From Actinomyces viscosus (GTDB lineage Bacteria; Actinomycetota; Actinomycetes; Actinomycetales; Actinomycetaceae), in the NCBI RefSeq assembly GCF_900637975.1, contig NZ_LR134477.1, positions 1,922,001 to 1,986,000 of the forward strand: a stretch of 64,000 nucleotides of DNA, written 5' to 3'. The notes below the pieces were generated by a model, which made no database searches, was not told the DNA's origin, and saw nothing but the letters and a program-made list of their open reading frames with translations. A program made the position numbers and the translations under genes. This document shows, one piece after another, positions 1-64,000 of this stretch (position 1 is its first letter; each line of letters opens with the position of its first letter).

Positions 1-478
1 CACCCCGAGAACGTACGCACATAGGTGATGTCGGCGACCCACAGCTCGTTGGGCCTGAACGCGCTGAAATGCCTTTTGACGAGGTCGGCCGGGCACCGGT
101 CCGGAGGTGCCGAGCGGGTCGTCCTGGGCGACTTGGCGCGCCTGACACCGTGCAGACCCAGGTCGCCCATGAGCCGCTCGACGGTACAGCGGGCCACGTG
201 ACCGGCTCCGTGACGCTCGGCGACCTCAAGGGCGACCCCGCATCACGTGCATCTTGCGGGCCCCCAGCACCGAGTAGCTGGTTCTTGTGGACCCTGGATA
301 TCTCCGCCTTGAGGGCCTCGTCGAGCAACGACCTGGCTGATGGAGGACGGCTACGACGGGCGTAGCAGGCACTCGGGGCGATCTGCACACCAGCCTCGCT
401 GAGCGTGGCGCAGATCGGCCAGGCCCCGAGCTCCTCCTTCTTGGCCTCGATGTACTGACAGATCAGCGCGACGGGCGC
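1..478 (-). pseudogene. IS3 transposase orfB fragment (copy A)
   Basis: Amino-terminal part of an IS3 orfB. Recognisable pieces in shifting frames are the start (AKKEEFG, GVQIAPST), the linker (EISRVHKN, ARKMHV) and the entry to the integrase core (HVARCTVERLM, ADLVKRHFSAF, WVADITYV). At least two one-base frameshifts break it: one in the VHKN/SYSVLG region and one in the stretch before HGAGHVARC. The same two lesions occur in copy C, and the first also in copy B. Cannot encode an active transposase; the catalytic core lies mostly off the window. Confidence 0.75.
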
Positions 479-779
479 TCACACTCCGCCGCGAAAAAAG
501 CCGACGCACTCCTCAGGATCGCGTTGGCTCTTCGCAGCTCTCGGACCTCCCTTCTCCAGCTCCTTGATCCGCTGCGCTTCATCGGTGGTGGTTCCCGGTC
601 TTAGACCACCATCGACCTGGGCCTTCTTGACCCAGGAGCGCAGAGCCTCGGGGTGGACTCCCAGCTCCTCGGCGATCCTGCGGATCGCGCCCTTGGCCCG
701 CGCCGGGTCGGCCAGCGCCTCCAAGGCCCGTCCTCGTGGCCCGCTCGCGCAGCTCATCGGGGTACTTCCTCTGTCCCAT
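479..779 (-). pseudogene. IS3 transposase orfA (copy A), double frameshift
   Basis: Helix-turn-helix orfA (HTH_Tnp_1 type) starting ATG at 779 with GQRKYPDELRERATR. The reading frame is lost after ATR because of one extra G in ACGGGCCTT; the homologous sequence (ALADPARAKGAIRRIAEE, GVHPEALRSWVKKAQ, leucine-zipper KELEK) resumes in another frame. A second extra C near 548 scrambles the C-terminus (GGPRAAKSQRD instead of VRELRRAN). The first lesion is shared with copies B and C; the second is unique to A. Confidence 0.75.
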
Positions 780-831
780 GACAGTGATCCTTCCGTGTCA
801 TCACCGCCTCCATCAAACCCGGGGCGATTCA

Positions 832-1712
832 GGGGTTCGCATACCGATGGCGGAGTGTGGCCGGGTGGTGTTGAACCAGTGGACCCACTCGGCGGTGGCG
901 ACCTCGACGGCGTCGATGTCCTCCCAAGGGCCCTGGTTGCGGATCAGCTCGGCCTTGTACAAGGAGTTCAGAGCCTCGGCCAGAGCGTTGTCATAGGAGT
1001 CCCCCTTAGAGCCTACAGAGGCGACTGCCTCGCAGTCGGACAGGGCCTGCCCGTAGCGAATGGACCGGTACTGCACCCCACGGTCGGAGTGGTGCACCAG
1101 GCCCGTCAGGTCAGCACCGGTTCGCTTTCGTTGCCAGACGGCCATGCTCAGGGCGTCCAGGGCCAGGTCGGTGTACAGGCTCGTGGAGGTCTGCCAGCCG
1201 ATGATCCTCCGCGAGTACACGTCGGTCACGAAAGCCACGTAGACCCATCCGGAGAAGGTGCGTACATAGGTGATGTCGGCGACCCACAGCTCGTTCGGCC
1301 TGAACGCGCTGAAATGCCTTTTGACGAGGTCGGCCGGGCACTGCTCTCGCGGTGCGCTGCGCGTGGTGCGCGGGGACCTGGCGCGGCGGACGCCGCGCAG
1401 ACCCAGGTCGCCCATGAGGCGTTCGACGGTGCACCGGGCCACGTGACCGGCACCATGACACTCGGCGGCCTCGGGTCGGTTGAGCATCACGTGCATCTTG
1501 CGGGTCCCCAGCACCGAGTAGCTGGTTCTTGTGGACCCTGGATATCTCCGCCTTGAGGATCTCATCGCGCAGGCTCCTGGCGCTAGGAGGCCGGCTACGG
1601 CGGGCGTGAGTCAGGTGCTCGGGGCGATCTGCACACCAGCCTCGCTGAGCGTAGTGCAGATCGGCTCGACCCCGAGATCCCGCCGGTTGTCGTCAATGAA
1701 GGAGTCGATGAC
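832..1712 (-). pseudogene. IS3 transposase orfB (copy B), core intact
   Basis: The rve/integrase core is uninterrupted from about 1475 down to 832, with all three DDE positions visible: WVADITYV, VHHSDRG and NALAEALNSLYKAE. The C-terminus ends in RPHSAIGMRTP and then reads into copy A's tip (ESPRV). The N-terminal region is broken twice: a one-base loss at GVQIAPST/THARRSRPP near 1607 and the shared one-base insertion at VHKN/SYSVLGTRKM near 1527. It is the best preserved orfB here, but expression as a full protein would need two frame corrections. Confidence 0.8.
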
Positions 1713-1714
1713 CT

Positions 1715-2027
1715 CTACCGGCGGTCGAGCTCCGCCTGGGCGAAATACGCACTCGCTTTGCGCAGGATCTCATTGGCCCGACGCAGCTCTCGGACCTCCT
1801 TCTCCAGCTCCTTGATCCGCTGCGCTTCATCGGTGGTGGTTCCCGGTCTTAGACCACCATCGACCTGGGCCTTCTTGACCCAGGAGCGCAGAGCCTCGGG
1901 GTGGACTCCCAGCTCCTCGGCGATCCTGCGGATCGCGCCCTTGGCCCGCGCCGGGTCGGCCAGCGCCTCCAAGGCCCGTCCTCGTGGCCCGCTCGCGCAG
2001 CTCATCGGGGTACTTCTTCTGTCCCAT
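1715..2027 (-). pseudogene. IS3 transposase orfA (copy B), frameshifted
   Basis: Starts ATG 2027 (GQKKYPDELRERATR) and loses frame through the same extra G found in copies A and C. From there the correct frame (DPARAKGAIRRIAEELG to RANEILRKASAYFAQAE) runs to a stop at 1715. An alternative start inside the gene (ATG of MSCASGPRGR, in the downstream frame) could give an N-terminally altered product of about 110 residues, so some residual DNA-binding function is conceivable. I treat it as a pseudogene. Confidence 0.7.
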
Positions 2028-2086
2028 GACAGTGATCCTTCCGTGTCATCACTGCCTCCATCAAACCCGGGGCGATTCAAGTCTCA

Positions 2087-2233
2087 GGCACGTCGAGGTC
2101 TCTCAGGTGGCGTGTGTAGCAGCTCCCATCATCGGGGGACCTCGACCCCTACCTGGTGTAACGACGCACCCACCCCACCTATACACTTCAATAGGCTTCA
2201 GCTACCACACCCTCAAACGCGAAGAGCCGGTTT
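2087..2233. repeat. 147-bp imperfect repeat, first copy
   Basis: Resembles 9097-9245 over its whole length. Best conserved are CACGTCGAGGTCTCTCA, the stretch GTGTAGCAGCTCCCATCATC, and CTCAAACGCGAAGAGCC near the end. The last part overlaps the stop codon of copy C orfB. Two readings are possible: it is the right-hand end of this IS3 type, with the 9097 copy a solo end, or it is a repeated intergenic module of the toxin/immunity locus. No clear inverted partner of the TGAATCGCCCC tip is visible in it. Confidence 0.55.
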
Positions 2234-3205
2234 AGTTGGTTGTGGTTGTTCCTGGCGGTGGTGGTCGTGGTGGGTGTCGGGGGCCCAGGCGGCTTCGTGC
2301 TCGGCGGGGGTGCGCATGCCGATGGCGGAGTGAGGGCGAATGGTGCCCGTACCAGTGGACCCACTCGGCGGTGGCGACCACGGGCGGCGTCGATGTCCTC
2401 CCAAGGTCCCTGGTTACGGATGAGCCCCGGCCTTGTACAGCGAGTTGAGCGCCTCGGCCAGAGCGTTGTCGTAGGAATCCCCCTTAGAGCCTACAGAGGC
2501 GACTGCCTCGCAGTCTGATAGGGCCTGCCCGTAGCGGATGGACCGGTACTGCACGCCGCGGTCGCAAGTGGTGCACCAGGCCAGAGAGATCAGCCCCGGT
2601 GCGTTTTCGCTGCCAGACGGCCATCTTGAGGGCGTCCAGAGCCAGGTCGGTGCACACTGGCCGGTAGGTGGTCTGCCACCCCACGATCCGCCGCGAGAAC
2701 ACGTCGGTGACGAAGGCGACGTAGACCCACCCCGAGAACGTACGCACATAGGTGATGTCGGCGACCCACAGCTCGTTGGGCCTGAACGCGCTGAAATGCC
2801 TTTTGACGAGGTCGGCCGGGCACCGGTCCGGAGGTGCCGAGCGGGTCGTCCTGGGCGACTTGGCGCGCCTGACACCGTGCAGACCCAGGTCGCCCATGAG
2901 CCGCTCGACGGTACAGCGGGCCACGTGACCGGCTCCGTGACGCTCGGCGACCTCAAGGGCGACCCCGCATCACGTGCATCTTGCGGGCCCCCAGCACCGA
3001 GTAGCTGGTTCTTGTGGACCCTGGATATCTCCGCCTTGAGGGCCTCGTCGAGCAACGACCTGGCTGATGGAGGACGGCTACGACGGGCGTAGTAGGTGCT
3101 CGGGGCGATCTGCACACCAGCCTCGCTGAGCGTGGCGCAGATCGGCCAGGCCCCGAACTCCTCCTTCTTGGCCTCGATGTACTGACAGATCAGCGCGACG
3201 GGCGC
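2213..3205 (-). pseudogene. IS3 transposase orfB (copy C)
   Basis: Reads VALICQYIEAKKEEFG at the start, then GVQIAPSTYYARRSRPP, the shared frameshift after EISRVHKN, a second before HGAGHVARC, a third inside the second catalytic motif (HH then LRPRR instead of HHSDRG, one extra base near 2570) and a fourth after NSLYKA near 2430. The first Asp motif (WVADITYV) and the Glu motif (NALAEALNSLYKA) are recognisable. This is the most decayed of the three orfB copies. Confidence 0.8.
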
Positions 3206-3505
3206 TCACACTCCGCCGCGAAAAAAGCCGACGCGCTCTTCAGGATCGCGTTGGCTCTTCGCAGCTCTCGGACCTCCTTCTCCAGCTCCTTGATCCGCTG
3301 CGCTTCATCGGTGGTGGTTCCCGGTCTTAGACCACCATCGACCTGGGCCTTCTTGACCCAGGAGCGCAGAGCCTCGGGGTGGACTCCCAGCTCCTCGGCG
3401 ATCCTGCGGATCGCGCCCTTGGCCCGCGCCGGGTCGGCCAGCGCCTCCAAGGCCCGTCCTCGTGGCCCGCTCGCGCAGCTCATCGGGGTACTTCCTCTGT
3501 CCCAT
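3190..3505 (-). pseudogene. IS3 transposase orfA (copy C), frameshifted
   Basis: ATG at 3505 begins GQRKYPDELRERATR; the extra G shared with copies A and B shifts the frame. The remainder (AKGAIRRIAEELGVHPEAL through VRELRRANAILKSASAFFAAE) ends at 3190, overlapping the start of orfB as is usual for IS3 elements. Unlike copy A, its C-terminal half is in one frame. Confidence 0.75.
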
Positions 3506-3594
3506 GACAGTGATCCTTCCGTGTCATCACCGCCTCCATCAAACCCGGGGCGATTCACTTACTGCGTCGTCGGGCTTCTGGTTCGCCACCGTAG

Positions 3595-4731
3595 GGGCGA
3601 GCGGCGGCCTCGACGTGGTCGAATATCGGTACCAAGCTGGGTTCGTGCGCTGATGACCTGGAGACGGTGTGCACGGGGCGTCTGGCGGGTCAGGAGTCGT
3701 TGGCTGTGGCGACGTTCAAGTCGTTGCAGGCTGGGTCTGCTTCGCACCTGAGGATGACCGGTCAGGTGGCCGGCGCGATCTCGGGTGGGTTGACGGTGGC
3801 CTCGGTGATTGTGCGGATGGTGCATGACCTGGTGCGTGACGCGATTGCTGATGTGATCGGTAAGGTGGCCTCGAAGGTGGCGATCGGGGTGCTGACGGCG
3901 GGTCTGGCGGCGCCGTGGGCGGTGGCCTCGGTGATTGCTGATGTGTCGTCGTGGGTGACTCGCCTGTCCAAGGAGGTCGCCGACGTGGTTCTGTCGGCCA
4001 GGAACCTCAAGGGCCTGCTGGACAAGGCCAGCAAGCTGCTTGACGATGTGGGTGCGGCTTTCGGTCGTATCACCTCCAGTATCGGTGAGGCTGCGGCTAA
4101 GGCCGGTGACGGCGTTGCCGGGGCTGCTCGGCAGGTCGGTGACTTCCTGTCCTCCCTGCGCCCGCAGCAGGCACTGGCCGGGGCGCCGGGTATGACCACG
4201 CGCCAGGCCCGTGAGGTGACCAAGGCTAGCCCCACCGTCTACAGGCCCAAGGGTCCCAAGACCACCAAGCCCTCACGGTCCAACCCCAACGAAGGCCGCT
4301 GGGGCCAAAAACGCAAAGAGACCCCAACAGAGTCCGCCAGCGGTGCTGGCAAGTCCGAGGTTGATCCGAAGAATGATCGGACTGACCGTGGTGACCGTCG
4401 CGACGCCAGAGGCCGCTTTACAGAGCGTAACGGCGGGGCGAACACCTATGCCGACTACGAGCGCCAAGGAAGAGAAGTGTATTCTCAACAGAGAGAAGAG
4501 GCTGGCAAACCTCTTCAGCGGATGGTTGAGGAGCAGCGTAAGGCTCACGTAGACGGGGTCGAACAGGGGCGGTTCTATGATGGGTTGGCTCAGGAGGCGG
4601 ATGGTACCTGGACTGGGATTGAGAATAAGCACGGCTCCGCCTCCCTTAAGGCGGAGCAGAGAGAATTCGATCGGGCTGTCTCCTCTGACAACCCAGCACG
4701 AGTTCGTCTCGACACAGGCGAGGTGATATAG
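3595..4731 (+). pseudogene. WXG/T7SS-type polymorphic toxin with PD-(D/E)xK-like tip, truncated at both ends
   Basis: The open frame starts after a TAG at 3592; the real N-terminus was removed by IS3 copy C. The first residues (AAASTWSNIGTKLGSCADDL) match the N-terminal cassette at 6886-6954 (65 of 69 bases). Then follow an amphipathic/hydrophobic region (ISGGLTVASVIVRMV; GLAAPWAVASVIADV), a basic Pro/Lys/Arg-rich linker, and a C-terminal domain with GRFYDGL, IENKH and QREFD. The Asp and the E-x-K spacing fit a restriction-endonuclease-fold toxin tip (inference). IS630 copy 1 inserted 3' and creates the stop after GEVI; removing it restores EVVRVAYTYE and a stop at 6015-6017, 16 bases before the immunity gene. 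Confidence 0.75.
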
Positions 4732-5982
4732 TGGAGTTTAAACGAGATTATTTTGTGAGTCGGTAGGGGAACTTGTTTGCCTGGATGAAGGTCTCGAATG
4801 CTTGTCGGGTTTGGGGGAATGTGGCTCTTTGGTGGTTGCTGATACTGTCCTTTGCTTCTTTCCAGACGTGCTCGATGGGGTTCTCGTCGGGGCTGTAGGC
4901 GGGTAGGTTGATCAGGTGGATCCTCTCGAGGTTCTTGATGGTCTTGAGGCTGTTTGTGAGCTTTGCTGAACGGTGCCAGGAGGCGTTGTCCCACACGATG
5001 ACGATCTTCTTCTTGTCGGGGTGCTTCACGGTCAGGTCGATCAGGGCCTGGGTGATGGTGCCGGTGTCCTGCCAGTCGAGGGTCATCAAGTCGACGGTGC
5101 CGTCGGTCTCGTGCAGGAAGCCGATGTAGGACTGGGCCTGGCGGCGGCGGTCGACCTCCAGGCGGGCGGCGTCCCCCCGGCGGATCCACGCCCTGCGCAC
5201 GATCGCCTCGTGCTCGATACGCACCTCGTCGGCGCACACCACCATCACCTCGGGATCGGACCACTTGCGGACGATCTCGGAACGGATCTGGCTCATGCGC
5301 TGGTCAACGTCCGCCTGGGGCGGGCGGCGCTGGTCAACGGTCTGGGGGCGGTGGAAGGACAGGCCCGCCATGTGCAGCAGGAACCGGTAGGAGGCGGCAG
5401 AGGCGTACTCCACCTCGAAGTGGTCGTAGACCCAGGCCGCCAGATGGGGCACGTCCCAGAACCCGATGGGCAGGCCCTGCTCCGACGGGGGCCGGGACAG
5501 TACCCCGGCCACCTCCTGGCGCTGGGTGGCGGTGAGCCTGGAGGCGTTGAGGTTGCCGGCGTGACCGGTGTGGATTGAGGCCAGGCGGTACCGGTTCCAC
5601 TCCCGAGCCCAGCTGCGCACCGTCTCGGGCGTGCGCTCGACGACCTGGGCCACGACCGCGGTATCCACACCCTTGGACAGCAGCACGACCGCCTCGGACT
5701 TCAAACGCATCAACCTGTAAGGCGCCTGGTGCTTATAGCCCTGCAAAACAGTCCACTCATCATCACTAACCACGACCCTGTCCATCCCAGCATGATATTC
5801 CGCCCTCGACCCGAGAGCTCACACGAAACGCCGACAACACAAGAGACGACAACAAAAGAAGCCAGCACCAGCAGCCAAGCACCCCACGAGAAAGCGACAC
5901 CCCCACATCGGACGCCCCACGAATACCCGATCACCAACCCAACAACAAAACCAGCAACACGAATCTTGTTTTAATCACACTA
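4729..5982 (-). mobile_element. IS630-family element, copy 1 (1254 bp)
   Basis: Matches 7675-8928 throughout, with no difference noticed. Ends are imperfect inverted repeats: TAGTGGAGTTTAAACGAGATT at the left and TAGTGTGATTAAAACAAGATT when the right end is read inward. With these limits the flanking duplicated dinucleotide is TA (4727-4728 and 5983-5984), the hallmark of IS630/Tc1-mariner insertion, and excision restores a sensible 3' end for the toxin gene. A 190-bp non-coding stretch separates the transposase start from the right end. The element carries one gene. Confidence 0.85.
4748..5785 (-). CDS. IS630-family transposase (copy 1)
   Basis: 345-residue DDE transposase that would cut and rejoin its element at TA sites. 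An N-terminal helix-turn-helix is visible (VVAQVVERTPETVRSWARE). The catalytic triad lies in ADEVRIEH (about residue 190), VWDNASWH (about 268) and PDENPIEHVW (about 300), the standard IS630 DDE arrangement. Length is normal and no lesion is visible, so it is probably functional. An apparently identical protein is encoded at 7694-8731. Confidence 0.92.
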   Translation of the reverse strand: MDRVVVSDDEWTVLQGYKHQAPYRLMRLKSEAVVLLSKGVDTAVVAQVVERTPETVRSWAREWNRYRLASIHTGHAGNLNASRLTATQRQEVAGVLSRPPSEQGLPIGFWDVPHLAAWVYDHFEVEYASAASYRFLLHMAGLSFHRPQTVDQRRPPQADVDQRMSQIRSEIVRKWSDPEVMVVCADEVRIEHEAIVRRAWIRRGDAARLEVDRRRQAQSYIGFLHETDGTVDLMTLDWQDTGTITQALIDLTVKHPDKKKIVIVWDNASWHRSAKLTNSLKTIKNLERIHLINLPAYSPDENPIEHVWKEAKDSISNHQRATFPQTRQAFETFIQANKFPYRLTK

Positions 5983-6033
5983 TAGAAGTCGTGAGAGTGG
6001 CGTATACTTACGAGTAGCCTTGAGGAGGATGAA

Positions 6034-6537
6034 ATGGAAAGACGTTTTACGACATGGACCGTCAGTCCGAGGTTCGGCTTAAGGAATAATTTCCTCACTC
6101 CGCAGACGCCGAACATAATTTTCAACGAGATAAAAGATCAGCTGGAGTCTCCGAAATTCCTGCGACTCGGCGGTTTCTTTTCGTTTGGTGTGTGCGCGCT
6201 TCCGGAGGGGGTGATGTGGCCGGAGGATGTTCCCAAGAACGACCCTTCCCTCAACAGCTACATGCAGGTCGCAGGTGTTCATGAGGCGATGACTGTTGAG
6301 GTGCGGGTCTCCGACGGAGGTGACTCCTACACTCACTACGCGGTGGCTCGTGAGCCTGTGGCTGATCCTGAGGCGTGGGCGACGGTGTCCTGGGATGACG
6401 GGGGCCCTGAGCCCTTCAGGATCCAGGTCCACCCTGAGGAGGTGTTCACCGGTGAGCAGGCTGTGCCGGTGTTTCGGGCCTACATTGAGGACGGTGCCCT
6501 GCCGCCGGTCGAGCTGCTGCGCCGACTTGATGTCTGA
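6034..6537 (+). CDS. Imm1-like immunity protein for the upstream toxin
   Basis: 167 residues with a strong ribosome site (GAGGAGG about 7 bases upstream of ATG 6034). It lies just downstream of the interrupted nuclease toxin; before IS630 copy 1 arrived the toxin stop was 16 bases away. It is a paralogue of 9264-9761: the C-terminal halves share AMTVE-RV, YAVAREPVADPEAW, TVSWD-GG, IQVHPEEVFTGEQAVPVF and LLRRLD, while the N-terminal thirds differ more. The conserved C-terminal pattern resembles Imm1 family immunity proteins. Predicted role: cytoplasmic protein neutralising the toxin tip. Position is strong evidence; the family name is tentative. Confidence 0.65.
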   Translation: MERRFTTWTVSPRFGLRNNFLTPQTPNIIFNEIKDQLESPKFLRLGGFFSFGVCALPEGVMWPEDVPKNDPSLNSYMQVAGVHEAMTVEVRVSDGGDSYTHYAVAREPVADPEAWATVSWDDGGPEPFRIQVHPEEVFTGEQAVPVFRAYIEDGALPPVELLRRLDV

Positions 6538-6645
6538 CCGCACGAAGAACAAGAGGGCCCTGTGGTCCTGTGTCCCCCGCCCGGCGCAGGACCGCAGCCT
6601 CTTTTCCTGCGCCGTCGGACATTGCGCTCCACCGGCGTAAGGTGA

Positions 6646-7238
6646 CTCGTTCTGGCTTTCGCCTCTGATGCTCCTCTTGGAGCGTCAGAGGTGTTTGAGT
6701 CCAAGAGCTGGGTTGCTGGTGGTCTGGCGACTTTGGCGACGGCTGCTGACACGGCCTCGGCGGTGATGGATCCTCTGGGTGAGGCGCTGTCGGCTGGGGT
6801 GGCGTGGGTCATTGAGCACCTGGGCAGTCTCAACGAGTGGCTCAATGAGCTCACCGGTGACAGTGACGCGGTGGCTGCGGCGGCTTCGACATGGTCGAAT
6901 ATCGGTACCAAGCTGGGGTCGTGCGCGGATGACCTGGATACGGTGTGCACGGGGCAGGTACCCAGTTCCATGGGCCGCCTGAGAGGATCAACGTGGTGGC
7001 GATGCTCAAGGAGGTCAACCAGAACTTCCCCGACAGCGGTTTTGAGTCCTACTTGCAGCTGGAGCAGCAGATCGCCAAGGACCCGGGGAACTACAATGGC
7101 TTCGCCGTAGACTTCAACTACCGCGACCCGGTCGGGCCGGAGCTGACCAAGACCGAGCAAGTACCCACTGATTTCAAAGCGACGTGGACGGACGCGTCTG
7201 GAGTCGATCAGAATCAGCCGTTCGTGAACCATCACTAG
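6646..7238 (+). pseudogene. Effector N-terminal cassette fused out of frame to an Endonuclea_NS_2 tail
   Basis: Open from 6646; the first usable start is GTG 6691. Frame 1 (to 6954) encodes a WXG-like helical head (SKSWVAGGLATLATAADT; SLNEWLNELTGDSD; TWSNIGTKLGSC). Immediately after TVCTG the sequence jumps to the end of a DNA/RNA non-specific endonuclease read in another frame: GTQFHGPPERINVVAML, KEVNQNF, LEQQIAKDPG, stop at 7238. The middle of the protein, including the catalytic DxGH-type motif expected just before GTQF, is missing. Looks like a cassette deletion or recombination product, not an active toxin. Confidence 0.7.
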
Positions 7239-7250
7239 GAGGTAGTGTCT

Positions 7251-7712
7251 GTGAGTGTTGAGAACCTGAGTGCCCAGGAGGCTTTTGACCGGTTCGAGGG
7301 GATGCTGCGGGAGTGGCTGCGTGACAGTGGTGGGACCCGGGTCGACATCGAGTACAACGCCATCCACAGAACCGGGCACATCATCAACTGGCTGACGATT
7401 GACGGCCAGCGTAAGTCCGTACGCTTTCCCGCTAAACTGGGTTTTTCTATGGATGCCCTTCGTCCGGCTCAGGTGGATCCTGTTCGGGGTGCGTGGTTGT
7501 ACTCGCACTTGTGGATGGAGGCTGCTGATGGGGTGCTGCATCAGGAGTCGGACTGGATGCGTGAACCTATGTGGATGGGTGAGCCGGTGTCTGAGCAGGG
7601 TGCTGCGGTGGAGCTGAGGATTCACCCCCGGGATCCGGAGTTCATTCCGGAGTGGATGGCGACTAAGGCTGCTGTAGTGGAGTTTAAACGAGATTATTTT
7701 GTGAGTCGGTAG
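7251..7712 (+). pseudogene. Putative immunity protein (for the NS_2 nuclease), 3' end replaced by IS630
   Basis: Start GTG 7251 is preferred over GTG 7245 because AGGAGG at 7237-7242 then has normal spacing. About 141 native residues (SVENLSAQEAFDRFEGML, DIEYNAIHRTGH, GAWLYSHLWMEA, IHPRDPEFIPEWM) are followed by about 12 residues encoded by the IS630 left end (EFKRDYFVSR). It sits 12 bases after the nuclease tail, so it is probably that nuclease's immunity protein. The family is not recognised; the Trp-rich middle resembles several immunity-protein folds. May still be functional if the lost tail was short. Confidence 0.6.
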
Positions 7713-8928
7713 GGGAACTTGTTTGCCTGGATGAAGGTCTCGAATGCTTGTCGGGTTTGGGGGAATGTGGCTCTTTGGTGGTTGCTGATACTGTCCTTTG
7801 CTTCTTTCCAGACGTGCTCGATGGGGTTCTCGTCGGGGCTGTAGGCGGGTAGGTTGATCAGGTGGATCCTCTCGAGGTTCTTGATGGTCTTGAGGCTGTT
7901 TGTGAGCTTTGCTGAACGGTGCCAGGAGGCGTTGTCCCACACGATGACGATCTTCTTCTTGTCGGGGTGCTTCACGGTCAGGTCGATCAGGGCCTGGGTG
8001 ATGGTGCCGGTGTCCTGCCAGTCGAGGGTCATCAAGTCGACGGTGCCGTCGGTCTCGTGCAGGAAGCCGATGTAGGACTGGGCCTGGCGGCGGCGGTCGA
8101 CCTCCAGGCGGGCGGCGTCCCCCCGGCGGATCCACGCCCTGCGCACGATCGCCTCGTGCTCGATACGCACCTCGTCGGCGCACACCACCATCACCTCGGG
8201 ATCGGACCACTTGCGGACGATCTCGGAACGGATCTGGCTCATGCGCTGGTCAACGTCCGCCTGGGGCGGGCGGCGCTGGTCAACGGTCTGGGGGCGGTGG
8301 AAGGACAGGCCCGCCATGTGCAGCAGGAACCGGTAGGAGGCGGCAGAGGCGTACTCCACCTCGAAGTGGTCGTAGACCCAGGCCGCCAGATGGGGCACGT
8401 CCCAGAACCCGATGGGCAGGCCCTGCTCCGACGGGGGCCGGGACAGTACCCCGGCCACCTCCTGGCGCTGGGTGGCGGTGAGCCTGGAGGCGTTGAGGTT
8501 GCCGGCGTGACCGGTGTGGATTGAGGCCAGGCGGTACCGGTTCCACTCCCGAGCCCAGCTGCGCACCGTCTCGGGCGTGCGCTCGACGACCTGGGCCACG
8601 ACCGCGGTATCCACACCCTTGGACAGCAGCACGACCGCCTCGGACTTCAAACGCATCAACCTGTAAGGCGCCTGGTGCTTATAGCCCTGCAAAACAGTCC
8701 ACTCATCATCACTAACCACGACCCTGTCCATCCCAGCATGATATTCCGCCCTCGACCCGAGAGCTCACACGAAACGCCGACAACACAAGAGACGACAACA
8801 AAAGAAGCCAGCACCAGCAGCCAAGCACCCCACGAGAAAGCGACACCCCCACATCGGACGCCCCACGAATACCCGATCACCAACCCAACAACAAAACCAG
8901 CAACACGAATCTTGTTTTAATCACACTA
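7675..8928 (-). mobile_element. IS630-family element, copy 2 (1254 bp)
   Basis: Apparently identical to 4729-5982, implying a recent duplication or gene conversion. The right flank is TA but the left flank is TG, so the expected TA duplication is absent with the same limits that fit copy 1. The flanks come from different genes: immunity-gene sequence on the left, SMI1/KNR4 tail on the right. This suggests a deletion adjoining the element after insertion. If instead the limits are drawn two bases inward, a simple insertion into one composite frame is possible. Confidence 0.85.
7694..8731 (-). CDS. IS630-family transposase (copy 2)
   Basis: Same 345-residue DDE transposase as at 4748-5785, with ADEVRIEH, VWDNASWH and PDENPIEHVW intact. 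Direct orientation relative to copy 1 makes the 2.9-kb segment between them (Imm1-like gene and NS_2 effector remnant) a target for deletion by homologous recombination. Confidence 0.92.
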   Translation of the reverse strand: MDRVVVSDDEWTVLQGYKHQAPYRLMRLKSEAVVLLSKGVDTAVVAQVVERTPETVRSWAREWNRYRLASIHTGHAGNLNASRLTATQRQEVAGVLSRPPSEQGLPIGFWDVPHLAAWVYDHFEVEYASAASYRFLLHMAGLSFHRPQTVDQRRPPQADVDQRMSQIRSEIVRKWSDPEVMVVCADEVRIEHEAIVRRAWIRRGDAARLEVDRRRQAQSYIGFLHETDGTVDLMTLDWQDTGTITQALIDLTVKHPDKKKIVIVWDNASWHRSAKLTNSLKTIKNLERIHLINLPAYSPDENPIEHVWKEAKDSISNHQRATFPQTRQAFETFIQANKFPYRLTK

Positions 8929-9074
8929 TACCTGACCATGATGGAGTTCAACAAGCTCGACACCGCCGATATACGGGAGAAGGACGGCCCCAAGCCGGAC
9001 GGCGTCCCCCATGCCGTCATCGACTACTCCAAAGGGAGACCAATATCAGGAAACGCCCGCCGCGACGACCTTTG
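8929..9074 (+). pseudogene. SMI1/KNR4 immunity gene, C-terminal tail only
   Basis: Frame reads YLTMMEFNKLDTADIREKDG, then PKPDGVPHAVIDYSKG and ends ARRDDL at 9074. It is clearly homologous to the end of the better preserved SMI1/KNR4 remnant at 10158-10307 (YLSMMELNKVNTARIRK..., PKPDGVPHVAIDRPG, ARRDDQ). Only about 48 codons survive, cut by IS630 copy 2 on the 5' side. Confidence 0.75.
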
Positions 9075-9096
9075 AGCAGTGAGCGGACCGGGGCGG

Positions 9097-9245
9097 CACG
9101 TCGAGGTCTCTCAACTGGACTGTGTAGCAGCTCCCATCATCGGGGACCTTTGACCTTCACCCACCGCAACGACGCCCCCACCACCCCCACCAAACAGGTC
9201 AATAGGCCCTGCTTACTACACTCTCAAACACGAAGAGCCAGTAAA
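9097..9245. repeat. 147-bp imperfect repeat, second copy
   Basis: Relative of 2087-2233 (shared CACGTCGAGGTCTCTCA, GTGTAGCAGCTCCCATCATC, CTCAAACxCGAAGAGCC). It lies immediately upstream of the immunity gene at 9264, with no transposase gene beside it. If the repeat is an IS3 right end, this is a solo end left after a deletion. Confidence 0.5.
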
Positions 9246-9263
9246 GAGAGTTGAGAAACAACA

Positions 9264-9761
9264 GTGAGACGCTTTGCCTATGAAACAAACGGTAAGAATG
9301 GCCGAGTTGAAACTTTTTTTCTACCTCAGACACCGCAAGAGTTCGCAAATCGAGTAACTCGGCGTATGTCTACCTCAAGATTCATGGACGGCGTGAAGCA
9401 TTTTTCCATGTTGGTGTGGGCGTTGCCTGAGGGGGTGTGGCATGTTGATGATGTTCCTCGTTCGTCTCCGGCGCGGGCGACGTATATTCAGTGTGGCGGG
9501 TCGACGGAGGCGATGACGGTTGAGATCCGCGTGACCCATGAGGACAACTCCTACGAGCAGTACGCGGTGGCCCGTGAGCCTGTGGCTGACCCTGAGGCAT
9601 GGACGACGGTGTCCTGGGACAACGGTGGTGCTGAGCCCTTCACGATCCAGGTCCACCCCGAGGAGGTCTTCACCGGCGAGCAGGCCGTACCAGTGTTCCG
9701 GGCCTACATCGAGGACGGCACCCTGCCACCGGCCGACCTGCTGCGCCGACTCGACATCTGA
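9264..9761 (+). CDS. Imm1-like immunity protein (orphan paralogue)
   Basis: 165 residues with a start (GTG) at 9264 (RRFAYETNGKNGRVE). Paralogue of 6034-6537, with near-identical blocks in the second half: AMTVEIRVTHEDNSYEQ, YAVAREPVADPEAW, IQVHPEEVFTGEQAVPVF, LLRRLDI. No toxin gene lies upstream, only an SMI1 tail and the 147-bp repeat, so it fits an orphan immunity gene protecting against siblings' toxins, a common arrangement in polymorphic-toxin loci. No strong ribosome site is apparent, so the start is uncertain. Confidence 0.6.
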   Translation: MRRFAYETNGKNGRVETFFLPQTPQEFANRVTRRMSTSRFMDGVKHFSMLVWALPEGVWHVDDVPRSSPARATYIQCGGSTEAMTVEIRVTHEDNSYEQYAVAREPVADPEAWTTVSWDNGGAEPFTIQVHPEEVFTGEQAVPVFRAYIEDGTLPPADLLRRLDI

Positions 9762-9764
9762 GTC

Positions 9765-10307
9765 CCTGACGACACCACTGCATCGAGTACAGGAGCGCCG
9801 TGGAACATCGTCGGCGCCCGCACCGAGGCCCAGCTGGGTTTTCGCCTCCCGGAGTCCTACCGCAGCTTCCTCCTAACCGCCGACGGATGGCCCTGCTTCT
9901 ACCAGGACATGACGATCTTCTCCACCAGCGACCTGCTCGGCGGAGACCTGCACAAAGCGGGCCAAATCCAGCTGGACCTGCCCGAGTGCGTGGCGGCCAT
10001 GGCCTCCGGCGGCGTCATCGCCGCCGACCACTTCACCATCGTCGCCTCACTGGAGTCGATTGACATCGCCCTCATGGGCAGGCCCGGCACCCCAGCAGAG
10101 GGAACCGTCTCCTGGGTGTCCGGAGAGGTCGTTGAGCGTTATGACGACTTCCTGGACTACTACCTGTCCATGATGGAGCTCAACAAGGTCAACACCGCCC
10201 GCATCCGAAAGAGATTCGGCCCCAAGCCCGACGGTGTCCCCCACGTCGCCATCGACCGCCCCGGTAGCCCACCGGCGCTCGAGGAAGCCCGCCGCGACGA
10301 CCAATAG
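9765..10307 (+). pseudogene. SMI1/KNR4-family immunity protein lacking its start
   Basis: The frame is the same as the preceding gene and opens right after its TGA (9759-9761), but contains no ATG, GTG or TTG before ATG 9909. Homology starts earlier: GARTEAQLGFRLPESYRSFL is the classic SMI1/KNR4 N-terminal signature, followed by YQDMTIFSTSDLL and a C-terminal FLDYYLSMMEL. The N-terminal 20 or so residues and the start codon appear lost. Translation by reinitiation or from ATG 9909 would give an incomplete fold. Confidence 0.65.
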
Positions 10308-10331
10308 GGCAAGAGGCCCGTAGTCGCCTCA

Positions 10332-10352
10332 GCCGGACTGTGTCAGTCCGGC
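10332..10352. terminator. Hairpin after the toxin/immunity locus
   Basis: Perfect 8-bp stem GCCGGACT / AGTCCGGC with a 5-base loop, 25 bases after the SMI1 remnant stop. No T-run follows, so efficiency is uncertain. Confidence 0.5.
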
Positions 10353-10447
10353 ATGACTCACTCGAATTTGTTGAACTTGCTTGGTGAACTCGGCGCTGCA
10401 CGCCAACCAGTAGGGCATCCGGCCACCTGCTGCCACGGCGGCCTGAT

Positions 10448-10484
10448 CCGGCCGTTTCCCGCCTCAGTCGCGGGAGACGGCCGG
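10448..10484 (-). terminator. Terminator-like hairpin at the end of the first ABC operon
   Basis: 15-bp arms (CCGGCCGTTTCCCGC at 10448-10462, partner at 10470-10484, one G-U pair). The hairpin overlaps the stop codon of the ATPase gene read on the minus strand. Position at the operon end supports a terminator. Confidence 0.6.
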
Positions 10485-12203
10485 TCTTCTCCGAGTTAGG
10501 GGCGCGCTGACGAGCAGGCGGGTGTAGGAGTGGGCGGGGTGCTCCATGAGCTCGGCCGTGGGGCCTGACTCCACGATCCGTCCCGCGTGGAGGACCGCTG
10601 TCGTGTCGGCGAGGTAGCGTGCCGAGGCCAGGTCGTGGGTGATGAGCAGGATCGACAGGCCCCGCTCCTGGCGCAGGCGTCGCAGCAGGTCGAGGATTCC
10701 GGCGCGCAGCGGGGCGTCCAGCATCGAGGTGGGCTCGTCGGCGATCAGCACCTCGGGGTTGCGGGCCAGGGCCCGGGCGATGGCCACGCGCTGACGCTGC
10801 CCGCCGGAGAGCTCGTGGGGGCGCGCCCCCAGGAGGTCGGGACTCAAGCCGACGGCCTCCAGGAGCCCGGCCGCCGTCTCAGCCCGGCCGTCCCGGTCTG
10901 CCCGGCCGACGGCGCTCCCACCGGCTCCCGGTGCGCTCCGGTGGAGGGCGAGGGCCCGCCCCAGGGCGTGTCCAACGGTCCGGGCCGGGTTGAGGGAGGC
11001 GAAGGGGTCCTGGAAGACCATCTGCACCCGGCTGCGGTAGCCGCTGGAGGCGCGGCGCGGCTCCTCGGCCAGGACATCGCGCCCCTCCAGGAGGAGGCGC
11101 CCCGCGGTGGGAGTCTCCAGGCGCGCGATGATGCGGGCGAGCGTCGACTTGCCCGATCCGGTCCGCCCCACCAGTGCGAGGATCTCACCGCGGTGCAGGG
11201 TCAGGTCGACGCCGGCCAGGGCCGGGACGGTGCGCCGCGAGAGCAGCCCGCCGACGGGGAACTCCTTGCGCAGGCCCCGCACCTCCAGGACCGGTGCCTC
11301 CGGAACCGGTGGCCGGGCCCCGGCTCCGGAGCGCGTCGGCAGGTCCGCCACGAGCGCCTGGGTGGCCGGGTGGGTAGGCGCGCTGAGGATGCTGGCGGCC
11401 GGCCCCTGCTCCACGAGGCAGCCCGCCTCCATGACGCCGATGCGGTCGCACACCCCGGCCAGGAGCGACAGGTCGTGGGTGATGAGCAGGACGGAGAAGC
11501 CCAGGCCCTCCCTGAGCGTGAGCACCAGCTCCATGATCTCGCGCTGGACGACGACGTCCAGGGCCGTGGTCGGCTCATCCAGGATGAGCAGGCGGGGCCC
11601 CAGGGCCAGGGCCATGGCGATGACCACGCGCTGGCGCTGCCCGCCGGAGAGCTGGTGGGGGTAGGCGCGCAGGCGGTCGGCCGGGATGCCGACGGACCCC
11701 AGGAGCTCGGCGGCGCGCTCACGGGCGGCACTGCGCGCCAGGCCCTCGTGGGTGGTCAGGACGTCGACGATCTGCTCGCCGACGGTGATGACGGGGTTGA
11801 GGGCGTTCATGGCGGACTGGGGAACGATGGCGACCTGGCGCCAGCGGAAGCGGCGCAGCTCTTCGGGGTCCAGGGCCAGGACGTCTCGTCCGCCGACCGT
11901 GACGCGGCCTCCGGTGATGCGCGCCGCCGGCCCCAGCATGCGCATGATCGCGCCCGCGACCGTCGTCTTGCCGCAGCCGGAGGGCCCGGCCAGGCCCATC
12001 ACCTCTCCGCGCTCGACGGTGAGACTGAACCGGTCGGCGCCCACGACGCTCCGGCCCGCTCCGGCTCGCTCGCCGGCGTCGTACTCGACGCTCAGGTCCT
12101 CGATGCGCAGCACCGGCCCCGAACCTCCGTGCTCCTCACGGGGCTGGCCGTCCCGGCCAGCGGGACCGCCCGGGGCGGCCCAACGAGATGCGGGACGCCT
12201 CAT
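10464..12203 (-). CDS. ABC transporter ATPase, fused double domain (peptide/oligosaccharide type)
   Basis: 579 residues, two ABC domains in one chain, equivalent to DppD-DppF or OppD-OppF fused. Domain 1 has Walker A GPSGCGKTT, signature LSGGQRQRVVIAMAL and Walker B LLILDEPTTALD. Domain 2 has GRTGSGKST, LSGGQRQRVAIARAL and VLIADEPTSMLD. It powers import of the ligand delivered by the binding protein at 14291-16057. The start ATG overlaps the stop of the upstream permease (ATGA), indicating translational coupling. Last gene of a four-gene minus-strand operon. Confidence 0.93.
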   Translation of the reverse strand: MRRPASRWAAPGGPAGRDGQPREEHGGSGPVLRIEDLSVEYDAGERAGAGRSVVGADRFSLTVERGEVMGLAGPSGCGKTTVAGAIMRMLGPAARITGGRVTVGGRDVLALDPEELRRFRWRQVAIVPQSAMNALNPVITVGEQIVDVLTTHEGLARSAARERAAELLGSVGIPADRLRAYPHQLSGGQRQRVVIAMALALGPRLLILDEPTTALDVVVQREIMELVLTLREGLGFSVLLITHDLSLLAGVCDRIGVMEAGCLVEQGPAASILSAPTHPATQALVADLPTRSGAGARPPVPEAPVLEVRGLRKEFPVGGLLSRRTVPALAGVDLTLHRGEILALVGRTGSGKSTLARIIARLETPTAGRLLLEGRDVLAEEPRRASSGYRSRVQMVFQDPFASLNPARTVGHALGRALALHRSAPGAGGSAVGRADRDGRAETAAGLLEAVGLSPDLLGARPHELSGGQRQRVAIARALARNPEVLIADEPTSMLDAPLRAGILDLLRRLRQERGLSILLITHDLASARYLADTTAVLHAGRIVESGPTAELMEHPAHSYTRLLVSAPLTRRRPAVSRD

Positions 12204-13129
12204 GTCAGGACCTCCCCGGGCCGGCGCAGGCGGGGGTTGGTGGCCTCGTCAACGCCGGCGTTGATGAGGGCCAGGGCGTAGGCGACCAGCGCGATGCTCA
12301 GGCCCGAGGGCACGAAGGTCCACCAGCGCCCGGTCATGAGGGCGCCGTCGGTGGCCGCCCAGTAGAGGTTGGTGCCCCAGGACACGGAGCCGGAGAGGCC
12401 CAGCCCCAGGAACTCGAGGCCGGCCTGGGCACCGATGGCGGCGTTGACGCAGCCCAGCAGCGTGGACATGACCACCGAGGCCATGTTGGGCAGCATCTCC
12501 CCCACCATGATCCCCACCGGCCCCTCCCCGGTGACGACGGCGGCCTCCACGAAGTCCGTGCCGCGCAGGCTCATGGCCTGGGCGCGCAGGACACGGGCGG
12601 CTCCGGCCCAGCCGGTGACGACGAGGACGATGAGGATGCTGACCCACCCCGAAGGCATGTAGGCCGCCAGCACGACGAGCAGCGGCAGCCCCGGCAGCAG
12701 GAGGAAGACGTTGGTCACCACGGACAGCAGGCCGTCGACCACCCGCCCCAGGTAGGCCGAGGCCAGCCCGACAACGAGGGCCACGAGGGTCGCCGCCGCG
12801 CCGGCCCCCAGGCCCACGGCCAGGGAGGATCGGGCACCCCACAGGGTCATGGCGAGCACGTCCTGCCCCTTGGGCGTCACACCGAGCCAGTGGGCGGGGC
12901 TCGGCGCGGCGGCCGGTGCGCCCGTGATGCGGGTCGGGTCGCCGGGGCTGAGAACAGGGGCCAGGAGGGCGCCGACGACGAACAGGACCAGGATCGTCGC
13001 TCCGGCCCGGGCCCGGTGGGAGCGGGCCAGGGAGGCGAGCAGACCCGGCCGGGGGCTGCCGGAGCGTCGGACCCGCTGCCGTGCGCGTCGTCGGATGTCC
13101 TGCTGGCTGTCCTGCTCGACCGGTCTCAT
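12200..13129 (-). CDS. ABC transporter permease, DppC/OppC type
   Basis: 309 residues starting ATG 13129 (RPVEQDSQQDIRRR). N-terminal membrane helix (GATILVLFVVGALLAPVL) followed by the OppC-type extracellular segment HWLGVTPKGQDVLA and five or so further helices. The cytoplasmic EAA-like loop that docks the ATPase is EAAVVTGEGPVGIMVGEMLP. Overlaps both neighbours by four bases (ATGA). Forms the membrane channel with the permease at 13126-14121. Confidence 0.92.
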   Translation of the reverse strand: MRPVEQDSQQDIRRRARQRVRRSGSPRPGLLASLARSHRARAGATILVLFVVGALLAPVLSPGDPTRITGAPAAAPSPAHWLGVTPKGQDVLAMTLWGARSSLAVGLGAGAAATLVALVVGLASAYLGRVVDGLLSVVTNVFLLLPGLPLLVVLAAYMPSGWVSILIVLVVTGWAGAARVLRAQAMSLRGTDFVEAAVVTGEGPVGIMVGEMLPNMASVVMSTLLGCVNAAIGAQAGLEFLGLGLSGSVSWGTNLYWAATDGALMTGRWWTFVPSGLSIALVAYALALINAGVDEATNPRLRRPGEVLT

Positions 13130-14121
13130 GACGCCCCCTGCCCGCCGGTGCGCACCCGGGGGTCGAGACGGACGTAGACGAGGTCCACCAGGAGGTTCGC
13201 GGCCAGCACGGCGGTGGTGATGGTCAGGAAGATGCCCTGCATGAGCGGGTAGTCCAGGGCGCTCACGGCGCTGAAGAGCTGGTAGCCGATACCGGGGTAG
13301 GCGAAGACGACCTCGGTGAGCATCGAGCCGCCCACGATGAAGCCGAGCGACATGCCGACGCCGGTCACCGTGGGCAGCATGGCGTTGCGGGCGGCGTAGC
13401 GCAGCATGATCCGCGAGCGCGAGAGCCCCTTGGCCTCGGCCAGGAGGATGTAGTCCTGGGAGGCTGTGGCGATCATCGTGTTGCGCATCCCCAGCGCCCA
13501 GCCGCCCAGAGAGACCGCGACGATGGTCAGGGCCGGCAGCGCGAGGTGCTGGGCGACGTCGGCCAGGAAGGCCGGGCTGGACCAGTCCACGACGGTCCCG
13601 GCGGTGTAGGCGTGACGCAGCGGGAACCAGCCCAGCCCCGCCCCCAGGACGTAGAGGGCGCCCATGGCCAGCCAGAAGTAGGGGAAGGATCCGAGGAAGA
13701 CCAGCAGCGGCACCAGGACCGAGTCGGCCACTCCCCCGCGCCGCCAGGCCGCCAGGATCCCCAGCAGGCTGCCGGCGCCGGCCGCGATGACCAGGGCGAG
13801 GCCGCCGAGCAGGACGGTCCAGCCGATCTGGCTGCCGATGACCTCGCTGACGGGGGCCGGGAATCGGGAGATGGACACGCCCAGGTCCCCGGTCAGGACG
13901 GACCTGAGGTACCTGAGGTACTGCTGCCACAGGGGGGCGTCGTCGAGCCCGAACAGCCGGCGCAGCTGGAGGGCCTGGGTGTCGGTGAGGCGGGCGCTGG
14001 AGCGGGCGAACATGCGTGAGACGGGGTCGCCGGGCATGAGTCGGGGCAGGAGGAAGTTGAGGGTGATGGAGGCCCAGAAGGCCAGGAGGTAGTAGCCCAG
14101 GCGCTTGAGGATGTAGGCCAC
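13126..14121 (-). CDS. ABC transporter permease, DppB/OppB type
   Basis: 331 residues starting ATG 14121. The N-terminal helix (YILKRLGYYLLAFWASITL) is followed by the family motif LLPRLMPGDPV and six predicted transmembrane segments. The ATPase-docking loop is LLAEAKGLSRSRIMLRYAARN. A ribosome site (AGGAGG) precedes the start. 170 bases separate it from the binding-protein gene upstream, so the binding protein may be made in excess. Confidence 0.92.
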   Translation of the reverse strand: MAYILKRLGYYLLAFWASITLNFLLPRLMPGDPVSRMFARSSARLTDTQALQLRRLFGLDDAPLWQQYLRYLRSVLTGDLGVSISRFPAPVSEVIGSQIGWTVLLGGLALVIAAGAGSLLGILAAWRRGGVADSVLVPLLVFLGSFPYFWLAMGALYVLGAGLGWFPLRHAYTAGTVVDWSSPAFLADVAQHLALPALTIVAVSLGGWALGMRNTMIATASQDYILLAEAKGLSRSRIMLRYAARNAMLPTVTGVGMSLGFIVGGSMLTEVVFAYPGIGYQLFSAVSALDYPLMQGIFLTITTAVLAANLLVDLVYVRLDPRVRTGGQGAS

Positions 14122-14290
14122 CGGCGCGTTCCTCCTTCCCGGTCCTGTTCCCGGTTCTTGGGTGTCGAGGTCCGGCGGACGCGGTGGGGCGCCCGCCGGG
14201 GACAGTGTCCCCGTTCTGCCTGAGTGCTCGGTAGTCGCGCGTGGCCCGCCCGCATCGAGGCGCTCGGGGCGGATGCCCTGAGGCGGCGGC

Positions 14291-16057
14291 TCAGGCGCGG
14301 GGCCTGAGGGAGTTGAGGACCAGGACGGTGGTGGCGGCGCGGGTGCTCAGCGAGGCGTAGGGGTTGTCCTGGTCGGGCCAGCCGGTGAAGTGCTCGTCGG
14401 TGTAGGCGCCCCAGACCGGTCCGGGGAACAGGGGGATGACGGGCAGCTGGTCGGCGTAGCGCTGCTGGATCTGGTGGCAGATCGCGATCTGCCGGGTCTG
14501 GTCGGTGGTGGCGGCGAACCGGCCCAGGAGCTCGGTGGCTTGCTCGTCGCCGAAGCGGTGGTAGTTCTCCAGGGCGTGGGTGCCGATGGGCTTGACCTTC
14601 TGGGTGCTCATGGCCGACTCGTAGTAGGTGTACGGGGTGGCGCCCAGCGAGGACCAGCACACGGCGGTCTCGAAGGTGCCGGTCTCCAGGGCGGCCGTGA
14701 CCTCGTTCCAGTCCGGTGAGTCGATGGTGGCGCTGATGCCGACGTCGGCGAGGTTCTGGACGATGATCTGGGCGACGCTCAGCCAGTCCGACGACGTCGA
14801 GCCCACCTGGATCGTCAGGGCCAGCGGCTTGCCGTCCAGGCCCAGGCGCTTGGAGCCGGACCCGAGGGTGTAGCCGGCGGCGTCGAGGGCGGTGGCGGCG
14901 GCGGCCTTGTCGTAGGTGCACAGGTCCAGGGCGGCCACGGCCGGGTCCTTCCAGGCCTGGAAGCTCTCGCTCAGGCCGGTGGGGTCGGCGGGCTGGGCGT
15001 AGCCCGACATGCCGGTGGCGCAGATGGTCCTGCGGTCGATGGCCCGGCTGAGGGCCTTGCGGAAGGCGGGGTCGTTGTAGGGGGCCCTGGTGGTGTTGAG
15101 GGTCCACTGGATGGTGGAGTCGGCGCCGGGGAACCAGTAGTGGCGGTGGCGGGGGTCCTTGTCGACGTAGGCGGTCTGGATGTCGGCCATGTACTGGGGC
15201 GCCCAGTCGACGTCGCCGCTGACGGCGGCCAGGTTGGCGCTGTCGTTGCCGGCGAAGGCCAGCATGCGGATGCCGGGGACCGAGGTAGGGCTCGCAGTGG
15301 CGCTCGGTGTGGGACTCGGTGAGGCGCTCGGGGCGGGAGCGCCGGCGTCGTCGGCGTCGTCGTCCTGGCGGCTGTTGCCCCAGTAGGTGGGGTTGGGCAT
15401 GAGGTCGAAGGACTGGGCCTGGAAGCCGGTGACCCGGGTGAAGGGGCCGGTGGCGACGGGGTCGGGGTTGGGGAACTTGGCGGGCTCGGAGATGGTGGAC
15501 CACACGTGGTCGGGGGCGATGAGCTGGCTGCCGAGCTCCTGCAGGGCGATGGAGTAGGGGCGAGTGAAGGTGAGGGTCGCGGCGGTCGAGCTGGTGGCGG
15601 TGACGGTGTCGAGGTAGTCGTAGCCGCCGGTGACGGCGCGGTGGACGGCGAAGGTGGTGACGACGTCCTTGGCGACCAGCGGCCTGCCGTCGGACCAGGT
15701 GACGCCGGGGCGCAGGTGGAAGGTGAGGGAGGTGGCGTCGTCGGCCATCGCCCAGGACTCGGCGAGCCAGGGGGTGATCTCGCCGTTGAGGGGGTTGACG
15801 ATGAGGAGGGGCTCGTAGACGGCCTGCCCGGTCATGGGGGCGCTGTTGGTGGTGAAGGGGTTGAAGTTGCGGGTGAAGGTGCCCATGTCCTCGCGCGGGA
15901 CGGTCAGCAGGCGCGGGCCGTCAGAGCTCTTGGAGCAGCCGGAGACGGCCAGGAGGGCGGCGAGGGCCCCGGCGGCGCCGCCGGCCAGGGCCTGACGGCG
16001 GGAGGGTCCGGTCCTGCGCGGTGAGACCGGTGAGACCGGTGAGATCTCAGCGGGCAC
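14291..16057 (-). CDS. ABC transporter substrate-binding lipoprotein (SBP_bac_5)
   Basis: 588 residues, start GTG 16057 with AAAGGA upstream. Twin-arginine-like signal (SRRQAL) and lipobox LAVSGC (Cys at about 41) predict a membrane-anchored lipoprotein. The lobes are in normal order: EITPWLAESW and VTWSDGRPLVAKDV early, PLALTIQVGSTSSDWLS in the middle, QLPVIPLFPGPVWGAY near the end. The ligand could be a peptide or a beta-oligosaccharide; the latter fits relatives of cello-oligosaccharide binders but is not proven. An Asp and Ser/Pro/Thr/Ala-rich insertion of about 35 residues follows YWGNSR and probably loops out. Confidence 0.9.
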   Translation of the reverse strand: MPAEISPVSPVSPRRTGPSRRQALAGGAAGALAALLAVSGCSKSSDGPRLLTVPREDMGTFTRNFNPFTTNSAPMTGQAVYEPLLIVNPLNGEITPWLAESWAMADDATSLTFHLRPGVTWSDGRPLVAKDVVTTFAVHRAVTGGYDYLDTVTATSSTAATLTFTRPYSIALQELGSQLIAPDHVWSTISEPAKFPNPDPVATGPFTRVTGFQAQSFDLMPNPTYWGNSRQDDDADDAGAPAPSASPSPTPSATASPTSVPGIRMLAFAGNDSANLAAVSGDVDWAPQYMADIQTAYVDKDPRHRHYWFPGADSTIQWTLNTTRAPYNDPAFRKALSRAIDRRTICATGMSGYAQPADPTGLSESFQAWKDPAVAALDLCTYDKAAAATALDAAGYTLGSGSKRLGLDGKPLALTIQVGSTSSDWLSVAQIIVQNLADVGISATIDSPDWNEVTAALETGTFETAVCWSSLGATPYTYYESAMSTQKVKPIGTHALENYHRFGDEQATELLGRFAATTDQTRQIAICHQIQQRYADQLPVIPLFPGPVWGAYTDEHFTGWPDQDNPYASLSTRAATTVLVLNSLRPRA

Positions 16058-16212
16058 GGCTGGTCCTTTCGTCCATGGAGCTCAGACTTCCAGGGCGAGG
16101 TTATCGCGCAGCGGGCTCATTCACCCTGATAACGGTGCTGCGGCCGCCGGACCTCGGGACGTCCACGAGGCGGGACCGGGCCGGGCCGCCGGAGCTCTCG
16201 GGAGGGGCGCGC

Positions 16213-17049
16213 TCAGGACTCGGGCTTGTGGGCCACCAGGGCGATGCCGACCATGTCCTTCTCGTAGCGCTTGAAGGTGGCGGCCATCTCCTGGACGCGC
16301 TGGCGCAGCTCCTTGTCGGCGGCGACGTTGCGGGCGATCCGCAGGAAGCCGCCCAGGCCCTCGTCGTGGATGTTGCGTCCGACCTTGAGCAGGGCCATGG
16401 GGGCGGTGTCGACCCAGTCGACGACGAGCCCGGCCTCCTCCATGAGCTGTCTCCAGGCGGCAGCGGTCATGGGGCGGGCGTTGACGTGAATGGAGCGGGC
16501 CAGGTCGCGGCGCAGCTCGGTGTAGTGCTCCTCGTCGATGTCGTCGGGGGTGACGCCGAGCTCGTGGATGGCGTAGCGGCCGCCGGGGCGCAGGACGCGG
16601 GCGGCCTCGGCGACGATGGCGGCCTTGCCCTTGTCCCCCTGCATGGTGAGCATGGCCTCGCCGACGACGACGTCGGCACTGGCCCCGTCCAGGCCGGTGT
16701 CAGCGGCCTCTCCCTGGCGGACGGTGCCGAGGTCGCCGACGACGGCGGCCACGCGCCGGGCGGCGTCGGGGTCGCGGTCGATGGCCGTGTAGAAGGCGGG
16801 GTGGGCCTTGATGATCTCGGCGGCGGTGCGTCCCAGGCCCGGGGCGAGCTCGACGACGTCGGATCCGGCCAGGGCGGCGTGGCTGAGCATGGCGGCGGAC
16901 AGGGCGGCGCCGCCGGGCCGCAGGACGCGCTTGCCGGCCCGGGCCAGGACCCAGTGGCCGGGAGCGGAGGCGATGGGCCGGTCGGCGTAGGGCAGCGGCA
17001 AGTCGGTCGAGGCGGCGGAGTCTGCGGAGTCAGCGGGCTTGTCACTCAT
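16213..17049 (-). CDS. Class I SAM-dependent methyltransferase
   Basis: 278 residues. Rossmann motif I is VVELAPGLGRTAAEII (about 66-81), acidic residue IDRDPDAA binds the SAM ribose, and the post-motif regions VVVGEAMLTM and AARVLRPGGRYAIHEL are standard for the family. Substrate unknown; the overall type resembles small-molecule methyltransferases of the UbiE kind. It is downstream of the IS5 element and upstream of the ABC operon on the same strand, with no clear functional link to either. Confidence 0.85.
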   Translation of the reverse strand: MSDKPADSADSAASTDLPLPYADRPIASAPGHWVLARAGKRVLRPGGAALSAAMLSHAALAGSDVVELAPGLGRTAAEIIKAHPAFYTAIDRDPDAARRVAAVVGDLGTVRQGEAADTGLDGASADVVVGEAMLTMQGDKGKAAIVAEAARVLRPGGRYAIHELGVTPDDIDEEHYTELRRDLARSIHVNARPMTAAAWRQLMEEAGLVVDWVDTAPMALLKVGRNIHDEGLGGFLRIARNVAADKELRQRVQEMAATFKRYEKDMVGIALVAHKPES

Positions 17050-17150
17050 GAGGTCACCCTAACCAGGCCGGATCCACCTGGGTAGGCCGATGAGCCGGCG
17101 AATGCCCAGGGGGACGGCGCGCGGGCACTATAGGGGCGGTGAGTAGTGAT

Positions 17151-18025
17151 GAAGGTTATTCAGGGGTTGGTGTAGGCGTAGAGGGCTAGGGTGGCTGTGA
17201 TAGTTTCTTTGAAGGTGTGCAGGGGGCGCCTGTAGTCGTGGGCCAGGATCTTCCAGGATTTGATGTGCGCGATGGTTCTCTCCACGACATACCGGATTTC
17301 ATTTAGGGATTTGTTGGCCTGCTTCTGGGCCTTGGTGAGCTCACTGTTGGGAGGTTTCTTGTAGGGGGTGAGAACCCCGGTTCCGATGTAGCCTTTATCG
17401 GCGATGCAGCAGGAGGGGTCGATCTCCTCCAAGAGACCGGAGGTGGTGATGGCCTTGGTGTCGTGGGTGGCCCCCGGTAGCGGGTCTGAGGCCCACCGCA
17501 GGCGCCCGGCGGGGCTGACCAGCACTTGCAGGCTCAGGCCGGTGCGCTTGTGCTTGCCCGACCACAGGTCCGTCCGATCCTTCCAGCTCCAGCACGGCAG
17601 GAGCGTACCGTCGATGATGTGCACGCCCCCATGGGGGACCTCCTCGACGGTCGCCAGCACAGGCCCCAAGACCCTGGCGATGATCCGGGTGACCACCGAG
17701 ATCGCCCGCGAGATCGTCGGCTGTGACACCCCCATGATCTCGGCGATCGCCTCCTGGGAGGTGTTGGTGCGCAAATACATCAACGTCGCCCGCACCGCGG
17801 CCAGTGGGCCAAGAATTCTTGGCGCCAAGGAGATCTCAGTATCACCCAGCACCATTTCCACCAGGCAGCTCAACTGCGTTCTGTCCAGGCCTGTGATACC
17901 CTTACCCATGACGGCTCGTTCCTGAGAGGTTTCATGTAGCAATCTGATTCTCTCAGACCAACGAGCCGTCACCCATTCAACACACCGAACCCCTAAACCC
18001 CCATACACGCCCCTGAATAACCTTC
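17151..18025 (-). mobile_element. IS5-family element, apparently intact (875 bp)
   Basis: Bounded by perfect 16-bp inverted repeats GAAGGTTATTCAGGGG (17151-17166 and, inverted, 18010-18025) and a 3-bp target duplication GAT (17148-17150 and 18026-18028). Contains a single transposase gene. Intact ends, a clean duplication and an open gene suggest recent and possibly active insertion. Confidence 0.92.
17160..17910 (-). CDS. IS5-family transposase (DDE_Tnp_4 type)
   Basis: About 249 residues from ATG 17910 (GKGITGLDRTQLS), chosen because AGGA lies 12 bases upstream; an in-frame ATG at 18008 would add 33 residues reaching into the terminal repeat. An N-terminal helix-turn-helix (TSQEAIAEIMGVSQPTISRAI) precedes the nuclease core: HIIDGTLLP (first Asp), IADKGYIGTG (second Asp) and the terminal RYVVERTIAHIKSW (Glu), the order seen in DDE_Tnp_4/HARBI-like transposases. 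Confidence 0.9.
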
Positions 18026-18157
18026 GATGAGTCGCCCCTTCGCTCAGGGAAGTCCATGCTACTAATACCGTCGGCCACTATGACCGCTCTGTCACGCCAC
18101 AGGTCAGATCCCTCGGACTGCTGGATCGCCGGCTTTCGTTGGCGCTACGGTGACCGG

Positions 18158-19006
18158 ATGGATCAACTCATCACCCCCGCCGTCTGGTGCGACGGCACCG
18201 CCGCCGAGGCCGCCCAGTTCTACGCGGACGTCTTCCGCGAGGCCCACGTCGTCGAGCAGGCACCCGGGCTCGCGGCCACGGTCAGTATCCACGGTTTCCG
18301 GCTCTCGCTCATCGACGGCGGCGACCAGTACGCCCCGAACCCGTCGATCAGCTGCATCCTGAACTTCGACCCGTTGCTGTTCGGCGGCGAGGACCAGGCC
18401 CGGACCTACCTCGATGAGCTCTACGAGCAGCTCTCCGCCGGCGGGGTGCTCATGGAGCTGGGCGAGTACCCCTTCTCGCCGCGCTACGCCTGGGTCCGCG
18501 ACCGCTTCGGCATGACCTGGCAGCTCATGCTCACCGACCCGGCCGGTGAGCCGCGCCCCTTCGTCATTCCGTCCTTCATGTTCGGCGGCACCAACCACGC
18601 CAACGCCGAGGAGGCTACAAACGCCTGGATCGACCTGTTCGACGACGCCCGTCGCGGGGCCCTGTACCGCTACGAGGAGGGCGGGCCGATGGAGGCGGGA
18701 ACGGTCATGTTCACCGACTTCACGCTGCGCGGCACCTGGATGGCCGCCATGGACGCCGGTGCCTTCCACGACTTCACCTTCACGCCCGGGGTCTCCATGA
18801 TCGTCTCCTGCCGCGACCAGGAGGAGATCGACCGCTACTGGGCGGGGCTGTCGGCCGTGCCCGAGGCCGAGCGCTGCGGCTGGTGCGTCGACCGCTGGGG
18901 CGTCTCCTGGCAGGTCGTCCCCCACAACATCGCCGAGCTCATGACCGACGCCGCCACGCGCGAGAAGATCCTGCAGATGGGCAAGGTCGACCTGACCAGG
19001 CTGTAG
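18158..19006 (+). CDS. Two-domain VOC/PhnB-like protein
   Basis: 282 residues from ATG 18158 (DQLITPAVWCDGTAAEA). Two tandem halves of the 3-demethylubiquinone-methyltransferase-like VOC fold: the first ends WVRDRFGMTWQLML (about 130), the second ends WCVDRWGVSWQVVP (about 260). Each has the AxFY or NAWI type helix and the final W-Q strand. The family binds metal or small aromatic ligands; the enzymatic role is unknown. Stands alone just downstream of the IS5 element. Confidence 0.85.
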   Translation: MDQLITPAVWCDGTAAEAAQFYADVFREAHVVEQAPGLAATVSIHGFRLSLIDGGDQYAPNPSISCILNFDPLLFGGEDQARTYLDELYEQLSAGGVLMELGEYPFSPRYAWVRDRFGMTWQLMLTDPAGEPRPFVIPSFMFGGTNHANAEEATNAWIDLFDDARRGALYRYEEGGPMEAGTVMFTDFTLRGTWMAAMDAGAFHDFTFTPGVSMIVSCRDQEEIDRYWAGLSAVPEAERCGWCVDRWGVSWQVVPHNIAELMTDAATREKILQMGKVDLTRL

Positions 19007-19383
19007 GCCCCAGATCCCACCACGACAGCCTTCAAGAGTGCCGCAACTCTCCACGAGAGCCTTCAGAAGTGCCGTTGTCTTCGTGGAGCCCACCGATACT
19101 GCACGAGACTGGGGTGCTACTGGCCAGGACATGGGGGGACTCCACGTGATCCGGAGGCACATGCAGTGCGGTTAAACCCCGGCCAGTACCACCCGGACCT
19201 CGTGGAGTGGGCGCCCGGAAGCGACCGGCGACGCCGTAGCCCCGGTCCCCTGCGACAGGCCGGCTACAGACCACCGGGTCTACGACGTCGACCACCACGG
19301 CAGGAGCCCACAAGGAACGCGAGGGCCTGTCCGGCATCCCAACGATGTCCGAATCGGCCATGAGGGCCCTGAGGACCTGAGCC
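19007..19383. other. 377-bp intergenic stretch with a short tandem repeat
   Basis: No credible gene. Two adjacent imperfect units of about 30 bases occur at 19020-19080, each containing CACGA-AGCCTTCA--AGTGCCG, and a third partial CGTGGAG follows. The remainder (19090-19380) has no recognisable coding signature on either strand. Both neighbouring genes end here (convergent). Confidence 0.5.
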
Positions 19384-20814
19384 TCAGACCCTGGTGACGC
19401 GGTCGAGGCTGGGGACGCCGGCGCGGGTGGCCGGGTACTGGCCGTCGTCGTGCTTGCGCCGGTGCATGGCCACGTAGTGGCGCTCGGTGGAGCCGTCGTA
19501 GACCTGGCGAGGCCGCCCGATCCGCTTGGCGGGGTCAGCGATCATCTCGCGGTACTGGGCGATCCAGCCCGGCAGGCGCCCGAGCGCGAACAGGGGCGTG
19601 AACATCTTCGTGGGAAATCCCATCGCCTGGTAGATGAGCCCGGTGTAGAAGTCGACGTTCGGGTAGAGGCTGCGGGAGACGAAGTACTCGTCGCGCAGCG
19701 CCGTCTCCTCCAGCTCCATGGCGATCTCGAGCTTGCGGTCGCCGTCGTCGGAGCCCAGGCGGGTCAGGACGTCGTGGGCGGTCTCCTTGACGATCGCGGC
19801 GCGCGGGTCGTAGTTCTTGTAGACCCGGTGGCCGAAGCCCATGAGCCGGACACCGTCCTCCTTGTCCTTGACCTTGCGGACGAACTCGGCCGTGCTCATC
19901 CCCGAGCTCTGGATGGTGTCCAGCATCCGCAGGACCGCCTCGTTCGCCCCGCCGTGCAGCGGGCCGGACAGGGCCCCCACGCCCGCGGCCACGGAGGCGT
20001 ACATGTTGGCGTCGGCCGAGCCCACGAGGCGCACGGTGGAGGTCGAGCAGTTCTGCTCGTGGTCGGCATGCAGGATGAGGAGCATGTCCAGGGCCCGCAC
20101 CACGGCCGGGTCGATGTCGTAGGACTGGTAGGGCATGCCGAAGGTCAGGCGGATGAAGTCCTCGACGTAAGAGCGCTGCGGGTCCGGGTAGAGCAGCGGC
20201 AGCCCGATGGCGCGCCGGGCGATGTAGCTGATCATCGTGGGCATCTTGGCCAGCAGCAGCACCGTAGCGAGCTCGCGCTCGTAGGGGTCGTGCGGGTTGA
20301 GGGTGTCCTCGTAGTAGGTGGCCAGGCCCGCGATCCCCGCCTGCAGGATCGCCATCGGGTGGCCCGAGGAGGGGAAGGAGGTGAAGAAGCTGCGGAAGTC
20401 CTCGTGCAGGAGGCGGTGGCGCGAGATGCGCCGCTGCATGCGCTCGAAGGACTCGCGGTCGGGCAGCTCGCCGTTGATGAGGAGGTAGGCGACCTCCAGG
20501 AAGGTCGAGGACTTGGCCAGCTCCTCGATCGGGTAGCCGCGGTAGCGCAGGATGCCGGCGGCGCCGTCGATGTAGGTGATCTGCGAGGTGCACGACGCCG
20601 TGTTGGTGAAGCCCGGGTCGAGCGTCACCACGCCGGTGGAGCCCAGCAGCTTGGACACGCCCAAACCGTCGGCGCCGTCAGTCGCCCGGGTGCGCGGCAG
20701 CTCAAGGTTCTTGTCATCAACGCTCAGCAGTCCGGGGCCGTCGACGGCGCCGGACCGCGTCGGCTCCGGCTGCTCGACTGAGGCCGCGGCAGGGGTGGGG
20801 GTGCTCGTCATCAT
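19384..20814 (-). CDS. gltA: Citrate synthase
   Basis: 476 residues from ATG 20814 (MMTSTPTPA), with AGGAG five bases upstream. Catalyses oxaloacetate plus acetyl-CoA to citrate, entry step of the TCA cycle. Family landmarks: DGAAGILRYRGYPIEEL, active-site His in LHADHEQNCST, GPLHGGANEAV, MGFGHRVYKNYDPRA, and the C-terminal RPRQVYDGSTERHY with catalytic Asp/Arg region upstream (YPNVDFYTGLIY). About 50 extra N-terminal residues rich in Ala/Ser/Thr. Two palindromes upstream (20979-21021) may be its operators. Confidence 0.95.
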   Translation of the reverse strand: MMTSTPTPAAASVEQPEPTRSGAVDGPGLLSVDDKNLELPRTRATDGADGLGVSKLLGSTGVVTLDPGFTNTASCTSQITYIDGAAGILRYRGYPIEELAKSSTFLEVAYLLINGELPDRESFERMQRRISRHRLLHEDFRSFFTSFPSSGHPMAILQAGIAGLATYYEDTLNPHDPYERELATVLLLAKMPTMISYIARRAIGLPLLYPDPQRSYVEDFIRLTFGMPYQSYDIDPAVVRALDMLLILHADHEQNCSTSTVRLVGSADANMYASVAAGVGALSGPLHGGANEAVLRMLDTIQSSGMSTAEFVRKVKDKEDGVRLMGFGHRVYKNYDPRAAIVKETAHDVLTRLGSDDGDRKLEIAMELEETALRDEYFVSRSLYPNVDFYTGLIYQAMGFPTKMFTPLFALGRLPGWIAQYREMIADPAKRIGRPRQVYDGSTERHYVAMHRRKHDDGQYPATRAGVPSLDRVTRV

Positions 20815-20978
20815 GTCTCCTGGGGGCTCGGGGCCGCGCGCATCGCGACGGCGAGGCCAGGGCCCACGGGGGTGTCCGGCGGACCCAGCGCACACTGTAC
20901 GGGGTATGCTGTCACGACGTCGTCTCATTGGAGCGTCTCAGTGACTCCGCGTCCCGGCCCACCGGCCTCTCGCGGCCG

Positions 20979-21021
20979 CTTGATAAAGTTATCAAGCCCA
21001 ATGTCGAGCGATAAACTTATC
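20979..21021. promoter_or_regulatory. Tandem palindromes upstream of gltA
   Basis: Site 1 at 20979-20996 is a perfect palindrome CTTGATAAAGTTATCAAG (8-bp arms, 2-base centre). Site 2 at 21010-21021 is GATAAACTTATC with the same TTATC core. Centres are 28 bp apart. They lie about 165-205 bases upstream of the gltA start and just after the 3' end of the esterase gene, which fits a regulator operator for gltA. Confidence 0.55.
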
Positions 21022-21086
21022 AACAGCCTCGCAACCGACGCCGAATAACGGCCTCGATGCCCCAGGAGACCAGCGCTTAGCGGCTA

Positions 21087-22127
21087 CTACTTCCTCTGGT
21101 CCAGGAGCCAGGTGCGCATCCCGGTCAGCTTGTAGGCGGGCTCGAAGGAGGCAATGTGCTCCATCCTGGCGGTGGGGTTGGCCTCCATGACGGTGCCGGC
21201 CTTGAAGACCGAGAAGTTGCGCGCCTTGCCCTGGCTGAACAGGGCCTTCGTCTGCTCGTCGAGCTCGGAGGCCGACGCCGTGGCGTCCCACTCCTGCGGC
21301 GCGACCGCGAAGTCGACGCCGGCGGAGGTCAGCATCTCCTTGACGGCCTGCTGCCCGGCGAAGGCCCGGTCATCACCGCCGGCGACCTGGTAGACCCAGG
21401 TGGCCGAACCCAGCCCAGTCAGCTGAGTGGGGTCCCACTGGCCGTCGACGAACATGCAGGCCGAGAACATCGTCGGGTCCTGGGCCGCCATCACCATGTG
21501 CATCATGCAGCCCATGGACTGACCGGTCCCGTACACGCGGCTGGAGTCGATGGCGTACTGCTGCTGGAGCCAGGGAACGAACCGGCGGGTGACGTCCATC
21601 CAGTCGGTCGTCGTGTATCCGTCGTGGTCATCGAGGACGACCTCCGGGTAGCACGGGACCACGACCACGCACTTGTGGAGGTCCTGGGTGACCCGGTGCG
21701 CCCAGATGAGCGCCCCGTACTGGCTCAGCGGTGCGGTCACCTCGCCACCCACCAAGGAGGCGTCGGCGATGAAGTGCACGAGCGGGTAGCTTCCCGAGGC
21801 GTCGTACCCCTCCGGCAGGAAGATGTTGAACGGCAAGGACTTCCCGGTCTCCGAGTCGCTGTAGGAGGACTGGGTGAAGGAGGACGCCAGAGGCTTGAGC
21901 TCATCGATCGTCGGCACCGGGCCCGAGGTGCTCGCACTGGAGGAGGCGTTCGCCCCGTTCGACCCGTTCGACGCCGTCGAGCCTCCCGCTGATGAGGATG
22001 GTGCGGCGGAGGACGTGGTTGTCGCGGAGGCTGCCTTCGATGAGCACGCACCGAGTGCAAGACCTGCACCCGCAACGGTTCCGGCGGACAGGAGTGCACG
22101 GCGAGACGTTCTCATGAATGAACTCAT
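21087..22127 (-). CDS. Secreted lipoprotein, alpha/beta-hydrolase (esterase/depolymerase-like)
   Basis: 346 residues. The Tat-type signal (TSRRALLSAG) and lipobox LALGAC are followed by a Ser/Ala/Asn/Gly-rich tether of about 45 residues, so the enzyme is displayed on the cell surface. The catalytic domain has PFNIFLPEGYD, the nucleophile elbow GTGQSMGCMM and a C-terminal FEPAYKL. General fold as in feruloyl-esterase or PHB-depolymerase-like hydrolases; substrate unknown. The acid residue may be in VDGQWD or AGGDDRAF; a catalytic His is plausibly the one in MEHIASF. Confidence 0.82.
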   Translation of the reverse strand: MSSFMRTSRRALLSAGTVAGAGLALGACSSKAASATTTSSAAPSSSAGGSTASNGSNGANASSSASTSGPVPTIDELKPLASSFTQSSYSDSETGKSLPFNIFLPEGYDASGSYPLVHFIADASLVGGEVTAPLSQYGALIWAHRVTQDLHKCVVVVPCYPEVVLDDHDGYTTTDWMDVTRRFVPWLQQQYAIDSSRVYGTGQSMGCMMHMVMAAQDPTMFSACMFVDGQWDPTQLTGLGSATWVYQVAGGDDRAFAGQQAVKEMLTSAGVDFAVAPQEWDATASASELDEQTKALFSQGKARNFSVFKAGTVMEANPTARMEHIASFEPAYKLTGMRTWLLDQRK

Positions 22128-22200
22128 GTTGAGGAACCTGTCCTATGAACTTAAGAGCAGGTTGAACGCAGACTATGAGGACCCTATGGTCGCGGGTGGC

Positions 22201-23409
22201 TCAGCCGGCGAAGAGGGCGGTAGCCTCGGCCGAGCGCAGGCGCTGCGCGGCGGCCTCCACGCGCTCGTCGGTGTCGGTCAGGCTCATGCGCACCCGACCG
22301 GCCCCGGCCTCGCCGTAGAAGTCACCGGGGGCCACGACGATGCCGAGCTCGGCGAAGGCTCCCACCAGGTCGTAGGCGCTCATCGAGTCCGGCCCTTTGA
22401 GCCACAGGTACAGGCCGGCCACGGAGGCCGGGTCGTTGACGAGCCCGGCGGCGGCCGTGGCCTCCACGAGCACCTCGCGGCGCTCCCGGTAGACCTCCTT
22501 CTGCACCTCCATGTGCGCCTCGTCGCCGAGGGCCGCCACGAGTGCGGCCTGGACCGGCGTCGGCATGAGCATCCCGGTGTGCTTGCGCACCTCGGTGACC
22601 GCACCCACGAGGGCGGCGTCACCGGCGAGGAAGGCCGCGCGGTAGCCGGCGAGGTTGGACTGCTTGGACAGGGAGTACAGGGCGAGCAGACCGCCCCGGC
22701 CCGATGCTCCCCCGACCCGGGGGTCCAGGAGGCTGGGGATCGGCTCGGCGTCCCACGGCGAGTCCCAGGCGAGCTCGGCGTAGCACTCGTCGGAGATGAC
22801 GACGGCGCCGCGGCCCCTGGCCCAGGTGACGATCCGGGCCATCTGCTCGGCGCTCAGGACGTGGCCGTCGGGGTTGCCGGGGCTGTTGAGCCAGACGACG
22901 GCGACGCGCGCGTCGTCGGCGATGTCCCAGGTGTCGGGGTCGGCGTCGGTGTCCACGGGGACGGGGGTGGCGCCCACGAGGCGGGCACCGACGTCGTAGG
23001 TGGGGTAGGCGGCCCGTGGGTGCAGGACGAGGTCGCCGGGGGCCACACCCAGGTGCAGCGGCAGGAGGGCCACGGACTCCTTGGAGCCGATCGTGGGGAT
23101 GACCTCCTCGTCGCCCAGACCGGCCACGCCTCGGCGGCGCTCCATCCACTCGATGATGGCGGCGCGCACCACGGGGGCGCCGACCGTCGCCGGGTAGCCG
23201 GGGGCGTTGGCGGCCGCGGACAGGGCGGTCCGGGCGATCTCGGGGGTGGGGTCGACGGGCGTACCCACCGCGAGGTCGACGACGCCGTCGGGGTGCTCGG
23301 CGGCGCGCTGCCGGTAGGGGCGCAGCGAGTCCCAGGGGAAGTCGGGCAGGGCGAGGCGGCGGGGCAGGTGGGGGCTGGGGAAGGTCTCGGGTGTCGCGCT
23401 GGTGCTCAC
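22201..23409 (-). CDS. dapC: Succinyldiaminopimelate transaminase
   Basis: 402-residue fold-type I aminotransferase; start GTG 23409. It converts N-succinyl-2-amino-6-ketopimelate to N-succinyl-L,L-diaminopimelate in lysine/peptidoglycan-precursor synthesis. Visible: LAVGTPVDPTPE, PxxxG-type GYPATVGAPVVR, VWLNSPGNPDGHV, PLP-site SDECYAEL and lysine-containing YSLSKQSNLAGYR, terminal RVRMSLTDTDE. Pairing with fdxA immediately upstream is the conserved actinobacterial arrangement and supports DapC over other aminotransferases. Confidence 0.92.
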   Translation of the reverse strand: MSTSATPETFPSPHLPRRLALPDFPWDSLRPYRQRAAEHPDGVVDLAVGTPVDPTPEIARTALSAAANAPGYPATVGAPVVRAAIIEWMERRRGVAGLGDEEVIPTIGSKESVALLPLHLGVAPGDLVLHPRAAYPTYDVGARLVGATPVPVDTDADPDTWDIADDARVAVVWLNSPGNPDGHVLSAEQMARIVTWARGRGAVVISDECYAELAWDSPWDAEPIPSLLDPRVGGASGRGGLLALYSLSKQSNLAGYRAAFLAGDAALVGAVTEVRKHTGMLMPTPVQAALVAALGDEAHMEVQKEVYRERREVLVEATAAAGLVNDPASVAGLYLWLKGPDSMSAYDLVGAFAELGIVVAPGDFYGEAGAGRVRMSLTDTDERVEAAAQRLRSAEATALFAG

Positions 23410-23472
23410 GGCACCGATTCTTCCTCACACGCCGGGTGCGCCTCCACCCCCGAGCGGCCCCGCGCCGTCGGC

Positions 23473-23823
23473 TCAGTAGCCGTTGGCCTCTTTCCACTCG
23501 TCGTTCTGCGGAGGCAGGGCGGCGATCATGGGGTCGTCGTAGTCCTGGGCGCCGGTCCGCTGGGCGCCGCCGGGCGAGCCCAGGCCCTTGAGCTCGAAGA
23601 AGTCGATGTTGGCGCGGGTGTAGTCCTCCCACTCCTCCGGAACATCGTCCTCGTAGAAGATCGCCTCGGTGGGGCACACGGGCTCGCAGGCCCCGCAGTC
23701 GACGCACTCGTCGGCGTTGATGTAGAGGCTGCGTTCACCCTCGTAGATGCAGTCGACGGGACACTCGTCGACGCAAGCACGGTCCTTGACGTCAACGCAG
23801 GGCTGGGCAATGACGTACGTCAT
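23473..23823 (-). CDS. fdxA: 7Fe ferredoxin FdxA
   Basis: 116 residues starting ATG 23823 with AAAGGA upstream. Carries CVDVKDRACVDECPVDC and CVDCGACEPVCPTEA, the cysteine spacing of seven-iron (3Fe-4S plus 4Fe-4S) ferredoxins, followed by the typical C-terminal helix region (VPEEWEDYTRANIDFF). Electron carrier in the cytosol. Located upstream of dapC on the same strand with a 63-base gap; probably co-transcribed. Confidence 0.95.
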   Translation of the reverse strand: MTYVIAQPCVDVKDRACVDECPVDCIYEGERSLYINADECVDCGACEPVCPTEAIFYEDDVPEEWEDYTRANIDFFELKGLGSPGGAQRTGAQDYDDPMIAALPPQNDEWKEANGY

Positions 23824-24286
23824 AGCAGCAGTGTCCTTTCTTCTCCGGGGAACCTCCCGCGCGGATGGCGGGGTCGGGGCAAGTATGGTCCTCCAGGGCC
23901 CATAGACCCAAGAGGCGGAAGAGTGGCCGTCAGCACGCGGAAAACTCGGGGTTGTCGCAGCACGATTACGTCACTGCCACGGCGCGAATGTCGTAGATAA
24001 CACCGCTCTCAGGTACCGAGCCCACACCGTGGGGAGCACCCTGAGCAAGGCCCCGACGTGCGACCGGAATCCGAGGCGATGTTGACCGAAAAGTGTCCAG
24101 GAGGGACGACTTTGACATCCGACATCCCACGGACCGTTGACATCTGCGCAGGTCAGAGCGTTGCCGTCTCACGGAGGCGTCCGGAGACAGCGTCAAAGTC
24201 GTCCCATTTGGACAAAATCACCCTCAGCGTCACTCTCAACGTCTTGGCCTTCACCTCCACCGGGGCCGGAGGCACGAGCCTCCGCG
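23824..24286. other. 463-bp gap between fdxA and the VanW-family gene
   Basis: No credible gene. The right-hand half contains the 121-bp inverted-repeat element at 24094-24214. The left half must carry the fdxA promoter; no unambiguous -10/-35 pair could be assigned. Confidence 0.6.
24094..24214. repeat. 121-bp MITE-like element with 23-bp inverted ends
   Basis: Ends TGTCCAGGAGGGACGACTTT... (24094-24116) and, inverted, TGTCCAAATGGGACGACTTT... (24192-24214) match at 20 of 23 positions. The interior is only 75 bp and codes for nothing. A TGT start is typical of IS481/IS3-like termini, so this may be a MITE or an internal-deletion derivative. No certain target duplication was seen. Confidence 0.6.
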
Positions 24287-27025
24287 TCAGGAGCAGACGA
24301 TGTTGTTGTCCGCGGCGTACTGGGTGGTGAGCACGTCGTCGGGCAGGGCCTTGCCGTCGTGCTTGCGGGTGCGGGTGACGGTGATGTCGAAGCCGGGGTT
24401 GCCGCCCGAGTACGGCTCGCAGCCGGGACCCGACTTGCGCTCGGTGGTCACCGGACGGAAGTTGAAGCGTTCCGAGGAGGTGATGGACACGTCGTAGTAC
24501 TTGGTGGACCACAGGCGCACATGGATCTGCTCGCCGTCCAACCAGGCCTGGACCAGCACCGAGCTGGAGGTCGAGTTCGTGAACTTCACGTCGAGCCTAC
24601 CGGTCCACAGGGTCGCCTCACGCCCGGCCGGGTAGCGGTCGAAGTAGTACTGGTGGGCGTGGTGCTCAGTGTCATCCATACCGGCCTCGAAGCCGGCGTT
24701 GAAGACGGTGGTGGCGACCTGGCTCAGCCCACCGCCCAGGGAGTCGACGTGCTGGCCGTTGGAGATGACGCCGGCGTCGGCGAACCCGTGGTCGTAGTCG
24801 ACCTCGCCGAGGGTCTGCTCCAGGGAGAAGACCTCGCCGGGCTTGACGACGGTGTTGTTGACGAGCTCGGCGCCGCGGGTGAGGTTCTGGGTGCGCGGCG
24901 CGTCCCCGCTGTTGTAGGGGGTGGCGAACTCGCCGACCGGCTCACTGATGCCCCACTCGTTCTGCGGCGTCGTCACCGTCGGCTCGGCGACGACCATCGG
25001 CAGGGCCACGGTCCTCCCGGCGACGTCGGTGGCGGAGGTGCCCGCCTTGAGCAGGCTCTCGGACAGGGCCGTGGTGTCGATGACCTTGCCCTGGGCGGAG
25101 GGGACGTACTGGGGGCGCGCGCCGGGCGCACCGGCGGCGGAGCCGTCGATCCTCCAGGTGGCGTTCTGGGCGGGGGTCTCGACCTGGCCGATCCTGGCGA
25201 CGACGGCGTCGTGCAGGGCGGTGGGGTCGAAGGTGGCGCTCAGGGCACCTCCCTCGGAGGAGATCCGCAGCATGCCGGCGGTGTCGTGGGGGGAGAAGGC
25301 CGCGGCCGCTCCCCCCGCGCTCTGGCCCTGCGCACCGGCGCCCGCGCCGTCGACGGTCAGCCCGCTGGCGAGCAGCGGGGTGAGCGTGCCGTTCACGAAG
25401 GCCGTGGCCTCCTCGTCGGTGATGGCGGGGACCGCGGTGCCCTCGGGCATGGCGATGGTCTGCTCGCCCAGCGGCCAGGAGCCGGTGAGCTGCTTGACCG
25501 AGGCGTCGACGTCCAGGCCGACGCCGTTGCTCGCGGGCGTGGTCACCGGCTTGGTGCCCTCCAGGGTGACGGTCGCGGAGACCGCTCCGTTGGCCATCGT
25601 GTCGACCCGGTCCTCCAGGGCGCCGCGCAGGGTGGTGGCATCGACTCGGATGACGGCGTCGGTGCGCTGACCGCTCAGGCGGTGAGCCAGGGTGACGGGG
25701 TTGAGGGTGAAGCCGGTGAGCTGCTTGACCGAGGCGTCGGTGTCCACCGAGACGCCCGAGCCGGAGGGCACGAGCTCGGAGCTGCCCTGCCCCACCGTGA
25801 GGGTGACCGGCTGGGCGAGCTGGTCGCCCACGCCCTTGCTGATCCGGTCGCGTGCCTCCTTGGGGCTGAGGCCGGAGACGTCGACGCCGGAGACGCTGGT
25901 GCCCGAGGCGATGTGCTGGGTGGTCCACCAGGCGATGCCGCCCCAGGCCAGCAGGAGGGCCGCGGCTCCGGCGGCGCAGGCGGCGGGGACGAGGCGCCGA
26001 CGACGCGAGGCGCTCGATCCTGCCGCTGCCTTGTCGGTCTTCGTCGCGGCCTTATCAGCCTTATCGGGCTTCTGAGACTTCTCAGCCTTGGCGGCGGGCT
26101 CGGGGAGGGCGGCCGGGAAGGCGGCCTCACCCGTGGGCTCGAGGTAGACCCCGGCGGGCTCGGCAGCATCGGCTACGACGGCGGCGTCCTGCTGGGGCTC
26201 GGACTGAGACTGCGCAGACGAAGGCGTTGCGGCTGCCGGGCTCTTCGGCGCGATCGACGGCGGCATCCCCTCGGACTGCGGGCTCCATGCGGCGCGCTCA
26301 CCGGGCTCGGCGGCAGAGGGCGGAGCATCCGCACCGGTCGGGTCGTACGGCGAGAGCGCCTCGGCCGGGGTGGCGGCCTCGTCGACGACGTCCACCGACG
26401 CCGGCGTCGCCACCGGCTCAGCGGCTGAGGCCTCGTTCTGCGACGACGCCGACGCAGTCTCGGCCTCGGGCTCGGCGCCGTCGGCGGGCCGGCCCAGCGA
26501 GCCGGTCAGCCGAACGGTCGGCATCCTGTCGGGAGCCGTCCCACCGGAGTCTGCCGTCATCTGCGGCCCGGCCGGCTGCGTCACCGGCGTCTCAGCCGCG
26601 GGCTCACTCGGGGTCGCGTCCGGGTTCTCGTCCGCGTCCCGATCCGCCTCCTCCGTCGGCTCCCCCGCGGGGCTCTCGGCGACGCTTCGAGCCCCCTCGG
26701 CAGTCGGCTGCGCGCCCCGGGTCTCGTCGTCGGACTCCTCGGCCTGCCCGCCCTCAGAGTCATCGGAGTCGTCGGAGTCATCGGAGTCCCCGGACTCATC
26801 ATCGAGGTTGACGGTCGGGGTGTCGTCGGAGCTCCTGGTCTCAGCAGGAGGGGCCGCGGCATCGGCCCGCTCGTCGGTCTGCTCCTCAGCTTGTTCCACG
26901 GTCGGCTGCGCGGTCGGCTCCGCGCCGGTCGGATGTGCCGGCTTGACGGGCTCGGCGGATTCCACGACCTCGGGAGAGGCGGCGGAAGCGACAGACTTCT
27001 CCCCGCGGTTGACGGACTGGCTCAT
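24287..27025 (-). CDS. VanW-family cell-wall-associated protein with long disordered cytoplasmic head
   Basis: 912 residues. Residues 1-330 are low complexity (Ala/Glu/Pro/Ser-rich with an Asp-Ser run DDSDDSDDSD). A basic patch (SASRRRRL) leads into a single membrane helix (AACAAGAAALLLAWGGIAWW). The outside part has two or three PG_binding_4/YoaR-like repeats (SGVDVSGLSPKEARDRI; VKQLTGFTLNP; VKQLTGSWPLG) and a C-terminal VanW domain (TPYNSGDAPRTQNL, GEVFSLEQTLG, GGGLSQVATTVFNA). Function unknown; wall-binding and surface placement are inferred. The orientation is N-terminus in. Confidence 0.88.
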   Translation of the reverse strand: MSQSVNRGEKSVASAASPEVVESAEPVKPAHPTGAEPTAQPTVEQAEEQTDERADAAAPPAETRSSDDTPTVNLDDESGDSDDSDDSDDSEGGQAEESDDETRGAQPTAEGARSVAESPAGEPTEEADRDADENPDATPSEPAAETPVTQPAGPQMTADSGGTAPDRMPTVRLTGSLGRPADGAEPEAETASASSQNEASAAEPVATPASVDVVDEAATPAEALSPYDPTGADAPPSAAEPGERAAWSPQSEGMPPSIAPKSPAAATPSSAQSQSEPQQDAAVVADAAEPAGVYLEPTGEAAFPAALPEPAAKAEKSQKPDKADKAATKTDKAAAGSSASRRRRLVPAACAAGAAALLLAWGGIAWWTTQHIASGTSVSGVDVSGLSPKEARDRISKGVGDQLAQPVTLTVGQGSSELVPSGSGVSVDTDASVKQLTGFTLNPVTLAHRLSGQRTDAVIRVDATTLRGALEDRVDTMANGAVSATVTLEGTKPVTTPASNGVGLDVDASVKQLTGSWPLGEQTIAMPEGTAVPAITDEEATAFVNGTLTPLLASGLTVDGAGAGAQGQSAGGAAAAFSPHDTAGMLRISSEGGALSATFDPTALHDAVVARIGQVETPAQNATWRIDGSAAGAPGARPQYVPSAQGKVIDTTALSESLLKAGTSATDVAGRTVALPMVVAEPTVTTPQNEWGISEPVGEFATPYNSGDAPRTQNLTRGAELVNNTVVKPGEVFSLEQTLGEVDYDHGFADAGVISNGQHVDSLGGGLSQVATTVFNAGFEAGMDDTEHHAHQYYFDRYPAGREATLWTGRLDVKFTNSTSSSVLVQAWLDGEQIHVRLWSTKYYDVSITSSERFNFRPVTTERKSGPGCEPYSGGNPGFDITVTRTRKHDGKALPDDVLTTQYAADNNIVCS

Positions 27026-27040
27026 GGGTGGTGGTTCCTC

Positions 27041-28963
<1,923 letters not shown>

Positions 28964-29145
28964 AGGGGGCACTTCTTCCGGTGGGGGACGCCGTGGGCCG
29001 AACGCCGCTCACGGCATCGGCCACCAGGGGCATGAAACAGGGAAAGATTAGAGGACGCCGGTCCTGACCTGCCATGGTTGGGCCAACACCTCGCCTGTGC
29101 GCCCACTCACGCTCACGTCACCGGCGCGTCAGGTCACAGGATCCG

Positions 29146-29868
29146 TCACAGGAGCACCGTGACAGCCACGATCGCGACGGCGAGCACTCCGGCGACGACG
29201 GCGACCAGCCGGTTGAGGCTGCTGGTCACGCCGGCCACCGTGTCGGCCGCCGCGCCTGCCGCTGCGTCAGCCGCCGCATCCGCAGGGTCGCCACGTTGGC
29301 TGCGCACCTGCTCGGCATAGGCGGTGATGAGGGCCCCGGCGTCGCCGGCGTCGAGGTTGGTGCGGTGGTTCCCCTCCCCCGTCAGGTACTCCGGGCGCAC
29401 CACTGCGGCCGGAACCGTCTCGGAGCCCCGAAGCCCGTCGTGTCGCTCCTGCTGCTCGCGCAGCATCTGGCGGCGTCGGAAGGCCTCGGCCATCCCACCG
29501 CGGCGGGGTGCGGCCGAGGCTCTGACCTCCACGTCATCGGACGTGATGACGGAAAGTCCCCAGCGGGTGCGGCACATCTCGACCTCGTCCCAGCCCAGCA
29601 CGTGGGTGCGCCAGGCGTTGCGGATGACGAGGGCCTGAGGGCTCAGGGTGATCTGCGGCGCCCACCACAGCAGCCAGGTGAGGAAGGACAGCAGGCTCGC
29701 CCAGACCAGGGCGCTCAGGCCGCGGGCGGGGCCGTCGGCGAGCCCGATCGTCAGGGCCATCGCCGGCGAGGCGACGGCGATGAGGGCGGTCCCGAGGCGG
29801 GCCGGCAGGGAGCGGATGACGACGGTGGGTGCGACAGTGGGCACGGGCGCATCATGCCCGCCGTTCAC
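29146..29868 (-). CDS. Membrane-anchored PH-like protein
   Basis: 240 residues, start GTG 29868 overlapping the stop of the ATPase gene (GTGA), so translationally coupled to the ABC operon. Two N-terminal membrane helices (ALIAVASPAMALTIGLA; LSFLTWLLWWAPQ) precede a bPH-type beta domain (ITLSPQALVIRNAWRTHVLG, WDEVEMCRT), then an Arg/Glu-rich stretch and a C-terminal tail anchor (LVAVVAGVLAVAIVAVTVLL). Common actinobacterial architecture of unknown function. Confidence 0.75.
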   Translation of the reverse strand: MNGGHDAPVPTVAPTVVIRSLPARLGTALIAVASPAMALTIGLADGPARGLSALVWASLLSFLTWLLWWAPQITLSPQALVIRNAWRTHVLGWDEVEMCRTRWGLSVITSDDVEVRASAAPRRGGMAEAFRRRQMLREQQERHDGLRGSETVPAAVVRPEYLTGEGNHRTNLDAGDAGALITAYAEQVRSQRGDPADAAADAAAGAAADTVAGVTSSLNRLVAVVAGVLAVAIVAVTVLL

Positions 29869-31760
29869 ACCTCCGCCGCCTTGTCCGCCGCCTCGTCGCC
29901 GTAGAGGTCGATGCCCGCACCGGGCACGGCCCGGATGAGCTCGCGGGTGTAGTCCTGGCGCGGCGAGGCGAAGAGCTCGTCGGCCGCCCCGGCCTCGACG
30001 ATCCGGCCGTGCTCCATGACGACGACGTCGTCGGCGATCTGGCGCACGACGGCCAGGTCGTGGGTGATGAACAGGTAGGTCAGCTCCAGCTCGGACTGCA
30101 GCTCGGACAGCAGGCGCAGGATCTGGGCCTGGACCAGCACGTCGAGGGCAGAGACCGCCTCGTCGAGGACGACGATCTCCGGCTTGAGGGCCAGGGCGCG
30201 GGCGATGGCGACGCGCTGGCGCTGACCGCCGGAGAGCTCGTGGGGGTAGCGCCGCATGACCGAGCGCGGCAGGGAGACCATGTCGAGCAGCTCGGCGACG
30301 CGCTCCTCGCGCTCCTTGGCGGTGCCGATCCGGTGAACCCGCAGCGGCTCCTCGACGACGCGGAAGATCGAGTACATCGGGTCCAGGGAGCCGTAGGGGT
30401 TCTGGAAGACCGGCTGCATGATGCGCCGCAGGGCGAAGAGCTCCTTGGGTCCCAGGGTGGACAGGTCGACCCCGTCGTGGAACACCTTGCCGGAGGTGGG
30501 GTCGATGAGGTTGAGGATGATGTTGGCGACCGTGGACTTGCCGGACCCGGACTCGCCCACGAGCGCCGTCGTCGTGCCCTTGCGGATGCCGAAGGTGACG
30601 TCGTCGACGGCGGTGAGGGTCTTGTCGTTGCCCTTGGCTCCGCGGACCTCGAAGACCTTGGTGAGGTGCTCCACGCGCAGGATCTCCTCGGTGGAGGTCG
30701 CCCCGAGGCTGGCGCCCAGGAGCTCGTCGTCGGTGACCTGGATGCCGCGGGCGTGGGCGGACTCGATGCGGCGGGAGGCCAGGGAGGGGGCGGCCTTGAC
30801 CAGGCGCTGGGTGTAGGGGTGGCGGGGGTCCTGGAGGACCTCGAGGCTCGGCCCGGACTCCACGACGCGGCCGCGGTGCATGACGACGATGTGCTCGGCA
30901 CGCTCGGCGGCCAGCCCCAGGTCGTGGGTGATGAAGAGCATCGCGGTGCCCAGCTCGCGCACGAGGGTCTGGAGGTGGTCGAGGATGCGCCGCTGGACGG
31001 TGACGTCCAGGGCGCTGGTGGGCTCATCGGCGATGAGCAGGTCGGGGCGGGCGGCCAGTCCGATGGCGATGAGGGCGCGCTGGCGCATGCCGCCGGAGAA
31101 CTCGTGGGGGTACTGCTTGGCCCGTCTGGAGGCCTCGGGAAGGCCCGCCTGCTCCAGCAGGAGGGCCACCTGCTCGTCGACGTCGATGCGCCCGCCGACG
31201 GACGGGGCCGGTTTCTCGGTGTCTTTCCCGGCTTCGTCGGCGTGCTCAGTGTGCTCGGCGATGAGGTGGGCGAGGCGGTCGTCGGCGACGCCGGCCAGGC
31301 CGTTGGCCCTCAGCGCCTCCTTGACCTGGAAGCCGATGGACCACACGGGGTTGAGGTTGGACATGGGGTCCTGGGGCACCAGGCCGATGGAGGAGCCGCG
31401 CAGGGCAGTGAGTTCCTGGGGGCTCAGGTGGGTGATGTCGCGCCCCTGGAAGCGGATCGTGCCGCCGGTGACCCGGCCGGTTCCGGGAAGCAGTCCGATG
31501 ACGGCGTGGGCCATGGTGGACTTGCCGGAGCCGGACTCCCCCACGATGGCGACGGACTGTCCGGGGTAGAGGGTCAGGCCGGCCTTGCGCACGGCCGGGA
31601 CGAGTCCGGTCGAGGAGCGGAAGGCGACCTCCAGGTCGGTGATCTCCAGGAGCGGGTCGCTCGCCGCGTCCCAGGAGGCCGCGGGGGTGAAGCCCTTGTC
31701 AGAGCGGGCCGGGGCGCTGGCCTGGGTGCTGATCGATGAGGATGCGTTGGTCGGTGTCAC
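29865..31760 (-). CDS. Oligopeptide ABC transporter ATPase, fused double domain
   Basis: 631 residues, start GTG 31760. Domain 1: Walker A GESGSGKSTMA, signature FSGGMRQRALIAIGL, Walker B LLIADEPTSALD. Domain 2: GESGSGKSTVANIIL, LSGGQRQRVAIARALAL, IVVLDEAVSALD. The glycine-rich signatures and OppD/OppF C-terminal extensions (HPYTQRLVKAAPS; YTRELIRAVPGAG) support peptide import. The start overlaps the OppC-type permease stop by four bases (GTGA). Confidence 0.93.
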   Translation of the reverse strand: MTPTNASSSISTQASAPARSDKGFTPAASWDAASDPLLEITDLEVAFRSSTGLVPAVRKAGLTLYPGQSVAIVGESGSGKSTMAHAVIGLLPGTGRVTGGTIRFQGRDITHLSPQELTALRGSSIGLVPQDPMSNLNPVWSIGFQVKEALRANGLAGVADDRLAHLIAEHTEHADEAGKDTEKPAPSVGGRIDVDEQVALLLEQAGLPEASRRAKQYPHEFSGGMRQRALIAIGLAARPDLLIADEPTSALDVTVQRRILDHLQTLVRELGTAMLFITHDLGLAAERAEHIVVMHRGRVVESGPSLEVLQDPRHPYTQRLVKAAPSLASRRIESAHARGIQVTDDELLGASLGATSTEEILRVEHLTKVFEVRGAKGNDKTLTAVDDVTFGIRKGTTTALVGESGSGKSTVANIILNLIDPTSGKVFHDGVDLSTLGPKELFALRRIMQPVFQNPYGSLDPMYSIFRVVEEPLRVHRIGTAKEREERVAELLDMVSLPRSVMRRYPHELSGGQRQRVAIARALALKPEIVVLDEAVSALDVLVQAQILRLLSELQSELELTYLFITHDLAVVRQIADDVVVMEHGRIVEAGAADELFASPRQDYTRELIRAVPGAGIDLYGDEAADKAAEV

Positions 31761-32716
31761 TTGCGGGCCTTCGGGTCCAGGGCGTCGCGGACGACGTCGC
31801 CGAGCATGATGAAGCCGAGCACGGTCAGGGCCAGTGCGCCGGCGGGGAAGAGCAGGACGCTCGGGTGGCTGTTGAGGGCGTCCTTGGCGGCCGCGATGTC
31901 CGCGCCCCAGGAGACGACCGATGCGGGCAGTCCGATGCCCAGGAAGCTCAAGGTGGCCTCCGAGACGATGAAGACGCCGAGCTCGACGGTGGCGGTCACG
32001 ATGATGGGGGCGGCCGCGTTGGGCATGACGTGGCGCAGCAGCATGGCCATGCGCCCCGAGCCCAGGGCCCGGGAGGCGGTCACGTAGTCCTCGTTCTTGA
32101 CGCTCATGACCGAGCCTCGCGTGATGCGGGCGATCTGGGGCCAGCCGAACAGGGCCAGGACCAGGATGACGGTGAGGATCGAGCGGTCGTTGCGGAACAT
32201 CTGCATGACGACGATGGCCGCCAGGACGAAGGGCACGGCGAAGAAGATGTCGGTGACGCGCGAGAGCAGGGCGTCGAAGATCCCGCCGAAGAACCCGGCC
32301 AGCGCCCCGACGGCCGAGCCGACGAGGACCACGATGAGGGTGGTGAAGATACCGACGCTCACCGAGGCCCGGGCGCCGTGGACGGTGCGGGCGAAGATGT
32401 CGCAGCCCTGGATGTCGAAGCCGAAGGGGTGGGCCCAGGAGGGGCCCTGGTAGGAGTTGACCAGCGTGCAGTACCCGGGGTCCCGCGGGGCGATGAGGCC
32501 GGGGACCAGCGAGAACAGCACGGCGACGGCGATGAGCAGTGAGGCCGCCCAGAAGATGGGGCGACGGCGCAGCTGCCTCCAGGCGTCGAGCCAGACGGAG
32601 GCGGGGGCGGACTCGTCGGCGACGGCGTCGACGGCGCCCAGGCCGAGCTCGTCGTCCTGGCTGACGAAGCGCTCCTGCCCCGGGCGCGTGGTGGGGGACG
32701 TGATGTTCTCAGGCAT
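31757..32716 (-). CDS. Oligopeptide ABC transporter permease, OppC type
   Basis: 319 residues from ATG 32716. A soluble N-terminus of about 50 residues precedes helix 1 (FWAASLLIAVAVLFSLVPGL), the conserved HPFGFDIQGCDIFARTVHGA, five further helices, and the ATPase-docking loop TASRALGSGRMAMLLRHVMPN. Ends LGDVVRDALDPKARK, typical for OppC/DppC. Its start overlaps the stop of the OppB-type gene by eight bases. Confidence 0.93.
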   Translation of the reverse strand: MPENITSPTTRPGQERFVSQDDELGLGAVDAVADESAPASVWLDAWRQLRRRPIFWAASLLIAVAVLFSLVPGLIAPRDPGYCTLVNSYQGPSWAHPFGFDIQGCDIFARTVHGARASVSVGIFTTLIVVLVGSAVGALAGFFGGIFDALLSRVTDIFFAVPFVLAAIVVMQMFRNDRSILTVILVLALFGWPQIARITRGSVMSVKNEDYVTASRALGSGRMAMLLRHVMPNAAAPIIVTATVELGVFIVSEATLSFLGIGLPASVVSWGADIAAAKDALNSHPSVLLFPAGALALTVLGFIMLGDVVRDALDPKARK

Positions 32717-33638
32717 AGCGGATCCTCGGGTCCAGGGCGGCGTAGAGCAGGTCCACCAGGAGGTTGGAGATGATGAAGACGAGCACGAGCACGGTCGTGA
32801 AGGACACGACCATGGGACCGTCGCCGCGGATGATGGCGGAGTAGAGGGTGCCTCCCACGCCCTTGATGTTGAAGATGCCCTCGGTGACGATGGCACCACC
32901 CATGAGGGCGCCCAGGTCGGCGCCCAGGAAGGTGACCACCGGGACCAGGGAGTTGCGCAGGACGTGGACGATCATGACGCGGGCCCCGCTCAGGCCCTTG
33001 GCGCGGGCGGTGCGCACGTGGTCGGCGGTGAGGTTCTCGGCGACCTCGGTGCGGGTCAGGCGCAGCACGTAGGCGAAGGAGACGGCGCCCAGCACCATGG
33101 CCGGCATGAGGAGCTCGGTGAAGCCGGGGCTCTCGCCGGCGGTCACGGGCAGCCACCCCAGGCGGACCCCGATGATGAACTGCAGGACGAAGCCGATGAC
33201 GAAGGTGGGCACGGCGATGACCACGAGGGAGAGCACCAGGACGGTGGCGTCGAACCAGCCGCCCTTGCGCACCCCGGCGATGAGGCCGAAGCCGATGCCC
33301 GCGACGGCCTCGAAGGCCAGGGCCATGAGGGAGAGCTTGATGGTGATCGGGTAGGCCCGCACCAGCACGTCCAGGACGGACTCGGTTCCGCGCAGCGACT
33401 GGCCCAGGTCCAGGGTGAGCAGTCCCTTGAGGTAGAGCAGGTACTGCACGATGAAGGGCTTGTCGAGGTGGTAGCTGGCCCTGATCTGCTCGATCACCTC
33501 GGGGCTGAGCGAGCGCTGGCCCCCGAGCGCGGCGATGGGGTCGCCCGGCAGGGCGAAGACCATCGCGTAGATGAGCAGCGTGGCCCCGAAGAACACCGGG
33601 ACCATCTGCAGCAGCCTGCGTGCGACGTAGCGAAGCAT
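32709..33638 (-). CDS. Oligopeptide ABC transporter permease, OppB type
   Basis: 309 residues from ATG 33638 with GGAGGAAG upstream. N-terminal MLRYVARRLLQMVPVFFG and the family motif VFALPGDPIAALGGQ. Six membrane helices and the docking loop RTARAKGLSGARVMIVHVLRN; ends LLYAALDPRIRYA. Nineteen bases after the stop of the binding-protein gene, so part of the same operon. Confidence 0.94.
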   Translation of the reverse strand: MLRYVARRLLQMVPVFFGATLLIYAMVFALPGDPIAALGGQRSLSPEVIEQIRASYHLDKPFIVQYLLYLKGLLTLDLGQSLRGTESVLDVLVRAYPITIKLSLMALAFEAVAGIGFGLIAGVRKGGWFDATVLVLSLVVIAVPTFVIGFVLQFIIGVRLGWLPVTAGESPGFTELLMPAMVLGAVSFAYVLRLTRTEVAENLTADHVRTARAKGLSGARVMIVHVLRNSLVPVVTFLGADLGALMGGAIVTEGIFNIKGVGGTLYSAIIRGDGPMVVSFTTVLVLVFIISNLLVDLLYAALDPRIRYA

Positions 33639-34236
33639 GTCTACTTCTTCCTCCCGATCAGAACTTTGAGATGGCCTCGGCCTGCGCCCACAGGCGCCGG
33701 GCCTCGTCGGGGTCGTAGGTGAGGACCTCGTTGCCCGGCACCTCGGCGGTCCAGCCCTCGACGGTGGGGGCGGTGAAGTCCTTGGCCGGTGTACGCGTGC
33801 CGTAGTAGAGCTTCTCGCAGATGAGGTTGCGGTCGATGGCCCGGCAGATGGCGGCGCGGCGGGCGCGGCCCTCCTCGTCCATCTTCCAGTGCTCGTGGGT
33901 GACGTCGATGGCCAGTCCCTGGAAGTAGGCGGCGGGCTTGTTGACGGCGCGGCCCTGGAGCTGCTCGCGGAAGGTGGGCAGGAAGGCGTCGGGGATGGAG
34001 TCGGTGATGTCGAGGACGTCAGCCAGCAGGTCGTTGTAGACCGAGTCATAGCTCGTGTACAGCTTGAAGGTAATGCCCTGGTTGGCCACGGTGCGCCCGC
34101 CGGCGTAGGCGGGGTTCGGCTCCAGGACGATCCGGCTGTCGTGGTCCCAGGAGACGAGCCGGTAGGGACCGTTGCCCACGGGCTTGGCCCCGTAGGCCTT
34201 GGTGTCGGCGAAGGCCGACTCGGGCATCGGGTAGTA

Positions 34237-35387
34237 TGGCCGGCATTAAACAAAGTTTCCTTCTGGGGTTGTGTTGTCGGGTGGTTTTGGGGGTATCGAT
34301 ATAGAATGTGTGTGTGGTTGTTGATGTGACTGCGGAGGAGCGGGATGTTCTTCTGGCGTGGAAGAAACGCGGTGACTCGTTCGTCCTGGTGCGTTTAAAG
34401 GCTGAGGCCATTTTGTATGCCTCTCGTGGTGTCGGCACGGGTGTTATCGCTGAGATGGTCGGCCGCAGCCGCAGGACGGTGAGCAACTGGCTGCGCCGCT
34501 GGCGGTGCTCCAGGTTGCACTCGGTTGTCACTGGGCACGCCGGCAACGAGAACGCCGCCAAGCTCACCCGCGCCCACAAGGAGCAGCTCAAGCGGATCCT
34601 GAGTAGGCCACCGGCCCAGAGCGGGATCAGGGCGGACTTCTGGGACGTACCGGCCCTGCGTGACGTGGTGCGGATCAAGTTCGGCGTGGAGTACGCCTCA
34701 GACTCCTCCTACCAGCTGCTCCTGCGCTTCGTGGGGATGAGCTTCAAGCTGCCCGACCCCTTCGACAAGCGCCGCGACGAGGCCGCCGTCACCGAGCGAA
34801 TGGACCAGGTCCGTCAGGAGGTCGCCGACCTGCTGGCCCGGGGCTGGGAGGTCTACACCGTCGACGAGGTGCGCGTCGAGCACGAGGCCGTCACCCGGCG
34901 TATGTGGCTGCCCACCGGCCGTCGGACCAAGATCTATGTCGACCGAGAACGCTCGGCCCAGTCTTTCTTCGGCGCCCTGAGCCTGACCAGCAAGCAGGTG
35001 CGCGTCTACCCCATCGAGGGCAACCAGAACGCCGAGCAGGTCACCCTGGCCCTGGCCCGTCTGGTACGCGAGACGGCAAACGACAAGATCGCTGTTGTTC
35101 TTGACAACGCCGGCTTCCACCACGCCAAGGCGGTCACTGACCTGTATGAGCCCGGCCAGGCCCTGGAGCGCGTCAGGCCGATCTACCTACCTCCTTACGC
35201 GCCCGACCACAACCCAATAGAGCACGTCTGGAACACCGCCAAGAAGAACATCTCAAACATACAACGAGACAACCCCGAGGAAACCTACACCGCATTCACC
35301 AGCTACATCACCAGCCGCACCTTCGACTACGACTTCGAGCACCTACCCATCACACCAACCCAAGAAAAGCTTGATTAAAGACCGCCA
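34237..35387 (+). mobile_element. IS630-family element, second type (1151 bp)
   Basis: Different from the 1254-bp elements at 4729 and 7675. Imperfect inverted ends TGGCCGGCATTAAACAAAG and TGGCGGTCTTTAATCAAGC, flanked by TA on both sides (34235-34236, 35388-35389). Removal with one TA restores the HYAYYPMPESAF reading frame of the binding-protein gene, so this is a simple, precise insertion. Transcribed opposite to the host operon. Confidence 0.92.
34308..35378 (+). CDS. IS630-family transposase (second type)
   Basis: 356 residues, possible ATG at 34308 or GTG codons just downstream. Helix-turn-helix region GVIAEMVGRSRRTVSNWLRR; catalytic motifs TVDEVRVEH, VLDNAGFHHA and PDHNPIEHVW. Only moderately similar to the transposase at 4748, sharing VEYAS, a HAGN motif and the C-terminal NPIEHVW. 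Open and probably functional. Confidence 0.92.
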   Translation: MCVVVDVTAEERDVLLAWKKRGDSFVLVRLKAEAILYASRGVGTGVIAEMVGRSRRTVSNWLRRWRCSRLHSVVTGHAGNENAAKLTRAHKEQLKRILSRPPAQSGIRADFWDVPALRDVVRIKFGVEYASDSSYQLLLRFVGMSFKLPDPFDKRRDEAAVTERMDQVRQEVADLLARGWEVYTVDEVRVEHEAVTRRMWLPTGRRTKIYVDRERSAQSFFGALSLTSKQVRVYPIEGNQNAEQVTLALARLVRETANDKIAVVLDNAGFHHAKAVTDLYEPGQALERVRPIYLPPYAPDHNPIEHVWNTAKKNISNIQRDNPEETYTAFTSYITSRTFDYDFEHLPITPTQEKLD

Positions 35388-36600
35388 TAGGCGTAGTGGC
35401 CCAGGCTGATCTTGAAGTCCGACGCCGGAGCGGTCAGCTCGACCGTGAAGGTGAGGTCATCCACCTTGGCCAGTCCGGTCAGCTCGGAGTCCTCGTCGTA
35501 GGAGAAGCCCTTGATCCGCTCGAAGAAGGAGGAGCCGAGCTGGGCGTTGGACAGCAGGGCTCCGAACTTCCAGGCCTTGATGAAGGAGTCGGCGGTCACC
35601 GGGCTTCCGTCGGAGAAGGTCCAGCCCGGCTTGAGGGTGATCGTGTAGTGCTGGTTGTCCGTGGTCTCGATGGAGGAGGCGACCTCGTTGATGACGTTGC
35701 CGTCCTTGTCATAGCGGACCAGTCCGGCGAAGACCAGGTCGAGGATCCGGCCGCCGTTGGACTCGTTGGTGTTGGTGGGCAGCAGGGAGTTCTGCGGCTC
35801 GGCGAGGTTGGACAGGATGACACCGCCGTTGGCGCTGGAGCTGGCCTCCTCGTAGACCGGGGTGCCGGTCCAGTTGAAGTCGACGTTGGAGGCGTTGCGG
35901 GAGTACCCGCCGAACCCGTTCTGGTACCACAGCGGGATGCCGGGCAGGTCGGCGAAGAGCTGGGTCTGGGCCTGACGGAAGTACCCGTAGGCGGTCTCGG
36001 GATCGGTGGCGGCCGCAGCCTGGGCCAGCAGGTCGTCGAAGGTCTTCGAGGAGTACTGGGTGTCGTTGGCGCTGGCGCCGGTCTGGAAGGTGGCGTTGAG
36101 GAAGTTCTCCAGCGAGGGGTAGTCGGCCGACCAGCCGGAGCGGAAGACGCCCAGGAGGGTGTGCTCGGTGATGGCCGAGCGCATCTCGGAGAACTGGGCC
36201 ACCGGCAGGGGCTCCATCGTGATGCCCAGGACGTTGGAGACCGAGTGGCACACCGCCTCGGCCCAGGTCTTGTGCGGGCCGTCGGAGTTGTAGGCCAGGG
36301 TCAGCTTGCCGCTGCCGCTGCCCAGGCCACCTCCACTCGAACTCGATCCGCGCGAGCATCCTGAGGCAAGGAGCAGGCCGAAGGCGGCCGCGCCGAGTCC
36401 AAAGCTGCGGCGCGACACTGTCAGAGCGTGGTTCATGCGACCTCCATGGGGCATGGAACTGACGAGGACCGTCATTGGGATATGGGGATGGAGGCGCGCA
36501 GGACGCTCGGGCTCCGCCCATGAGCGGAGATCCTACGTCCAACCAGGAAACAGAGTCGACACGTTGGTCACATGTAGGAGAATACGGAAAAATGACCTGC

Positions 36601-37713
36601 TCAGGCGTGCCAGGCCTGGGCGAGCAGCTCGTAGGAGCGTCGCCTCAGGGCCGGGTCGTGGGCGTAGGTGACCACAAGGATCTCGTCGAGGTCCCAGCGG
36701 TCGGCCTGCTCGCGCAGGCGGGCGGCGACGTCGTCGGCCGTTCCCACGAAGGACAGGGACATGGCGGACTCAACGGCCGCCTCCCTGCCCGGCGCATAGG
36801 CCCGCCAGGCGTTCGGGTCGGCCGTGGGCGGGTCGAGGGGGCCGGGGCGGTTGCCGACGATGCGGGCGGCAGCGGCCATGGCGGTGCTGAACAGGAGGCG
36901 GGCCTCGTCGTCACTGGGGGCCACCATGACGTTGACAGCGGCCGCGACCCGCGCAGCGGCCTGAGTCCCCCGATCCCCCTCCCCCCGGGACTCGACGACG
37001 GAGCGGTAGGTGGCGATCGCCGCCTCAGCCTGGACCGGGGCGAAGTGCGAGGCGACGGCGAAGGGCAGTGCGAGCCGTCCGGCGACGCGGGCCCCGTTGA
37101 CCGAGGAGCCGAGCACCCACACGCCAGGGTGGGTGCCCTCGCCCGGAATGGCCCTCACCCGGGGACCGTCGGCCCCGCCGCCCTGGAGCGCGTCGTCGGG
37201 AGCGGCGGCGGCCCCCAGGAGGAGGGAGCCGGGGACCAGGTGGGGCTCCGGGGCGGGCTCGTCGCCCAGGTAGGTGAGGATCTCGAGGATCTCCTCGGCG
37301 AAGCGGCGGGGATCGGAGGCTCCTCGGCGCAGTGCGGCGGCCGTGCGCCGGTCCGTGCCCGGGGCGCGCCCCAGCCCCAGGTCGACCCGGCCGGGGTAGA
37401 GGGTGGCCAGGGTGCCGATCTGCTCGGCGACGACGAGCGGGGCGTGGTTGGGCAGCATGATCCCGCCGGAGGCGGCACCGAGGCGTTCGGTGGCGGCCAG
37501 GACCTGTCCCATGAGGACGATGGTGGCCGATGACAGGTAGGTGGTGGAGCCGTGGTGCTCGGCCAGCCAGTAGCGCTCGTAGCCGGCGGCGTCGGCGGCT
37601 CGAGCGAGGGCGATCATGTCGTTGAGGGCGTCGGAGCGGCTGCGACCGGCGCTGACGGGGACCATGTCCATGACGGACAAAACCGGTAGGGCCCGCCTTT
37701 CGGGCTGACTCAT
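36601..37713 (-). CDS. LLM-class flavin-dependent oxidoreductase
   Basis: 370 residues. Bacterial-luciferase-like TIM barrel: LPVLSVMDMVPVSAG at the N-terminus, RYWLAEHHGSTTYLS (signature His-His), GIMLPNHAPLVVAEQ, GRVDLGLGRAPG and a C-terminal FVGTADDVAARLRE. Family members oxidise or oxygenate small molecules with FMNH2 or F420. The substrate is unknown. Lies upstream of the opp-type operon on the same strand but is separated from it by about 165 bases. Confidence 0.88.
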   Translation of the reverse strand: MSQPERRALPVLSVMDMVPVSAGRSRSDALNDMIALARAADAAGYERYWLAEHHGSTTYLSSATIVLMGQVLAATERLGAASGGIMLPNHAPLVVAEQIGTLATLYPGRVDLGLGRAPGTDRRTAAALRRGASDPRRFAEEILEILTYLGDEPAPEPHLVPGSLLLGAAAAPDDALQGGGADGPRVRAIPGEGTHPGVWVLGSSVNGARVAGRLALPFAVASHFAPVQAEAAIATYRSVVESRGEGDRGTQAAARVAAAVNVMVAPSDDEARLLFSTAMAAAARIVGNRPGPLDPPTADPNAWRAYAPGREAAVESAMSLSFVGTADDVAARLREQADRWDLDEILVVTYAHDPALRRRSYELLAQAWHA

Positions 37714-37762
37714 ACCGGCACTCTAACCCGCGCCGACCTGCCCCGATCCGAGCCTTAAGGCC

Positions 37763-37800
37763 CGCGTGCCCCGCCGAGCGGGGGCTCGGCGGGGCACGCG
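37763..37800. terminator. Strong hairpin between bioY and the LLM gene
   Basis: Perfect 17-bp stem CGCGTGCCCCGCCGAGC with a GGGG loop. Located 61 bases past the bioY stop on the minus strand. No T-tract on either side, so it may act as a GC-rich actinobacterial terminator or an mRNA-stabilising hairpin. Confidence 0.65.
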
Positions 37801-37860
37801 AAGGACCGGACCTATAAGGTGGATCGGGGTTGGGACCGCTACGGGGCCGGCGCGAGGCCG

Positions 37861-38445
37861 TCAGCGCAGCCTGCCACCCACAGGCAGCAGGCCGGTGGCG
37901 ACCAGGGACTTGAGGACGTCACCCACGATGAAGGGGACCAGTCCCATGCTCAGGGCGGCGCTCCAGCTGGCGCCGGTGGCGATCTTCAGCCAGACGACGC
38001 CGGGCACGTACACCGAGGCGGAGGCCAGCAGCATGAGGGCGACGCCGGTGGCGACTCGGGAGACCGTCGACCCGGAGCGGCGCGACCACACGGCGGTGGC
38101 GCGCCCGGCGATGGCGGCGATGAGGATGTAGCCGACGACGTAGCCGAAGGTGGCCACGACGCCGCCGCTCCAGCCGGCCAGGACCGGGGCGCCGACGGCG
38201 GCCAGGACCCCGAGGAGCAGCGCGGACAGGGCGCCGCGGCGCGAGCCGAGGACGGCGCCGACGCCCAGGGCGGCGAAGGTGCCCATGCTGATCGGCACGG
38301 GGGTGAAGGGCAGGGGGATGGCGATCTGTCCGACGAGGATCAGGGCGACGGTACCGGCCAGGACCAGGCCCGCCTCACGGACGCGGGCGAGCGCGGGGCT
38401 GAGGGCGACGCCGTCGGCAGCAGGAGTGGAGGGTTTTGTGACCAT
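37861..38445 (-). CDS. bioY: Biotin transporter substrate-binding subunit BioY
   Basis: 194 residues, about six membrane helices. The family signature is LVGQIAIPLPFTPVPISMGTF region (about 38-58) with GVLAAVGAPVLAGWSGG and GDVLKSLVA near the end. BioY is the S component of ECF biotin transporters and can also work alone. No bioM or bioN partners are next to it, so it either acts alone or uses a shared ECF module elsewhere. Confidence 0.93.
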   Translation of the reverse strand: MVTKPSTPAADGVALSPALARVREAGLVLAGTVALILVGQIAIPLPFTPVPISMGTFAALGVGAVLGSRRGALSALLLGVLAAVGAPVLAGWSGGVVATFGYVVGYILIAAIAGRATAVWSRRSGSTVSRVATGVALMLLASASVYVPGVVWLKIATGASWSAALSMGLVPFIVGDVLKSLVATGLLPVGGRLR

Positions 38446-38512
38446 GGCTCAACCCTACGGGTAGCGCCGGCGTCACGAACGACCGGATCCTGCTGAAGCG
38501 TCACACCGTCGT

Positions 38513-38529
38513 TTGTAGGATACCTACAA
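38513..38529. promoter_or_regulatory. Palindromic operator candidate upstream of bioY
   Basis: TTGTAGGATACCTACAA: perfect 7-bp arms around ATA, 68 bases before the bioY start. Does not match the long-spacer BirA box, so the cognate regulator is unknown. Confidence 0.5.
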
Positions 38530-38585
38530 CCAATGAGGGTTCTTCTGGCCGTGCAACCGCGATTGATCGGTGGTTTTCACAGTTG

Positions 38586-39602
38586 TCACAGGTGCCCGTC
38601 GATCCAGGTGAGGATGTCGCCGGTGACCTGGTCCCGGTTGGTCTCGTTGAGGAGCTCGTGGCGGCCGCCCGGGTAGAGGATGACGGAGACCTCCCGCACG
38701 CCGGCGCGGCGGTAGAGGGTGGCGGCCCGCTGGACGCCCCGCCCCATGGCGCCGACCGGGTCCCGGTCGCCGGAGGCCAGGAGCATGGGCAGCCCCGCGG
38801 GTACCGCGGCAGCATGCGAGACCGTGTTGACGGCGCCCTGCCCGGCCACGAGGTCGTGGAAGAAGCTCGAGGCGCACACGAATCCGCACCAGGGGTCGGC
38901 CACGTAGCGGTCGACCTCCTTGGTGTCGCGGCTGATCCAGTCGGCCTCGGTGCGGTTGGGGGCGAAGTGGCGCTGGTAGGGGCCGAAGGCGAGCGCATTG
39001 AGCAGCCGGGAGGGGTGGCGCGGGCCCCGCAGCCGGGACTCCCCGGCGCAGATCGCCGTCGCGGGCCGTGTCAGAGCACCGGTCCCCGCACCGGTCCCCA
39101 GCAGGATGAGGCCGGCCAGCTCTCCGCCACGGCGCGCGGCCAGGTCCCGGGCCAGGAAGGACCCCCAGGAGTGGCCCATGAGGAAGACGGGGATGCCGGG
39201 CCAGGCCCGCCGGGCCGCGTCGAGGACGGTACCCATGTCGGCCACGACCGTGTCCCAGCCATCCTGCTCGGCGACGAAGCCGAAGCCGTCGGGGGCGGCG
39301 GTGGCGCCGTGACCGCGGTGGTCCTCAGCCAGGACCGCGTAGCCCTCCTCCACCGCTGAGGCGGCGAAGCGGGCGTAGCGCGAGGCGTGCTCGGCCATGC
39401 CGTGGGAGATGAGGATGATGCCCCGGGGGCGGGCGGCGCCGGTCATCTGCGGGTGCGGCGTCACCATGGTGCGGACCCCCGTGCCGTCCTCGGGGGCGTC
39501 GGCCACCAGCAGGGAGCCGTCGATGAGCCACTCGGGCAGCCAGATGTGCACGACCAGACGCGTTCCGTCGTCGGCCGTGAGCCGAGTAAGGCTGGTCTGC
39601 AT
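38586..39602 (-). CDS. Alpha/beta hydrolase (monoacylglycerol lipase/lysophospholipase-like)
   Basis: 338 residues from ATG 39602, chosen because GAGGAGG lies just upstream; ATGs further upstream would add up to 22 residues. Motifs: oxyanion region LISHGMAEHASRYARFA, DHRGHGATA, nucleophile GHSWGSF, acid SGDRDPVGA and histidine GGRHELLNE: a complete Ser-Asp-His triad of the Hydrolase_4 family. Cytosolic; likely acts on monoglycerides or lysophospholipids. Confidence 0.88.
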   Translation of the reverse strand: MQTSLTRLTADDGTRLVVHIWLPEWLIDGSLLVADAPEDGTGVRTMVTPHPQMTGAARPRGIILISHGMAEHASRYARFAASAVEEGYAVLAEDHRGHGATAAPDGFGFVAEQDGWDTVVADMGTVLDAARRAWPGIPVFLMGHSWGSFLARDLAARRGGELAGLILLGTGAGTGALTRPATAICAGESRLRGPRHPSRLLNALAFGPYQRHFAPNRTEADWISRDTKEVDRYVADPWCGFVCASSFFHDLVAGQGAVNTVSHAAAVPAGLPMLLASGDRDPVGAMGRGVQRAATLYRRAGVREVSVILYPGGRHELLNETNRDQVTGDILTWIDGHL

Positions 39603-40002
39603 CGGGTCCTCCTCAGGCGGCGTCATCAATGGGGTGTCGGTCATGCTCGGGTCGGCATCGGTCATCATTGATCGTGTCGACGGCTGACGATCGGCAGTGA
39701 CGTCGGGTTCACGGGCTGGCCCCGCAGTCCCCCATCACCCCAGGTAGAAGCCTAGTTGCCCGACGCCGAACCGGCAGCGTTACCGCGAAGTTACCGCGAA
39801 GCGAATCGCGGCGATCCCGCGACGGGCGCGCTGCAGGGCCTCCACGGACGGCCATTGATGACTGACTGTGGGGGAGCATCGCCTAATTTCCTGATGGTTT
39901 CATGAATTCTCACCACCGGTATCCCGGCCGGCGTCCCCTCGGAGCCACTCCCCCGCCCGAGCATGGTCCGCCCTCGGTCCCACCTGGTCTACGGTGGCCG
40001 CC
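39603..40002. other. 400-bp divergent intergenic region
   Basis: Between the minus-strand lipase and the plus-strand NUDIX gene, so it must hold both promoters. A tandem 11-bp direct repeat GTTACCGCGAA occurs twice at 39779-39800. No gene is supported. Confidence 0.5.
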
Positions 40003-40593
40003 ATGGCCGTCCACTCCTTCACCCTCGTTCCCGCCGCCTACGTCTACCTCCTGCGCCCCTCCCCCGCCGCCCCGGCCGCCCGGTCAGGGATGGTGAACGG
40101 ATCGGCGAGCGGATCGGCGAGCGCCACGACCCAGGTGCTCCTCCAGCTGCGGCGCGGCACCGGGTACATGGACGGGCACTGGGCCTGCGGCGCCTCGGGC
40201 CACGTCGAGGCCGCCGAGAGCGTCGTCGAAACGGCCCTGCGCGAGACCCGCGAGGAGCTGGGAGTTCGCGCGGCCGCCGAGGACCTCGCCCCGCTGACGG
40301 CGATGCACCGCACCAACGACCTCGGCGGCGCGGCCCTGGAGCAGCGCGTCGACCTGTTCTTCACGCTGCGCACCTGGGTCGGAGCCCCGGCCGTGCGCGA
40401 GCCGGCCAAGAACGCCGGGCTGCGCTGGTTCCCGCTGGCCGACCTGCCCGATCCGGTCCCGCCCCATGAGCGCTATGTCCTGGGGCTCCTGGCCGGGGCC
40501 CTCGACGGCGGCCGACCGGTACCGCCGATCACCACCTTCGGTTTCGACGCCGGCCAGGACATCGCCCGCTACGGCGTCGCCCTGCCGCACTGA
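40003..40593 (+). CDS. NUDIX hydrolase
   Basis: 196 residues from ATG 40003 (GTG 39994 is an alternative). The Nudix box is complete: GHVEAAESVVETALRETREE followed by LGV, matching GX5EX7REUXEEXGU. The N-terminal strand has FTLVPAAYVYLLR and the substrate loop VLLQLRRGTGYMDGHW. Hydrolyses a nucleoside diphosphate derivative; specificity not predictable. The Ser/Gly/Ala insertion SASGSASA breaks the first hairpin. Confidence 0.9.
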   Translation: MAVHSFTLVPAAYVYLLRPSPAAPAARSGMVNGSASGSASATTQVLLQLRRGTGYMDGHWACGASGHVEAAESVVETALRETREELGVRAAAEDLAPLTAMHRTNDLGGAALEQRVDLFFTLRTWVGAPAVREPAKNAGLRWFPLADLPDPVPPHERYVLGLLAGALDGGRPVPPITTFGFDAGQDIARYGVALPH

Positions 40594-40595
40594 GC

Positions 40596-41531
40596 TCAGC
40601 TCGCGAGGAAGGCCTCGATGGCGGGCAGCTCGCGGCGGGCCTGGGCCAGGCCGGCCTCGAAGGCGGTGACGATGCGGTCGTAGCGCAGCTCGCCGTTGGC
40701 GATGGGCATGCGCTCGGGCCGGAAGAGGTAGACGCGCCCCTGGCTGCGCAGCTCCTCGAGCTCGTCGACGGTGCGGTTGTAGTTCTCGGGCCGGTCGATG
40801 ACGGCCTGGACGAGAGCCGGGTAACGCGGGTAGAGCCGCTGAAGGACCTCGACCTCGTGGCGTCGCATGGGCGGTTTGCGGTATCCCTCGGGGCGGGTCA
40901 TGACCACGAGGAGCTTGTCGTAGCCGTCGGCGCGGGCGGCGTCGACGGCGAATCCTCCGGTGGGCCCCACGGCTCCGTCCACGTAGGGGGCGCCGTCGAC
41001 CTCGACCATGGGCATGAGCACCGGCATCGACGACGAGGCCCGGGCGCGCACCAGCAGGTCAGCCATGGTGGGCATGTCCTCCAGTCCCCAGTAGACCTCC
41101 TCGCCGGTGTCGCAGCGGAAGGCGCCCAGGCGAACGGTGGCGGGCGAGGCGGTGAAGGTGTCCCAGTCGAAGGGGATGGACTCGTCCGGCGCGGAGGTGT
41201 GCAGGTAGATGTGCTCGGAGTTGAAGTAGCCCTTGCCGGTGACGAAGCTGCCCCAGCCGCCGGCCTTGGGGTCGGTGGTCAGTCCCAGGTAGGCCTCGCG
41301 GGTGCGCCAGGTGTCCCGGGAGACGAAGTTGCAGGTGTTCGTGCAACCGGCGGAGATGCCGCCGACCCAGGGGAAGGAGAGCCCGGCCTCCAGCATGACG
41401 CGCACCAGCCCGGCCGTGTAGGCCCCGCGCATGCCGCCACTCTCGAAGACGAGGGCGACGTCGTCGGGCCCGTGGGTGACGGGGGCGGGCCGGTGGTTCG
41501 GGTCGGTGACGGGGACGGGACGCGAGCTCAC
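40596..41531 (-). CDS. Patatin-like phospholipase
   Basis: 311 residues from GTG 41531 (SSRPVPVTDP). Catalytic dyad landmarks: oxyanion-hole ESGGMRGAYTAG, nucleophile GGISAGCTN (G-x-S-x-G) and Asp in YVDGAVG. Bacterial YjjU/RssA-like patatin; substrate probably a phospholipid or acyl ester. Converges with the NUDIX gene (2-bp gap) and diverges from the OYE gene at 41620. Confidence 0.9.
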   Translation of the reverse strand: MSSRPVPVTDPNHRPAPVTHGPDDVALVFESGGMRGAYTAGLVRVMLEAGLSFPWVGGISAGCTNTCNFVSRDTWRTREAYLGLTTDPKAGGWGSFVTGKGYFNSEHIYLHTSAPDESIPFDWDTFTASPATVRLGAFRCDTGEEVYWGLEDMPTMADLLVRARASSSMPVLMPMVEVDGAPYVDGAVGPTGGFAVDAARADGYDKLLVVMTRPEGYRKPPMRRHEVEVLQRLYPRYPALVQAVIDRPENYNRTVDELEELRSQGRVYLFRPERMPIANGELRYDRIVTAFEAGLAQARRELPAIEAFLAS

Positions 41532-41619
41532 GCCCGGGAGCCTATGGGCTCGATGAGGGGTTCGCACGGGTGATTCCCGCCCCATGTCTGCCAGGCGGTC
41601 GGGAGAGTAGCGTGAGGCC

Positions 41620-42726
41620 ATGAGCACCTCGAGCGCACCGCGCATTCTTGAGCCGATGACCTTCGGTGGGCTGAGAGCCCGCAACCGCCTGTGGCTGCCG
41701 CCCATGTGCATGTACACGGTCGAGGCGCAGGACGGCGTCGTCACCGACTGGCACGTGACCCACTACGCCAGCCGTGCGGTGGGCGGGTTCGGAACGGTCA
41801 TCGTGGAGGCGACGGCCGTGACGCCCGAGGGGCGCCTGTCCCCCAACGACCTGGGGCTGTGGTCGGACGAGCAGGTCGCCGGCCAGCGCCGTCTGGTCGA
41901 GGCGATCCACGCCGGCGGGGCGATCGCCGGTATCCAGATCGGGCACGGCGGTCGCAAGTCGGGCACGCCCCCGTGGCGACCCGATGTCAGTGGGGCCCGC
42001 TCGGGGACCCTGGAGGGCTGGGAGCTGCTGGCCCCCAGCGCGATCCCCTACCCCGAGCACGCGGTTCCCACCGAGCTGGACGAGGCCGGGATCGACCGGC
42101 TGGTGGAGGCTTTTGCCGCGGCCGCGCGCCGCGCCGTCGAGGCCGGGTACGACGTCGTCGAGATCCACGGCGCCCACGGCTACCTCATTCACGAGTTCCG
42201 CTCGCCCCTGTCCAACCAGCGCACCGACTCCTACGGCGGCAGTACTGAGAACCGTCAGCGCTTCCCGCTTCAGGTGGTGCGGGCCGTGCGCGAGGCCATC
42301 GGGCCGGACACGGTGCTGGACATCCGCCTGTCGGCCTCGGACTGGGCCGACGGCGGCGTCACCGGCGAGGAGACCACGGCCTTCAGCCGCGAGCTGGTGG
42401 AGGCCGGGGTCAAGGTCCTGCACATCTCCAGCGGCGGCAACGTGCCCGCCGCGGTCCCGGTGGGGCCCGGTTATCAGCTGCCGCTGGCCCAGCAGGTCAA
42501 GGAGGCGGTGGCCGGCACCGGCGTCCCGGTGGTGGGTGTGGGGCTCATCGAGGAGGCGGCGCAGGCCGAGCAGGCGCTCGTGACCGGCCAGGTCGACGCC
42601 GTCGCCGTGGGCCGTGCCGCTCTGCGCGACCCCTACCTGCCGCTGCGCTGGGCTGCGGATCTGGGGGCGCGCGCCTGGGACGAGGCCCCTTGGCCCATCC
42701 AGTACTGGCGCGGCACCTGGCACTGA
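41620..42726 (+). CDS. NADH:flavin oxidoreductase, Old Yellow Enzyme family (YqjM-like)
   Basis: 368 residues. FMN-binding TIM barrel: RNRLWLPPMCMYTVE (the Cys of MCMY is the YqjM-type FMN-tuning residue), GIQIGHGGRKS (catalytic His pair region), IHGAHGYLIHEF, RTDSYGGSTENR, VAVGRAALRDPYLP. Reduces activated C=C bonds of enones or xenobiotics using NAD(P)H. Single gene, plus strand, divergent from the patatin gene. Confidence 0.93.
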   Translation: MSTSSAPRILEPMTFGGLRARNRLWLPPMCMYTVEAQDGVVTDWHVTHYASRAVGGFGTVIVEATAVTPEGRLSPNDLGLWSDEQVAGQRRLVEAIHAGGAIAGIQIGHGGRKSGTPPWRPDVSGARSGTLEGWELLAPSAIPYPEHAVPTELDEAGIDRLVEAFAAAARRAVEAGYDVVEIHGAHGYLIHEFRSPLSNQRTDSYGGSTENRQRFPLQVVRAVREAIGPDTVLDIRLSASDWADGGVTGEETTAFSRELVEAGVKVLHISSGGNVPAAVPVGPGYQLPLAQQVKEAVAGTGVPVVGVGLIEEAAQAEQALVTGQVDAVAVGRAALRDPYLPLRWAADLGARAWDEAPWPIQYWRGTWH

Positions 42727-42791
42727 GCCGGAGGTTCTCGCGGACGCACCTTAGACCTCCCGAACAACCCCACAGGATCAGCCGTAGGGGC

Positions 42792-43250
42792 CTATGGTGC
42801 GTCCGCGTCGAGGTAGAGCCAGCGGCCGGCCCGGCGGGTGAAGCGGGAGCGCTCGCGGAGGGCGTCGGCCACGACTCCTCCTCGCCCGTCCCCGGTGCGG
42901 TAGGCGGCGGTGAACTCCACGATGCCGGTCTCGTCGTCGGTTCCGCCTCCGGCGGTCTCGTGAATGGTCAGGCCGGTCCAGCGCGTGCCGGGGTGGCAGT
43001 AGGGGCCCTCGGGCCGGGTGCGCGGGTGCCAGGTGCGGAAGAGGTAGTCCTCGTCGCCGACGACGAAGGCCGTGTAGCGCGAGCGCATGAGGGCCTCGGC
43101 GGTGGGTGCCGGGGCGCCGTCGTGGAGGGGCTCGCAGCACTGGCCGTAGGTGCGTCCGCTGCCGCAGGGGCAGGGTGCGGCGGTGCGCACGCCCGCGGCG
43201 CGGATCGGCGAGTCCGGCTGGGCGCGGCGCCCCGCCTGCTGGCCGGCCAT
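42792..43250 (-). CDS. YchJ/UPF0225-family SEC-C protein
   Basis: 152 residues. Zinc-binding SEC-C motif CPCGSGRTYGQCCEPLHDG at 27-45, followed by the NTF2-like YchJ domain (TAEALMRSRYTAFVVGD, YLFRTWHPRTRP, RFTRRAGRWLYLDAD). Function unknown. Ends the M18 aminopeptidase transcription unit (2-bp gap to the next gene's stop). Confidence 0.9.
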   Translation of the reverse strand: MAGQQAGRRAQPDSPIRAAGVRTAAPCPCGSGRTYGQCCEPLHDGAPAPTAEALMRSRYTAFVVGDEDYLFRTWHPRTRPEGPYCHPGTRWTGLTIHETAGGGTDDETGIVEFTAAYRTGDGRGGVVADALRERSRFTRRAGRWLYLDADAP

Positions 43251-43252
43251 GC

Positions 43253-44632
43253 TCAGGCCCCCAGCCAGTAGGCGTGCAGGGCCCGGGCGAGCCAGGGGCC
43301 GTCCTTGACTCCGGCCATCTCGCGGGCCGAGTGCATGCTCAGCAGGGGCACGCCGACGTCGACGGTGGTGATCCCCAGCCGGGTGGCGGTGATGGGGCCG
43401 ATGGTGGAGCCGCAGGGGACGGCGTTGTTGGAGACGAAGTCCTGGCTGGGCACGCCCGCGGCGGCGCAGGCCCGCGCCCAGGTCGCGGCCCCGACGGCGT
43501 CGGTGGCGTAGCGCTGCTGGGCGTTGATCTTGAGCAGGGGGCCGTGGTTGATGAGCGGTTGGACGGCCGGGTCGTGCAGGTGGGCGTGGGCGGGGTGGAC
43601 GCTGTGCCCGGCGTCGGCGTTCACGCAGGTCGAGCGCGCCAGGAGGGCCTCGACGTCGTCGCCGCCGGCCCCCAGGGTGCGGGCGAGGCGCCGAAGAAGG
43701 GACTCGAGGAAGGGACCGCCCGCGCCGGAGCGGGTGGCCGACCCGACCTCCTCGTGGTCGAAGGCGACCAGGATGACGGGCTCGGCCGGCTCGGCCCCCG
43801 CGGCCGCGAGCGCCTCAAGGGCCACCAGCCCGGCGTGGACGGAGGAGAGGTTGTCCAGGCGGGAGGAGGCCAGGAACTCACTGTCCCGGCCGAAGCGGGC
43901 GGGGGCCTGGGTGGGGTAGGTCAGGACGTCGTGGCCGGCGAGGTCGGCCGGGTCGATGCCGGCGAGCTCGCACAGGTAGGTCTCGACGGCGTCGGGGGCG
44001 GAGTCGGGGCCGGCCAGCGACCACAGGGGCAGCAGGTGGGTCTGGCGGTCCAGGCGGAGGGTGTCGTTGACGCTGCGGTCCAGGTGCGGGGCGATCTGGG
44101 CGACGCGGGCGATGGGGCCGGTGCGCACGAGGTGGACGGCGCCGTCGCGGGTGGTCAGGCGCCCGGCCAGGCCCAGCTCGCGGTCGAGGAGGGAGGCGAG
44201 CAGGGGGCCGCCGTAGACCTCGGCGTTGATGAGCTGCCAGCCCGAGCGGACGAGGGCGGCGTCGGGCTTGAGCTTGAGGGCCGGGGAGTCGGTGTGGGCG
44301 CCGACGACGCGCAGGCCCGCTCCCGGCGCCAGGGCCTCGGGCAGGGCCCAGGCGGCGAGCGCGCCGTCGCGGATGACGTAGCCGCGCCGGGGCGGGCCGG
44401 TCTGCCAGGAGACGGTCTCCTCGGCGCGGGTGAAGCCGGCCGCCTCCAGGCGTCGGGCGGCCTCGGCGGCGGCGTGGTAGGAGCTGGGCGAGGCGGTCAC
44501 GAAGTCGATGAGCGAGTCGGTGTAGGCGTCCTCGTCGCGCAGGATCGCACCGGCGTCACCAGTGGACCCGTCGAGGAAGGGGGGTGCTGGAGGGCGGGCC
44601 GGACGGGATGCTTGCGGGTGTGCTGGCGGCAT
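43253..44632 (-). CDS. apeB: M18-family aminopeptidase
   Basis: 459 residues. Metallopeptidase of the M18 aspartyl-aminopeptidase type, with two zinc ions: VVGAHTDSPALKLKP (first His/Asp), FDHEEVGSATRSG (Glu-Glu), NADAGHSVHPAH, and the C-terminal LSMHSAREM. It releases N-terminal residues from peptides in the cytosol, which fits a cell with two peptide import systems. Starts ATG 44632. Confidence 0.92.
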   Translation of the reverse strand: MPPAHPQASRPARPPAPPFLDGSTGDAGAILRDEDAYTDSLIDFVTASPSSYHAAAEAARRLEAAGFTRAEETVSWQTGPPRRGYVIRDGALAAWALPEALAPGAGLRVVGAHTDSPALKLKPDAALVRSGWQLINAEVYGGPLLASLLDRELGLAGRLTTRDGAVHLVRTGPIARVAQIAPHLDRSVNDTLRLDRQTHLLPLWSLAGPDSAPDAVETYLCELAGIDPADLAGHDVLTYPTQAPARFGRDSEFLASSRLDNLSSVHAGLVALEALAAAGAEPAEPVILVAFDHEEVGSATRSGAGGPFLESLLRRLARTLGAGGDDVEALLARSTCVNADAGHSVHPAHAHLHDPAVQPLINHGPLLKINAQQRYATDAVGAATWARACAAAGVPSQDFVSNNAVPCGSTIGPITATRLGITTVDVGVPLLSMHSAREMAGVKDGPWLARALHAYWLGA

Positions 44633-44732
44633 CGGTCATGACCCCAGTCTTTCACTGCAGCACCCCGTATCCTGGTCAGCCGCCGTGAACAACACCTGCC
44701 GCACGGTAGGGCGGGTAGGGCAGAATCGGCGT

Positions 44733-45386
44733 GTGCGCATCTCTCAGCCGGTTATCCCGCCCGCCTCGTCCACGCCCGTGCGCGCCGTCCTGCTCGATGC
44801 CGACGGCGTCCTTCAGCTCATCGGCACCCCGTGGGACGAGGCACTGACCCGCGGCGGCGGCCCCGCCTTCGCCCAGGCCGTCATCGATGGTGAGGCCGAT
44901 GCCCTGGCGGGCCGGGAGACCCTCACCGATCTGCTGGAGCGGGTGGTGGAGACTCTGGGGCTCGATCTGAGGGCATCGGATCTGCTTGAGATGTGGCACC
45001 GGGCCACGCCCGACCCGCTGGCATGGCAGCTGGTGGGAGACCTGCGCTCGGCAGGCTACACGACGGTGCTGGCCACCAACCAGCAGTGGGAGCGCCGGGC
45101 CTGGATGCGCGAGCACCTGGGCTACGACGGCCTGTGCGACATCGACGGCTACTCGTGCACCCTGGGGGTGGCCAAGCCGGACGCCGCCTACTTCCACCGC
45201 CTGCTGGAGCTCGCCGGCGTCGGGGCCGGCCAGGCTCTGTTCGTCGACGACAGCGCCACCAATATCGCCGGGGCCCAGGAGGTGGGATTGCGCACGATCC
45301 ACCACCCGGCCGACGCCGGCGGCGAGCTGCTGCGCCGCGAGGTCGTCCAGGCCCTGGCACAGGCCGCCGCTCCTCCGCGAGGATGA
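44733..45386 (+). CDS. HAD-superfamily hydrolase
   Basis: 217 residues from GTG 44733 (RISQPVIPP). Motif I LLDADGVLQL (nucleophile Asp), motif II VLATNQQWERR, motif III GVAKPDAAYFH and motif IV ALFVDDSATNIAGA. Subfamily IA with a helical cap; a small phosphatase of unknown substrate. Confidence 0.88.
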   Translation: MRISQPVIPPASSTPVRAVLLDADGVLQLIGTPWDEALTRGGGPAFAQAVIDGEADALAGRETLTDLLERVVETLGLDLRASDLLEMWHRATPDPLAWQLVGDLRSAGYTTVLATNQQWERRAWMREHLGYDGLCDIDGYSCTLGVAKPDAAYFHRLLELAGVGAGQALFVDDSATNIAGAQEVGLRTIHHPADAGGELLRREVVQALAQAAAPPRG

Positions 45387-45480
45387 GTCGACAGTCCCCC
45401 GTTCCTCCTTTTGGAACTTGCCTGACCGGCGCGGGCGGGGAAGACTCCCCCTGACACCAGTGATCAGGGAAGGACACCTC

Positions 45481-46065
45481 ATGGCAGGAACGACGGCGGA
45501 CGGCCGGGCCCCCGAGACCACCTTCGCTACTGCTTCCCCCGCCTCGGCAACGTCCTCCAAGCCCCCGGCGGGCCCGCCCGCTTCCGGCGCCCGCCGAGCC
45601 CCCGAGGTCTTCCTGCGCCTCATCACCGCGATCCACTCCGTCCTGCCGGGCTTCGTGCGCCGCCGGCTGCCAGTGACCTTCATCGGCTACGCGATCATCA
45701 ACGGCTCCGCCTTCATCCTGGACATCATCTGCCTACGGATCTTCAACGACCACCTCCACTGGTGGTTCCCGATGGCAGTGACAGTCGGCTACGCGATCGC
45801 GGGCGTCTACTCCTTCCTGCTCAACCGGTGGCTGAACTTCCAGTCCCACGGGCACGTCGTCGAGCAGGGGGCGGGCTACACGGTGGGCCTTGTCAGCCAG
45901 TACGTCGTCTTCATCCTGGGGCTGTCAACGCTGCTGCACTGGCTCGGGATGAATGCAACACTGGCTCGCGTCATCTCGGCCTGCTGCGAGGGCATCTACC
46001 TCTACGTGTTCATTCGCCTGTGGGTGTTCCGGGGGACCCCGGAGCCCAAGAGGGCGCACCGCTGA
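45481..46065 (+). CDS. GtrA-family membrane protein
   Basis: 194 residues from ATG 45481. An N-terminal soluble Pro/Ala-rich stretch of about 55 residues, then four membrane helices: TFIGYAIINGSAFILDIICL, WWFPMAVTVGYAIAGVYSFL, YTVGLVSQYVVFILGLSTLL and ARVISACCEGIYLYVFIRLW. GtrA proteins help move lipid-linked sugars across the membrane for wall glycopolymers. Confidence 0.9.
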   Translation: MAGTTADGRAPETTFATASPASATSSKPPAGPPASGARRAPEVFLRLITAIHSVLPGFVRRRLPVTFIGYAIINGSAFILDIICLRIFNDHLHWWFPMAVTVGYAIAGVYSFLLNRWLNFQSHGHVVEQGAGYTVGLVSQYVVFILGLSTLLHWLGMNATLARVISACCEGIYLYVFIRLWVFRGTPEPKRAHR

Positions 46066-46090
46066 GGAGCAGCGAGGAGCCGCAGGGCGC

Positions 46091-46918
46091 TCACCAGTGG
46101 GCGCGGGTCGTCTCCGTAGGCCCGTCGAGCTCGGTGAAGCCGGCGTCGGTGACGTGGACGGGCCGAGTGGTAGAGACCCACTGCTCCCGACTGGGCACGA
46201 CGACGCGCACCCGGTAGCCGTCCTCGGCCCAGGCCCGCCGCACGGAGGAGGGCATGGCCGGACTCTCCCAGGCCAGCTGGGCGGCGTGACCGCACTGGGC
46301 GGCGAGCTTGCCCGAGGTCATCTCGTGCAGGGGCGTGACCTCGATCGTCACGAACGCCCCGGTGGAGACCGACGACGCCATCAGCGCGATCTCGCTGGCC
46401 GCGTCCGGGTCCTTCTCGACGCGCGAGGTGATCGCGGCCGGCGGCGGGGGCAGCTCGTCACCGGCCGGGAAGTGGGTGCCCTCCACCTGGGTCTTGGCCA
46501 GGGCACCGGGCAGGGGGCGCACCGGTCCAGGGACGAAGACGCGCGCTGCCGCCCGTCCCCAGCCGGCCGGGCCGTCCTGGGTGACCGTGACGCCGTCGAT
46601 GGCCTGGACCTCCTCCCAGCGCTTACCGCGAGCGCGGCGCACGAGCTTGCGGATGCGTCCGTCACGCCAGTAGTCGACGGCTGGGCCCCACGGCCCGCCG
46701 GGGGCGGAGGCGGGCGCGGCCAGGAGGGCGACGACGGCGCGGGCGGCGGCCTCAGCGACGTCGATGCGCCGCGGCGGGTGAACCTTGTCGTAACGCACGG
46801 CGATCTGCATACCCCAGGGCACCTCGTGATCCGGGTGCCCGGACAAGGAGGGCGGCTGCGGCCAGGAGGCTGCTGAGGAGGAGGTGGACAGTGAGGGAGA
46901 GGCTACGGAGTGCGGCAC
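46091..46918 (-). CDS. PTH2-like peptidyl-tRNA hydrolase domain protein
   Basis: 275 residues, start GTG 46918. The PTH2 signature GKLAAQCGHAAQLAW occurs near residue 210, with the second motif RVRVVVPSREQW. The N-terminal half (MQIAVRYDKVHPPRRIDVAE) looks like a second, degenerate copy of the same fold, the arrangement seen in actinobacterial family members. It may recycle peptidyl-tRNA or have another role; the main Pth is expected elsewhere. Confidence 0.75.
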   Translation of the reverse strand: MPHSVASPSLSTSSSAASWPQPPSLSGHPDHEVPWGMQIAVRYDKVHPPRRIDVAEAAARAVVALLAAPASAPGGPWGPAVDYWRDGRIRKLVRRARGKRWEEVQAIDGVTVTQDGPAGWGRAAARVFVPGPVRPLPGALAKTQVEGTHFPAGDELPPPPAAITSRVEKDPDAASEIALMASSVSTGAFVTIEVTPLHEMTSGKLAAQCGHAAQLAWESPAMPSSVRRAWAEDGYRVRVVVPSREQWVSTTRPVHVTDAGFTELDGPTETTRAHW

Positions 46919-47108
46919 GAGCAGGAGCCTACGACCTCGCCCCCGCTCGCGTCAGAGGCCGAGGCCGCAGCCCGGCCGACCCGCCGGGCGGCACACTATC
47001 GGAGGAGGGGAAGACCGCCTTTTCCCACCATGTGGCGGATATGCGAGGCGGTGAAGATCCTCCTGCGGCAGGAGAGGGATCGTGGGACGAGTCGCTTAAA
47101 TTATCACC

Positions 47109-48458
47109 ATGCAACCACCTGTTCCCCCTACCGCCCCTGGCCCCTCCGGGCCTGCGCCGTCGACCGGGACCCCCACTCGGCCTCGGATCCTCAACGGCGC
47201 GACCGTTCACGGCATTGCCGGAACCAACCGACTACGCCATCCCGCGGAGATCCCGCTGCTCATCGCCGCAGTCCTCACCACGTTGATGGGCTACGGGATA
47301 TGGTTCATGGTCATCAGCTGGCTGGCCGGCTCCTCCGAGGCCACCGGCCTGGAGGCCGAGGTCCGCAACCAGCTCCTGGACGGTGACACCCTGTATCAGG
47401 TACTGCTGGTGATCCCCCTCACACCCCTCCTCGTATGGATCGCCCGCGCCATCATGTACGCCCAGCTGCGGGCGAGCTCAGCGCAGATGTCCCCCACCCA
47501 GTTCCCGGAAGGGTACCGGATGGTCGTCGAGGCAGCCCGGGAGTTCGGACTGCGACGAGTCCCCGACGCCTACGTGGTGCTGGGCAACGGCCAGATCAAC
47601 GCTTTCGCCTCCGGCCACGGATTCCGACGCTTCGTGGCCGTCTACTCCGACCTGTTCGAGATCGGCGGTCGAGCCCGCGACCCCGAGGCGCTGCGCTTCA
47701 TCATCAACCACGAGGTCGGCCACATCGCCGCCGGTCACGTCTCCTACTTCCGTCTCATCTTCTCCCATCTGGCCGGCTACGTCCCCTTGCTGGGGCAGGC
47801 CCTCTCGCGGGCCCAGGAGTACACGGCGGACAACCACGGCTACGCCAGCTCACCTCAGGGCGTGTCCGGAGCCATGGGTGTTCTTACCGGCGGCAAGTAC
47901 CTGGGGGCCGAGGTCAATACCCATGCCCTGGCCGATCGCGCCACGCGCGAGAAGGGGTTCTGGCTCCACCTGAGCAACTGGCTCTCCAGCCACCCGATCA
48001 ACACCTGGCGCGCCCACGCCCTGCGCGACCGCAGCCGCCCCGGGCGGATCATGATCCGCCCGCCGGAGTCGACCGCCTGGTTCCCGCCGTCGGCTCCCAG
48101 TGGCAGCGGCTGGTCCGACTCCTGGCCGACGCCGGAGCAGGTGCTCTCGGTGCTGGACTCCACCACCACGAGTGTGCCCAGCGAGGAGCAGTTCGGCCGC
48201 TACCCGGGCATGAGCTACGAGACTCCCCGCAACGAGCTGCGCTGGGCCTCCCCGGTCCCGGTCCCCGCTGGACCGGCCGGTCCGACGGCGTCCGAGGGTA
48301 CCTACTCCGCTAAGACCCCGGCGGGACCACAGCAGCCCGCCTCGTACGGAGACACCCCGCCGGCAGGGCAGGAGGACAGGATCATGGGCGGCTCCGGAAC
48401 AGCTCCCCTGAGCCTGCAAGGCCCGCAGGATCCGCGCCCCGACCTCGACCAGGGCTGA
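47109..48458 (+). CDS. M48-family membrane metalloprotease
   Basis: 449 residues, start ATG 47109. Two membrane helices (EIPLLIAAVLTTLMGYGIWF; TLYQVLLVIPLTPLLVW) precede the zinc-protease domain with HEVGHIAAGHVSYF (HExxH) and the third ligand region AQEYTADNHGYAS. The C-terminal 110 residues are Pro/Ser/Gly-rich and probably disordered. HtpX/Ste24-like; predicted quality-control protease with a cytosolic active site. Confidence 0.9.
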   Translation: MQPPVPPTAPGPSGPAPSTGTPTRPRILNGATVHGIAGTNRLRHPAEIPLLIAAVLTTLMGYGIWFMVISWLAGSSEATGLEAEVRNQLLDGDTLYQVLLVIPLTPLLVWIARAIMYAQLRASSAQMSPTQFPEGYRMVVEAAREFGLRRVPDAYVVLGNGQINAFASGHGFRRFVAVYSDLFEIGGRARDPEALRFIINHEVGHIAAGHVSYFRLIFSHLAGYVPLLGQALSRAQEYTADNHGYASSPQGVSGAMGVLTGGKYLGAEVNTHALADRATREKGFWLHLSNWLSSHPINTWRAHALRDRSRPGRIMIRPPESTAWFPPSAPSGSGWSDSWPTPEQVLSVLDSTTTSVPSEEQFGRYPGMSYETPRNELRWASPVPVPAGPAGPTASEGTYSAKTPAGPQQPASYGDTPPAGQEDRIMGGSGTAPLSLQGPQDPRPDLDQG

Positions 48459-48502
48459 GATCGTCTGAGCACCGGCAGGCACCTGCCAGCACAACGACGG
48501 CA

Positions 48503-48536
48503 CCGGTCGGGTGAACGCGAGGGCTCACCCGACCGG
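48503..48536. terminator. Bidirectional terminator-like hairpin
   Basis: Perfect 12-bp stem CCGGTCGGGTGA / TCACCCGACCGG with a 10-base loop, 45 bases after the M48 stop, between convergent genes. Confidence 0.7.
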
Positions 48537-48612
48537 CTCCTTCAGTGTCTTAGCCATCCCGTGCCGACCCGTGCCGACCCGCGGTACGCCCAGGTCCTTC
48601 GGTCCCCAGGTA

Positions 48613-49971
48613 TCAGCGCGGGGCGACGGCACTGGCGGCCGCTGTGAAGGAGGACAGGGCTCCGCGCAGGTCGGCGGCGCCGTCGGCGACGTTGATGGCC
48701 TGGCAGCGGGCGGCGAGATCATCGAGCTCGGCCAGGCGATGACCGACGGACTCGACCACGCCGGAGGCGGCCGCGGACAGCTCGGCCGCGGCGGCGGGCA
48801 GGGCGGGGTCGGTCGAGGCGGGTGAACCGGTCCACAGCATGAGGAGCTGGTTGGGAATCGTCATCATGCGGCTGGCCTCGCCGATGTAGGCGACCGCCTG
48901 AGCCGCGAGCGTGTGGTGCGCGTGGGCCTGGCGCTCCATCTCGGCGATACCGTCGTTGAGGGACTCGATGAGGTCGGGGATGGCCTCGGCCGAGTACTGC
49001 GGGTCGCCGACGCCGTCGATGAGCTCAACGGTGAACAGCGAGGTGATGGTGGCGTGCAGGCGGGCCAGGGCGATGCGGAAACGGGTCCGGGCGCCGTTGG
49101 TGTCGAGCTGGGCCAGGGTGTCGACGAGCCGGGCGACCAGCGGCCTGACGAGTCCCTGCATCTGGATCCACAGGTCCAGCAGGTCGGCCAGGGGCTTGAC
49201 CCGGGGGTCGGAACGGTCCAGGGCGGCGATCCGCTCGGGGCTCAGGCGCGGGTCCTCCAGGGTCCGGGTCAGGCCCTTGCCTGCGGCCTTGAGCGAGGCG
49301 GACAGCTCGGCGAGCTGCTGCTGGCCGGCCATCCAGGAGTCGAGTCCGGCGGCGATGGTGGTGACCGAGTCGAGCATGACGCGCAGGTTCCCGGTGGCTC
49401 CGGGGCGCACCGGGATGCCCTCGGAGAGCTGCTCGCGACGCGCCACCTCCGCGGGCAGGGCCGCGTTCTGGAACTCCTCGTAGGAGGACAGGCCCGCTCC
49501 GGCCAGCAGCTCGGCGATGCGACCGAGCCCCTGCTCGGCCGCCGCCCGGCGGTTGGCGCCGTTGGTGATGGCCCGGTCCTCGACGGCCCGGGCATCACGG
49601 TAGATGGCGCAGGCGGTGTCGAACAGGTCGGTGCACACCGGTCGGGTACGCACCGAGAGGTAGCCGCCGTCGGACAGCGGGGTGACGGTGGCGAAGACGT
49701 CGTACTCGCTGCCGTCGGCGGCGAGGTTGCGTACGTAGGCGGCGAAGGGGCTGCCGGTCTTGAGGGTGTCCCACATGGCCTTGAAGGCGCCGCCGGGCAT
49801 CTCCGGGTGGCGGATGATGTTGTGCGGGGCGCCGGAGAGCTCGTCGCGTCGGTACCGGGAGAGCTCGATGAACACGTTGCTGGAGTGGCGGATGACGCCG
49901 CGCGCGTCAGTGGTGGAGAAGAAGAGCTGGTCCACGCCCACCTCGTGGGTGGCTCCGGTGACCTGTGGCAT
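48613..49971 (-). CDS. PAS-domain sensor, Aer-like but without an MCP module
   Basis: 452 residues; ATG 49971 fits AAGGAG spacing better than TTG 49977. The N-terminal PAS domain is of the aerotaxis-receptor type (FFSTTDARGVIRHSSNVFI, NIIRHPEMPGGAFKAMWDTL, YVRNLAADGSEYDVFATVTP). The remaining 320 residues are helical, with no membrane helix, HAMP or methyl-accepting signaling hairpin. May sense oxygen or redox through FAD as Aer does. No kinase or output domain is recognisable. Confidence 0.8.
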   Translation of the reverse strand: MPQVTGATHEVGVDQLFFSTTDARGVIRHSSNVFIELSRYRRDELSGAPHNIIRHPEMPGGAFKAMWDTLKTGSPFAAYVRNLAADGSEYDVFATVTPLSDGGYLSVRTRPVCTDLFDTACAIYRDARAVEDRAITNGANRRAAAEQGLGRIAELLAGAGLSSYEEFQNAALPAEVARREQLSEGIPVRPGATGNLRVMLDSVTTIAAGLDSWMAGQQQLAELSASLKAAGKGLTRTLEDPRLSPERIAALDRSDPRVKPLADLLDLWIQMQGLVRPLVARLVDTLAQLDTNGARTRFRIALARLHATITSLFTVELIDGVGDPQYSAEAIPDLIESLNDGIAEMERQAHAHHTLAAQAVAYIGEASRMMTIPNQLLMLWTGSPASTDPALPAAAAELSAAASGVVESVGHRLAELDDLAARCQAINVADGAADLRGALSSFTAAASAVAPR

Positions 49972-49999
49972 AGTCAAGTGCTCCTTGAAGAGATCGGGG

Positions 50000-50909
50000 C
50001 GCGACGGCGGCCGGCGTGGCGAGACGGGTGATCCTCGCCTTCCGCCCGCTGATTGACGGTTGGACGGCTGAACAATACACCCCGTTTCAGAGACGGGATC
50101 TGAAAATTCGCCGTAACTGACCGACTACACGGACATTCCACCCATTCGCCCGAGATGTGCATCTTTTCACTGATCACAACACGACATCTCACGACAGCAT
50201 CTCAAGATCCCCGGCCATGTTCCCACACAGCACCGCTCCAGAGGCCGCAACCAACAGTAATGAACGCCGAGAAGCGGCGGCCGCGCAACCCGGAGGAAAA
50301 ACAGTAGAGCCGCTTATACGTATAAAAACGCCGCGAGAGATGGCATCAACAGTGTCACGCTAAAACCTTACGCAGACAATCTCATGAAAACAGAACAAAT
50401 ACATCGAGTGACTTCCCAGGAAACTCTCAGTTATATTGAAGTGCACCCACAGGGGCGGCGGGTTACATTGTGTCCGCCGCCGGACGGAACTGGTCGCGAG
50501 GGTTGGGGAGCCCAGTGACCGATCAGTTTTCGAGGCCGCTCGGGTTGATAGGGAGCCCGATGCGAGCCGCTCCGGCGAAGGAGGGTGAGTCCCCCTGGAG
50601 TTATGGGAATCCAGGGCGATGCCACCCTCAACGACAGGGGTCTGTGGGACCCGGACTGATATCCGGGCCCACAGACCACGTCGCCACCGGACAGGTTCAC
50701 CGCCGTCTTCACCACCGTCCCGACATCATGAGGCAATCTCATCCCCATACCGTCGCGTCGCTCCTTTTCGTTCCCTGACCGCACCGGCCGATCAAGACGA
50801 CGTCGAGGCGATGTCAAGGCAATATCGGCACGCCCTCGATCTGTATAACCTTCCCCGGCCCGTCAGAGGGAAGAAGCTTGCGCGTCCCCCAAAGCGCCTG
50901 CGTTCCGGT
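50000..50909. other. About 0.9-kb intergenic region with lower-GC patch and hairpin
   Basis: 50057-50440 is noticeably richer in A+T than its surroundings and must include the PAS-gene promoter. 50639-50677 forms a strong hairpin: left arm GGTCTGTGGGACCCGGA, right arm TCCGGGCCCACAGACC, one bulged base. Short open frames here show no family resemblance, and no RNA gene could be identified. Confidence 0.5.
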
Positions 50910-51902
50910 TTATCGGATGAAGCGGGGCAGCAGGCGTACGCCGACCACCATGACGATGAGTTCCACCAGGGTCTGAGTGACGACGACGATCGGCGCTATT
51001 CCCATGGAATCGGGAAGAGCCAGGGCGAGCGGGAGAACCACCAGCGAGTTGCGGGTGGTCGCGGAGAAGGCCAGGGCCACGCGCTCCCGGCGCCCCTGGC
51101 GAGCCAGGCGTCCGACGACGTCGCCGGCCACCGGCATGAGGACGGCGAAGGCCACGAAGAGAGGAACCACTCGGGCCACGACGTCGGGACGGGAGACGAC
51201 CTGGGGAACCTGCGAGGCGACGACGAGCCCCAGGGTCGCCATCATGAGCGGAACCATGAGGGACGTCGCCGTCGTAGCAACCACCCTGGAGCAGCGTGCC
51301 ATCACGGCCGACCCCTCGGTCGCCCGCTGAGTCAGCACTGACAGGCCCAGCGGCAGCGCGATCATGACGAGGAAGGCCTGCGCAAAGGGCCACCAGCTGA
51401 TGCCACCGCTGTGAGACCCCGGCGAGCCGGTGGCGAGCGCGATCCACAAGGGCAGGACGAGGACCTGGACGACCATGAGCACCGGCGAGGCCGCCAGGGT
51501 GCGCGACCAGGCGCCACCGGCCAGGCGGGTGAAGACCATGACGTAGTCGACGCAGGGCGCCAGGAGCACCAGGAGGGTGCCGACCAGCAGGCCCGGCTCA
51601 TCGGCCACCAGCCGGGACAGGGGCAGCACCACCGCCGGCACGACGAGGAAGTTGACCACCAGGAGCGCCGCCATGAACCGGGCGTCGGCGAAGGCGGCCC
51701 GCAGGCGGGTGAAGGGCACGCCGAGGAAGGTGGCGTAGAGCAGTGCGGCCAGGACCGGAGTGATCGCCGCCTCAAGGGCTCCTCGCGCCGCGGGCGCCGC
51801 CAGTCCCACTGCGGCTCCACCCGCGAGCGCACTCAGGTAGAGGGCCACCTGATGGCGCTCCATCCAGGCGACCACGCGCGGCGCCTCGTCAGAACTGCCC
51901 AT
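50910..51902 (-). CDS. ACR3/BASS-family permease (arsenite-type efflux or bile-acid/sodium-like)
   Basis: 330 residues, ten predicted membrane helices. The conserved LAPCVDYVMVFTRLAGG matches the ACR3 cysteine motif used in arsenite export. Also FSATTRNSLVVLPLALALP. No arsR or arsC neighbours, so an ion or organic anion other than arsenite is possible. Start ATG 51902. Confidence 0.8.
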   Translation of the reverse strand: MGSSDEAPRVVAWMERHQVALYLSALAGGAAVGLAAPAARGALEAAITPVLAALLYATFLGVPFTRLRAAFADARFMAALLVVNFLVVPAVVLPLSRLVADEPGLLVGTLLVLLAPCVDYVMVFTRLAGGAWSRTLAASPVLMVVQVLVLPLWIALATGSPGSHSGGISWWPFAQAFLVMIALPLGLSVLTQRATEGSAVMARCSRVVATTATSLMVPLMMATLGLVVASQVPQVVSRPDVVARVVPLFVAFAVLMPVAGDVVGRLARQGRRERVALAFSATTRNSLVVLPLALALPDSMGIAPIVVVTQTLVELIVMVVGVRLLPRFIR

Positions 51903-52009
51903 GATGACACCGTATCGCGGTCGGCCGGAGGGCTCCGGCCGACCGCGACGGTCAGTGGGGCGACGGCGACCCGGTGACGAGGCGCCGGGGCGCGACCGTC
52001 GTCGGGCGG

Positions 52010-53077
52010 CTAGTCCTCCAGGGAGTAGCCCGTCACCGGGCCGGAGGTGTTGGGCTGCCAGCCCAGCGCCGGGGCGACGTGCTCGGCGAAGGCCTGGAGG
52101 ATGTGGAGGTTGAAGTCCACGCCGAGCTGGCTGGGGATGGTGAGCATGACGGTGTCGGCGGCGTGGAGCGCCTCGTCCTGGGCCAGCTGCTCGATGAGGA
52201 CGTCGGGCTCGGCGGCGTAGGTGCGTCCGAAGGTCGACTGCAGGCCGTCGATGATGCCGATCTGGTCGTGGGAGTCCTCGCCGCGCAGGGCGAAGAACTT
52301 GCGGTCGACGTCGGAGACGATCGGGAAGATGGAGCGCGAGACGCTCACGCGCGGGGCCCAGTCGTGGCCGGCCTCCTTCCAGGTCTCGCGGTAGCGGCGG
52401 ATCTGCTCGGCCTGGAGGTGGGAGAAGCCCTCGCCGGTGGCCTCGGTCAGGAGGGTCGAGCTCATGAGGTTCAGGCCCTGGCGAGCCGTCCACTCGGCGG
52501 TCTCACGCGAGCCGGCGCCCCACCAGATACGACGGTCCACGCCGGGGGCGTGCGGCTCGATGCGCAGGCGGGAGCTCGCGCCGGGGGCCATGCCGCCGGA
52601 GGTGTCGAGGTCGGCCTGCGGGACGCCCCGGACGGCGTCGAGGAACTGGGTGGTGTGGGCGCGGGCTACGTCGGCTCCGCGCGGGTCGGCGCTGCCGACG
52701 TAGCCGAAGGTCTCCCAGCCGCGTCGGGCCTGCTCCGGGGAGCCGCGGGAGATGCCGATGGCGATGCGCTGATCGGTGAGCAGGTCGAGGGCGGCGACCT
52801 CCTCGGCCAGGTAGAGCGGGTTCTCGTAGCGCATGTCGATGACGCCGGTACCGACCTCGATGCGCTTGGTGCGGGCGCCGGCCGCGGAGAGCAGCGGGAT
52901 GGGGGCGGCGGCCTGGCGGGCGTAGTGGTGGACGCGCCAGTAGGCGCCGTTGACGCCGATCTCGTCGGCGCCGACCGCGATCTCGACGGCGTCCTTGAGC
53001 GCCTGGCCGGCGTCGGGGTCGCCTGGGCCGCGACCGTGTCCATAGTGTCCGAAGCTGAGGAACCCGAATGCTTTCAT
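52010..53077 (-). CDS. LLM-class flavin-dependent monooxygenase
   Basis: 355 residues, start ATG 53077 (KAFGFLSFGHYGHG). Luciferase-like barrel: GVNGAYWRVHHYAR, RIEVGTGVIDMRYENPLY, IAIGISRGSPEQ, WWGAGSRETAEW and GLNLMSSTLL. It belongs to a different branch from the LLM protein at 36601. Substrate unknown. Confidence 0.88.
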   Translation of the reverse strand: MKAFGFLSFGHYGHGRGPGDPDAGQALKDAVEIAVGADEIGVNGAYWRVHHYARQAAAPIPLLSAAGARTKRIEVGTGVIDMRYENPLYLAEEVAALDLLTDQRIAIGISRGSPEQARRGWETFGYVGSADPRGADVARAHTTQFLDAVRGVPQADLDTSGGMAPGASSRLRIEPHAPGVDRRIWWGAGSRETAEWTARQGLNLMSSTLLTEATGEGFSHLQAEQIRRYRETWKEAGHDWAPRVSVSRSIFPIVSDVDRKFFALRGEDSHDQIGIIDGLQSTFGRTYAAEPDVLIEQLAQDEALHAADTVMLTIPSQLGVDFNLHILQAFAEHVAPALGWQPNTSGPVTGYSLED

Positions 53078-53305
53078 GCAATCTTCAACTACGAGAGTTC
53101 TCGGATCATTCCATTCGGCCGAGCGAGCCGCGTCACCTCCGGGAGACTTTTACCCGGGCGCCCAGAACCAAGCACCACCATCTCAGGGCCACTACCTGTG
53201 CAGATGCCGCGAGACTCGAGAGGAGCACTTCAGGCGACCACCTAAAAGTCGCCATTCGTGACAGATTGGGTCGCCTTCCCGATCAGCAGCCTGCCCCGAC
53301 TGCAC

Positions 53306-54833
53306 TCAGCCGACGTGGAAGTACCGGGCCACCAGGTCCTCGACCTGAATCCGGGCATCGGCGATCTCCTCACGCAGGTCGGCGTCACCCAGGGCCACGA
53401 GCCCGGCGGCCCAGGAGTCGATGAGCGCCGGCGGGAAGACCCCGAGGTCCTCGTAGTCCTCGCGCTGGGCGAGCAGGCGCTCGGCCGCCTGGGCGCAGGA
53501 GACCGGCAGCTGGTCGAGTCCCTCGACCTTGGAGGCGTCCCCGCTGACGTAGTGCTCGCCCGCGTACTCCAGCATGCCCGGCCCGGTCAGCCCGATCCTC
53601 GCCGCGACGGTGATCCCGGCCAGCAGCAGGTGGATGGCGGCACTGCCGTCCGGGGAGCGCAGCTCCACGGTCTGGGAGTCGCCCGGCAGCTCGCCCACGG
53701 GCTCGGCACCGGGGTTGGCGTCGCGGAACATGCGGTCGTCGAGGTTCTGCCAGCCCAGCGGCACCCGCACGAGGACCGAGCGGTTGCGGTCGCCCCAGCA
53801 GATCGCTGTCGGCGCCTCCTGGTGGGGCACCAGCCGCAGGAAGGAGACGGGCACGGTGTTGCCGAAGGCAGTCAGTGAGGCAGCGTGGGACAGGTAGCCG
53901 CCGATGACGCGGCGGGCGGCATCGGTCAGGGAGGAGCCGTCGGAGAACTGGTTGACGCCGTCCTTCATGAGGCGGGTGTGGAAGTGCATGCCGGAGCCGG
54001 CCTGGCCGACGGCGATCTTCGGGGAGAAGGAGGCCTCGATGCCGTGGGCGTGGGCGACCTCGCGCACCACCCACTTGGCCAGGACCATCTGGTCGGCGGC
54101 CCGGGAGACGTCGGTGGGCAGGAACTCGATCTCCTGCTGGACGATCTGGCGCCCGTCGGCCACGAAGTTGCCGACCTCGGCGTGGGCGTACTTGACCGCG
54201 CAGCCCATGCGCACCAGGTGGCCGAGCGCCTCGCTGCGGACCTTCGACCACTTCGAGAAGGGGGGAGGCCTCGTGGTAGCCGCGCTGCTCCTCGACGCCG
54301 AAGAGCTCGTCGACCTCGGAGAAGAGGTAGTACTCAAGCTCGCCCAGCGCCTCGAGCCGGCAGCCGGTCTCGGCCTCAAGGGCCTCCTGGGCGCGGCGCA
54401 GGACCTGCTGCGGGGCGCTGGCCATCGGGTTGCCCTCGACGTCGTAGAAGCCGCACATGATGTCCAGGGTGGGCCGGTCGGTGAAGGGGTTGAGGTAGGC
54501 GGTGCGCAGCTGCGGGACCACGTAGAGGTCGGAGCTGGTGGCCTCGACGACGTCGAACAGGGAGGACCCGTCGACCCGCTCCCCCATGGTGAGGATCCGG
54601 TCCAGGTGCGCGGCGGACTGGATCGCGAAGTTCAGCTCCTTGAGCCGCCCGTCTCCGCCGACGTAGCGCAGGTTGAGCATCGTGATGCCCTGCTCGGCGA
54701 CGAAGCGGATGATGTCGGCGCGCGTGAAGTCCTCGGCCGGCTTGCCCAGGGCCTGGACCAAGGGGTTCGGGTTGAGTGCGACCGTGTCGGTGGACAGCGC
54801 GGCGGAAGGCACGGGGGTGTGCTCGGACGGCAT
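53306..54833 (-). pseudogene. Glutamine synthetase, frameshifted at a homopolymer
   Basis: Start ATG 54833. Residues 1-195 (FVAEQGITMLNLRYVGGDGR, LGELEYYLFSEVDELFG, GYHEASP) are in one frame and the rest (SKWSKVRSEALGHLVRMG, QQEIEFLPTDVSRAADQM, GSGMHFHTRLMKDG, HQEAPTAICWGDRNRS, terminal EDLVARYFHVG) in another. The switch falls at a run of six G (plus strand 54260-54265); five would restore a continuous protein of about 509 residues. All GS active-site segments are present. It could be a sequencing error, a phase-variable switch or a true recent null mutation. Confidence 0.85.
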
Positions 54834-55052
54834 GGAGGCTCCTCTGGGGAAGGGCGGACGAGTCGCGGCCGCCGCGGGCTCGCACGACGACGACGTCGGA
54901 CCGGCGGCGGGGCGGCCCTGATTCTGTCAGGAAGGCCTGACCCGCACCAGCCCCGCGAAAACCGGGTAAACCACGACGGCGGGACAGCGGAACGCCTCAA
55001 ACAGATATGCCCTCAACAGACATACTCCTGAATCGGGCATATACTCATCCTC

Positions 55053-55394
55053 ATGTCACTGTCCTCGTCTGCCTTCTGGATCCTCACCTCACTGGCGAAC
55101 GGTCGCCGGCACGGCTACCAGATCCTGCGCGAGGCGGCGCTGATCTCCGACGGCACCGCCCGACTGAAGCCGACCACCCTGTACGCGACCCTCGAGCGCC
55201 TGGAGGCCAAGGACCTCATCCACGCCGACGGCCAGGAGGTCGTGGACGGAAGGGTGAGGCGCTACTACCGCATCACCGATACCGGCATCGACCTGCTGAC
55301 TGCCGAGACGCAGGCGCTGGAGCGCTCCGCGAGGGCCGCTCGGGCCAGTCTGAGCGCCGCGCGCCCCGGCCGCAGAACGCGCGTTGGGCGGTGA
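55053..55394 (+). CDS. PadR-family transcriptional regulator
   Basis: 113 residues. Winged helix: FWILTSLANGRRHGYQILRE, TTLYATLERLEAKDLI, RRYYRITDTG. Short C-terminal dimerisation helix. It ends six bases before the start of the membrane-protein gene at 55401, so the two form an operon in which PadR probably controls the membrane protein. Confidence 0.92.
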   Translation: MSLSSSAFWILTSLANGRRHGYQILREAALISDGTARLKPTTLYATLERLEAKDLIHADGQEVVDGRVRRYYRITDTGIDLLTAETQALERSARAARASLSAARPGRRTRVGR

Positions 55395-55400
55395 CCTGAG

Positions 55401-59983
<4,583 letters not shown>

Positions 59984-59988
<5 letters not shown>

Positions 59989-60013
59989 TCAGTGCATCAT
60001 TGCACTCAATGCA
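59984..60013. promoter_or_regulatory. Tandem TetR operator
   Basis: Two copies of a 13-bp palindrome: TGCACTCAGTGCA (59984-59996, perfect) and TGCACTCAATGCA (60001-60013, one change), centres 17 bp apart. Position at the TetR start supports autoregulation. Confidence 0.75.
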
Positions 60014-60257
60014 GAGATACGCGAGGTTCCTCACGAACACCTCCCCAGCACCCGAACGTATCTCTGGAACACCAGGACTCGACGCTAATCACCCCGATCA
60101 GCTGCTCGATGTCCAAATCTGCAGCAAAGGCTCCAGTCAGGCACCGATCGACGAAGAGAAACCGCTTGATTCCGCGGTTCATCCGTCAGGCCAAGAGGTA
60201 GTGGTGGCTCTTTGTTACAGATTTGGACACGGACCCGCTACCGGACTCGAGCGCGCC

Positions 60258-60644
60258 TCAACGGGTCTCGTAGACGGCGAGCTCAATGAGGTTCTGGTCG
60301 GGGTCGCGCACGTAGATGCTGCGGATGGGGCCGCGAGCGCCTGTCCGGTCGACGGGACCGAGCTCGACAGGAACCGCCTCGGAGGCGAGATGCGCGAGGA
60401 TCTCGTCGATGGCGCCGTCGACGACGAGGCACAGGTCCGCGCTTCCGGGGGCGGGCCGCGCGGCGTGCGGGGAGATCGGGTCGTCCGCGGCGTGGAGGTT
60501 GATCTTCTGGTCCCCGAGCCGCAGTGCCGTGCGCCCGTGGCCGAAGGTCACCACCTCCATGCCCAGGGCCCGCGAGTAGAAGTCGATGCTCGCCTCGATG
60601 GAGCGGACGGTCAGAACGACGTGGTCGATACCGGTGATACGCAC
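60258..60644 (-). CDS. VOC-family protein (glyoxalase/bleomycin-resistance fold)
   Basis: 128 residues from GTG 60644. ITGIDHVVLTVRSIEASIDF and FYSRALGMEVV at the start, YVRDPDQNLIELAVYE at the end, giving the usual metal-ligand His and Glu positions. Single-domain enzyme of unknown substrate, minus strand, downstream of the flavoprotein gene. Confidence 0.9.
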   Translation of the reverse strand: MRITGIDHVVLTVRSIEASIDFYSRALGMEVVTFGHGRTALRLGDQKINLHAADDPISPHAARPAPGSADLCLVVDGAIDEILAHLASEAVPVELGPVDRTGARGPIRSIYVRDPDQNLIELAVYETR

Positions 60645-60683
60645 GCACCGATTGTCCCTCAGTCACGCCCTGGGACCTCGACG

Positions 60684-62123
60684 TCACCCCTTACCGGGAC
60701 GGTGAAGGACCTCGCTGGGAAGGGACTCGATGAGTCGCAGCCAGATCTCGCTGGCCGTGGGGTAGGCGGGTACGGCGTGGCGCAGCCGGCGGACTGGAAC
60801 GCCGGCGGTGATGGCGATGGTGGCGGCGTGGATGAGCTCGCCCGCACCGGGGCCGACGAAGGTTGCCCCCAGGATGGCACCGGTCTGGCGGTCGACGACC
60901 AGCTTGGCCTCACCGTGGGCGTCGTCGCGTAGGAGCGCCGCACCGGCGGCCGAGGTGTAACCGACTTGGGCGGTGACGACGTCGTACCCGGCGTCGCGAG
61001 CCCGCTGCTCGGTCAGGCCACTGGCGGCGACCTGGGGGTCGGTGAAGACGACCTGGGGGACGGGAACGTCCTCGACCACCGGCTCAGGCTCACGGCAGGC
61101 CGCGAGGGCGGCGATGCGCTCCCCCACGACGCGCGCCCGGTACTTGCCCATGTGGGTCAGCTGCGCTTCCCCACTGGCGTCGCCGACGGCGTAGAGCCAG
61201 TCGGGCAGGCGACCGGCCAGGACGTCGTCGGGCGCAAGGCCGACGGTCTCCAGGCCGATGCCGTCCAGGAGGGGGCGGCGGCCGGTGGCGATGAGGATCT
61301 CGTCGGCCTCGATGCTTCGGCCGGCGCAGGTGACCGTCACGGTGCCGCCGTGGATGCGGCCGAGCCCGGTGTCGCGCGCCTGCACCCGTTCGGCGCCGGC
61401 CACCTGGGCGTCGGTGATGACGGTGACGCCGCGGGCCGCCAGCGCCTCCTCGACGATCTGCGAGGCGAAGACCTCGGCGCCCGACAGGAGACGGGGGCCG
61501 CGCACCAGCATGGTGACGTCGCTACCCAGGGCGGACATCCAGGTGGCGGCCTCACAGGCGACGACCCCGCCGCCGATGATGATGAGCCGCCGCGGGATCT
61601 CCTGCACGCCGGTGGCGTCGCGCGACCCCCAGGCCTCGAGGCCCTGGAGAGGCGCGGGCACGACGGGCTGCGCTCCGGTGGCCAGCACGACGGCGCGCCG
61701 GGCCTGAAGCACGCGCTCACCCTCGGGGGTCTGGACGGCGACCCGCCGAGGACCCGCCAGGCGCGCCCATCCACGGACGACGTCGATGCCTGCGCTCTCG
61801 GCCCAGCACACCTGTCCGGAGTCGTCGTACCGGGAGACCCACTCGTCTCGGCGCGCGAGCAGATCCGGTGCGGACAGCTCGGCGGGGCGCAGCCCGCCGA
61901 GGTGCGCGGAGGCCGCCGCGACCTCGATGGGCAGGAGGAGGGCCTTGCTGGGCATGCAGGCGTAGTAGGAGCACTCACCGCCCAGAAGCTCCCCCTCGAC
62001 GAGGACTGCGGTCAGGTCGGTGCCCTCGGTGGCGTACTGGGCGACGTTCTCCCCCGCCGGCCCGCCACCTATGACGACGACGTCGTAGGTGCTGGTCTGC
62101 TCGGATGCCGACTCGTTGCTCAT
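60684..62123 (-). CDS. Pyridine nucleotide-disulfide oxidoreductase-like flavoprotein
   Basis: 479 residues from ATG 62123 (SNESASEQTSTYDV). FAD site VVIGGGPAGENVA, redox CxxxxC pair in GGECSYYACMPSKA, NAD(P) site LIIIGGGVVACEAATW, second FAD site YAVGDASG. The C-terminal dimer motif reads HAVPAYPTASE, where dihydrolipoamide dehydrogenase and mercuric reductase have HPTxSE; the catalytic His is therefore replaced by Tyr. It is an atypical member that may be a transhydrogenase or a quinone/NAD(P)H oxidoreductase. Confidence 0.85.
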   Translation of the reverse strand: MSNESASEQTSTYDVVVIGGGPAGENVAQYATEGTDLTAVLVEGELLGGECSYYACMPSKALLLPIEVAAASAHLGGLRPAELSAPDLLARRDEWVSRYDDSGQVCWAESAGIDVVRGWARLAGPRRVAVQTPEGERVLQARRAVVLATGAQPVVPAPLQGLEAWGSRDATGVQEIPRRLIIIGGGVVACEAATWMSALGSDVTMLVRGPRLLSGAEVFASQIVEEALAARGVTVITDAQVAGAERVQARDTGLGRIHGGTVTVTCAGRSIEADEILIATGRRPLLDGIGLETVGLAPDDVLAGRLPDWLYAVGDASGEAQLTHMGKYRARVVGERIAALAACREPEPVVEDVPVPQVVFTDPQVAASGLTEQRARDAGYDVVTAQVGYTSAAGAALLRDDAHGEAKLVVDRQTGAILGATFVGPGAGELIHAATIAITAGVPVRRLRHAVPAYPTASEIWLRLIESLPSEVLHRPGKG

Positions 62124-62202
62124 GCCACCGATGCTGCCAGACAACAGGTAGACGTACCGAGCGCACTCCGCTCTTAGACCCTGCAGGTGCTAAGATGTCG
62201 GC

Positions 62203-62398
62203 GTGCGGAGTGTTGACATCGAGCTGGTTGCAGCGTGGCTGGCTTCACTGGACAGCAGCTCACAGGCGCAGGTGGTCGCGGCCATCGAGTTGCTGGAAGA
62301 ACAAGGACCTCACCTCGGCCGCCCCCTGAGACAAGCAAAACATCCCCATAGCCGATGACTTGTTCGACAAGCACTTGCACGCACTGAGAGGAGAGTAG
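62203..62398 (+). pseudogene. HigB/Gp49-type toxin with internal deletion
   Basis: From GTG 62203 the frame gives the start of a HigB-like toxin (DIELVAAWLASLDSSSQAQ, AAIELLEEQGPHLGRPL) and then stops at 62358. In another frame 62342-62398 gives the C-terminal tail of the same family (IPIADDLFDKHLHALRGE, stop 62398), ending five bases before the antitoxin start. The central 60 or so codons, which carry the RNase active-site region, are gone. The toxin should be dead. Confidence 0.75.
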
Positions 62399-62403
62399 CC
62401 ACA

Positions 62404-62709
62404 ATGCCCATGACAATTACAGAGTTCTTAGACACCCACCCGGTGAGCCGAGACCAGATCGAGGCCCACAAAGAGCGCATGCGCACCGAGATCCGCGCAT
62501 ACCGCTTACGCGAGCTGCGCGAGCAGGCCGGACTCACTCAAGCACAGTTAGCGGATCGCATCGGAGTCGGTCAGCGGCAGGTCTCAAAGATCGAACGCGG
62601 CGACCTTGACGACTCGAAGATCGGCACTATCCGCAGATACCTGGAGGCGGTTGGTGGGGACCTGGCGATTGAGTATGTGACAGGCGATCAGCGAGTTCAA
62701 GTGGCTTAG
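62404..62709 (+). CDS. HigA-type antitoxin (XRE helix-turn-helix)
   Basis: 101 residues from ATG 62404, GAGGAG upstream. Helix-turn-helix LTQAQLADRIGVGQRQVSK at 43-61, preceded by a helical MRTEIRAYRLRELREQAG. Typical antitoxin of HigBA modules with toxin-first order, here intact although its toxin is deleted. May still repress its own promoter or neutralise related toxins. Confidence 0.85.
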   Translation: MPMTITEFLDTHPVSRDQIEAHKERMRTEIRAYRLRELREQAGLTQAQLADRIGVGQRQVSKIERGDLDDSKIGTIRRYLEAVGGDLAIEYVTGDQRVQVA

Positions 62710-62763
62710 TAAACACACGGATTTAGTAGCGGCAACGCGTCTTATCCTTCATTCACAGTGTCT

Positions 62764-63561
62764 TCAGGCGGTCAGGAGGTCGTAGGCGGTCACGGCACAC
62801 ACGCCCAGGAGCAGGACGCCGAAGACGGTCGTCAGCGTCGCCGCCGAGGCCCGCTTCGTCAACGGACCACCGAGGAGCCCGCCCGCCATCGAGGCCGCGG
62901 CGAAGACCAGGACCACGGGCCAGTCCACGTTCGAGTGCGTCCCCACCCGCGCCACCAGGCCGGCCGCGGAGGCGATAATCATGACCAGCAACGAGGTCCC
63001 AGAAGCCTCCTTCATCGGGAAACCCAGAGCCAGCACGAGCATCGGCACAACGATGAACCCGCCACCGACCCCGAAGAAGCCGGTGAGGAACCCGGTGAAG
63101 GTCGCCGCGCCCGCGATGACCAGCAGGCCGCGCCGGGCCGCCCCTCCCCCTCCGTCGCAGCCGTCGCAGCCGTCACCGCCGCCGTCAGCGCCCCTGCGCG
63201 AGCGCAGCCCGCGCACGAGCATGATCACGCCCACGACGGCCAGCATCGCGCTGAACAGGGTCAGCAGGACGGTGCCGTTCACGGCCACGGAGGCCTGGGA
63301 TCCCACGAGGGCGCCGAGCACGCTCATGAGCCCAAAGGTCAGCCCATCGCGCCAGTGCACCCGACCGGCCCGGGCCGGGGCGATGAGGGAGACGATCGCG
63401 GTCAGCCCCACCACCACGAGGGAGCCGGCGGAGGCGTCGTGCGGATCCTGTCCCAGCAGGTAGACCAGGGCGGGCACCGACAGGATGCCGCCACCCGCCC
63501 CCAGGGCGCCGACGACGACGCCAACCAGCACCCCGACAGCCAGGGCGGTGAGCACAGACAC
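62764..63561 (-). CDS. TauE/SafE-family sulfite or sulfonate exporter
   Basis: 265 residues, start GTG 63561, eight predicted membrane helices. Family pattern GVLVGVVVGALGAGGGILSV at the start and its repeat GFLTGFFGVGGGFIVVPMLV after about residue 155, with a Gly-Asp-rich cytosolic loop between. Seven bases downstream of the radical SAM gene; if that gene matures a sulfatase, this exporter could remove the released sulfate or sulfite. Confidence 0.9.
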   Translation of the reverse strand: MSVLTALAVGVLVGVVVGALGAGGGILSVPALVYLLGQDPHDASAGSLVVVGLTAIVSLIAPARAGRVHWRDGLTFGLMSVLGALVGSQASVAVNGTVLLTLFSAMLAVVGVIMLVRGLRSRRGADGGGDGCDGCDGGGGAARRGLLVIAGAATFTGFLTGFFGVGGGFIVVPMLVLALGFPMKEASGTSLLVMIIASAAGLVARVGTHSNVDWPVVLVFAAASMAGGLLGGPLTKRASAATLTTVFGVLLLGVCAVTAYDLLTA

Positions 63562-63567
63562 GTTCCT

Positions 63568-64000
63568 CTACTCCTCCTCGGGCCGCAGGGAGCGCCTGGT
63601 GCCCGGGTCCATGATCTCGGCCGGCGCGCGCCCCGCCCCCAGGAGCCGGACCATGGCGAGCAGGTCGGGCGTGATGTGGGAGTAGAAGGCGCCGTACCCG
63701 GCGCACAGGTAGTTGTGGCCCTCCTGGCCGTCGACCGAGCGGGTGAAGCGGTCCTTGGGGCACCCTCCCCAGCACAGCTGCACCACGGGGCAGCGTCGGC
63801 ACTGGTCGGTCAGCTGGGCGCTCTTCTTGGTGGCGAAGCGCTGCATCGTGGGGGTGCCGGCCAGGTCGGCGAAGGGCTCGTCGGTGACGTTGCCGAGCCT
63901 CCACTCGGGCTCGACCCAGTGGTCGCAGGCGTAGACGTCCCCGTTGAACTCCATGGCCATGTTGTTGCCGCACTCGGGGGCGTGGACGCAGGTGGGGTGG
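63568..64000 (-). CDS. Radical SAM/SPASM protein, anaerobic sulfatase maturase-like, partial
   Basis: Only the C-terminal part is in the window; the gene continues beyond 64000. The SPASM cysteines are visible: HPTCVHAPECGNN, NGDVYACDHWVEPEW, CRRCPVVQLCWGGCPKD and CAGYGAFY, the pattern of anSME enzymes that oxidise a sulfatase Cys or Ser to formylglycine. The C-terminus is MDPGTRRSLRPEEE. Operon with the TauE/SafE gene. Confidence 0.85.
   Translation of the reverse strand, partial: HPTCVHAPECGNNMAMEFNGDVYACDHWVEPEWRLGNVTDEPFADLAGTPTMQRFATKKSAQLTDQCRRCPVVQLCWGGCPKDRFTRSVDGQEGHNYLCAGYGAFYSHITPDLLAMVRLLGAGRAPAEIMDPGTRRSLRPEEE

What the first reader, a model, noticed from the sequence alone, without database searches (positions are those of the whole stretch)
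33658..36436. Circularly permuted oligopeptide-binding protein
The coding order is signal peptide and lipobox, then the normal C-terminal lobe (GKLTLAYNSDG ... GIPLWYQNGFGGYSRN ... GTPVYEE), then the normal N-terminal lobe (GGVILSNLAEPQNSLLP ... VFAGLVRYD ... WTFSDGSPVTADSF), then the middle domain, ending at ISKF followed by a stop. In actinobacterial OppA proteins the ISK(W/F) segment runs directly into SGKxTxAYNSDG. All junctions are in frame, a lipobox, ribosome site and operon position are kept, and a normally ordered relative exists at 14291-16057 for comparison. The new termini lie at a domain-crossing point, so the fold could be preserved. I know of no described permuted member of this family. 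It could arise from tandem duplication followed by loss of the outer halves.
Basis: partly seen in the sequence, partly recalled or inferred. Interest (0 to 1): 0.88.

Follow-up and report, generated by a model that had tools for sequence, protein, structure and literature searches.

The report
Repeatedly permuted peptide-binding transport protein
In this Actinomyces genome a nutrient-uptake protein is encoded with its parts in rotated order (tail first, then head and middle), and the same kind of rotation appears to have happened independently several times in related bacteria, which makes it an unusual natural experiment in how proteins can be rewired and still be kept.

Summary
The gene (minus strand, 36436 to 33658) encodes signal peptide and lipobox, then C-terminal segment, N-terminal lobe and middle of an SBP_bac_5 (DppA/OppA-type) protein. 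A 1151-bp IS (34237-35387; 10 identical full-length copies in the genome) interrupts it. It is no artefact: 29 Actinomyces genomes match across the joint in one block, and 22 of 26 loci read in full are intact, in the operon where A. oricola carries the normal order. The cut is almost lossless and lies inside the C-terminal half, not at a lobe crossing.

New result: recurrence. The order also occurs in four other family groups, together at least 46 of 740 genomes searched. One origin is rejected (AU p 6e-47). The tree needs six changes; four origins are safe, five or six likely, one with a different cut site. Single-segment trees are clear for three lineages and mixed for two.

AlphaFold could not settle the fold (permuted pLDDT 43). 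Pocket residues, dN/dS below 1 and a joint of 21-23 residues in 44 of 44 genes argue for a folded binding protein whose lipid anchor moved to the other lobe. Closest precedent: TpMglB-2, a permuted sugar-binding protein.

The parts
36440..36445 (-). ribosome-binding site GGAGGT, 3 bases before the ATG at 36436
   Evidence: sequence; GGAGGT-like motifs precede the start in orthologues
36356..36436 (-). signal peptide with SRRSFG motif and lipobox Cys (aa 1-27)
   Evidence: sequence; similar in normal-order Actinomyces genes
35846..36310 (-). displaced C-terminal segment of the binding protein (aa 43-197)
35828..35845 (-). joint where the ancestral C-terminus meets the ancestral N-terminus (aa 198-203)
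35388..35827 (-). N-terminal lobe, cut at its 3' side by the IS
34237..35387 (+). insertion sequence, 1151 bp, TA on both sides, imperfect terminal inverted repeats; transposase ORF 34308-35378 with DDE_3 domain
   Evidence: 10 full-length identical copies in the genome
33658..34236 (-). middle segment and new C-terminus (ISKF, stop)
32709..33638 (-). permease gene (DppB-like by operon and recall), next in the operon
31757..32683 (-). permease gene (DppC-like by operon and recall); the start was taken only roughly
29865..31760 (-). fused double ATPase gene (DppD/F-like by operon and recall)

Best explanation
The gene encodes the solute-binding lipoprotein of a DppABCD-type importer whose chain has been circularly permuted. 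The chain starts with the lineage's own signal peptide and lipid-anchored Cys, then the last ~155 residues of the ancestral protein, then (through a joint with no spare length) the ancestral N-terminal lobe and middle. Most likely it folds to the usual two-lobed binding protein, binds peptides with the retained Trp/Asp pocket, hands them to the unchanged permease, and differs mainly in being tethered to the membrane by its C-terminal lobe. Such permutations arose at least four times (probably five or six) in actinobacterial relatives, most simply by tandem duplication followed by trimming of both ends. In the window's strain the gene is interrupted by an IS. Shown: order, operon, conservation, recurrence. 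Inferred: fold, ligand, effect of the new tether, mutational route.
For: Order C-N-M in one frame in 44 ORFs (44 distinct sequences), N-M-C in 107 (105 distinct), after dropping repeat loci. Same neighbourhood around the permuted gene (L032) and the normal-order gene of A. oricola (L050): six shared genes upstream, two permeases and ATPase downstream. Permeases and ATPase follow in 29 of 33 permuted loci examined. Permuted Actinomyces are one clade (97/99; 100/100 by permeases, 22 rows). dN/dS medians 0.135-0.441 in six permuted sets, 0.247-0.291 in three normal ones. Recurrence: 24 permuted and 41 normal rows need 6 changes, 5 forced by starred branches; one origin rejected, dlnL 306, p 6e-47; the N, M and C trees need 5, 6 and 6 changes; pairs rejected: f20+Actinomyces 7e-7, f8+Actinomyces 4e-27, f8+f19A 5e-9, f45+f20 7e-4, f19A+L199 0.02. 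Signal peptides resemble those of normal-order genes of the same lineage (by eye). A different cut in G1454: L199 190-575 = L203 103-490 and 84-188 = L203 498-602. The pocket residues of Mtb DppA (W442, D445; PMC6751184): Trp in 42 of 44, Asp in 41 of 44 (by pattern). Joint length from Trp to EP/QP is 21-23 in 44 of 44, counting from the nearer Trp in three that have two.
Against: AlphaFold2 on the permuted protein gave pLDDT 43.3, pTM 0.39 against 73.6 and 0.69 for a normal-order relative; the permuted alignment was less diverse, but the fold is not shown. Four of 45 permuted loci look broken (L036, L120, L121, L122) besides the window, so the gene may be dispensable in places. G018 and G072 have no close cognate permease. 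Single pairs reach dN/dS 0.855. f8+f20 and L199+f20 as one origin are not rejected; several pairs (such as f45 with f8, f19A or Actinomyces) were not tested by AU and rest on the tree. Segment trees are mixed for f8 (M of L139 sits with an f19 gene, 96/85) and for f20, and the normal-order gene of genus code g85 (L200) is not the sister of the permuted g85 genes. The joints of f8, f19, f20 and f45 look alike (K-A/P-D/E-G), which could hint at a shared origin blurred by recombination. No duplication intermediate was found among the 189 loci then held.
Confidence: 0.83

Rival explanations
1. One or few ancient permutations spread by horizontal transfer; later recombination with resident normal-order genes overwrote the segments but kept the joint.
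For: Similar joint sequences in f8, f19, f20 and f45; sporadic distribution (3 of 37, 4 of 100, 8 of 77, 2 of 6 matching genomes); f8+f20 and L199+f20 as one clade not rejected; mixed segment trees for f8 and f20.
Against: The segment trees put Actinomyces, f19A and f45 permuted genes near normal-order genes of their own lineage, with varying support; one clade is rejected; signal peptides look local; a normal-order gene has no adjacent C end and N start for such a joint to recombine into (inference); L199 has another cut.
Confidence: 0.1
2. The permuted genes are decaying relics or misassemblies and not working proteins.
For: Window copy interrupted by an IS; 4 of 45 other permuted loci with frame breaks; low AlphaFold confidence.
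Against: 40 of 44 permuted genes have an in-frame lipobox by pattern; dN/dS medians below 1; at least 46 genomes in five families; operon kept in 29 of 33 loci examined.
Confidence: 0.05
3. The C segment of the permuted Actinomyces gene came from a diverged tandem paralogue, so the protein is a chimera and not a pure permutation.
For: The permuted stem is long for C (0.361 against 0.082 for the sister clade) but short for N (0.050 against 0.133); C keeps fewer invariant residues (26 of 36, against 31 of 36 in N and 38 of 39 in M); the C tree alone did not group permuted with normal Actinomyces.
Against: The grouping is not rejected (p 0.476) and with wider sampling the C tree groups them at 100/94; faster change after relocation explains the long stem as well.
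Confidence: 0.15

Closest known systems
Mycobacterium tuberculosis DppA (Rv3666c; PDB 6e3d, 7jls, 8wd9)
   Same: Closest solved relative in sequence and of the normal-order model; same pocket Trp/Asp (PMC6751184, passages).
   Different: Normal order; the permuted profile matches it as two swapped blocks with 2 residues unaligned at the cut.
Treponema pallidum TpMglB-2 (Tp0684), proposed 'Type Ic / Cluster Bc' (PMC4990184; passages and part 1 of 2 of section 6 seen)
   Same: Natural circular permutation of an ABC-importer binding lipoprotein, with homologues in many species; the authors also raise membrane tethering as a cause.
   Different: Glucose-binding Type I fold, strand order changed in the N lobe, moved part barely alignable (13% identity); here SBP_bac_5, cut in the C-terminal half, clear identity, normal-order sister at the same locus in Actinomyces, and repeated origins.
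Permutation by duplication (DNA methyltransferases, saposins; as summarised in PMC2096629, passages seen)
   Same: Proposed route: duplicate, fuse, new start and new stop.
   Different: No fused intermediate seen here; here the signal peptide stays at the front.

Membership tests
SBP_bac_5 (PF00496) solute-binding proteins | Profile match above the curated cut-off | tested here: met
   75.8 and 109.6 bits for the two pieces, cut-off 32.4
SBP_bac_5 (PF00496) solute-binding proteins | Canonical N-middle-C order along the chain | tested here: not met
   C-N-M in the window pieces and in 44 genes; hence a permuted variant of the family
DppA/OppA-type binding lipoprotein | Signal peptide with lipobox | tested here: met
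   Lipobox pattern found in 40 of 44 permuted genes; two have a variant, two have the signal peptide out of frame
DppA/OppA-type binding lipoprotein | Operon with two permeases and ATPase(s) | tested here: met
   29 of 33 permuted loci examined; not in L122, L123 (G018, G072) or L141; L142 ends about 1 kb after the gene. Not examined in L190-L198
DppA/OppA-type binding lipoprotein | Peptide-pocket Trp and Asp | tested here: met
   42 and 41 of 44 by pattern
DppA/OppA-type binding lipoprotein | Binds peptide | not testable with these tools
   no assay possible
Circular permutants | Whole length aligned in two blocks of swapped order | tested here: met
   second cut site
Circular permutants | Same three-dimensional fold | tested here: inconclusive
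   AlphaFold2 pLDDT 43.3
TpMglB-2 class (Type Ic / Cluster Bc) | Type I sugar-binding family with the permutation in the N lobe | tested here: not met
   PF00496 family; cut in the C-terminal half

The most novel reading that the evidence does not exclude
In actinobacteria, peptide-importer binding lipoproteins undergo recurrent adaptive circular permutation: at least six in-situ events, with two cut sites, each moving the lipid tether from the N-terminal to the C-terminal lobe, because the new tether geometry changes how the protein docks on or opens toward its importer.
Probability: 0.25. Interest if true: 0.92.

Novelty: new variant of a known kind. Interest (0 to 1): 0.8.

Why it matters
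PMC2096629 calls the frequency of natural circular permutation an open question. Here several permutations are found in one protein family, and in Actinomyces the permuted and normal-order genes sit at one orthologous locus, so the route, the tolerance of the fold and the effect of moving the membrane tether can be tested with matched proteins. It also warns that annotation that ignores domain order hides such proteins.

Tried and rejected
Rejected: 'unique to this strain or artefact'. Rejected: 'only in Actinomyces', my own reading until. Rejected: a cut at a lobe crossing. Looked for a double-length N-M-C-N-M-C intermediate in the 189 loci then held: none. Long frames G417 (1113 codons), G523 and G432 each hold one normal-order set. 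Plasmid search: 5 records with a match; the 4 that cover most of the query do so in two pieces, so normal order is likely. AlphaFold of the permuted protein gave no usable model, so I did not search folds with it. Papers: (listings) showed no permuted SBP_bac_5 in the PMC open library; only TpMglB-2 was directly relevant. None of the best 60 of 91 PDB sequence hits shows a best stretch across the whole permuted profile. Rows dropped: two Streptomyces loci (L066, L069) came out as MNC because they hold two binding proteins, and were left out of later trees; L071, L074, L077, L122, L123 left out; L142, L074, L077, L071, L123; L059, L064, L071, L074, L077 left out of the normal rows. dN/dS used 8 of 9 oris-group, 9 of 17 other permuted and 4 of 5 normal Actinomyces loci. 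AU tests for all non-Actinomyces permuted and other sets timed out; smaller sets were run later.

Full report
What is there. On the minus strand, from ATG 36436 (GGAGGT three bases upstream) to the stop at 33658, lies a gene for an SBP_bac_5 lipoprotein, interrupted after the N-lobe by an insertion sequence of 1151 bp at 34237-35387 with TA on both sides and imperfect terminal repeats. The transposase ORF has a DDE_3 domain. The genome, one contig of 3.49 Mb, holds 10 identical full-length copies of this element. The two coding pieces match PF00496 above its cut-off. Read along the chain, the order is signal peptide and lipobox, C-terminal segment, N-terminal segment, middle segment.

Intact orthologues. 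Of 51 named loci that encode a relative, 15, all Actinomyces, match nearly the whole 5' piece as one stretch; they include A. oris, A. naeslundii, A. johnsonii, A. israelii, A. massiliensis, A. gerencseriae, A. haliotis and A. gaoshouyii. Their frames show C-N-M in 15 of 15, one of them (L036) with a late frame change. In the window's family code, 137 of 213 genomes have a match at 1e-15 and 29 of them, all in genus g1, match across the joint in one block (the list of places is capped). Five g1 genomes carry the normal order (G005, G012, G014, G017, G065). Of 26 distinct permuted Actinomyces loci other than the window, 22 are intact from lipobox to end; L036, L120, L121 and L122 are not. A. 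oricola (L050) has the normal order in the same gene neighbourhood.

Precision of the cut. Normal-order Actinomyces read ...ADAISPF|SGSFTIAYNSDG... and end ...PLYYAITKA. Permuted ones end ...AEAISKF and begin, after lipobox and linker, SGGKLTLAYNSDG; the old C-terminal tail runs into the old first strand. The Trp-to-EP/QP distance over the joint is 21-23 residues in 44 of 44 permuted genes, if the nearer Trp is taken in three genes that have two. In Mtb DppA the cut lies between chain positions 376 and 379 of 7jls, about residue 380 by the offset of W442/D445, in the C-terminal half defined in PMC6751184 (passages). In the normal-order model it falls between helix 358-371 and strand 378-383.

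Constraint. NG86 dN/dS medians for permuted segments are 0.135-0.219 in the oris group (8 genes, 28 pairs) and 0.329-0.441 in other permuted Actinomyces (9 genes, 36 pairs; highest single pair 0.855); for normal-order Actinomyces 0.247-0.291 (4 genes, 6 pairs); for the permease 0.096-0.165. Of residues invariant in 11 other normal rows, the permuted genes keep (in at least 80% of rows) 42 of 49 in N, 40 of 48 in M and 32 of 40 in C; normal Actinomyces keep 38, 43 and 37. A stricter count against 16 normal rows gives 31 of 36, 38 of 39 and 26 of 36. On the fixed topology, the permuted stem is long only in C (0.361 against 0.082 in the sister clade; N 0.050 against 0.133; M 0.118 against 0.079): the moved segment changed fast when it moved, or came from a diverged copy.

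Recurrence. A scan of 396 genomes of the order found one-block matches outside the family: G443, G276, G395 and three in G342; a class scan of 394 added G807; a phylum scan of 296 added none at 1e-40. Family scans gave 3 of 37 matching genomes in f45 (130 searched), 2 of 6 in f20 (18 searched), 8 of 77 in f8 (180 searched) and 4 of 100 in f19 (199 searched). Thresholds and queries differ and lists are capped, so these are lower bounds. With f1 this makes at least 46 permuted genomes of 740 searched in five families. The order was read in full for all 17 of the f8, f19, f20 and f45 genomes.

Trees. f19A means G276, G1506 and G1565. Among Actinomyces and relatives the permuted genes are one clade beside normal-order Actinomyces (97/99), one clade also by permeases (100/100). 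With wider sampling the permuted genes do not cluster: 5 changes in 73 rows, 4 forced by starred branches; 6 in 65 rows, 5 forced. In one search Actinomyces, f45, f19A and f8 each share a starred branch with normal-order genes of their own family code. Holding all permuted genes together costs 306 log units (p 6e-47). Pairs: f20+Actinomyces 7e-7, f8+Actinomyces 4e-27, f8+f20+Actinomyces 2e-10, f8+f19A 5e-9, f45+f20 7e-4 and f19A+L199 0.02 are rejected; f8+f20 (0.515) and L199+f20 (0.519) are not; other pairs were not tested. Separate N, M and C trees need 5, 6 and 6 changes. They place Actinomyces, f19A (one row) and f45 near their own normal-order relatives, with varying support; f8 (one row, L139) is mixed (N with f8 89/28, M with an f19 gene 96/85, C near f8 87/77) and so is f20. 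The normal-order gene of genus code g85 (L200) is not the sister of the permuted g85 genes. Signal peptides look local, for example RLTRR in f45 and SRRxFG in Actinomyces. The safe count is four origins (Actinomyces, f8 with or without f20, f19A, f45). L199 (G1454) makes five if its different cut, about 45-52 residues further on, is taken as a separate event.

Mechanism of origin. Tandem binding-protein arrays occur in relatives (seven copies in L133; pairs in L187, L188 and L189), so duplication, fusion and trimming of both ends is the simplest route; no fused intermediate was seen. That the signal peptide stays in front means that the first copy lost N and M while keeping its start. This is inference.

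Function. Operon position (29 of 33 loci), pocket Trp and Asp (42 and 41 of 44), lipobox (40 of 44) and purifying selection argue for a working peptide-binding lipoprotein. The chain now hangs from its lipid by the C-terminal lobe. Whether that matters is unknown. The AlphaFold result (43.3 pLDDT) neither supports nor refutes: 7 of the 14 other rows are at least 90% identical to the first, whereas the 12 more diverse normal-order rows gave 73.6 and matched Mtb DppA best.

Known work. TpMglB-2 is a published natural circular permutant among ABC-importer binding proteins, and its authors raise membrane tethering as a possible cause (PMC4990184; passages and part of section 6). I found no report of a permuted SBP_bac_5 protein in the searches listed under Tried and rejected, which cover only the open PMC library. 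The present case differs in family, cut site and recurrence.

Verdict. Real, conserved, and broader than the finding: a recurrent natural circular permutation. The fold and the benefit are untested.

Noticed in passing
window 34237-35387; also G000:C1 3371660, 3242552, 3240949, 2185940, 2004451, 1508294, 1468868, 1358085, 379821: The IS in the gene has 10 identical full-length copies in this genome, which points to recent transposition.
   Followed up: partly
window about 4860-5570 and 7806-8516: Two places in the window with pieces 68-80% identical to the IS, probably a related element; 15 such places in the genome.
   Followed up: no
L122 (G018) and L123 (G072): In these two Actinomyces the permuted gene remains, but the cognate permease has only 25-26% matches in the whole genome; other ORFs lie downstream, and the G018 gene is split in frame.
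   Followed up: partly
L199 633-2393: A permuted binding protein with a different cut site: the first ~45 residues of the C segment are still at the chain's end.
   Followed up: yes
L140, L141, L142 (G342): One genome with three diverged permuted copies; L141 has no permease beside it, and L142 lies near its contig's end.
   Followed up: partly
L133: Seven normal-order binding-protein genes in tandem next to one permease set.
   Followed up: no
window 17160-18008: Transposase-like ORF on the minus strand; family assignment is recalled, not tested.
   Followed up: no
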